Under the pieces are notes generated by a model. That model searched no databases and was not told the origin of the DNA. It saw only the letters and a program-made list of their open reading frames with translations. A program made the position numbers and the translations under genes. Of a stretch of DNA of 28,852 bases, positions 1 to 28,852 are shown piece by piece. Each line of letters begins with the position of its first letter. Position 1 is the stretch's first letter. The stretch lies in IMG/VR virus record IMGVR_UViG_3300008113_000470, positions 1 through 28,852 of that record; one strand, written 5' to 3'. The stretch comes from a virus.

Positions 1-476
1 ATGACTTGTGCGCGCGCGTCACCACTCGAACGAATAGTGCGAACCTCTTTTCGCTCAGTAAATGCGGCCACCTCAGTAACCGACCCTAATACTTTGGCCG
101 CTGCGGTTATTTGGCCGGGCTTAGATTCCGGATCGGTTATTACTTTTACCAGGGAATGAATCACCAGGGAGCGCAGCCCTGCGGGGGTTTCGTATTCCGC
201 CGCCCTTATGGCCGCTTCGATGGCCTGGATTTCTGCGGACACTGCGGGGTTAGCCGCCACCCGGTAGGGCTCGCCGAGGATTGTGGAAGGCGCGGCATCC
301 GCTTTGTATGCTTTCCGGTAGGCGTCCGCCTTTGTGTTTCCCTTTGCTACCTCAAGGGCGAACCGCCTTTGCTTTGGTGTTAGTTCCCGGTTTACCTCGC
401 GGCCGAGTATTACGGAAACGGGGACTGTATCCAATGCGTCCTTTAGTTGTTTACGGGATAGTTTTGGGGGTTTCAT
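1..476 (-). CDS. terS: Terminase small subunit, 3' end cut by window edge
   Basis: This partial gene starts at ATG 476 and stays open to base 1 (158 codons visible). Residues about 32-58 read LTPKQRRFALEVAKGNTKAD followed by AYRKAY, and then a PYRVAANPAVSAEI stretch. This is the layout of the Terminase_2 small-subunit family, whose members carry an LTPKQ..F...Y....N...A...AGY helix-turn-helix followed by a NP.V...I segment. The small subunit recognises the packaging site on phage DNA and recruits the large ATPase/nuclease. The large subunit would be expected to the left, outside the window. The gene diverges from the small-gene block that begins at 680. The start is the only ATG before the conserved region, but its Shine-Dalgarno is weak. 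The family call is by motif memory and not by a search. Confidence 0.8.
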   Translation of the reverse strand, partial: MKPPKLSRKQLKDALDTVPVSVILGREVNRELTPKQRRFALEVAKGNTKADAYRKAYKADAAPSTILGEPYRVAANPAVSAEIQAIEAAIRAAEYETPAGLRSLVIHSLVKVITDPESKPGQITAAAKVLGSVTEVAAFTERKEVRTIRSSGDARAQV

Positions 477-515
477 ACTGAGCCGATGCCCTTCGGGCTT
501 AATCAATCCGGCCCG

Positions 516-545
516 ATCATAGGTGAACAACAGGGTAACGCGCAA
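516..545 (-). promoter_or_regulatory. Candidate sigma70 promoter for the terminase operon
   Basis: On the minus strand a TTGCGC box (540-545) lies 18 bases before TATGAT (516-521), which matches the -10 consensus in five of six positions. Transcription would begin near 509, leaving a leader of about 30 bases before the terminase ATG at 476. A 15-base dyad, ATAGGGGCGCCCTAT (545-559), touches the -35 box and could be an operator. The -35 is poor (three of six), so an activator or a phage factor may be needed. Confidence 0.4.
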
Positions 546-587
546 TAGGGGCGCCCTATCGACCCCGCTGGCCCCATCGAAAAATAT

Positions 588-631
588 CATTGGTCAAAAG
601 GGGTTGACAGCCCCCACAATCCGCACCAATG
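588..631 (+). promoter_or_regulatory. Control region with consensus -35 box inside an inverted repeat
   Basis: A perfect TTGACA (604-609) lies upstream of the gene at 680 in the plus direction. No convincing -10 is found at 16-19 bases spacing. The box is bracketed by inverted half-sites CATTGGT (588-594) and ACCAATG (625-631). This arrangement suggests a regulated promoter that depends on a bound protein. It is a candidate only. Confidence 0.3.
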
Positions 632-679
632 CCTAAGCAACAGGCAGGACAGACGCAACCTAACACCCAGGAGTGAACC

Positions 680-961
680 ATGTTTGACAAGTTGGCAGAA
701 CACCTCCGCGACTCCGCACCCTGCGCTAGCCGCTGGGACGGATTCGACAGGGGCGATACGGACTTCGAGCCCGATATGGGTCACCGCACCATTGGCCGCA
801 TGACTTCAGGCGGCGGCTATCGCGTTGAGATCGTCGAGTATTGGTGCGACGAAATGCGCCACTATGAGGTACTGATTGACGGCAACCGCGTCCATAGCAC
901 GGACGATAGGGGCAATGCGGTAATCGTCGCCCGTTGGTGGATGGATGGATGCCCTGCCTGA
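680..961 (+). CDS. Hypothetical small phage protein, first gene of the left plus-strand block
   Basis: Ninety-three residues, starting at an ATG preceded by AGGAG at a good distance. The protein is acidic in its first half (DSAP, DRGDTDFEPD) and then has alternating hydrophobic stretches (YRVEIVEYW, HYEVLIDG) that suggest a small beta sheet, ending in a helix with the pattern AVIVARWWMDG. No catalytic motif or membrane segment is visible and no family was recognised. It is the first gene after the divergent control region, so it should be the first one translated from that promoter. Confidence 0.65.
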   Translation: MFDKLAEHLRDSAPCASRWDGFDRGDTDFEPDMGHRTIGRMTSGGGYRVEIVEYWCDEMRHYEVLIDGNRVHSTDDRGNAVIVARWWMDGCPA

Positions 962-970
962 TTAACCTGT

Positions 971-984
971 CCCCCTTCGGGGGG
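971..984 (+). other. UUCG-tetraloop hairpin between two small genes
   Basis: CCCCC-TTC-GGGGGG forms a very stable RNA hairpin of the UUCG type just after the stop at 961. No run of T follows, so it is not an intrinsic terminator. It may stabilise or process the mRNA upstream of the next gene. Confidence 0.45.
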
Positions 985-1005
985 ATTCAACCCGGAGCCC
1001 TCACC

Positions 1006-1197
1006 ATGCACGCATTCATCAAAACCGCCGCCGGCCTTTTCAAGATTTACCGCCAGGGCGATGACTGGCAGGTAATCGGGCCCGACGGGTTCGAGCGATG
1101 GTTCACCATTTGGACGAATGACCAGCCCGCCTCACTGCTGCGCGCCGTGCGCGCTATCCCTGACGCGAACCCGTCAGACCTTGTTGTTTGCAACTAA
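1006..1197 (+). CDS. Hypothetical small protein
   Basis: Sixty-three residues from ATG 1006, chosen because GGAG lies eight bases upstream; the same frame is open further upstream but overlaps the previous gene. The sequence (FKIYRQGDDWQVIGPDG, ERWFTIWTNDQP) alternates charged and aromatic residues as in a small beta-rich fold and ends in a short helix (ASLLRAVRAIP). No family was recognised. Its leader, AACCCGGAGCCCTCACC, is almost repeated before the next gene. Confidence 0.55.
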   Translation: MHAFIKTAAGLFKIYRQGDDWQVIGPDGFERWFTIWTNDQPASLLRAVRAIPDANPSDLVVCN

Positions 1198-1212
1198 CCC
1201 GGAGTTCTCACC

Positions 1213-1530
1213 ATGATTTTGATTCACCAGTACGAAACAACCTACCCGGCCCCGGAAGGGAATGAGGACTATTGCCCGGACGGGGAAAGCATGGAAACCA
1301 TGCACGAGCCAGTAACCTTTCGGGAACTGGTCGACCTGATGCGCGAACACGCGCACCCCTCATGCTCACCCGCTAGCGGTGCGCCGTTCGAGTGGCTGAG
1401 CACCGAGCCGGAGCAAGACTACCGCACCGGGGAATGGACAGAGCGCACCCTTCACTTTTCCCGCGCCAACCCGCCCCACGCCGCCCGCTATTGGCGTCTC
1501 GCCATGAAAGCAGCCGGGCTTATCCGCTAA
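1213..1530 (+). CDS. Hypothetical phage protein
   Basis: One hundred and five residues, ATG start with GGAG eight bases before it. It has an acidic N-terminal part (PEGNEDYCPDGESME), a helix around TFRELVDLMREHAH, a central segment with P, S and G (SCSPASGAP), and a C-terminal helix with RYWRLAMKAAGLI. No signal peptide or membrane segment. Family not recognised; the layout suggests a small soluble early protein. Confidence 0.6.
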   Translation: MILIHQYETTYPAPEGNEDYCPDGESMETMHEPVTFRELVDLMREHAHPSCSPASGAPFEWLSTEPEQDYRTGEWTERTLHFSRANPPHAARYWRLAMKAAGLIR

Positions 1531-1553
1531 TCACAACTCAGGAGAACGAACAA

Positions 1554-1976
1554 ATGAACCACCTTTCAATCACTTGGAGCACCAGCCGGGGCCGCGATAC
1601 CTACGGTTACAACATCTGCCGCCTGGATTCCCGCGCCACCGGGAAACGCTACCGCACCTGCGGCGGTGGCTACGATATGACCGGAACTGTCGTCGGGAAA
1701 TGGCTAGAGGCTGAACACCAGTCCGAACTGCAAGCCCTGGCGGCACGGGTTCCCCTGGAGGACTGCGGCTACGCCGTGCCGGGCTACCGCAAGCCCACCC
1801 GCGAGGCCGGGCTTTATGGGTTGACTGTCACCCCCGAGGGGTTGGTGAGTCTAGACGGCGCCTGCGGTATCCGTTCGATGGAAATTATCGCGGAGGCTAT
1901 CGGGCTGCGCCTGGGTTGGCTGGGTAACCGCAAAGGCCACACAACCGGATATTTCATTTCAAGGGGGGGCGCATGA
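1554..1976 (+). CDS. Hypothetical phage protein
   Basis: One hundred and forty residues from ATG 1554, selected because AGGAG lies nine bases upstream; a longer frame reaching back to 1392 would overlap the previous gene entirely. The N-terminus (LSITWSTSRGRDTYGYNICRL) and a glycine-rich stretch (RTCGGGYDMTG) precede a basic, glycine-rich C-terminus (RLGWLGNRKGHTTGYF). No motif gives a function. The stop overlaps the next start as ATGA, suggesting coupled translation. Confidence 0.6.
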   Translation: MNHLSITWSTSRGRDTYGYNICRLDSRATGKRYRTCGGGYDMTGTVVGKWLEAEHQSELQALAARVPLEDCGYAVPGYRKPTREAGLYGLTVTPEGLVSLDGACGIRSMEIIAEAIGLRLGWLGNRKGHTTGYFISRGGA

Positions 1977-2110
1977 ACTACCGCTACCGCCCCCGCGCGG
2001 AGGACATAGAGGCGCGCCGCCGTGCCGCCATGAGTGTCCTCGGCGCGCTGTTCCTGGCCGTTTCCATTGGAATCCCCTTTGCCCTTCACTTCCTGAGCAT
2101 GAAACCATGA
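1973..2110 (+). CDS. Small single-pass membrane protein
   Basis: Forty-five residues. An arginine-rich N-terminal part (YRYRPRAEDIEARRRAAM) is followed by one hydrophobic segment at about residues 21-42 (SVLGALFLAVSIGIPFALHF) and a very short tail. By the positive-inside rule the N-terminus should be cytoplasmic. It overlaps both neighbours by ATGA and has a GGGGGG ribosome site. Its function is unknown; single-pass phage proteins of this size include holin-like and host-inhibiting proteins, but nothing here decides between these. Confidence 0.6.
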   Translation: MNYRYRPRAEDIEARRRAAMSVLGALFLAVSIGIPFALHFLSMKP

Positions 2111-2325
2111 TCGAAGCATACAAAACCAATGCACCACTCCGCGCCGCTTACCTGCGTATGAACGGCATCACCCATGCGGAAATATGGAACACCGACGAAG
2201 GCTATCAGGTGGCCCTCTGCGCCGATGAGGGCAAAGGGTGGCCGGAGTCCCCCGACTTCGCCACTCCCGGCCAATGCGCGAAGTGGGCCGCGACCTACTG
2301 CCCTGAATTGCGCCTGATCGGCTGA
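2107..2325 (+). CDS. Hypothetical small protein
   Basis: Seventy-two residues, start overlapping the previous stop (ATGA). Sequence begins MIEAYKTNAPLRAAYLRMNG and ends CAKWAATYCPELRLIG, with a strand-like middle (HAEIWNTDEGYQVALCADEG). Probably a small alpha/beta protein. Three cysteines are present but not in a zinc-binding spacing. Family not recognised. Confidence 0.6.
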   Translation: MIEAYKTNAPLRAAYLRMNGITHAEIWNTDEGYQVALCADEGKGWPESPDFATPGQCAKWAATYCPELRLIG

Positions 2326-2398
2326 TTTCACCCGTCTAGCGCATCGAAGGGTGCGCTATGGGGTGCGATCCTGCACCGAACAGACCGGAGATTTTGAG

Positions 2399-2881
2399 AT
2401 GCCGAACTGGTGTAACAACTTTTTGCGGATTCGATCCGCTGATGCCGCCATCCTGGCCCGATACCGCGCCGCGATTGAGGCCGGGAGACTGCTGGCCGAG
2501 TGCCGCCCCGAACCGGAGACCGAGACCTACCGCGCGAGTTTCGGCGCGCCAGGGGCAAGCCCCGAGTGGCACGAATGGCGCATCGAAAACTGGGGCACGA
2601 AGTGGGAGATTTCCCTGCGGGATACGGGCGAAATTACGGAGGCTACCGACGAAATCCGGGTCGGGTTCGATTCCGCATGGAGCCCGCCCATAGAAGCCCT
2701 GCGGTTTGCTGCCGAGCGTGACGGGTTTTCGTTTGTCCTTTTTTACGACGAACCGGGCATGGGCTTCGCAGGTCGGGCTTGCGAGAACGACGACGATTGC
2801 TACGAATACTGCGAACTTGAGGAGTCCACCCGCGATGCGTGGGCGGCAGAGGGTTTCGAGGTTCAGGATATAAAAGCATGA
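2399..2881 (+). CDS. Api92-like (YubB-type) ferredoxin-fold protein
   Basis: One hundred and sixty residues from ATG 2399, with GGAG eight bases upstream. The start MPNWCNNFLRI, the middle motif NWGTKWE, a later FDSAWSPPIEALR and the FYDEPGMGFAG segment are the order and spacing of the Api92-like / YubB ferredoxin-like domain found in many phages and plasmids. The biochemical role of that family is not established, as far as I know. A run of acidic residues (ENDDDCYEYCELEE) lies near the C-terminus. The stop overlaps the next start as ATGA. The family call rests on several separate conserved blocks. Confidence 0.8.
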   Translation: MPNWCNNFLRIRSADAAILARYRAAIEAGRLLAECRPEPETETYRASFGAPGASPEWHEWRIENWGTKWEISLRDTGEITEATDEIRVGFDSAWSPPIEALRFAAERDGFSFVLFYDEPGMGFAGRACENDDDCYEYCELEESTRDAWAAEGFEVQDIKA

Positions 2882-3045
2882 GCCCCGCCGCCCTCATCAA
2901 TGCCGGGTATCGCCTGGAGCGAGCCCGGACGCAATCAGCCTATGCCGCTGCGCTGGAGCGAGTGCGCGCCATGCTCCGCGAGGCCGACGACAAAACCGAG
3001 GCGCGCTACCTCATCGAACGGGGCCGAAAGGAGGCCAGGAAATGA
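2878..3045 (+). CDS. Hypothetical small basic helical protein
   Basis: Fifty-five residues from ATG 2878, which overlaps the stop of the upstream gene. Almost entirely helical in character, with many Ala, Arg and Glu residues (ERARTQSAYAAALERVRAML) and a basic end (RGRKEARK). It may form a short coiled coil. Family not recognised. Confidence 0.55.
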   Translation: MSPAALINAGYRLERARTQSAYAAALERVRAMLREADDKTEARYLIERGRKEARK

Positions 3046-3206
3046 ACACCAAAGAAGCGAAGCAAGACGCACTTGCGCTGCTCAATGATGCCGCGAACAT
3101 CATTTACAGCCTTGAGGGCGACCAATACCAAATGGCCTACGAAATACTGGAGGCCGTGATAGCAAACCTGCAATACGCGCCGCCAAATGAAGGAGCAACA
3201 ACATGA
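3042..3206 (+). CDS. Hypothetical small helical protein
   Basis: Fifty-four residues starting MNTKEAKQDALALLNDAANI, with an ATGA overlap at both ends and GGAGG a short way upstream. It reads as two amphipathic helices. No recognised family; kept because it exactly fills the space between two coupled genes. Confidence 0.55.
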   Translation: MNTKEAKQDALALLNDAANIIYSLEGDQYQMAYEILEAVIANLQYAPPNEGATT

Positions 3207-3406
3207 AGATCGAACCGAGTGAACTGACATTACTGGACGCCTACGAACTGGGCATCGACGACGGGCTAATGAACGGGTCAGAAGTTGCATTGCAGGAGGG
3301 CCTGATCGGAGAGGACACCCGCTCTCTGTGGGCGTATCGACGGGGCTACGACCACGGGGTTGCGCTTTATTGCGAAATCAAACACCCTGAAGGAGCGACA
3401 GCATGA
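3203..3406 (+). CDS. Hypothetical small protein
   Basis: Sixty-seven residues, AAGGAG upstream and ATGA overlaps at both ends. Acidic, with repeated short segments such as AYELGIDDGL and AYRRGYDHGVALY that look alike and may be a degenerate internal duplication. Function unknown. Confidence 0.6.
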   Translation: MKIEPSELTLLDAYELGIDDGLMNGSEVALQEGLIGEDTRSLWAYRRGYDHGVALYCEIKHPEGATA

Positions 3407-3750
3407 AGATCAAGACCAACGAACTGACCGGAACCGCTCTTGATTGGGCGGTGGCGTTGATTGAATTTCCCGCCCCAGGTTATGAAGACGATGACCGCTT
3501 GGTTTATGTCCTAGGCGACGATGAATTTCACTTCACGCCATCAACCAATTGGTCGCAGGGTGGCCCGATTATTGAGCGGGAGGGCATCGACCTCACGCGC
3601 ATCAGCGGCGCACTTTGGGATGCAACGATTCGAGGCGCGTGGACGGAGGACGGCCACACCCCCCTGGTCGCCGCCATGCGGTGCTATGTAGGGTCGGTGA
3701 TTGGCAACGAAGTGGAAGTTCCCGACGAACTGGCAGAGGTGGCAGCATGA
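3403..3750 (+). CDS. ninX: NinX-like protein (DUF2591)
   Basis: One hundred and fifteen residues. It opens with MKIKTNELTGTALDWAVA, has a central NWSQGGPIIEREGI and ends with TPLVAAMRCYVGSVIG before EVEVPDEL. These three blocks in this order are the signature of phage NinX (DUF2591), named for the nin region of lambdoid phages, where it is found near recombination and antitermination genes. Its molecular function is unknown. Overlaps both neighbours by ATGA. It is one of the few named markers in this block of small genes and supports a phage origin. Confidence 0.88.
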   Translation: MKIKTNELTGTALDWAVALIEFPAPGYEDDDRLVYVLGDDEFHFTPSTNWSQGGPIIEREGIDLTRISGALWDATIRGAWTEDGHTPLVAAMRCYVGSVIGNEVEVPDELAEVAA

Positions 3751-3914
3751 AAAAGGAATGGTTACAGACGCTGCGAGAAATGCGTAGCGAGGGCTATGCC
3801 GTGATCGTGTGGACGCCCGAGGAACTGGGCGACACAGACCCCGACTGGGTGGAGGACTGCTCCATCAGTTACGGCAGCGAGTACCTTATCCCCGCGACGC
3901 AGGGGGGCGCATGA
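3747..3914 (+). CDS. Hypothetical small acidic protein
   Basis: Fifty-five residues from ATG 3747, overlapping the ninX stop. Sequence MKKEWLQTLREMRSEGYAVI continues into VWTPEELGDTDPDWVEDCSI. The order of helix, strand (YAVIVW) and acidic stretch recalls small phage proteins that follow ninX, but no family was recognised. Confidence 0.6.
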   Translation: MKKEWLQTLREMRSEGYAVIVWTPEELGDTDPDWVEDCSISYGSEYLIPATQGGA

Positions 3915-4024
3915 CACAACAGCAACCCGATCCGCGACAGCCCTGGCCGTTCCCGCGCCGCGATCCAAGGCCAAAACTAATGGAAATTTCCATTAGTTTG
4001 GAGGGCGACCATGCTACCAAATGA
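3911..4024 (+). CDS. Very small proline-rich ORF containing palindrome copy 1
   Basis: Thirty-seven residues, ATG overlapping the previous stop and preceded by GGGGGG. The first half is proline/arginine-rich (QQPDPRQPWPFPRRDPRP). The second half (KLMEISISLEGDH) is simply the translation of the palindrome at 3971-4004, so it may not be under protein-level selection. It overlaps the next gene by 14 bases. It could be a real small protein or only a leader to the palindrome. Confidence 0.4.
   Translation: MTQQQPDPRQPWPFPRRDPRPKLMEISISLEGDHATK
3971..4004. repeat. 34-base palindromic repeat, copy 1
   Basis: A perfect 24-base palindrome, with arms AACTAATGGAAA and TTTCCATTAGTT, extended on both sides. 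A second copy at 16983-17016 matches it at 31 of 34 positions. It lies just before the ribosome site of the gene at 4011. Its AT-rich twofold symmetry is typical of a dimeric regulator site or a recombination site. It has no U-tract and a low-GC stem, so an intrinsic terminator is unlikely. Confidence 0.7.
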
Positions 4025-4208
4025 ACACCACCCACTAACAGAGGCGTATATGCGGAGTGTAAGCGTTCGCTCACATGAGGCGCTTCGAGAGGTGTCGAGA
4101 CTGATCGCGCACCTCGAAAAGATATGCGACGAAGTGACTGTGGCCCAATGCAAACTTGCCGCCGAGGTTCTGATGGAGCGTTTGACTCCGACGAACCGGG
4201 CGTTATGA
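4011..4208 (+). CDS. Hypothetical small helical protein
   Basis: Sixty-five residues, GGAGG six bases before the ATG. It is mostly helical: RSHEALREVSRLIAHLEKI then VAQCKLAAEVLMERL, as in a two-helix hairpin. The ribosome site is directly downstream of palindrome copy 1, so a protein bound there could affect its expression. Family not recognised. Confidence 0.6.
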   Translation: MLPNEHHPLTEAYMRSVSVRSHEALREVSRLIAHLEKICDEVTVAQCKLAAEVLMERLTPTNRAL

Positions 4209-4215
4209 TCGCCCC

Positions 4216-4416
4216 ATGCAAGAACCGTCAATCTTCAGCATCTACATCATCGAACAGGCTGATGGGAGCGTGAACATTGTCAGTTCTTGCCAGGGCGATG
4301 GGGCTCGACCCCTTGAGATCGGTCTTGAGATCATGGCGAACCTGAAAGCCGCCGAGTGCGAACACCCGGATATGCTTTCAGTTTCGCCCTTTATCTGCTC
4401 GGAATACAGGCAGTAA
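4216..4416 (+). CDS. Hypothetical small protein at the end of the left block
   Basis: Sixty-six residues (MQEPSIFSIYIIEQADGSVN onwards) with a strand-strand-helix pattern. The Shine-Dalgarno is weak. It overlaps the convergent primase gene by 26 bases tail to tail. No family was recognised. No intrinsic terminator is visible at this junction, so transcripts from the two strands may overlap. Confidence 0.5.
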   Translation: MQEPSIFSIYIIEQADGSVNIVSSCQGDGARPLEIGLEIMANLKAAECEHPDMLSVSPFICSEYRQ

Positions 4417-5227
4417 TCATTGCCTTGTGCAAGGCTGTTGCCGCCTTGAACAGACCCACCTCCCGGTGGAAATCGTTGAAGTCCTGGCCCGGAGTCGGGG
4501 GCATGAAATAAGGCCACCCCGTTTCCTGCGCCGCCTTCTCGCCCGTCTTGCTCGCATCGTTGTCAGCGATGACGAAGCCGCGAGGGTAACGACTCGCCAA
4601 CTTCACGAGATTCCCGGCGCTGAATGCGATATGCAGGGTGTACCTGCGCTTCATTGAGGCCAAGGCCGCGCGTACCGAGAGCGCCGTGGCATACCCTTCC
4701 ACCAATAAATGTGGCCCTTTGTTGTCGATAAGGTACTCCGCACCCGTGGTGCGCTGACCCAGGAGGAACTTCTTGCTCCCGTCCTCGCGGATGAGTTGGC
4801 ATCCGACGATCCGACCATCGACGCGCATGGGGATCACAAGAATCTGCTCGCCCTCGCTGACCCACACATTCCCATAGTCCTCCTCGAACCCCTTGGCCTT
4901 GAGGTAGGCGTGCCGTGCCGCCTGACATTCCTTGAGAATCCACGCCGCTTTCCTGGCCGCGCTCTCCTGCTGCTGCTTGCGCCGCTGCTCCGCTTGCTCG
5001 GTGGCCCGGCGAATCTTTGCCATGTCCACGCCAGCCTCGGACTTCCACACCACTACATCCTGATCCACCGCCCAGTTTTGCAGGAAGGCATGGTCGCCCA
5101 TGAACTTGACCGCGCCGTTGCGCTTGTTGGGATGATCTTCGGTGCGATACCGCCGCCACACCCCGATGGGGGGAACGGAATCCAACATGATGCCCATCGA
5201 ACGGGCGAAGGTTACAAGGTCGCTCAT
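4391..5227 (-). CDS. Toprim-domain DNA primase-like protein
   Basis: 278 residues. The N-terminal region (residues 1-65, with DHPNKRNGAVKF and FLQNWA) resembles the N-terminus of phage and plasmid primases. A basic helical linker follows (about 66-108). A Toprim domain then occupies about 128-260, with the catalytic glutamate in LLVEGYATALS (E177) and the DxD pair in VIADNDASKTG (D222, D224). Toprim primases make RNA primers for replication. No zinc-binding cysteine cluster and no fused helicase are present, so it probably works with the separate helicase encoded just upstream. Its ATG overlaps the helicase stop as ATGA, which predicts translational coupling. Confidence 0.82.
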   Translation of the reverse strand: MSDLVTFARSMGIMLDSVPPIGVWRRYRTEDHPNKRNGAVKFMGDHAFLQNWAVDQDVVVWKSEAGVDMAKIRRATEQAEQRRKQQQESAARKAAWILKECQAARHAYLKAKGFEEDYGNVWVSEGEQILVIPMRVDGRIVGCQLIREDGSKKFLLGQRTTGAEYLIDNKGPHLLVEGYATALSVRAALASMKRRYTLHIAFSAGNLVKLASRYPRGFVIADNDASKTGEKAAQETGWPYFMPPTPGQDFNDFHREVGLFKAATALHKAMITACIPSR

Positions 5228-6693
5228 TTTCTTTGCTTGCCTTTCAGGAATGCGATCAGTCTGTGCTTTACGAACTTCTCAAACTCAGCCGATGGGGTTT
5301 TGGTTCTCCTTTCGTCAAGGTTCCTGGGCCATACGCCGAACTTGTCTCGATAGGTATGCGCCGCCCGGCCATTGCTCCACCCGCCATTGAAGACTTTGTA
5401 TTTGCACATCGCCCAAAAGTCTTCCCGACTGATGCCGCCGCTGCTGAACAGTTCTTCCATCTGCCCAGGCACAGCCGCCACCTGACTGCGACGCTGACGG
5501 ACATGGCCGCAATGCAAACAGGTGTCAGAGTTGCCCGGCCACAGAGCCCCACACTTCGGGCACTTCGCCGCCTCCTTCTCCTTCTGCGTCTTCTCCTTCC
5601 TGGCTTTCTCCTTGGCGTCATCCAGTTCAGTCACGCCGCCATCGAAGATCGAATCCCAGTCCTCGCGGAAGCGCAGATAGTTGCCCGAGTGGTCGAGCCA
5701 CACGGCGAACTCCTTGCCCGGATACCCGCGCATGATCCGACCCATCTGCTGAATGTGCGAGGACAACGACTTCGAGAATGGCCGGGCAGAGATGCCGATC
5801 TGCACATCAGGAACATCGAAGCCTTTGGTGAGAATGTCCGTCGCCACCAAACCATTGATGTCCGTGTCGGGCTTGCTGAACTCCTCAATGACATCCCGCT
5901 TAAACTGATCGTCGTCCCGGTATGAAATGCTGATGAAGTTGTACCCGGCCTGCTGGAACTTCGAGGCTAGATCGGCTGCGTGTTCCACGCCTGCGGCGAA
6001 GACGATGGTCTTGACGGGCTTGCCAAATATCTCGTGGGTCTTCTGAATCCACTCGGCCACCACATCCCCGGTGATCTTCATGCCTCGGGTCTGCGCCTCG
6101 TCCTGGCTCCACTCGCCCGCGACCTTCTTCGCGCCCGTCATGTCGATCTCTTTGGCGACGAAGACGCGCAACGGAGCCAGCACTTTCTGATCCACCAAGT
6201 CTTTGGTGGTGACTGTGCTGACCACATTGTCATAGACCTTGCCGATACCCTTGGTGAAGGGCGTAGCAGTCAGGCCGATGACCATCACATCCTCATGCTT
6301 TTTGATGAACTCCACGGTCTGCTTCCGCATGGCGTGACACTCATCGACGATGAGAAGTTTGAGCCCAGGGAATGAGCCCCGCTTCTCAAGCGTTTGGGCC
6401 GAGCAGACTTGGATGTTCTCGGATGGGCGATACCTCCAATGCCCTGCCTGCATTACCCCGTGGTCGATCTTGTATCGCTCAAGCCGTTGGCTTGTCTGAT
6501 CGCACAGGATGATTCGATCAAGCAGCATCGCTGCCCTGTTGCCCCGCTTCTTGGTGGCCTCAAGCAATGCGATTGCCATCTCGGTTTTGCCCGCACCCGT
6601 GGGGGCGTACAGAATCTGCGCTCGTTTGCCATCGGCAAAGCCTTGGCGCAGGGCTTCCAACGATTGCTGTTGGTAGTCTCTTAGGTCTAACAT
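5224..6693 (-). CDS. Superfamily 2 DNA/RNA helicase with zinc ribbon
   Basis: 489 residues from ATG 6693, chosen because AGGAG lies five bases upstream; an in-frame start at 6720 lacks one. Motifs in order: YQQQ (Q-like, 7-10), Walker A APTGAGKT (30-37), DECH box (117-120), TAT in GLTATPF (140-146), motif V region ATDILTKGFDVPD (284-296) and motif VI QMGRIMRG (316-323). After the two RecA domains is a charged linker and a four-cysteine zinc ribbon (C378, C381, C392, C395). It should unwind or remodel branched DNA during replication, as UvsW-like and type III restriction-like helicases do. It lies between a ParB-like gene and the primase in one operon. Confidence 0.9.
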   Translation of the reverse strand: MLDLRDYQQQSLEALRQGFADGKRAQILYAPTGAGKTEMAIALLEATKKRGNRAAMLLDRIILCDQTSQRLERYKIDHGVMQAGHWRYRPSENIQVCSAQTLEKRGSFPGLKLLIVDECHAMRKQTVEFIKKHEDVMVIGLTATPFTKGIGKVYDNVVSTVTTKDLVDQKVLAPLRVFVAKEIDMTGAKKVAGEWSQDEAQTRGMKITGDVVAEWIQKTHEIFGKPVKTIVFAAGVEHAADLASKFQQAGYNFISISYRDDDQFKRDVIEEFSKPDTDINGLVATDILTKGFDVPDVQIGISARPFSKSLSSHIQQMGRIMRGYPGKEFAVWLDHSGNYLRFREDWDSIFDGGVTELDDAKEKARKEKTQKEKEAAKCPKCGALWPGNSDTCLHCGHVRQRRSQVAAVPGQMEELFSSGGISREDFWAMCKYKVFNGGWSNGRAAHTYRDKFGVWPRNLDERRTKTPSAEFEKFVKHRLIAFLKGKQRK

Positions 6694-6738
6694 GGTTTCT
6701 CCTGCCGGGACACAGGCCACCCGGCGTTGGCACTCCGA

Positions 6739-7569
6739 TTACTTGTCCTTGAGTTGCTTCTGAAGCATGGCGATCTGCCGCTTCATCTGTGCGTTCTCGC
6801 CCTGGAATGTGTCCCTGCTCTTGGTGACGGCTTCCAATCGAATCTCCAACTGTCGCACCTCTTCACGCAAGTCTGCAATGGTCTGCTCTGCGAGTTTCTT
6901 CTCCTCGTCTGTGGCGTCAAGCGCCGCCACCGCAAGACGGTCGGACAGGTTCTTGTTCTCCTGTTCCAACTGCTGAATGCGCTCGGTCTGAGCGTCTTCC
7001 ATCAGCATCTCGAACTCGTCGGGCTCCTCTGCCTTGGGCTTTTCCTTGGTCTTCTTGTTGTCCGTCGTGGCCTTGCGCTCCACCACCTTGCCCGTCTTCG
7101 TTGTCATCTTGATGGTGTCGGGGCGCTCGATGCCCATCTCTTCACGCACCTTCTTGACCAGGGCCGGGCTTGCATCGCATTGACGGGAAATCTCGCTCAG
7201 AGGTTTCTTCGACAACAGAGGGTGACGCAACAAGACCTCGATGTTCCTGCGCCGATCCGATACCGACAGGCGTGCGCCGTTCTTGTTGTTTGCGCCAACG
7301 CTGAACCACAGAGCATCATCGAATGTGCCCTGCACCACCTCGGCCTTGATGCTTGCACGGCCCAGTAGTTTGTGCGCCTCAAGCCGATGCCAGCCGCTGG
7401 TCAGCAGATAGTTCACCCCGTTCCAATGAACTGTGATCGGGTTGAACTCGTCGCCGTTCTCCATGTCACGGGCATACGCCTCCGCAAGACCATCCACCAT
7501 GTGGACGCGCGGCTGCAAGCCCGGATCGAGAACGATGGCCGCGATGTTGAGTGTCTTGATCTCGTTCAC
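6739..7569 (-). CDS. ParB/Srx-fold protein with HTH and coiled coil
   Basis: 276 residues from GTG 7569, which overlaps the previous stop as GTGA with GGGGG upstream; a longer frame back to 7767 would begin inside the promoter. Residues about 5-85 are ParB-like: FNPITVHWNG, then LLTSGWHRLEAHKLLG with the GWHR in place of the GERR box. A helix-turn-helix follows (about 123-145, KKPLSEISRQC then PALVKKVREEMG). The C-terminal half is a charged coiled coil of roughly 90 residues. ParB-fold proteins bind DNA, hydrolyse CTP or cut DNA depending on subgroup. In this setting it may load or recruit the helicase and primase, which is an inference from position. Confidence 0.78.
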   Translation of the reverse strand: MNEIKTLNIAAIVLDPGLQPRVHMVDGLAEAYARDMENGDEFNPITVHWNGVNYLLTSGWHRLEAHKLLGRASIKAEVVQGTFDDALWFSVGANNKNGARLSVSDRRRNIEVLLRHPLLSKKPLSEISRQCDASPALVKKVREEMGIERPDTIKMTTKTGKVVERKATTDNKKTKEKPKAEEPDEFEMLMEDAQTERIQQLEQENKNLSDRLAVAALDATDEEKKLAEQTIADLREEVRQLEIRLEAVTKSRDTFQGENAQMKRQIAMLQKQLKDK

Positions 7570-7715
7570 TTGCTCATCCCCCTCAACTCCCAGCCCAACA
7601 GGAACCAACGCCAGTAGGTCTGCGTGTTCTTGTTGAGGTACTTGCTTCCATCCCACTTCGTAGGCTTCTTGCCCTTGCTGACAAGCAATGCCTCGAATGC
7701 CTTCCTTGCATCCAT
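7566..7715 (-). CDS. Hypothetical 49-residue protein leading the replication operon
   Basis: Starts at ATG 7715 with AAGGAG six bases upstream; a longer frame extends to 8045 but crosses the promoter and opposing genes. The protein (MDARKAFEALLVSKGKKPTK, then a YWRWFLLGWELR helix) is basic and aromatic-rich, so could bind nucleic acid or a partner protein. Its stop overlaps the ParB-like start, so the two are probably translated together. Family not recognised. Confidence 0.65.
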   Translation of the reverse strand: MDARKAFEALLVSKGKKPTKWDGSKYLNKNTQTYWRWFLLGWELRGMSK

Positions 7716-7768
7716 CTCTGCTCCTTCGTTGGTGCGCTTTGGTGCGAAACCTCTTGCGCGGGACCACA

Positions 7769-7796
7769 AATATACACTAGACTGCACCTGCGTCAA
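7769..7796 (-). promoter_or_regulatory. Sigma70 promoter for the minus-strand replication operon
   Basis: TTGACG (7791-7796) and TATATT (7769-7774) on the minus strand are separated by 16 bases. They match the consensus in five of six positions each. Predicted start is near 7762, giving a leader of about 45 bases before the 49-residue gene. Plus-strand genes diverge from the same region; for them I see only weak boxes (TTGCGC at 7754 with TAGACT at 7778). Confidence 0.6.
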
Positions 7797-7827
7797 CCCT
7801 GGCGCACCAACTTCAAGGAGAAAACAA

Positions 7828-7989
7828 TTGGACAACTTCGTCGTGTTTGCACTCGTGCTGGGCTCCATCGCTGCATGGCTCACGCACATCTTCACCTGCT
7901 TTTCCGAGGGACTGTGGGGCTTCCTGATCGCGGGCGCCCTGTTTTTCCCGGTGGGCATCCTGCATGGCTTGTATCTGTGGTTTAAGTGA
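7828..7989 (+). CDS. Small two-pass membrane protein
   Basis: Fifty-three residues from TTG 7828, selected because AAGGAG lies seven bases upstream; other starts further up cross the promoter region. Two hydrophobic segments occupy about residues 3-20 (NFVVFALVLGSIAAWLTHIF) and 28-50 (WGFLIAGALFFPVGILHGLY). Small proteins with this H.F..F..G.WGFL.AGA pattern recur in environmental phages as far as I recall, without known function. A holin-like or superinfection-related role is possible but not shown. It is the first gene of the second plus-strand accessory block. Confidence 0.65.
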   Translation: MDNFVVFALVLGSIAAWLTHIFTCFSEGLWGFLIAGALFFPVGILHGLYLWFK

Positions 7990-7997
7990 GGCCAACC

Positions 7998-8189
7998 ATG
8001 AACGACAACGCAAAGAAGACGATGCCCTGGATTCCCGTGGGGCATCCTGATTTCAAGTGGCGCTCAGGCGCGGATGTGCAGGCTACATGGCACCGTTACA
8101 CCGGATGGACTCCTCCGAGCGCAGGCCGGGAGCCCGTGTATGTGGAGGCCCGCACACCCGAGTGGGCTAGGGTGAGGAGGGTCAAGTGA
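7998..8189 (+). CDS. Hypothetical small basic protein
   Basis: Sixty-three residues from ATG 7998 with GAGG six bases upstream; a GTG at 7986 is a less likely start. The sequence is rich in Trp, Pro and Arg (MPWIPVGHPDFKWRSGADVQ, then TWHRYTGWTPP). No recognisable family. Confidence 0.55.
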   Translation: MNDNAKKTMPWIPVGHPDFKWRSGADVQATWHRYTGWTPPSAGREPVYVEARTPEWARVRRVK

Positions 8190-8314
8190 TCATGCAACGC
8201 TATGAAGACGATGGCTTGGACGATCTGGGCTGGCTCATCCTCATGCTGCTGGCGCTGGGCTTTTTGTTCTTTGCCGTGGTGACGTTCATGCTGTGGATGG
8301 GGTGGTTGACATGA
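8186..8314 (+). CDS. Small single-pass membrane protein
   Basis: Forty-two residues from GTG 8186, which overlaps the previous stop as GTGA and has GGAGG five bases upstream; ATG 8192 is an alternative. An acidic N-terminus (QRYEDDGLDDLG) is followed by one long hydrophobic segment to the end (WLILMLLALGFLFFAVVTFM, then LWMGWLT). The charge bias suggests an N-out orientation. It overlaps the next start by ATGA. Function unknown; it is the second membrane protein in three genes. Confidence 0.55.
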   Translation: MIMQRYEDDGLDDLGWLILMLLALGFLFFAVVTFMLWMGWLT

Positions 8315-8649
8315 CCCGTGACGACATCATCCGCATGGCGCGGGAGGCTGGGTTTGAGTTGAATATGTGGCAGTTGTCTGTTGGTTGCGAAGCCACGGGC
8401 ACACATGAAGAACTTGAACGCTTCGCCGCCCTTGTTGCCGTGCAAGTCGAAGCAACATGGCAAAACAGATACCTGAAGTTGATGGATTTGATGCAGATAC
8501 GGGAAGGCCAACCGAACAAGCCATGCTGTCTAGCCGAGCGTGAGGCGTGTGCGAAGTTGTGTGAAGAAGAAATTAAACGAGTGAAGCCGATCTATTCCGT
8601 GACGGCAGAGAACTGTGTCAAAGCCATCAGAGCAAGGGGGCAGGAATGA
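8311..8649 (+). CDS. Phage protein with MTRDDIIRMAREAGF head, paralogue A
   Basis: One hundred and twelve residues from ATG 8311 (overlapping the previous stop). It begins MTRDDIIRMAREAGF and has a central ELERFAALVA helix. The C-terminal half has cysteines (CCLAEREACAKLCEEEIK) and ends TAENCVKAIRARG. This head-plus-FAALVA layout is common in phage hypothetical proteins, as I recall, and has no assigned function. The gene at 8849 is a paralogue with matching DNA in two blocks. The CxxxxxxxCxxxC residues may bind metal, which is speculative. Confidence 0.7.
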   Translation: MTRDDIIRMAREAGFELNMWQLSVGCEATGTHEELERFAALVAVQVEATWQNRYLKLMDLMQIREGQPNKPCCLAEREACAKLCEEEIKRVKPIYSVTAENCVKAIRARGQE

Positions 8650-8852
8650 GCGGCGACCACAACGCAATACTGGCGCAGATAGATGCGGAGCCCAAGTCAA
8701 AACAGAAAGTGTCTGAGAGATCAGCGCGAGTGACCATCGGCATGATGAGAACCCTCGCACGCAACATCCCCATAAGCCCGTTCCATCTACACGCCGCAGA
8801 TCAGATGGAGCGGATGTTGGATGAACTACTTCGACTCAGGAAGAAGACATGA
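8646..8852 (+). CDS. Hypothetical small protein between the two paralogues
   Basis: Sixty-eight residues with ATGA overlaps at both ends. Sequence contains SERSARVTIGMMRTLARNIP and a C-terminal amphipathic helix (ADQMERMLDELLRLRKK). Probably helical and soluble. Not recognised. Confidence 0.6.
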   Translation: MSGDHNAILAQIDAEPKSKQKVSERSARVTIGMMRTLARNIPISPFHLHAADQMERMLDELLRLRKKT

Positions 8853-9115
8853 CCCGCGACGACATCATCCGACTGGCGCGGGAGGCTGGGTTTACAGATG
8901 CCGACGAGAAAGGCGTCTGGATCACAGACGGTTATTGGAACGATGAAATAAACCGCTTCGCCGCCCTTGTTGCCGAGCATGAGCGGGAAGAGATGGGCAA
9001 AGATTTCTTAGATTTTTACCGAATGATGGTGATGCTCGGGGACAAGGAGTCTGCAATGACGGCAGAGCACTGCATGAGTCTGATCAGAATGAGAAGCAAG
9101 AGGAAACCAACATGA
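8849..9115 (+). CDS. Phage protein with MTRDDIIRLAREAGF head, paralogue B
   Basis: Eighty-eight residues. The first 15 residues differ from paralogue A at one position, and the RFAALVAE helix and TAEHCMSLIRMR tail correspond to those of A. The middle is shorter and lacks the cysteine-rich stretch. At the DNA level, bases 8849-8893 match 8311-8355 closely and the 22 bases from 8954 are identical to those from 8419. This implies a fairly recent duplication or exchange between related phage modules. It overlaps both neighbours by ATGA. Confidence 0.7.
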   Translation: MTRDDIIRLAREAGFTDADEKGVWITDGYWNDEINRFAALVAEHEREEMGKDFLDFYRMMVMLGDKESAMTAEHCMSLIRMRSKRKPT

Positions 9116-9366
9116 ACCAATACCTACACGAAGCCTATGAATGCTTGATCACCAAACTCAAGGAAAACATCGATGAACTAAACGCGAAGATGGACGAACG
9201 GTACTGCGCCGACAACACGGCCATCAGCATGCTGCTGGACTTCGTCCTCGAACACCACGGGCCGCAAGTCACCCGGACACTGGCAGAAGAAATAGATGAA
9301 GCAGGTGGCTACGAAGTTGCCGACTACCTGCGCGACAAGATGGAAGAGAAAGGACTCGAACCATGA
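9112..9366 (+). CDS. Hypothetical helical protein
   Basis: Eighty-four residues, ATGA overlaps at both ends. Long amphipathic helices (CLITKLKENIDELNAKMDER, then MLLDFVLEHHG) suggest a coiled-coil or helical bundle. Acidic overall. Family not recognised. Confidence 0.6.
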   Translation: MNQYLHEAYECLITKLKENIDELNAKMDERYCADNTAISMLLDFVLEHHGPQVTRTLAEEIDEAGGYEVADYLRDKMEEKGLEP

Positions 9367-9560
9367 GCGATCAATCAAGCAGACGAATCGAAGACCCGGA
9401 TGTACTCATGGTTGACGCGCTTCATCACATCACTTGCTGCCTGCTCAACGAGACACACGCCAATGGGGGGCCAACGATACGTGAAGAAGACATCGAACAT
9501 CTTTGGCAAGCGGTACACGCCCTGAGCCTTGCCTACCTGCGACCCAGGAAGATCGTATGA
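9363..9560 (+). CDS. Hypothetical small protein
   Basis: Sixty-five residues, start overlapping the previous stop. Contains DVLMVDALHHITCCLLNETH and IREEDIEHLWQAVHALSLAY, probably three helices. No recognised family. Confidence 0.55.
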   Translation: MSDQSSRRIEDPDVLMVDALHHITCCLLNETHANGGPTIREEDIEHLWQAVHALSLAYLRPRKIV

Positions 9561-9748
9561 AGAAAGAACCCTGCGAGCACCGCAAGGTTGACATGTACTA
9601 CGACATGGAAACCAAGAAGCCAGTCCTGTGGGCCTGCCGGTTCTGCATGTTGCAATTTGTCCCCGTAAATCCACAAGGAGATCAAGATGAAGAGGAACAC
9701 CGACACCCCCGACTTCTTCGACGACCCGTTGCAGAAACTGCGGCATGA
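9557..9748 (+). CDS. Small putative zinc-binding protein, overlapping the next gene
   Basis: Sixty-three residues from ATG 9557 (overlapping the previous stop). It has CEH near the N-terminus and CRFC at about residues 46-49, a possible zinc knuckle (CEHRKVDMYYD ... WACRFC). The last 62 bases overlap the well-supported gene at 9687 in another frame, and the translated C-terminus there (EEEHRHPRLLRRPVAETAA) looks unconstrained. The true protein could end by frameshift, or the overlap could be tolerated. Confidence 0.5.
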   Translation: MKKEPCEHRKVDMYYDMETKKPVLWACRFCMLQFVPVNPQGDQDEEEHRHPRLLRRPVAETAA

Positions 9749-10202
9749 GTGGAAGCACACCATCGAGGGTGAGGGTGGCGACTGCCCCGTCTGCGACAAG
9801 TTTGGCAAGGTCTACCGGATCAAACTGAACCAGTCCCTGGCTCTGTCCATCAAGTGGATTTCAGACCACGGCGGCGAGAGCGGCTGGGTTGATGTCCAAA
9901 AGCAAGGCCCAAGGTGGATGCTGCGGTCTAAGACCTACGCCCTGCTGAGTCACTGGGGAATGATCGAACCCCTGGCTCCCCGGTCAGGCGTGTGGCGCGT
10001 CACGCCCACAGGCAAGGCATTCCTTGCAGGGAATATCAAAGCCCCCGTGGCCGTCTACATCTACGACAACTCGGTCTGGGCTGTGGACAACGAGAACACC
10101 ACCTACCGGGGGTGCTTCGGGGTGAAGTTTGACTTCAACGAACTCATGTCCGCGTCCTTTAACTGGGCAAATGTCAAATCATCATCAAGAAAGAAAGCAT
10201 GA
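9687..10202 (+). CDS. Conserved-looking phage protein, zinc knuckle plus winged-helix-like region
   Basis: 171 residues with AAGGAG six bases before the ATG. A CPVCDKFGKVYRIKLN segment (about 33-48) resembles half of a zinc ribbon. Residues about 77-112 (MLRSKTYALLSHWGMIEPL then GVWRVTPTGKAFL) fit the recognition helix and wing of a winged helix-turn-helix. The last third is strand-rich. I infer a DNA-binding or regulatory role, without a named family. It is the longest gene in this accessory block. Confidence 0.7.
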   Translation: MKRNTDTPDFFDDPLQKLRHEWKHTIEGEGGDCPVCDKFGKVYRIKLNQSLALSIKWISDHGGESGWVDVQKQGPRWMLRSKTYALLSHWGMIEPLAPRSGVWRVTPTGKAFLAGNIKAPVAVYIYDNSVWAVDNENTTYRGCFGVKFDFNELMSASFNWANVKSSSRKKA

Positions 10203-10471
10203 AACACATCACCCTCCTCATGCGATGCCATGCACTCTTGCGTAGAGTTGATACCGTCACGCCCGAAGGCCGTCTCACCCTGGACGGGGACAGACTAGCC
10301 AAAGAGATCACCGACTACATCAACCAGATCGGCAGTCATCACCACGACTGCTGGGCGCAAGGGCCGGAGCACTACGTGTGCGCCTACGAGCGAATTAAAG
10401 AACTAGAGCAGCAGATCAAGGATCAACAGGATGTTCAAACTCCCGCAGTACACATGGGACAAGGATCGTGA
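10199..10471 (+). CDS. Hypothetical helical protein
   Basis: Ninety residues, ATGA overlap with the previous gene. It has His/Cys-rich residues in the middle (IGSHHHDCWAQGPEHYVCAY) flanked by helices, and ends in KELEQQIKDQQD, a short coiled coil. The last 41 bases overlap the next gene in a different frame. A metal site formed by the His and Cys residues is possible but unproven. Confidence 0.6.
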   Translation: MKHITLLMRCHALLRRVDTVTPEGRLTLDGDRLAKEITDYINQIGSHHHDCWAQGPEHYVCAYERIKELEQQIKDQQDVQTPAVHMGQGS

Positions 10472-10706
10472 ACTCTGTAAGCAGTGCAAACATTACCGAC
10501 CGAGCGTCGACCGTCCTCGCCTGTACTCGGGCGCACTGGTCATGCGATGCGCTGCCAACCCCTTCACCGCCAGCAACGGCATCGGCACATGCATCGACAA
10601 CCGAACCCGTGGGCCGTGCGGTAAGGAAGGACGATTGTTCGTTCCCGCCGGACATCCGGTAATACCCGAATCAATATCGTTCGGACAAAAGGCTCCCCAA
10701 GGGTGA
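10431..10706 (+). CDS. Cysteine-rich putative zinc-binding phage protein
   Basis: Ninety-one residues. The start ATG 10431 lies within the preceding gene. Cysteines are arranged as CKQCKHY, then RCAANPF, then TCIDNRTRGPCGKEGRLF. This is the pattern of small phage zinc-ribbon proteins that I recognise only loosely. The spacing supports a single metal-binding fold at residues about 16-70. It ends three bases from the convergent HNH gene. No enzymatic motif visible. Confidence 0.65.
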   Translation: MFKLPQYTWDKDRELCKQCKHYRPSVDRPRLYSGALVMRCAANPFTASNGIGTCIDNRTRGPCGKEGRLFVPAGHPVIPESISFGQKAPQG

Positions 10707-10709
10707 GTC

Positions 10710-11063
10710 TTACGGAGACTTCCTGTAGTCCGTGTTGTGTTTGTTGCCCTTGGCTTTGTTGCAAGGGCCGCACAACGGCTGTAGGTTGGTGATCTCTAAC
10801 GCCAGTTCAGGGAAGAACTTGCGCGGCTTGATGTGATCTATGTTGATGGGAAACCTTCTGCTGTTTTCCCTTCCGCATCTGCAACAGATCAAGCCATACT
10901 TTTCTATGGCCTGCTTCCTCAGCACCAACCACGCCTGACTCCGCAGGAACGGGTCGGCTGTCTTCCTAAGTTGATCCGCAAGTTGATTGTCGGTCATCGA
11001 AGAAGATTTGATCTTCCACGAAACCAACTTGGCTTTGCGCTTGAGTCGGGCAACTTGGTTCAT
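10710..11063 (-). CDS. HNH endonuclease
   Basis: 117 residues. The HNH/beta-beta-alpha metal fold lies at about 58-105: CCRCG (60-64), the catalytic NIDHIKPR (D76, H77), NLQPLC (N93), and CGPCNKAKGN with C98 and C101 completing a zinc site. This is the McrA-type layout of free-standing phage HNH nucleases, used in DNA packaging, homing or recombination. The N-terminal 40 residues are basic. It is alone in orientation, between a plus-strand block and a long non-coding tract, as expected of a mobile or late-acquired gene. Start ATG 11063 has no clear ribosome site; M23 is an alternative. Confidence 0.85.
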   Translation of the reverse strand: MNQVARLKRKAKLVSWKIKSSSMTDNQLADQLRKTADPFLRSQAWLVLRKQAIEKYGLICCRCGRENSRRFPINIDHIKPRKFFPELALEITNLQPLCGPCNKAKGNKHNTDYRKSP

Positions 11064-11140
11064 TCAAAAAGCCAAGGTCTCCCGGCAGATCGCGGAAGGC
11101 CCCAATCCCATATATTTGGTATTTATCACCCAAAGACCCC

Positions 11141-11163
11141 CCTACCCCCACGATGGGAGGTAG
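11141..11163. other. Hairpin upstream of the HNH gene
   Basis: CCTACCCCCA and TGGGAGGTAGG form a nearly perfect inverted repeat with a three-base loop. No U-tract follows in either direction. It lies between the T-arm-like hairpin and the HNH gene start. It could be an RNA structure in the HNH leader. Confidence 0.4.
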
Positions 11164-11202
11164 GAAGGGATCAGGCGTCACCCCCCGAAGGGATCGTCAT
11201 GC

Positions 11203-11237
11203 TACGGATTTGAACCGTATGCCCCCGGCTTGACGAT
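11203..11237 (-). other. tRNA T-arm-like hairpin, no complete tRNA
   Basis: On the minus strand TACGG-TTCAAAT-CCGTA makes a five-base stem and seven-base loop with the typical T-loop sequence. It is closed by an outer stem ATCGTCA/TGACGAT. I could not fit D and anticodon arms or a matching acceptor stem around it. It may be a tRNA fragment, an attachment-site remnant or a tRNA mimic. Structure is read by eye. Confidence 0.35.
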
Positions 11238-11356
11238 ACGACCAGCCGCACGGATTGTTCAGGAACTGCCCCCTAGCCTTGCGGCATACCGTGTCCCTCT
11301 TCTCTTCCGCGCCACCAAGGTTTGAGTGCTTGCTATCGTGCGGAGTACGGGTAAAC

Positions 11357-11511
11357 GGCAAAAACAAAACCCATTGGGGAACGAGCCTTAGGCTTGGTTT
11401 GCCGCAGCATAGTCGGGCCACTCCCCTTCTATGCGCTTTGACGAAGCCCGCTCCCCAATGGGTTCGGAGTTCACAGAGTGGTGCTACTACCGGGTTACCA
11501 GCCCGGCAGTT
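11357..11511 (-). ncRNA. Candidate structured small RNA of about 150 nt
   Basis: The minus-strand tract downstream of the promoter at 11518-11546 has no convincing ORF and folds well by eye. A 5' hairpin, CCGGG-CTGGTAA-CCCGG (11490-11506), is followed by a rod closed by a perfect 13-base pairing (AACCCATTGGGGA at 11452-11464 with TCCCCAATGGGTT at 11368-11380). Inside the rod are GGCTT/AAGCC and GCATAG/CTATGC pairings. The 3' arm runs into TTTTGTTTTTG, a terminator-like U-tract. The unit thus has a promoter, a structure and an end, and is separated from rusA by rusA's own terminator. Its role is unknown. I recognise no Rfam-type family. Confidence 0.5.
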
Positions 11512-11517
11512 GGGCGC

Positions 11518-11546
11518 ACTGTACAACCAGTGCCAACCCGTGTCAA
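11518..11546 (-). promoter_or_regulatory. Sigma70 promoter in front of the candidate small RNA
   Basis: Minus-strand TTGACA (11541-11546, consensus) is separated by 17 bases from TACAGT (11518-11523, four of six). Predicted start near 11511. It begins six bases after the T-run of the rusA terminator, so it would start a separate transcript. The spacer itself can form a hairpin (CACTG/CAGTG), which could alternatively explain the sequence. Confidence 0.5.
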
Positions 11547-11552
11547 GCGGGC

Positions 11553-11577
11553 AAAAAAAATCCCCGCCGGAGCGGGG
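11553..11577 (-). terminator. Intrinsic terminator downstream of rusA
   Basis: Minus-strand CCCCGC-TCCG-GCGGGG hairpin (11562-11577) followed by A and eight T (11553-11560). This is a textbook Rho-independent terminator, about 80 bases after the rusA stop. The plus-strand version lacks a T-run, so it works in one direction. Confidence 0.88.
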
Positions 11578-11659
11578 GAACCTTTCTCAAGGAGGAGAGT
11601 AAACACTTGAACCACGACATCGCTGCCGTGCCCCATTGTCCTGCCGCGCCTTCGGCTGG

Positions 11660-12004
11660 TCAAGGCAAAGGGTCAATCTGAACTTTGACAAATCCCCCGA
11701 CTTCCTCGGCCTTCTCAATCGTGATCTTCCACTTGCTGTCGTCCACCTTCAGGACATCCACCAACCCGTCTATCCCGGCCTTGAAGCGCGCCAAACAGTT
11801 GTCCAGATCAATGGCCCTGCGGCTGGGCGGATAGAAGATCAGCGTCACATGCAATCCCTTGGCCTCTATCGGCCTAGCCCCCTGGCTCAGAGCCGTCCAG
11901 GCACAAGCCTGCCGGAACTCCTTCTTCGCCTTGGCTAACTTTGCCCAGTGAACCCGGGCGTTGGGACTCAATGTCGTGGGAGGCCAAGGCATCGTCAGCA
12001 TCAT
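11660..12004 (-). CDS. rusA: RusA-family Holliday junction resolvase
   Basis: 114 residues. Opens with MPWPPTTLSPNARVHWAK, the RusA-type N-terminus, and contains IDLDNCLARFKAGIDGL with the acidic pair D66/D68 and lysine K75, then VLKVDDS (D88/D89). These match the metal-binding aspartates and catalytic lysine of RusA. RusA dimers cut Holliday junctions to resolve recombination intermediates and branched DNA before packaging. It is transcribed away from the recombination operon starting at 12093, with which it probably cooperates. Two or three Met codons near the start (12004, 12001, 11992) are possible; none has a clear ribosome site. Confidence 0.88.
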   Translation of the reverse strand: MMLTMPWPPTTLSPNARVHWAKLAKAKKEFRQACAWTALSQGARPIEAKGLHVTLIFYPPSRRAIDLDNCLARFKAGIDGLVDVLKVDDSKWKITIEKAEEVGGFVKVQIDPLP

Positions 12005-12032
12005 ACGTCTAAACAGTTAGGTTGACGGGGGG

Positions 12033-12061
12033 TTGACAGGTAGATTTCTGTGTGTTAGAAT
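12033..12061 (+). promoter_or_regulatory. Near-consensus sigma70 promoter with extended -10
   Basis: TTGACA (12033-12038, perfect) lies 17 bases before TAGAAT (12056-12061, five of six), with TG at 12053-12054 giving an extended -10. Predicted start near 12068, followed by a 25-base leader to the GTG at 12093. It is the best promoter in the window and should drive the recombination operon 12093-16992 by host RNA polymerase soon after infection. A related TTGACG just upstream (12022-12027) may be a second weak -35. Confidence 0.8.
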
Positions 12062-12092
12062 GTGTCCCATTATAACTGATAGGAGAGACCTT

Positions 12093-12503
12093 GTGAAGTT
12101 CGTTTACTCTGATGGTGGCCGGGCAGCAGCCGGGTACAAAGGAACGGCAGGTGACTGTGGAGCCAGGGCGATGGCGATTGCTCTTGGCATCGACTACAAG
12201 AAGGCTTACCAGCAACTTGCCCAAGCCAACGCCGATCATGGTCGGGCCAAGTCGGCACGCAACGGAATCAACAAAGACATCTATTCCGAAGTCCTCAAGA
12301 CTCACGGATGGGTATGGCATCAAGCCCCCAGGTTTGCAGGTCGCAAGGCTCGCTGCTCTGACATGCCGTCTGGAGTTGTGATCGCAAAGCAGGCCAAGCA
12401 TTTTGTTGCCGTAATTGATGGTGTCCCCCATGACATTTGGGACTGCACGCACAAGATGGTGTACGGCTATTGGGTCAAACAGTCAACTGGAGCAGCAGCA
12501 TGA
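12093..12503 (+). CDS. Papain-like cysteine peptidase-fold protein, putative
   Basis: 136 residues from GTG 12093 with AGGAG eight bases upstream; an in-frame TTG further back lies in the promoter. The layout GTAGDCGARAMAIALG (C22 at a helix start), then AKHFVAVIDG (H103 on a strand) and VPHDIWD (D114/D117) matches Cys-His-Asp order in compact papain-like folds that are common in phage small proteins. A central helical part (YKKAYQQLAQANADHG) lies between. If active it could cut host or phage proteins or act as a deamidase/transferase; if not, the fold may serve binding. It is the first gene after the strongest promoter. The call is by motif order only. Confidence 0.55.
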   Translation: MKFVYSDGGRAAAGYKGTAGDCGARAMAIALGIDYKKAYQQLAQANADHGRAKSARNGINKDIYSEVLKTHGWVWHQAPRFAGRKARCSDMPSGVVIAKQAKHFVAVIDGVPHDIWDCTHKMVYGYWVKQSTGAAA

Positions 12504-12748
12504 TAGACAAGAAAAAACTGGAGACAGTTTTCAAGATCGCAGATGTCGCAACCAAGATTGTCGATGTCACTCAAGACAACTCGGACGATGACTTTGTCCG
12601 TATGAAGGCTGCGGCCTTGGCTCTTGTTTCCATCTGCGGCGCCAGGGATATGGACGACATGCAGATGTGCAGGCTTGTCTTCGACACCTATCACGAGATG
12701 ACCGACTGGCAAAGAAAAGGCGTGATAACAGAGGAGACCAAGCAGTGA
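12500..12748 (+). CDS. Hypothetical small helical protein
   Basis: Eighty-two residues from ATG 12500, overlapping the previous stop. It contains an acidic centre (VTQDNSDDDFVRMKAAALAL) and ends with TDWQRKGVITEETKQ. Predominantly helical. No family was recognised. Translationally coupled on both sides, so probably produced in step with the nuclease that follows. Confidence 0.6.
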   Translation: MIDKKKLETVFKIADVATKIVDVTQDNSDDDFVRMKAAALALVSICGARDMDDMQMCRLVFDTYHEMTDWQRKGVITEETKQ

Positions 12749-13614
12749 AACTCACCAACAACTTCAACCTGCCGGACACATTCGTCAATGTGATCCGCCG
12801 CCCCCAGTACAGCAAGGGCGACGCGCAGATCAGCGCCACCGAAATACTCAACAGCCCCAGGATCGTAGCCCTCAAGCGCAAGCATTGGGATGACCTTGAG
12901 GAAGACGCATCAGACATGGTCTGGTCGCTCTTCGGCTCTGCTGTCCACAATGTTCTGGAGCACGGCAAGGACGCCCACCATATCGTGGAGGAGCGTATCT
13001 TCACCGAGTTCGAGGGATGGAAGATCAGCGGCGCTGTCGACCTGCAAGAAGTCTACGAAGACGGCACCATCATCTCCGACTACAAGGTCACGGGTGCCTG
13101 GGCCGTGATGAACGAGAAGCAGGACTGGCACAACCAACTCAACACCTACGCATGGTTGCTTGAGCGGGTGAAGAAGCAGCCAGTCAAAGCCTTGCAGATC
13201 GTCGCCATCATCCGCGATTGGTCACGCCGGGATGCACAGACCAAGGACACCTATCCCAAGTCCCCGGTCACAGTCATCTCGATACCGCTGTGGCCGTATG
13301 AACAGCGTGAGCAGTATGTGACCGAGCGGCTGCGCCTGCACAACGAAGCATTCTTTGCGATTCATTCAGGAGAAGGTATGCCTGAATGCACCGCTGAAGA
13401 AATGTGGGAGAAGCCCACAACCTATGCCGTTATGAAAGAAGGCGGCAAACGCGCCAAGAGTGTCCATGAGACACAGGAGGAAGCGGAAAAGGCAAACCCC
13501 GGTAAAGGCTACTTTATCGAGGTGCGCCAAGGCGGTCGGACTCGGTGCGAATCATTCTGCCAAGTCTCGGCCTTTTGTTCTCAATATCAAACTTATCTCA
13601 AGGAATCAACATGA
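12745..13614 (+). CDS. PD-(D/E)XK exonuclease, Cas4/RecB-like with Fe-S type cysteines
   Basis: 289 residues from GTG 12745 (GAGGAG upstream, GTGA overlap). RecB/Cas4-type motifs appear in order: FGSAVH (H68), ISGAVD (D99), ISDYK (D112, K114) and QLNTYAWLL (Q131, Y135). Four cysteines near the C-terminus (C215, C268, C272, C278) could hold a [4Fe-4S] cluster as in Cas4 and AddB. A segment of about 45 residues (222-262), including YAVMKEGGKRAKSVHETQEE, is inserted between the first and second cysteine. The enzyme should digest DNA ends to produce single strands for the Sak3-like annealing protein two genes on. It is probably the exonuclease of the recombination pair. Confidence 0.85.
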   Translation: MKLTNNFNLPDTFVNVIRRPQYSKGDAQISATEILNSPRIVALKRKHWDDLEEDASDMVWSLFGSAVHNVLEHGKDAHHIVEERIFTEFEGWKISGAVDLQEVYEDGTIISDYKVTGAWAVMNEKQDWHNQLNTYAWLLERVKKQPVKALQIVAIIRDWSRRDAQTKDTYPKSPVTVISIPLWPYEQREQYVTERLRLHNEAFFAIHSGEGMPECTAEEMWEKPTTYAVMKEGGKRAKSVHETQEEAEKANPGKGYFIEVRQGGRTRCESFCQVSAFCSQYQTYLKEST

Positions 13615-13991
13615 ACCTCGTTCACCTGACCATCGCTGAAGCCGATCTCCCTTTCCTGATGGAAGCCATCAACCTGCGGTCTGCATCTTTGCAGGACGAA
13701 CTGCGCCGCCAAGTCATCGAGCAGCGCGCCCGCAAAGAGGCGCAAGCAGCCAGGGAAGAAGCCGAGCGGAAGGCCAAACTGAAAGAAATCACGCCCGCCC
13801 AGGTTATCCACATTGATGCGACCAGCCCGTTGGAACAAGCCAAGACCTCCCTTGCCGACCGCCGCGCTGCTCTGAAGAAACTGTTGAGCACCAAGGAAGG
13901 CCGCGCCCTGTCCATCGCTGAAGTCGCCCGCCGCACGGGAGTCTCCTATGTCACCGCCCGCAAGGCAGTCATCACCAAGAGGAAGCATTAA
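13611..13991 (+). CDS. Coiled-coil protein with C-terminal helix-turn-helix
   Basis: 126 residues from ATG 13611. The first 35 residues are hydrophobic and mixed (LVHLTIAEADLPFLMEAINL). A basic/acidic coiled coil follows at about 38-68 (ELRRQVIEQRARKEAQAARE). Residues about 100-122 read LSIAEVARRTGVSYVTARKA, a clear helix-turn-helix of the transcription factor type. It may regulate this operon or tether the nuclease and annealing protein to DNA; neither is shown. Overlaps the nuclease stop by ATGA and touches the next ATG as TAATG. Confidence 0.7.
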   Translation: MNLVHLTIAEADLPFLMEAINLRSASLQDELRRQVIEQRARKEAQAAREEAERKAKLKEITPAQVIHIDATSPLEQAKTSLADRRAALKKLLSTKEGRALSIAEVARRTGVSYVTARKAVITKRKH

Positions 13992-14695
13992 TGGAAAACC
14001 AGTTCGCAGCACTGGCCGCAATAGATGTCTCAAAGCACATTGAGAAGAAGGGCAACCTGTCCTACCTCTCCTGGCCGTGGGCGGTAGAGAAACTCATGCG
14101 CGCAGACCCAATGGCATGTTGGGAATTCCACGCGCCTGAGATGTATGGCGAAAGCATGATGGTGTCCTGCACCGTCACCGCTTTTGGCAAGCCCATCAAG
14201 ATGCATCTGCCCGTCATGGATCATCGCAACCAAGCGGCCAAGAACCCTGACGCAGTCCTCATCAACAAGAACATGATGCGCTGCTTGGTCAAGGCCATCG
14301 CGTGTCACGGTCTGGGCTTGCACATCTATGCAGGCGAAGACCTCCCCCTTGATGAAGACGGCAACAGGCAAGAGAAGCCCAGGCCCGAACCCAAGCCTGA
14401 GCCCAAGGTAGAGCGCGTCACGCCAAAGGTCATCGAGGGCAAGGACACGGACTGGAAGATGAAGATCACCATGATTGGTGAGAACGACAACCCCGAGGAT
14501 TGGCTCGGCGTTCTCAACGACATGACGAGCATTGCCCTGTCCACGGCCACCTCCACCAGTCAGGTGATGGCAATCTTCAAGGCCAACGCAGACATCTTCA
14601 ACAAGGCAAAGGCAATTGACGCAGCAGCCTACGACAAGTTGCTCGACAAGTTCAAAGAAGCCAAAGCCAAACTTACCGCAAAGGAAACCGAATGA
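13991..14695 (+). CDS. Sak3-type single-strand annealing protein (DUF1071)
   Basis: 234 residues. The N-terminal half has the DUF1071 blocks: DVSKHIEKKGNLSYLSWPWA (about 13-32), MHLPVMDHRNQA (about 76-87), NKNMMRCLVKAIACHGLGL (about 99-117) and IYAGEDLP. DUF1071 includes the phage annealing protein Sak3, in the RAD52-like/Erf/Red-beta functional group. A proline/glutamate linker (about 130-146) leads to a helical C-terminal domain. It should anneal complementary single strands exposed by the exonuclease upstream, with SSB encoded directly downstream. Start touches the previous stop as TAATG. Confidence 0.85.
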   Translation: MENQFAALAAIDVSKHIEKKGNLSYLSWPWAVEKLMRADPMACWEFHAPEMYGESMMVSCTVTAFGKPIKMHLPVMDHRNQAAKNPDAVLINKNMMRCLVKAIACHGLGLHIYAGEDLPLDEDGNRQEKPRPEPKPEPKVERVTPKVIEGKDTDWKMKITMIGENDNPEDWLGVLNDMTSIALSTATSTSQVMAIFKANADIFNKAKAIDAAAYDKLLDKFKEAKAKLTAKETE

Positions 14696-15060
14696 ACTCC
14701 ATCACAGTCGCTGGCTCTCTGGGCCGAGATGCAGAACTGAAGTACCTTAACAACGGAGATGCCATTAGCGCCTTCTCCGTGGCCGACAGCCAGGGTAAAG
14801 ACAAGAACGCCATCTGGTGGAACTGCACCATCTACGGCAAGCGCGCCGAATCTTTGAACCAGTATCTGGTCAAGGGTCAGGCCGTCACCGTGGCCGGGCA
14901 TATCACCGAGCGCGAGTACACCGACAAGAACGGCAACGAGCGCAAGGCTATGGAGATTCGCGTCACCGATGTGATGCTCCAAGGCCGCAAGCAAGAGTCC
15001 GCTCCCAAGCCCGCCAAGCAGGAGAAGGCTGACTACGACGACTCTGATGTCCCCTTCTAG
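14692..15060 (+). CDS. ssb: Single-stranded DNA-binding protein
   Basis: 122 residues. An OB-fold domain (about 1-105) has the bacterial SSB blocks MNSITVAGSLGRDAELKY, WWNCTIYGKRAESLNQYLVK and GHITEREYTDKNG. A short linker ends in the acidic tip DDSDVPF, the conserved tail through which SSB recruits partner enzymes. It protects single-stranded DNA during replication and recombination. The linker is shorter than in cellular SSBs, as is usual for phages. ATG overlaps the Sak3-like stop, giving a tight exonuclease-annealase-SSB module. Confidence 0.95.
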   Translation: MNSITVAGSLGRDAELKYLNNGDAISAFSVADSQGKDKNAIWWNCTIYGKRAESLNQYLVKGQAVTVAGHITEREYTDKNGNERKAMEIRVTDVMLQGRKQESAPKPAKQEKADYDDSDVPF

Positions 15061-15068
15061 GAGGTCAC

Positions 15069-15353
15069 ATGGTACGCATTTTTTCTGATGTCAATGGATC
15101 AGGCGACTTTGTTATTCAAACAACTTGCCTGGACACCGATACTTTTCTTACTGAGTTTGCAGAAGCCTTCGATGCTGCGGTTGTCAAAGCAAACGATGGC
15201 GGCATGACGGCAATGGGCATTCTCAAGAACGCCATGCCAATTGCCTACAAACTTTCTGGCTACAAGGCTGACAACGTGCAGGAGCAGCGCACTTTGGTGT
15301 GCGGGACGATCTCCCCCAACTCTTGCGAGGTGGTCGCAAGTGCAGGCCGGTGA
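15069..15353 (+). CDS. Hypothetical protein after SSB
   Basis: Ninety-four residues with a strong AGGAGG before the ATG. Sequence includes RIFSDVNGSGDFVIQTTCLD (strands) and a helix FLTEFAEAFDAAVVKANDGG, then a C-terminal part with two cysteines (LVCGTISPNSCEVV). No known family was recognised. The last 14 bases overlap the next gene. Confidence 0.6.
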   Translation: MVRIFSDVNGSGDFVIQTTCLDTDTFLTEFAEAFDAAVVKANDGGMTAMGILKNAMPIAYKLSGYKADNVQEQRTLVCGTISPNSCEVVASAGR

Positions 15354-15864
15354 ACTGTGGTGGGCAGGGAAGGAAGAAACCCTGTCCGCAAAACTCGACA
15401 AGATGGCACCTTCTTGTCTGTCTCTTGAGCAGGTGTTCCTGGCATCGCTTAAAAAAGCCCCGACCAGAGAACACGCAGTTTTTGATCCAACACCGCTCAA
15501 GAGAGATGACATTGAAGAGCGAATGATCTTGTTCTCACAATGGAAGATGAGCATGGAAGCAACAATTGCGTCAGTCGAATCAACTCAACGCGCACAAGCC
15601 GCGATCGACAATCTTAGGAAAACTCTGAACGAGTTCCGAGGAGCCATCAAGAATGATTTGAGTTCTATGAAGGCCGCTAGTGAACGGGTTCAGAATGAAG
15701 TCCTTCAGATGCAGGACAAGTACCGAAAGGCCCAAGACATCCTGACCACGCCGGACTTCATGAAAGCCATTGAGAATGCCGAGCGCATGGCTGCTGCCCT
15801 TGAGGCAATACAGAAGTTGACCGAAACAAAGGTCAGCGTTGCAGTCTTTGGTGGCGGTAAGTAA
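15340..15864 (+). CDS. Coiled-coil protein of unknown function
   Basis: 174 residues from GTG 15340 (AGGTGG six bases upstream); an ATG at 15403 is an alternative and the frame also extends back to 15241. Residues about 65-155 are a long heptad-rich coiled coil (MEATIASVESTQRAQAAIDN onward, then MKAASERVQNEVLQMQDKYR). The C-terminus ends VSVAVFGGGK. Probably a structural or bridging protein of the recombination complex; there is no catalytic motif. Ends by TAATG overlap with the next gene. Confidence 0.6.
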   Translation: MQAGELWWAGKEETLSAKLDKMAPSCLSLEQVFLASLKKAPTREHAVFDPTPLKRDDIEERMILFSQWKMSMEATIASVESTQRAQAAIDNLRKTLNEFRGAIKNDLSSMKAASERVQNEVLQMQDKYRKAQDILTTPDFMKAIENAERMAAALEAIQKLTETKVSVAVFGGGK

Positions 15865-16280
15865 TGGAAACCCTTCAGTTTGAAGCCGTCAAGGTCGCGC
15901 TCAAGCAGGACAAGACAGGGTACATCTTGACCCTCAATGTCCACCCGGATGAGATTCCGGTTGACTTGATGCGCGACTTCGTGGGTGCCCGCTATCAGGT
16001 GGTCATGGTCAGGCTCAACGGCGAAGACAAGCCAATGAACCGCGACCATGAGTACGCCCGTGACCCCGTCAGGGTAGCAGGCATCCTATGTCGTGATGAT
16101 CGGTTTGCAGAGTGGCTATTCGATCAAGGTCTGGTTCTGGATACAGCAGAAGCCAGTGTCATCGAATGGCTCAAGGAGCGACTGCACATCAAGTCCCGCA
16201 CAGAACTCAAAGATCGGCCCGCAGCCGTCAAAGAGTTGTTTGCAATTGAACAGGAATACAAGCAATGGACAAACGCCTGA
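15864..16280 (+). CDS. Conserved phage protein found in recombination operons (unnamed family)
   Basis: 138 residues. It contains HPDEIPVDLMRDFVGARYQV, MVRLNGEDKPM, VAGILCRDDRFAEWL and a C-terminal ASVIEWLKERLHIKSRTELK. I recall similar proteins next to ssb and erf-type genes in other phages but cannot name the family. The fold appears to be alpha/beta with a C-terminal helical domain. Start touches the previous stop and the 3' end overlaps the next gene by 16 bases. Confidence 0.65.
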   Translation: METLQFEAVKVALKQDKTGYILTLNVHPDEIPVDLMRDFVGARYQVVMVRLNGEDKPMNRDHEYARDPVRVAGILCRDDRFAEWLFDQGLVLDTAEASVIEWLKERLHIKSRTELKDRPAAVKELFAIEQEYKQWTNA

Positions 16281-16576
16281 TCCCGTACTCGGTGCATCTG
16301 CCCGAGGAGATATACAAGAAACTCAAGCAGGCCGCAGGGGAGCGCAAGGCATCAGCCCTGGTGCGAGATGCCATCACCCTCATCATCGAGGGCGACGACT
16401 CCTTCAACGGCGGCTACAACAAAGCAGTTCGAGATGTGATCTCTTCCCTCAAGGACGACCAGTGGTGCAAGTCCGTTTGGATCGAGGGGCAGAGTTTTGC
16501 CGACTACATTGAGCAACTGATCAGCCCCATGATCGTCCCTCAGAACACGAAAGGTAAACGCCGTGGAAAGGAATGA
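16265..16576 (+). CDS. Ribbon-helix-helix (CopG/Arc-type) DNA-binding protein
   Basis: 103 residues. Residues 5-45 (LIPYSVHLPEEIYKKLKQAA, then ASALVRDAITLII) fit the ribbon-helix-helix fold: a strand, helix, turn and a second helix with SALVRDAI. The remainder is acidic and helical. RHH dimers bind short palindromes and act as repressors. It may bind the AT-rich palindrome repeated at 3971 and 16983, but this is only an inference from proximity. Start lies inside the preceding gene. Confidence 0.75.
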   Translation: MDKRLIPYSVHLPEEIYKKLKQAAGERKASALVRDAITLIIEGDDSFNGGYNKAVRDVISSLKDDQWCKSVWIEGQSFADYIEQLISPMIVPQNTKGKRRGKE

Positions 16577-16739
16577 ACTTCACGACTGGTCTGCTTACCT
16601 TCTCACAGTAGACCAACACCTCAGACAACTCAACGACAAGTTGCTCCACAAGAACTACGATGTTCTCCCGCACATTGTTCAGATTAAAGAGGCGTTGGAT
16701 AAGACTCTGGTCTGGGTTGCAGAGAACAGTGAACAATAA
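16563..16739 (+). CDS. Hypothetical 58-residue protein
   Basis: Starts at GTG 16563, with AAAGG eight bases upstream, and overlaps the RHH gene by 14 bases. The sequence VERNELHDWSAYLLTVDQHL, then RQLNDKLLHKNYDVLPHIVQ, is helical and looks like a genuine small protein. It fills the only gap in the operon. Family not recognised. Confidence 0.5.
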   Translation: MERNELHDWSAYLLTVDQHLRQLNDKLLHKNYDVLPHIVQIKEALDKTLVWVAENSEQ

Positions 16740-16992
16740 ACTCACCCCAGCCGAACGCCGCCACCTCGCCAGGGTAAAGGAACTACCCTGCGGGGTGTGC
16801 GGCGAGCCCGGCCCGAGCGACGCCCATCACATAGAACAGCATCTCCAGTACCTGTGCATACCACTATGCAAGGACTGCCACCAGGGGTCTTTGAACGGAA
16901 TCCACGGTCAAAGACGCATCTGGTCGGTCTACAAAAAAACCGAAGAGATTGTCCTCAATGACACGATCCGGCGACTTTTGGACCAAAACTAA
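16729..16992 (+). CDS. HNH nuclease-like protein, Ref/DUF968-type
   Basis: 87 residues from GTG 16729 (overlapping the previous gene by 11 bases; longer starts are possible). Motif order: LPCGVCGEPG (C21, C24), DAHHIEQH (H33, H34), IPLCKDCHQG (C47, C50, H51), GIHGQRR (H59). This agrees with the zinc/HNH fold of Ref, the P1 recombination enhancement nuclease, and the DUF968 group. It would cut DNA during recombination. As the last gene of the operon, its stop codon TAA falls in palindrome copy 2. Confidence 0.75.
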   Translation: MNNKLTPAERRHLARVKELPCGVCGEPGPSDAHHIEQHLQYLCIPLCKDCHQGSLNGIHGQRRIWSVYKKTEEIVLNDTIRRLLDQN

Positions 16993-17016
16993 TGGAAATC
17001 TTCATTAGTTTGCAGG
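16983..17016. repeat. 34-base palindromic repeat, copy 2, at the convergent gene ends
   Basis: Matches copy 1 (3971-4004) at 31 of 34 positions, with three substitutions of which two fall near the symmetry centre. Here it sits between convergent genes. The plus-strand HNH stop TAA (16990-16992) and the minus-strand polyvalent-protein stop TAA (17005-17007) each lie in one arm. It may mark a boundary where genome modules join, or be a regulator site. Confidence 0.7.
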
Positions 17017-20000
17017 TTTCTTAGGGGTTTTCTCTAACTTCTTGACCTCATCGTTCAACCGTTTCATTTGGTTGGTGATCAGATTTTCCTTGGCTTTTAC
17101 TGCCTCGCGGGACGCTCCCTTCTCCACCAAGTCCTTACGCTCCTTGCGAAGTTGGCGGATGTTGCGTTCGGTTGTCCGCGCCGACTCCACCAGCCGCAAC
17201 TTGGGATTTTCTTTTGTAAATGCCGTTACCGATTCCTTGCGGGCCTGCATGCCTTTGAGTTGGTTCTCAAGGATGTTCAGTTCCTCAAGGTTCTTGTAGA
17301 ACCGAGCCGACTCAGCATACCCTGCTTTGGTGTCGCCATAGAACCGGCCTGCCAACGGGATGTTGTACGGCGCAAGTTCCTCGCCAGTGATCGTCGCCTC
17401 GGTTGTCTTGGCCGCTTTAAGAATCTCTCGGCCCAAGCCGCCGGTCACTTGACCAACCAAGTAGTCAATCTGATCCGGCGTGGGACTGAACACCCCAGGT
17501 TTGTCCTTGTCTCCACCAGAAGCAAGGTTCAAGTAGTAGGACAACTGACGGCTGATCCAAGACGCATTCTCCTTGGCGCGCGTGTAGCCAGGAGTCGGAT
17601 CAAGTTTGCTGATGTCCTCTCGGGCAATCTTTTTGCCCGTCCAGTCTTGGTTTTCAAACAACGCCACGATGGGGTCAAACACAGTCGGAGCAATTGACTG
17701 AGCAGACCAACCGGCGTTGCCAATTGGGTTGAAGGCATCAAGGATCACATCGGCAAGATGAACGATCCGCTTGGCCGGGTCTTTGCCGCCAGCAATCATC
17801 CACTCAGTCAGGATGCGGCTGATCGCGGGGATAACGTGATAACCCAGCGGCAACGGCCAAGCCAGATACTTGCCGTCCCCAATCGGAATGATGAGGTTCC
17901 GGTCCTTCACAAAGTCAGGCGGCTCGTTCTCGTCATACCCCATTGCAGCCAATGCGATAGCCTGGGCCGTGCCGATCAGCAAGCCGCCATAGATCACCAC
18001 CTTCCCGGCCTTTGTCAAACGCAGGCTCGTGATATCCCCAGGCCGCTCCATCTTGGCAACGGTCTGAAGCAGTCGCGTCGTACCCTGAACGGCAGAGTTG
18101 AAGAAGGCGTACCAAGCGCCCGCAGTTGTTGCAACCTGACCCTTGCGGTTGAAATTAACCGTCAGGTTCTTGGCAAGACTAGCCGCGCGCTCCTTGCTCA
18201 TGCCTGCATCAAGACCAGCCTTGTATGCGCTCAAGCGAACAGCGTTCTCAAGAGTCTCGTTGTAGTCAGCAAGCCATCCAAAGATCGCGTTGCCACCACG
18301 ACGAACGACGCCCTGGTTCATCCGGTTGATCTCACGCTGCAATGCTTCAGCCCGCTCTTGCGAACGGCTGAACATGTCGCGGTACCCCGTCTGTCCACCC
18401 TGAGCCTGGAAGTCCTGCCACAGATCGGCCCACTGCTTGGTGGCAGGCTGCAACCCGGCGCGCTCCTTGCGAAGCGTGGAGTAGATGCCGGACATAGCAC
18501 CAGCGATGTTTACCGGAGACAGAACCTTAGCCCTAGCGTCTGCCAACTCAGTCCCAGACAACTGAATCGCAGCGCCTTGGAAGTCACGCAAAAAGTTGTA
18601 TATCCCGAAGACAGGGTTGTACTGCGTGTTGATGCTTGCGAACCACCGGGTCAGCGACGCCACCAGTGACATCGCCATGCCCAGTTGATCGGCATCCATG
18701 TTCTTCAGCGATTCCACCATCCGCGCAGCGCGGGGGTTTTGCGTGTTGAAGAACACATACCGATCCTGCCCGTTGACCCTAGCAGCAAGTACATTTTTTG
18801 CGTCGCGTACTGCGGGGTTTACGCGCTTGGTGACCAAGCCAGTCTGAGGATCGACAACAGTAGCAGCAGGCTCCTCCATCAAACCTTCCGCATCCTGCGC
18901 CGTCAGTCCCATGTTGATCAGTTCATCAACTGCTTTCTTCTTAGAGCCCTTGGCCTGCGGGTTAACTGCCAACCACACTTCCGAGTTCGGGTTCTGCACG
19001 GCCAAACCGTACACCGACACAGCAATACGGTTCTTCTCACCACGCACGATGGCGCGCTCGCGCTGCAAAATGATGTTGGGCAGGATGTCCACAACAGTGC
19101 GGCGAGAGCCCGTTGCACGGCGAGAGGCCGGGCCGCGAACGCTGTAGCCCAAGCCCGTACCCGTTCCGACTGTGGTGCTGTACTCCACATCGCCACGGTT
19201 CAGCGGGACATAAGAGGGATAGGATTTTTCCCAAGTGTCAATCGTTGACCGCTCTTCAAGCCCGCTGTCCACCAAATACTCGCGTGTACCCTTGGTGATG
19301 CCATCCACCATCTTGGCAAGCCGCTCATACTTCGTGCGCTGCTCAGGCGTCAGGTTGTTCAGGTAAGCCTGGGCATCAGCCGTGTCGATACCCGAACCAC
19401 CGGAGAACGGCGTGCCGTCGTTGGGATATGCCGGGTTGACCTTGGCAATCTGGATGTTGCGCTCTTCAGCAAACCGGTTGTGCAGGTACTCCTCAAGGTC
19501 GGCAATCGAAACGCCTTCCTTGTTCATTGCCTCCAACAGAGGACGAACCTCTTCACGCAGGAAGTTCGCAGTCTCCCTGGCCGTGCGACCGTGATACAAC
19601 TCTTCTTGCAGGTAGGCGTCCCACCGATCCTCGATGCCACCAGCCGCTTCCTCAATTGCATCAACAGCGCGCTTGAGGTCGATCTGCTTGTTCTGCAACC
19701 GATAGATCAGGTCGGCATCCAACTTGGTTTCATCGGGCATCGTCCAGGCCGCAAGGGGTTTGCGCCCGTAAATGTTCTTCCCAATCTGCAAGTAGTCTTC
19801 CTGCGAAGACAGCATGTCCTTGCTGACAAACTTGCCGTCGCCTTCGCTCAGACTATCAAGTGCCTTGATCAGCGGCGCATCAGAGCGCATGCCGAACATG
19901 CCCTTGATACGCTCACCCAGTTCCTTGAGCCAGTTCTTCAGACGGGCAAGCACTCCACCCTGGACCGCTTCGTACCGACCGCGCACGATCTCGGAACCGT

Positions 20001-20568
20001 TGACGGCCCAGAACTCGGACGGGTTGACGAACTGATAGTTGTCCATCTTTACCAGTCCGTGACGCAACATCTCAATGGCGACACGGTAACTGCGGTCATA
20101 CAGATTAGTGTCTACGCCCATCTTTGACAGACGCAAGGTGAACGCGGCAGCGCCTTTCAAATCCCCAATAGTGCCACTGCCAAAGTGATGGTTCATCAGC
20201 GCCTCGAAGAAAAACTTCTCCTCCGGGGTCTTGGCCTTCTTCTGAGCCGCCATCAAAGAGCGCAGCCATGCCTTGCGGATGGCTTGCTGCACTTCAGCAG
20301 GCATCATGCGCTCAAGGTGGTGCAGGATTTCATGGACGATGGTGCTGTCGTTGGCAGCATCCTTCATCAAAAACATGATGCGCTGGAATGCGTCATACAG
20401 TCCGGCTGTTCCTGCTTTCTTGGGAGTCTTAATTGAAATCCCAAGGTCATCCAACAATCCTTCGTTTTGCTTGATGAACCACTCTGCTAGGTTGACACTC
20501 TCTTCAGAGAGTTCACCACGACGCTTGGCCGCAAGCAAACGCTCACGGATGTGGTCTGCGCCGCGCAC
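17005..20568 (-). CDS. Large polyvalent protein, C-terminal part (zincin motif, LPD38-like)
   Basis: 1187 residues from GTG 20568, but the frame is open back to 20790 and no start codon or ribosome site supports an independent start. The part before the GTG (FGSQEPVAGEQ onward) reads as protein continuous with the upstream gene, so this is probably the second half of one protein broken by a -1 frameshift. Residues 76-90 contain HEILHH (H79, E80, H83), a zincin metallopeptidase motif. Residues about 755-815 (LADYNETLENAVRLSAYKAG, then NFNRKG) match LPD38 of large polyvalent proteins as I recall. The C-terminus is basic coiled coil. Such proteins are thought to be carried in the virion and ejected into the host. 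Confidence 0.8.
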   Translation of the reverse strand: MRGADHIRERLLAAKRRGELSEESVNLAEWFIKQNEGLLDDLGISIKTPKKAGTAGLYDAFQRIMFLMKDAANDSTIVHEILHHLERMMPAEVQQAIRKAWLRSLMAAQKKAKTPEEKFFFEALMNHHFGSGTIGDLKGAAAFTLRLSKMGVDTNLYDRSYRVAIEMLRHGLVKMDNYQFVNPSEFWAVNGSEIVRGRYEAVQGGVLARLKNWLKELGERIKGMFGMRSDAPLIKALDSLSEGDGKFVSKDMLSSQEDYLQIGKNIYGRKPLAAWTMPDETKLDADLIYRLQNKQIDLKRAVDAIEEAAGGIEDRWDAYLQEELYHGRTARETANFLREEVRPLLEAMNKEGVSIADLEEYLHNRFAEERNIQIAKVNPAYPNDGTPFSGGSGIDTADAQAYLNNLTPEQRTKYERLAKMVDGITKGTREYLVDSGLEERSTIDTWEKSYPSYVPLNRGDVEYSTTVGTGTGLGYSVRGPASRRATGSRRTVVDILPNIILQRERAIVRGEKNRIAVSVYGLAVQNPNSEVWLAVNPQAKGSKKKAVDELINMGLTAQDAEGLMEEPAATVVDPQTGLVTKRVNPAVRDAKNVLAARVNGQDRYVFFNTQNPRAARMVESLKNMDADQLGMAMSLVASLTRWFASINTQYNPVFGIYNFLRDFQGAAIQLSGTELADARAKVLSPVNIAGAMSGIYSTLRKERAGLQPATKQWADLWQDFQAQGGQTGYRDMFSRSQERAEALQREINRMNQGVVRRGGNAIFGWLADYNETLENAVRLSAYKAGLDAGMSKERAASLAKNLTVNFNRKGQVATTAGAWYAFFNSAVQGTTRLLQTVAKMERPGDITSLRLTKAGKVVIYGGLLIGTAQAIALAAMGYDENEPPDFVKDRNLIIPIGDGKYLAWPLPLGYHVIPAISRILTEWMIAGGKDPAKRIVHLADVILDAFNPIGNAGWSAQSIAPTVFDPIVALFENQDWTGKKIAREDISKLDPTPGYTRAKENASWISRQLSYYLNLASGGDKDKPGVFSPTPDQIDYLVGQVTGGLGREILKAAKTTEATITGEELAPYNIPLAGRFYGDTKAGYAESARFYKNLEELNILENQLKGMQARKESVTAFTKENPKLRLVESARTTERNIRQLRKERKDLVEKGASREAVKAKENLITNQMKRLNDEVKKLEKTPKKPAN

Positions 20569-20678
20569 TCGTGCTGCACCAGCCTTGTCGTATTTGCTTT
20601 CCTCATCAGCCTTGACGGCGGCATCAACCTCTTCGATAAACTCTTCTGGAGTAATCCGACCATCTTCACGCTGACGGT

Positions 20679-20790
20679 TCAGCGTCTTGACTTTGCGCTT
20701 GAGAGAAGGAGATCGAGTTGACTGCTCACCAGCAACAGGCTCTTGGGAACCAAAGTCGTAGTTAACTTGTTGCCGGTCAACACAAACTCT
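20679..20790 (-). other. Frameshift zone joining two halves of the polyvalent protein
   Basis: In this stretch both the upstream frame (stop at 20679-20681) and the downstream frame (stop at 20791-20793) are open. The upstream reading ends in a Leu/Ser-rich tail of low-complexity type (LLLVSSQLDLLLSSAKSRR), unlike the preceding sequence. One extra A in the TTAAC near 20764 would give a continuous protein. I saw no X-XXY-YYZ slippery heptamer in the correct phase. Either a real indel, an assembly error or an atypical programmed -1 shift. Confidence 0.7.
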
Positions 20791-23546
20791 TCAGCAGGCG
20801 GAACCTCGGCAGGCTTGGCCTCTTCTTCCTTGCGGGCGCGCTCTTCACGCTCGGCCTTGGCGCGCAACTCTTCTGGAGTCTGCGTAGTCAGCACCGGGGG
20901 CGCAGCGCCACGCTCGGCACGAACCTCGGCAACCAGTTGAGGATTGGTAGACCAGTTGTCCCAAGACGCCTTCATCTGCCGCAGTTCATTGATGCGGTTG
21001 TTGACAGCCTGGGGATCGCGGATGTCGATACCTTCGGAAGCAGCCAACTGCGGATTGCGGGCTGCACCAGAGATGGCAGACAGACGGGTCTGGATTTCCC
21101 TCTGCTTGCGACCGGCGATCTTTGCCATCTCCTCCGCCTCTTTTATGGCAGAGTCGTCAAAGCCAAACATGTCGGTCGTGGTGTCCGCTTCCCCAGCCAG
21201 GGCTCGGACAGCCTGCATCATGTTGACGGCAGTCGCAGCAGACTTGCCATCAGCAACAGCCTTGATGCCTACGCTTTGGAGCCGGGCGTCTTTGGGGGCA
21301 TTGATGCCGATGAGGTACGCCGCCTCATCAGAGATTTGGTCGGCACGGATTGCGGCAATGAGTTCATCACTCCCGTCAATTGCGATTGCGTAAGCCCGCT
21401 TGCCCGGCGCTCTTGCCAATAGTCCGCGTGCGTCTGCCGTTTGCCGGTCGAGCCCTGTGCCTTTGAAGTAGTTGACATAGTCCTTTACCTTTCCTTGACC
21501 GTCACGGATGTTGAGTTCTGCATCCAACACAGCAGCCATGTCACGGGTGAATCCTTTGGACTCATCGTGAATCTGCGCCGGGATGGTCTTCTCACCACTG
21601 CGCTTCGCAAGATCAAAACGATGCCGCCCGGAGATGATCTCCATCCGGCCATCAGTCCTGCGCCACACTTGAATAGGCGCAACACCCGTGCGCTCAAACT
21701 TTCCGCCCAGCGGCTCAACGATGCCTGCCTTGTCTGCGCCCGCCTTGAACTGCGGCACATCTTCTGACAGGGCCAGTTGGCCAACCGGAACCTCGACAAC
21801 TGCCTGCTTGGGAATCTCTGTTTGAGCAGGAGTGGGCTCAACCTGAAGGGCTTCCTTCGCCACTTCCTGTATCGACTCACCGGGCTCAAGCCCCAAAGCC
21901 TCGCGCTCCATCTTCTCAATTGCATCCTGTTGCTCACGCATGGTTTGCGCGGCAGGAGGCACTTTCGGTGTAACAGGAGGCGTCTCTTCAAACGTCGGCT
22001 CAATCCGCTCGGCAGGAGCACGAGGTGCCGCAGGAGCAGGAGGAGCAGCCGGAGGAGGGACAGGAGGCTCGGCAGCAGCAGCCGCTTGTTGTGCAGCACG
22101 GGCCTCACGACGGGCCTGGGCAGTTTGGGAAAGCACTTCAGCAGGAGCGCCACCCAATTCTCCAACGGCTTCAGCCACAACCTCGCCGGGTTTGATCTCT
22201 CCCGTAGTGACGTACTGAGCCAAGGCTTCTGTACCAGCACCGCCAACACCCTGAACGCCCATCTGGGCTCCAACATTGGTGACGTTCTTGGCAACAGGTC
22301 CGGTGATCCGCTTGGGCACCAGCGTCTTCGATGCCAAGCCAGTCAGCAGCATGTCTCCGGCGGCAACGATACCGGCCTTCGTCCCGGCACGGTTCACGCC
22401 CTCACGGAGCAGTTCAGGGTTCTGCATGAACTGAGCCATCTGCTGGGGATCGGTGGTATCAAACCCCTTCGCCCGGGCAAAGCCAAGCAGTTCATTGCCA
22501 AACTCAACCCCGTAGGAACTGCCGCCCATAGCAGCAACACCCAACGCAGGATTGATCACGCCCAGCACCAAAGCGGGCAGCATGGACGGCAAGGACTGCG
22601 CCGTCAGGTTTGCCACGATGCTGACCGGATTACGGGCAAACGCCTTGGCGGCATCAGTAAATGTCTCGGCCTCGGTCAGTTTGCGCACGCCCTTGTAAAC
22701 GGGAGCAGTGCTCAACTTAGCCTGGGTCTGTGCAAGGTCACCGAGGTAAACCTGCTGGCGCTTGGAGTAGTGCTCTAGCACCCTACGCAGCCGATCAGCC
22801 TGCGGCGTATTGCCTTGACCCTGGGCTTCCAGTTCCTTGAGTTGATCGCCAACCTTTGCCATCTGCGCTTGTTGCGCAACGGCGGTAAGACCAAGAGCGC
22901 CTGATTTGGCTTGTTCGCCACCAATCTTCAAAGATTCGATCAGTTGCTCACCCCCACCCATCCGCTCTTGCTCGCGGGCACGGGTGGCTTCAATGCTTGA
23001 CTCTGCCGCTTCCAAAGTACGGGCGGCTTCATCCTGGGCAAGACGGCGCTGAATGCGCTCCTGCTCAGGAACCATGTCCATGATGTCCCCAATCGTGGGA
23101 GAGACATCAGGGAACTGCACACGAGGAGCCGGACCTGCTGGTGCCGCAGGCTGACGGGGTGCAGGTTGTTGCTGCGCGGCGGCCAGGATGCCCATCAGGC
23201 CTTCACGGCCTTGGGTCATCTCACGGCGGCGCTGATCCTCAACGGCTAGGTCAGCAAGGATTCTCTTGGCCGCATCCGCACGGACGCCACGGCCCATAGA
23301 GGCTTCTTGCAGGGCGGTACGGCGCTGCTCAGCAGGGAGGTTGCCGTACTCCGAACGGACTTGCTCCACGAACTCAGGGCGGAGCATGAAGCCCGCAGGC
23401 GTGGACGGGCGCGGCTGAATGGCCGCAATCCCTTGATCGTCGGGCGCAGCAGCGGGTTTTTCAACCGGAGTGCCAAACGAGGAGAAGTCAGGAACCGACT
23501 TCTCTGGTTGAACTGGAGTTCCAAACTTGGAGAAGTCGAGTGCCAT
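20679..23546 (-). CDS. Large polyvalent protein, N-terminal part with ParB-like domain
   Basis: 955 residues. The N-terminus has the short repeat DFSKFGTPV / DFSSFGTPV (about 4-12 and 20-28), followed by glutamine/alanine-rich helices. A hydrophobic segment lies at about 320-360 (LPALVLGVINPALGVAAMGG). A proline/alanine linker at about 485-530 precedes a ParB-like domain (about 575-665) with VEVPVGQL, QVWRRTDGRMEIISGRHRFD. Helical and charged sequence completes it, up to EEFVLTG. The last 36 residues are probably out-of-frame. With the next gene it would form one protein of about 2,200 residues, as in large ejected virion proteins. Virion role is inferred from position and domains. Confidence 0.8.
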   Translation of the reverse strand: MALDFSKFGTPVQPEKSVPDFSSFGTPVEKPAAAPDDQGIAAIQPRPSTPAGFMLRPEFVEQVRSEYGNLPAEQRRTALQEASMGRGVRADAAKRILADLAVEDQRRREMTQGREGLMGILAAAQQQPAPRQPAAPAGPAPRVQFPDVSPTIGDIMDMVPEQERIQRRLAQDEAARTLEAAESSIEATRAREQERMGGGEQLIESLKIGGEQAKSGALGLTAVAQQAQMAKVGDQLKELEAQGQGNTPQADRLRRVLEHYSKRQQVYLGDLAQTQAKLSTAPVYKGVRKLTEAETFTDAAKAFARNPVSIVANLTAQSLPSMLPALVLGVINPALGVAAMGGSSYGVEFGNELLGFARAKGFDTTDPQQMAQFMQNPELLREGVNRAGTKAGIVAAGDMLLTGLASKTLVPKRITGPVAKNVTNVGAQMGVQGVGGAGTEALAQYVTTGEIKPGEVVAEAVGELGGAPAEVLSQTAQARREARAAQQAAAAAEPPVPPPAAPPAPAAPRAPAERIEPTFEETPPVTPKVPPAAQTMREQQDAIEKMEREALGLEPGESIQEVAKEALQVEPTPAQTEIPKQAVVEVPVGQLALSEDVPQFKAGADKAGIVEPLGGKFERTGVAPIQVWRRTDGRMEIISGRHRFDLAKRSGEKTIPAQIHDESKGFTRDMAAVLDAELNIRDGQGKVKDYVNYFKGTGLDRQTADARGLLARAPGKRAYAIAIDGSDELIAAIRADQISDEAAYLIGINAPKDARLQSVGIKAVADGKSAATAVNMMQAVRALAGEADTTTDMFGFDDSAIKEAEEMAKIAGRKQREIQTRLSAISGAARNPQLAASEGIDIRDPQAVNNRINELRQMKASWDNWSTNPQLVAEVRAERGAAPPVLTTQTPEELRAKAEREERARKEEEAKPAEVPPAEEFVLTGNKLTTTLVPKSLLLVSSQLDLLLSSAKSRR

Positions 23547-23548
23547 AT

Positions 23549-25003
23549 TCAGTTCTTCACGTACTCTTTACCGTCGCTCGGGTTGATGTACCTAGCGCCC
23601 TTGGATAGCGCATCAAATTGTGCCTGAGTAGTTGGTCTGGCAACACCCCCAGGTGCCGCAACAGGAGCGGGTGCCGGAGCAGCCCCGGTAGGACTTCCGG
23701 TCAAACGCTCAAGCGCCTTGGTCCGCTTCTCGGCTTCCGGCAACTCCGCAAACGCAGGATCACGGCGAGCCATATCGGTAATCAAACGGGCAACGGTACG
23801 GTTGAATTCACCGGAGGTAATGCCTGTGGCAACCTGAGTGCCATCAGACATGATCAAAACAACTCCGCCATCTGGCCCGGTTATCGTCCTCTGGACACGA
23901 GCGCCTTTGGCAGTGCCGGTACTCTGAGCCCTTTCAAGCCTATCCCTGATACCCTGGAGCCGCATGTCCTGACCGCGACGGCGGGTTTCTTCGGTCTCTG
24001 CCGCGCGCTCACTGCGACCGTACTCCATGCCCATCTGACGGCGGAAGTCCGCTTCCTTGAGTTCACGCTGTTGGCGCAACTTCTCGGCTTCTTGCAGTTC
24101 TCTCTGTGCAGCATCAAATCTGCCGTTGGCGATGTCAAACCGAGCCTTGTCCAACAGACGACGCTCTTTAGCGGCTGAGTTTTGAATGTCAAACCTTAAT
24201 TCATTGATCCGCTCAACAGCAGCCTCGGTAGCCTTCTCGCCACGGATTGCAGCCTCGGCTCCGGTACGCATGGCTTCACCAAACCGAGCACCACGCGCAC
24301 CAAGGAAGAACTGCATACGTGCATCTTCCTGCTGTTGCGCCCTCTTGGCGGCGGCAAGATCAGCGTAATACTTAGCCTGCTCATCCCCACGAGATTGAAT
24401 GCGCTGGGCCTCCGCCGCCATGTAGTTCGGATCAATCCCCTCGCCTTGCAAAAACTGACGCCGGATTTCCTCCGCATCTTTGAGTTTCTTTAGCGCATCC
24501 TCGGCCTTGACTTCACGACCCTGGGAACGCCGAAGAGCCTCAAGGCCAAGACCAAACTGTGCCTCTGGAGTTTCTTCTCCCATTTCAATGGCCGCAGCAC
24601 CAGCCTGGGCAGGCTCTTCAACGAAACTTTCCTCAAAGCCGTTGTACCCAACAATCCCGCCGCCAGCGAAGTTGCCCATCTGCGGATTGAGCCCGACGAT
24701 CCCCGGAGCCTGTTGCTGCTGCATGGCTTGGTTCATCATCGCCTTCTGAGCCTCTTGCATCTGCATGGCCTGAATCTGAGCACCCAGTCCTGCCTGCTTT
24801 GCAATCTGCCCAAGTCCGGCCATAGGCTGACCCATCATGGGCGCACCCATAGAAGGAGCAGCCTGCTGCATAAGTTTGGCCGCAACCGTTGGCATCCCAT
24901 CAGGCGTAGTCGGTTGGAACTGCCCGGACTGCGCCGCCTGCCCAAGCATCATTGCCCCAAGAAGCGCCTCGGGGATTTCGGTTTGCTGTTCTTGCATAGC
25001 CAT
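23549..25003 (-). CDS. Virion-type protein with QM-rich N-terminus and long coiled coil
   Basis: 484 residues from ATG 25003, AGAGG six bases before. The N-terminal 120 residues are rich in Met, Gln, Ala and Gly (GAPMMGQPMAGLGQIAKQAG, QAMQMQEAQKAMMNQAMQQQ) and include NFAGGGIVGYNG, a motif I recall from environmental phage structural proteins. Residues about 150-360 form a long charged coiled coil. The C-terminus includes RTITGPDGGVVLIMSDG and a Pro/Ala linker. It follows the 294-residue protein with a 12-base gap. Internal core or tail role is likely, without a named family. Confidence 0.65.
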   Translation of the reverse strand: MAMQEQQTEIPEALLGAMMLGQAAQSGQFQPTTPDGMPTVAAKLMQQAAPSMGAPMMGQPMAGLGQIAKQAGLGAQIQAMQMQEAQKAMMNQAMQQQQAPGIVGLNPQMGNFAGGGIVGYNGFEESFVEEPAQAGAAAIEMGEETPEAQFGLGLEALRRSQGREVKAEDALKKLKDAEEIRRQFLQGEGIDPNYMAAEAQRIQSRGDEQAKYYADLAAAKRAQQQEDARMQFFLGARGARFGEAMRTGAEAAIRGEKATEAAVERINELRFDIQNSAAKERRLLDKARFDIANGRFDAAQRELQEAEKLRQQRELKEADFRRQMGMEYGRSERAAETEETRRRGQDMRLQGIRDRLERAQSTGTAKGARVQRTITGPDGGVVLIMSDGTQVATGITSGEFNRTVARLITDMARRDPAFAELPEAEKRTKALERLTGSPTGAAPAPAPVAAPGGVARPTTQAQFDALSKGARYINPSDGKEYVKN

Positions 25004-25014
25004 TTGCAGCCTCT

Positions 25015-25899
25015 TTACTTAGGTGCCGGAACGTTTGGGAAAAGAATCTTGTACAGTTTCTCAAGACCGCCCTGTGCATTAAGCAACTGCACGAACGGGC
25101 TTTCTTCTTGATACGCCACGTTCTGCGCCATGAACGGCATGTTCTGAAGCATGGACTGTTGGAACTGCAACTGCGTATACGGGTAGTCGCGCTGCCGTTC
25201 AAATTCTTTGATGTCTGCGGCAATCCCCTCAGACTCAATCCCGCGCTGCGTACCACCGGCTTCTCTGAGCATACCGGCCAGACCAGCAGCCTGCGCTTGC
25301 TCTTTGTTGAACTGCTCCATCGCCTTGTCGTAAGCGGTGGCGTACCCAGTCCCGATAGTGGTGCCCATCGTGTTCAGCAGGTTGCGCTGCAACTCAGCGT
25401 CCATGATGGCCTGCCGACCGCCACCAAATGCACCGGCCTTAGACATCCGGGCAGCGTTCTCCATCTGCTTAATCTGCGACTGACGGCGCAGTTCTTCCAG
25501 TTGTGGCTGAAGCACATTCTGGAGGTACGGGTTCATATACTGACCCGCAATCCCGGTTGCCGCAGATGTACCCTGCGTTGGCCCTGTAGTCGAGGCCGTA
25601 GGAATGGTCGGCGCACCAGTCGATGTAAACGACTGTCCCAGTTGACCAGGAAATCCGATCTTGCCCAGCCCTTCAAAGTATTGCGTCTGAAGGCTAGAAG
25701 GACCAGCGGTCAGTGGACCTTGGTATCCCTCATAAGGTTTGTTTGCAAGAGCCTCTGCCTTGCCAAGCATCGAGGTAGCGTAGGGCGCTGCCCACGAAGA
25801 AACCGTCCCTTCTTGCCCAGCAACCTTACCGGCAGTGGTGCCGGATGGTGAAGAAGTGGCGCCACTGGAACCGAAGAGGTTTGACAGGCTAGTTGCCAT
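25015..25899 (-). CDS. Virion-type protein with YMNPYLQNVL / AGAFGGGRQAIM blocks
   Basis: 294 residues from ATG 25899 with AAGGA six bases upstream. The N-terminal part is Ser/Thr/Gly-rich (LSNLFGSSGATSSPSGTTAG). A helical core at about 120-270 contains GQYMNPYLQNVLQPQLEEL, SKAGAFGGGRQAIMDAELQR and FERQRDYPYTQLQFQQ, blocks I recognise loosely from structural proteins of environmental phages. By size and place in the late operon it resembles small internal virion or tail-adaptor proteins such as T7 gp14, but I cannot identify it as such. Confidence 0.65.
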   Translation of the reverse strand: MATSLSNLFGSSGATSSPSGTTAGKVAGQEGTVSSWAAPYATSMLGKAEALANKPYEGYQGPLTAGPSSLQTQYFEGLGKIGFPGQLGQSFTSTGAPTIPTASTTGPTQGTSAATGIAGQYMNPYLQNVLQPQLEELRRQSQIKQMENAARMSKAGAFGGGRQAIMDAELQRNLLNTMGTTIGTGYATAYDKAMEQFNKEQAQAAGLAGMLREAGGTQRGIESEGIAADIKEFERQRDYPYTQLQFQQSMLQNMPFMAQNVAYQEESPFVQLLNAQGGLEKLYKILFPNVPAPK

Positions 25900-25908
25900 G
25901 ATTAGTCC

Positions 25909-26877
25909 TTAAACAAGTTTCTTGAGTTCACGGTCTGCGCCGGACGGCTTGCCGCGCTTGGCCTTCTTTGCCTGCGCCTCAACGCGGTCAAGCATTGCGT
26001 AGAGTTTGCGGGCACCAGCATCAGACGAGCCGTTACCAATCTCTGCAACCACGCGGGCAGGGATCACGAACTCACCGTCTGCCAACATGGCCTTCTGACC
26101 AGACCCGGCAAACTGCGCAGGAATGGAATCAGACACGCCATCACCGTTGCCCTTGAGATAACGGCCTTTAGCAAGCATGGCGATACCACCGGGCATGTAT
26201 CCGCCAGAAGCCGCAAGCGTTGGCAAATCGCTTGTTGCCATGACCTTTCCCGTTCCTTTATAAGCAGGATCAACCATTTCTGCTATTAAACGATCTCCTG
26301 TCAAGCGATTTCCGGACATACCCGAGGAATTGTTGCCAGTAGGAAGCATGGGAAGCGTTACTTCGCCAGAGCCACCGCCGGAGCCGCCGCCTGAACCACC
26401 GCCCGTGGTGTCGTTTGATCCATCAGATGTCGGCGGAACATACGGAACAAACCGGCTAGGCGTGAAGTAAGAGATGCCGCCTTGCCCCGGGCGATAGGGA
26501 ATGATTTTCCCATCCGGCCCGGTCATGGTCGGGCGCTGTTGAGCAATCGGCGTCTGCTGCCGCTCAAAGGTGTACTGTGGGATCGTGCCCTGGAATCCAA
26601 CCCGAGTAGTCGGGGCATTGAAGAAACCGGCCTTGTTACCCAAAGCAGCCAAGGCCAAAAGAGGAAGCCCGCCAAGATCACCCTTGGGGTTTAGGAAACC
26701 CTTGGCGATACCGGCAAAGTCCTTGGCGGCACCCCCAAAGTTTTTGAACAGAGATGCCCAATCAACATTTCCGCTGCCTACGCTCTTGGAAGGGTCAATT
26801 GCTGTTTGATCGACATCGTCAGAGAGGATGTCGGTGTAGTCCGGATTGAAAAAGTCAAAATCAAAATCGTCATCCAT
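25909..26877 (-). CDS. Virion-type protein with flexible Gly-Ser linker
   Basis: 322 residues from ATG 26877, chosen because AGGG lies eight bases upstream; an in-frame TTG (26892) is an alternative. The start is very acidic ([20 protein letters not shown]). A hydrophobic/glycine segment is followed by a (GGGS)-type linker at about residue 170 and a C-terminal domain with [35 protein letters not shown] and [10 protein letters not shown]. The GGI...GRYL.G.GDG.SD.IPA segment recurs in virion proteins of environmental phages as I recall. Overlaps the upstream gene by eight bases. Confidence 0.65.
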
Positions 26878-28852
26878 TGCGTCTGCCCTCAATGATTTTC
26901 ATCAGTTCATCAACTGTTGCGCCCTGATCTTCCTGGGCCAAGTCAATGATTCTTTGGACCGCATCTTCGGTCATATTTTCATCGGCGTTACCTTCTAAAG
27001 CAAGTTCCATCGCCTCTCGGGCTTGAGCCTTTCTGCCCTGGAAATCCGTGGGATCGGCCATTGTCCTGGCGCGTTTGCCTTGCGGGCCGTACTTCAAAGC
27101 GCCGTAGTAGAAAGCCTCGTATCCGGGAAGTTGTGCCAGTTGACTGACAGCCTGTGGCCGCGCCCCGCCAATAGGCTGGGATGGGGTGGGTGTCGGAGGC
27201 CGAGTCGGTGTCCGAGTTGGAGTCGGGGTAGGAGTAACGGTAGGCGTCGGAGTCGGGGTCGGCGGTGTCGGAGTAACTGTCGGAGTCGGCGGTGTCACCG
27301 TCGGAGTCGGCGGTGTCACCGTCGGAGTCGGCGGTGTCACTGTTGGCGTAGGTGGCGTAGGCGTCACCGTCGGAGTCGGTGGCGTAACCGTGGGGGTGAC
27401 GGTCGGCGTGACGGTAGGAGTCACTGTCGGCGTGACCGTCGGTGTGACAGTAGGGGTAACGGTCGGCGTCACCGTCGGTGTGACCGTGGGCGTGACAGTC
27501 GGGGTCACGGTCGGGGTCACAGTAGGAGTTACGGCCGGGGTGACCGTAGGCGTAACTGTCGGGGTCACAGTTGGCGTCACCGTCGGTGTAACGGTAGGCG
27601 TAACTGTGGGAGTCACCGTAGGCGTAACTGTTGGCGTTACGGTTGGTGTCACCGTCGGGGTAACGGTCGGAGTAACCGTAGGCGTGACCGTGGGCGTCAC
27701 GGTAGGTGTGACTGTCGGCGTTACGGTTGGCGTAACGGTAGGTGTGACTGTTGGTGTCACGGTAGGTGTAACCGTGGGAGTAACAGTCGGGGTAACCGTT
27801 GGCGTCACCGTAGGAGTTACGGTCGGAGTCACTGTTGGAGTGACCGTCGGTGTAACAGTAGGCGTTACTGTGGGGGTTACTGTCGGAGTAACCGTCGGGG
27901 TAACAGTGGGCGTGACAGTTGGAGTGACTGTCGGGGTCACCGTGGGGGTCACTGTTGGGGTGACCGTGGGAGTGACGGTCGGCGTTACCGTTGGAGTTAC
28001 CGTCGGGGTAACTGTAGGAGTAACTGTAGGTGTGACCGTGGGTGTCACGGTAGGCGTCACCGTCGGGGTAACTGTAGGAGTTACGGTGGGCGTAACCGTC
28101 GGGGTTACGGTGGGTGTTACGGTTGGGGTCACAGTAGGTGTGACTGTCGGCGTAACAGTAGGAGTTACCGTAGGAGTGACAGTTGGTGTGACCGTCGGCG
28201 TCTTCGTGGGAGTAATCGTCGGCGTGACAGTCGGCGTCTTTGTCGGAGTAACCGTAGGAACGCCAACAACATCTTCTTTCGTCAGTACCGTTCCATCTTC
28301 GCCAACTATTACAAATGTTGGCGCAGTCGTTGGTGCGGCAGTAGGAACATTGCCAACAGCGCGGTTGTAATCGGCCAACGTAAAGTTGGTGCCAAGCGCG
28401 CTATTCCACAGATTTACCGTGGCTTGAGGCGACAGCCCTTGGCTCTTAGCCCAATCAAGACCTCGTTGAGTTGCGGTGGCATCGTCCACCCCACCCCTAT
28501 AAATGTAACTACGGAACCACTCTGGCGAACCTTCAGCCGGAGCGGTTGTGGGAGCGACAGTCGGCGCTGTTGTGGGAGCCGTTGTGGGTGCTGTTGTGGG
28601 AATAAATGTCGGAGTCGGTGTGCCGACTAGATCATCACCAGTAAGCGTCGTGCCATCTTCCCCGACTATCACGAATGTTGGGGTAACAGTGGGAGCAACC
28701 GTCGGCGCAGTCGTGGGGGCGGTCGTGGGAGCAACCGTAGGAGTTGCAACCAAATCACCAAAAATCAGATTGCCTTGAGCATCTACTTGATCGCCAAAAA
28801 GACTGCGCAGGAGAAGATTATTGAGGTCTGAAGTGTCTTCTGCAAGTTGCGT
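26870..28852 (-). CDS. Pro/Thr repeat virion-type protein, 5' end cut by window edge
   Basis: At least 660 residues; the frame is open to base 28852, so the true start is outside. Order: [14 protein letters not shown]; a partial module; Pro/Thr/Ala linker; module [18 protein letters not shown]; linker; a helical domain ([20 protein letters not shown], then [15 protein letters not shown]); second module [18 protein letters not shown]; about 68 uninterrupted TVTP repeats; PPTPTVTP variants; and a C-terminal helical domain of about 95 residues ([20 protein letters not shown] onward). It looks like a stalk or fibre protein with a rigid Pro-rich spacer. A cell-surface or glycosylated role is not excluded, though the operon position favours virion. 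Confidence 0.7.
27381..28200 (-). repeat. About 68 tandem 12-base repeats encoding TVTP
   Basis: Each unit encodes Thr-Val-Thr-Pro through ACN-GTN-ACN-CCN codons, all fourfold degenerate. The protein repeat is broken only once (a Thr to Ala change, near 27531), while third positions vary freely between units. It is not a CRISPR: the units are contiguous, without spacers. Unit count is estimated from coordinates and not from alignment. Collapse or expansion in assembly is possible. Confidence 0.85.

Follow-up and report, generated by a model that had tools for sequence, protein, structure and literature searches.

A Predicted Family of Self-Terminating, Double-Kissing RNAs in Uncultured Phages

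Introduction

The T-box antiterminator and a loop of RNase P bind the NCCA ends of tRNAs, with UGGN or GGU pairing with NCCA or ACC. In attenuators of the pT181 type, two complementary transcripts take part and the loop words that set specificity lie next to the terminator. These antisense-controlled transcription attenuators are found in plasmids (PMC3753616). The HMP-PP (thiS) riboswitch has its aptamer embedded in a terminator, and its ligand-bound pseudoknot competes with that terminator (PMC6478431). Among the noncoding RNAs of phages, GOLLD and ROOL contain many pseudoknots, often lie near tRNAs, form homo-oligomeric cages, and have an unknown function; many GOLLD RNAs exceed 800 nt (PMC12286853).

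The window analyzed here is a stretch of 28,852 nt from an IMG/VR virus record, and it encodes a predicted RNA, RNA-1, that shares something with each of these systems. GOLLD and ROOL are far larger, whereas RNA-1 spans ~150 nt, has a built-in terminator, and has no Rfam match. Like the HMP-PP riboswitch, it is a pseudoknotted RNA within an intrinsic terminator, and the riboswitch gates what follows, as we propose for RNA-1; however, two states compete in the riboswitch, whereas the two loop-loop contacts (kisses) of RNA-1 coexist with its terminator, and the two RNAs differ in sequence and location. One of these kisses is akin to the T-box and RNase P pairing, except that both of its halves lie within one RNA and neither family gives an Rfam match. 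If the loops act as identity marks, a reading weighed below, RNA-1 would resemble the pT181-type attenuators in having loop words next to a terminator, but those employ two transcripts, whereas in RNA-1 a single molecule holds both partner loops, and a separate antisense gene was not seen. Betaproteobacteria-1 (RF02932) is, like RNA-1, a structured RNA of phages and prophages that occurs in related phages, but it is a different, nonhomologous RNA that adjoins RNA-1 and also occurs without it. Kissing loops, intrinsic terminators, and phage noncoding RNAs near tRNAs (GOLLD, ROOL; PMC12286853) all have precedent. What looks new is the RNA class and its architecture, which are in no Rfam family; the mechanism is put forward as a proposal only.

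Results

A sequence-only reading of this DNA had described an isolated unit of promoter, structure, and terminator, devoid of an open reading frame, between rusA (11660-12004, minus strand, phrog_34) and an HNH gene (10710-11063, minus strand, phrog_144). The unit, at 11546-11360 on the minus strand, is confirmed with the parts reported for it. The sigma70-type promoter TTGACA-N17-TACAGT (11518..11546; TTGACA at 11546-11541 and TACAGT at 11523-11518) is present with 10/12 consensus matches and is conserved: a match of at least 9/12 stands at the homologous place in 59 of 90 relatives as compared with 10 of 450 control windows, and the distance of the -10 element is near-fixed across relatives. 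The promoter and the U tract together define the predicted transcript of ~150 nt (11360..11511, minus strand), which would start near 11511 and end within the U tract. The terminator said to lie just upstream, on the rusA side, was found at 11577-11562. When the minus strand from 11515 to 11350 is folded, the MFE is -79.3 kcal/mol (z -5.1) and 0 of 200 shuffles are equally stable; the plus strand of the same tract gives z -2.9. The perfect 13-bp pairing that closes the structure, AACCCATTGGGGA/TCCCCAATGGGTT, belongs to helix P3, lies within an inverted repeat of 19 nt with 89% complementarity, and is followed by the U-rich TTTTGTTTTT. The 3' arm of P3 and the U tract form a predicted intrinsic terminator (11360..11389, minus strand), the T tract having a median of 8/10 compared with 6/10 at control TTTT sites. 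Neither strand has a frame that stays open across RNA-1 in more than 21 of the 90 relatives, and therefore there is no conserved ORF. With its own promoter and intrinsic terminator, RNA-1 is predicted to be a self-terminating small RNA gene; it also shares one feature of riboswitches with a terminator, being a promoter-proximal structured RNA that overlaps an intrinsic terminator. The unit is not isolated, as had been supposed, since a second covarying structured RNA, RNA-2, starts ~8 nt past the U tract. Divergent from rusA, a strong promoter-like TTGACA-N17-TAGAAT with TG before the -10 was noted at 12033-12061 on the plus strand.

Relatives were collected from IMG/VR. A 21-base word from the stem matched 11 contigs, all of them similarly arranged, with hexamers resembling a promoter, hairpins that vary, a common core, and a terminator. 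A less strict pattern spanning the invariant core, with CGUCAAA, GCUUCGUCAAAGC, and GCGGCA among its parts, reached at least 119 contigs; with a CCAAG continuation as the filter, 90 distinct full-length relatives passed among the matches listed, all in IMG/VR phage contigs. A covariance model, R1, built from 35 of these 90 members matched 92 records strongly, once in each, including the window (11361-11509, 139.3 bits), and strong matches at ∼24 further loci, partial ones counted, some of which are core variants that lack the exact pattern. There is usually one copy per contig, and by these counts the predicted RNA is common to over a hundred uncultured phages. In Rfam 15, nothing in the window reaches the gathering threshold, and a permissive search returned only chance matches (E 0.1-5) outside RNA-1 or weakly over it; more than 20 relatives carrying RNA-1 likewise gave no Rfam match over it, in line with the earlier failure to recognize a family. 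Specifically, 6S, tmRNA, RNase P, T-box, c4 antisense, GOLLD, ROOL, and HEARO have no Rfam 15 match over RNA-1. A tRNA or tmRNA identity of the locus was rejected for want of an ARAGORN or Rfam match, and both programs also ruled out a tmRNA or split tRNA across 11190-11520, an idea prompted by a T-arm-like hairpin. Identity with Betaproteobacteria-1 was dismissed as well, as its covariance model match falls downstream of RNA-1 in four relatives and not over it. A blastn search of INPHARED and plasmids gave nothing credible for RNA-1, and one loose-pattern scan of genome contigs gave at least 120 matches, all of them chance among the matches listed. No copy was found in ∼800 Burkholderiales-type genomes (R1 in 400 and in 6 of the family of L151, the pattern in 399 of its order); for the genomes searched with R1, this absence is weak because no positive-control genome was available and the filters were strict. 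A literature search, with most subscription papers outside its reach, found no paper naming RNA-1. Taken from sequence comparison, RNA-1 almost certainly represents a new, conserved, self-terminating structured RNA family.

The stems of the multi-stem structure that had been described are real, but they are not simply stacked; two long-range loop-loop contacts organize the fold. On the minus strand, the helices run in the order P1, P2, and then the terminator stem P3, which carries P4 and P5. Hairpin P1 (11486..11510) has 9 bp and the loop CUGGUAA, and hairpin P2 (11473..11484) presents the kissing loop CCACUC at 11481-11476. The 5' arm of P3, AACCCAUUGGGGAGCGGGCUU (11444..11464), leads through the junction CGUCAAA (11437..11443) into hairpin P4 (11404..11436), whose loop GAGUGG (11423-11418) can pair with that of P2. 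The mini-hairpin P5, GGC-AAACCAA-GCC (11391..11403), contains the ACCA (11398-11395) that pairs with UGGU of the P1 loop (11500-11497). We assign RNA-1 to the minus strand because the G-U cells at columns 72-151 and 75-144 of the alignment would turn into A-C mismatches if the opposite strand were read; the promoter and U tract point the same way.

Covariation, which had been named as a check to make across related phages, is evident in the 90 relatives. Alignment A2 was made with MAFFT, with no fitting to the structure; of its 1712 cells, 90.6% hold standard pairs, compared with 71.7% after shuffling, a control that breaks relatedness, and 30-48% when partners are slid, a control that preserves it. 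Two-sided changes occur at 33 of 49 pairs and in 342 cells (28.5 pairs and 121 cells when shuffled), and the covariation score is 0.514 versus 0.185. The P2 and P4 loops share a mean complementary run of 5.9, compared with 3.96 for permuted partners (1000 permutations, maximum 4.36). The P1-P5 kiss is UGGU/ACCA in 83 members, UGGC/GCCA in 6, and mismatched in 1; the switch from UGGU/ACCA to UGGC/GCCA constitutes a compensatory change. The 3-bp stem of P5 is invariant, and it is therefore only a predicted hairpin. The CGUCAAA junction is invariant in A2; it was itself in the search pattern, but GUCAAA is retained in the variants found without the exact pattern. Both CGUCAAA and the GGCAACCAAGCC strand are fixed without pairing and are likely binding surfaces. 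Because the P3 terminator and both kisses coexist in one fold, no competing antiterminator is evident, and no switch between the P2-P4 contact and an antiterminator was seen by eye in the alignments. The earlier proposal of a novel structured phage small RNA is thus strongly supported by covariation, promoter, terminator, and the lack of an Rfam match; its suggestion of a sponge or a mimic of RNA polymerase or the ribosome found no support: none of the known mimic families gave a match, and sites for the loop words are not enriched in the rest of the same contigs.

The word shared by P2 and P4 is hypervariable. There are ∼59 different best words among the 90 members; for members 1.8% apart in the rest of the RNA, the divergence within the kissing sites is ∼20%, and for members 5% apart it is 37%, near saturation. 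L003 and L012, which are 97.3% identical over 3 kb, differ in the word (TCCGAC to CCGTAC), and the partner has changed accordingly; their 2.7% divergence, if placed wholly on third codon positions, would still come to only ∼8%. Either diversifying selection or recombination that swaps the P2-P4 segment would account for this pattern, the two being inseparable here. Targets of the loop words showed no enrichment elsewhere in the same phage contigs, most of them parts of genomes, and an antisense RNA acting on a phage target gained no support from those contigs. In L116 (1031-1222, minus strand), the P2 and P4 loops are mismatched (CTAGGA versus the GATAAC region), and this member is perhaps a recent recombinant.

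RNA-2 usually starts ∼10 nt past the U run of RNA-1, and four recurrent classes cover at least 66 of the 90 members. The window carries class A (11137..11351, minus strand), which has the crossing helices CGGCU/AGCCG and AUCGUC/GACGAU, the T-arm-like hairpin, and no Rfam match. Across 11 relatives, most of the class A helices examined, including the pseudoknot, show compensatory changes; relatives have the 5' domain CCCGTACTCCGCACG in common, whereas their 3' domains differ. The 200 nt that follow RNA-1 have unremarkable MFE z-scores, so that the case for RNA-2 is one of covariation and not of stability. In L010, L017, L032, and L033, the RNA-2 behind RNA-1 is Betaproteobacteria-1. In about five members (L034, L062, L082, L107, and L116), what comes directly after RNA-1 is not a recognized RNA-2, a gene being among the things found there. 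In L082, an ORF (∼3960-4440, minus strand) begins 0-1 nt past the U run, between RNA-1 and a class A RNA-2, and by eye it looks like an HNH-type homing endonuclease. A tRNA-like element lies inside the class A RNA-2 of L021 (3327-3442, minus strand) and also in L018, L039, L067, and L255. Such inserts are flanked by GTGTGATTGATGATGG / CCATCATCAATCACATG or similar; the L021 insert scores as a tRNA in Rfam at 33.7 bits, and ARAGORN gives no match.

Class D RNA-2 occurs in 87 contigs with 69 distinct upstream regions, 12 with RNA-1 and 57 without. In 45 of the regions without an exact RNA-1 core, there is a long terminator stem whose interior is complementary to the segment just 5' of it (mean run 7.5 versus 5.2 permuted, maximum 5.7); L318 is a divergent RNA-1 according to R1, which leaves ∼44 other cassettes. 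Where class D RNA-2 has no cassette, no full promoter directly precedes it at the 9/12 threshold. The other cassette families have a promoter, a hairpin loop matched to a segment in the terminator interior, and a U run, with no Rfam match in the loci scanned; one example, GTTGCCGTAGGAAGCGACAG...GGCCGTTTACT...AGTAAACGGCTTTTTT, is from the families seen just upstream of CATGCGGTACGTCGGTGGTG in L271, L278, L310, and others. In L252 (MW202545, 5676-6543), an array of tRNAs whose last element is a weak tRNA-Sec-like match, a promoter, a structured terminator RNA, and Betaproteobacteria-1 stand in a row. The MW202545 cassette before Betaproteobacteria-1 is unrelated to RNA-1 by sequence and similar in build. 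Betaproteobacteria-1 also occurs behind a primase-like gene without a cassette in Acidovorax phage AP1 and, by reading the sequence, in two of the genome matches, L247 and L248; RNA-2 is therefore not always dependent on RNA-1. The slot is modular, since cassette and RNA-2 combinations vary to the point of Betaproteobacteria-1 standing without a cassette.

The cassette itself evidently moves between phages by recombination, as one unit. From -79 to +88 around the core, L021 and L106 are identical, and their next aligned segments are 73-80% identical or short; near the locus, L013/L037 and L039/L078 align over RNA-1 only. The neighboring genes vary and include terminase subunits, primase, helicase, HNH, and RusA. 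By protein, the nearest named relatives are MW202545 from Manatee Spring, with 69% for terminase and 72% for primase, and Acidovorax phage AP1, with 56% for primase. Taken with Betaproteobacteria-1, this makes it likely that some of the family, at least, has betaproteobacterial hosts. As judged from sequence, RNA-1 is an autonomous, mobile phage RNA gene with a built-in terminator.

Discussion

Our best explanation, held tentatively and at somewhat less than an even chance, is that RNA-1 is a self-terminating leader whose terminator gates the RNA-2 or gene behind it. A sigma70-type promoter would start a ∼150-nt transcript that folds P1, P2, and then P3 with P4 and P5 inside it, P1 kissing P5 and P2 kissing P4. 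P3 and the U run would act as an intrinsic terminator at which most polymerases release a compact RNA-1, while a fraction would pass P3, either constitutively or under regulation by a factor recognizing the invariant CGUCAAA / GGCAACCAAGCC junction; this read-through would make the RNA-2 or gene that starts ∼10 nt later. The hypervariable, matched P2-P4 word would keep the RNA-1 copies of different co-infecting phages from cross-pairing. Evidence for gating comes from the RNA-2 found ∼10 nt behind the U run of at least 66 members out of 90, from the unrelated MW202545 cassette standing before Betaproteobacteria-1, and from the class D slot, which holds RNA-1 in 12 cases and like-topology cassettes in ∼44. 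Behind RNA-1 there is probably no room for a promoter, so RNA-2 would need P3 read-through or an upstream operon. We favor a gating leader over a chance neighbor because unrelated cassettes in one slot share a topology. Against it stand the coexistence of the terminator with both kisses, the ∼5 members in which something other than a recognized RNA-2 comes next, and the occurrence of Betaproteobacteria-1 without a cassette, and we regard the gating role itself as possible rather than probable.

Nearly as likely is a stand-alone, trans-acting phage sRNA that binds a host protein or RNP via its invariant junctions and aids takeover of the cell, RNA-2 being merely a second noncoding RNA in a shared slot. 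In favor of this reading, RNA-1 has its own promoter and terminator and recombines as a unit between otherwise diverged phages with varying neighbor genes, and the invariant unpaired junctions suggest a conserved partner; the reading leaves unexplained why RNA-2 lies ∼10 nt behind nearly always and why unrelated cassettes of like topology occupy the same slot, and no known mimic family matched. The close spacing, the complex RNA-2 domains, the tRNA-like inserts in some of them, and the tRNAs just upstream in L025, L051, and MW202545 could instead point to RNA-1 and RNA-2 as two domains of one large ornate phage RNA (cf. GOLLD/ROOL) with the U run as a linker. We consider this quite improbable, as selection on a linker would not maintain so strongly conserved a U run behind a strong stem, and each of the two RNAs occurs without the other. 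Similarly small is the chance of an identity or immunity RNA, in which copies pair in trans via the P2-P4 word, as a dimer or on the nascent copy of another phage, and compatibility groups are set by the word. Compared with the remainder of RNA-1, the word changes much more quickly, always on both sides, and its ∼59 forms in 90 members would suit such a role, but pairing in cis explains the complementarity equally well, no separate target was found elsewhere in the same contigs, and recombination can swap words. A U-tailed hairpin between two genes might finally be an ordinary long terminator with chance stems and no RNA function; a plain terminator has no need of the covariation seen in P1, P2, P4, and the two kisses, and that covariation contradicts this reading, as do the invariant junctions and dedicated promoter, and we give it almost no credence.

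Broader still, and in our estimate unlikely though not far-fetched, is a superfamily of interchangeable promoter-leader-terminator RNA cassettes in uncultured phages, in which loop contacts would fold each RNA into its own terminator, a fast-changing self-matching word would mark a phage's own RNA, and each cassette would gate a mosaic of large structured RNAs, most of them undescribed. If true, the superfamily would be a modular noncoding-RNA operon used in infection. RNA-1 is an abundant class with clear covariation, described in none of the resources searched, from phages outside the isolate collection. Its double-kissing, terminator-embedded fold and changing-yet-matched word lead to testable questions on RNA-2 gating, on self/non-self marking between phages, and on what might bind the invariant junction, and RNA-1 also points to further phage RNAs, likewise undescribed, that lie next to it or follow it.

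Elsewhere in the window, the 1187-aa ORF at 17005-20568 (minus strand) matches only the last 890 positions of the 3427-aa phrog_14770, and a giant protein of this type may be split or shortened there.
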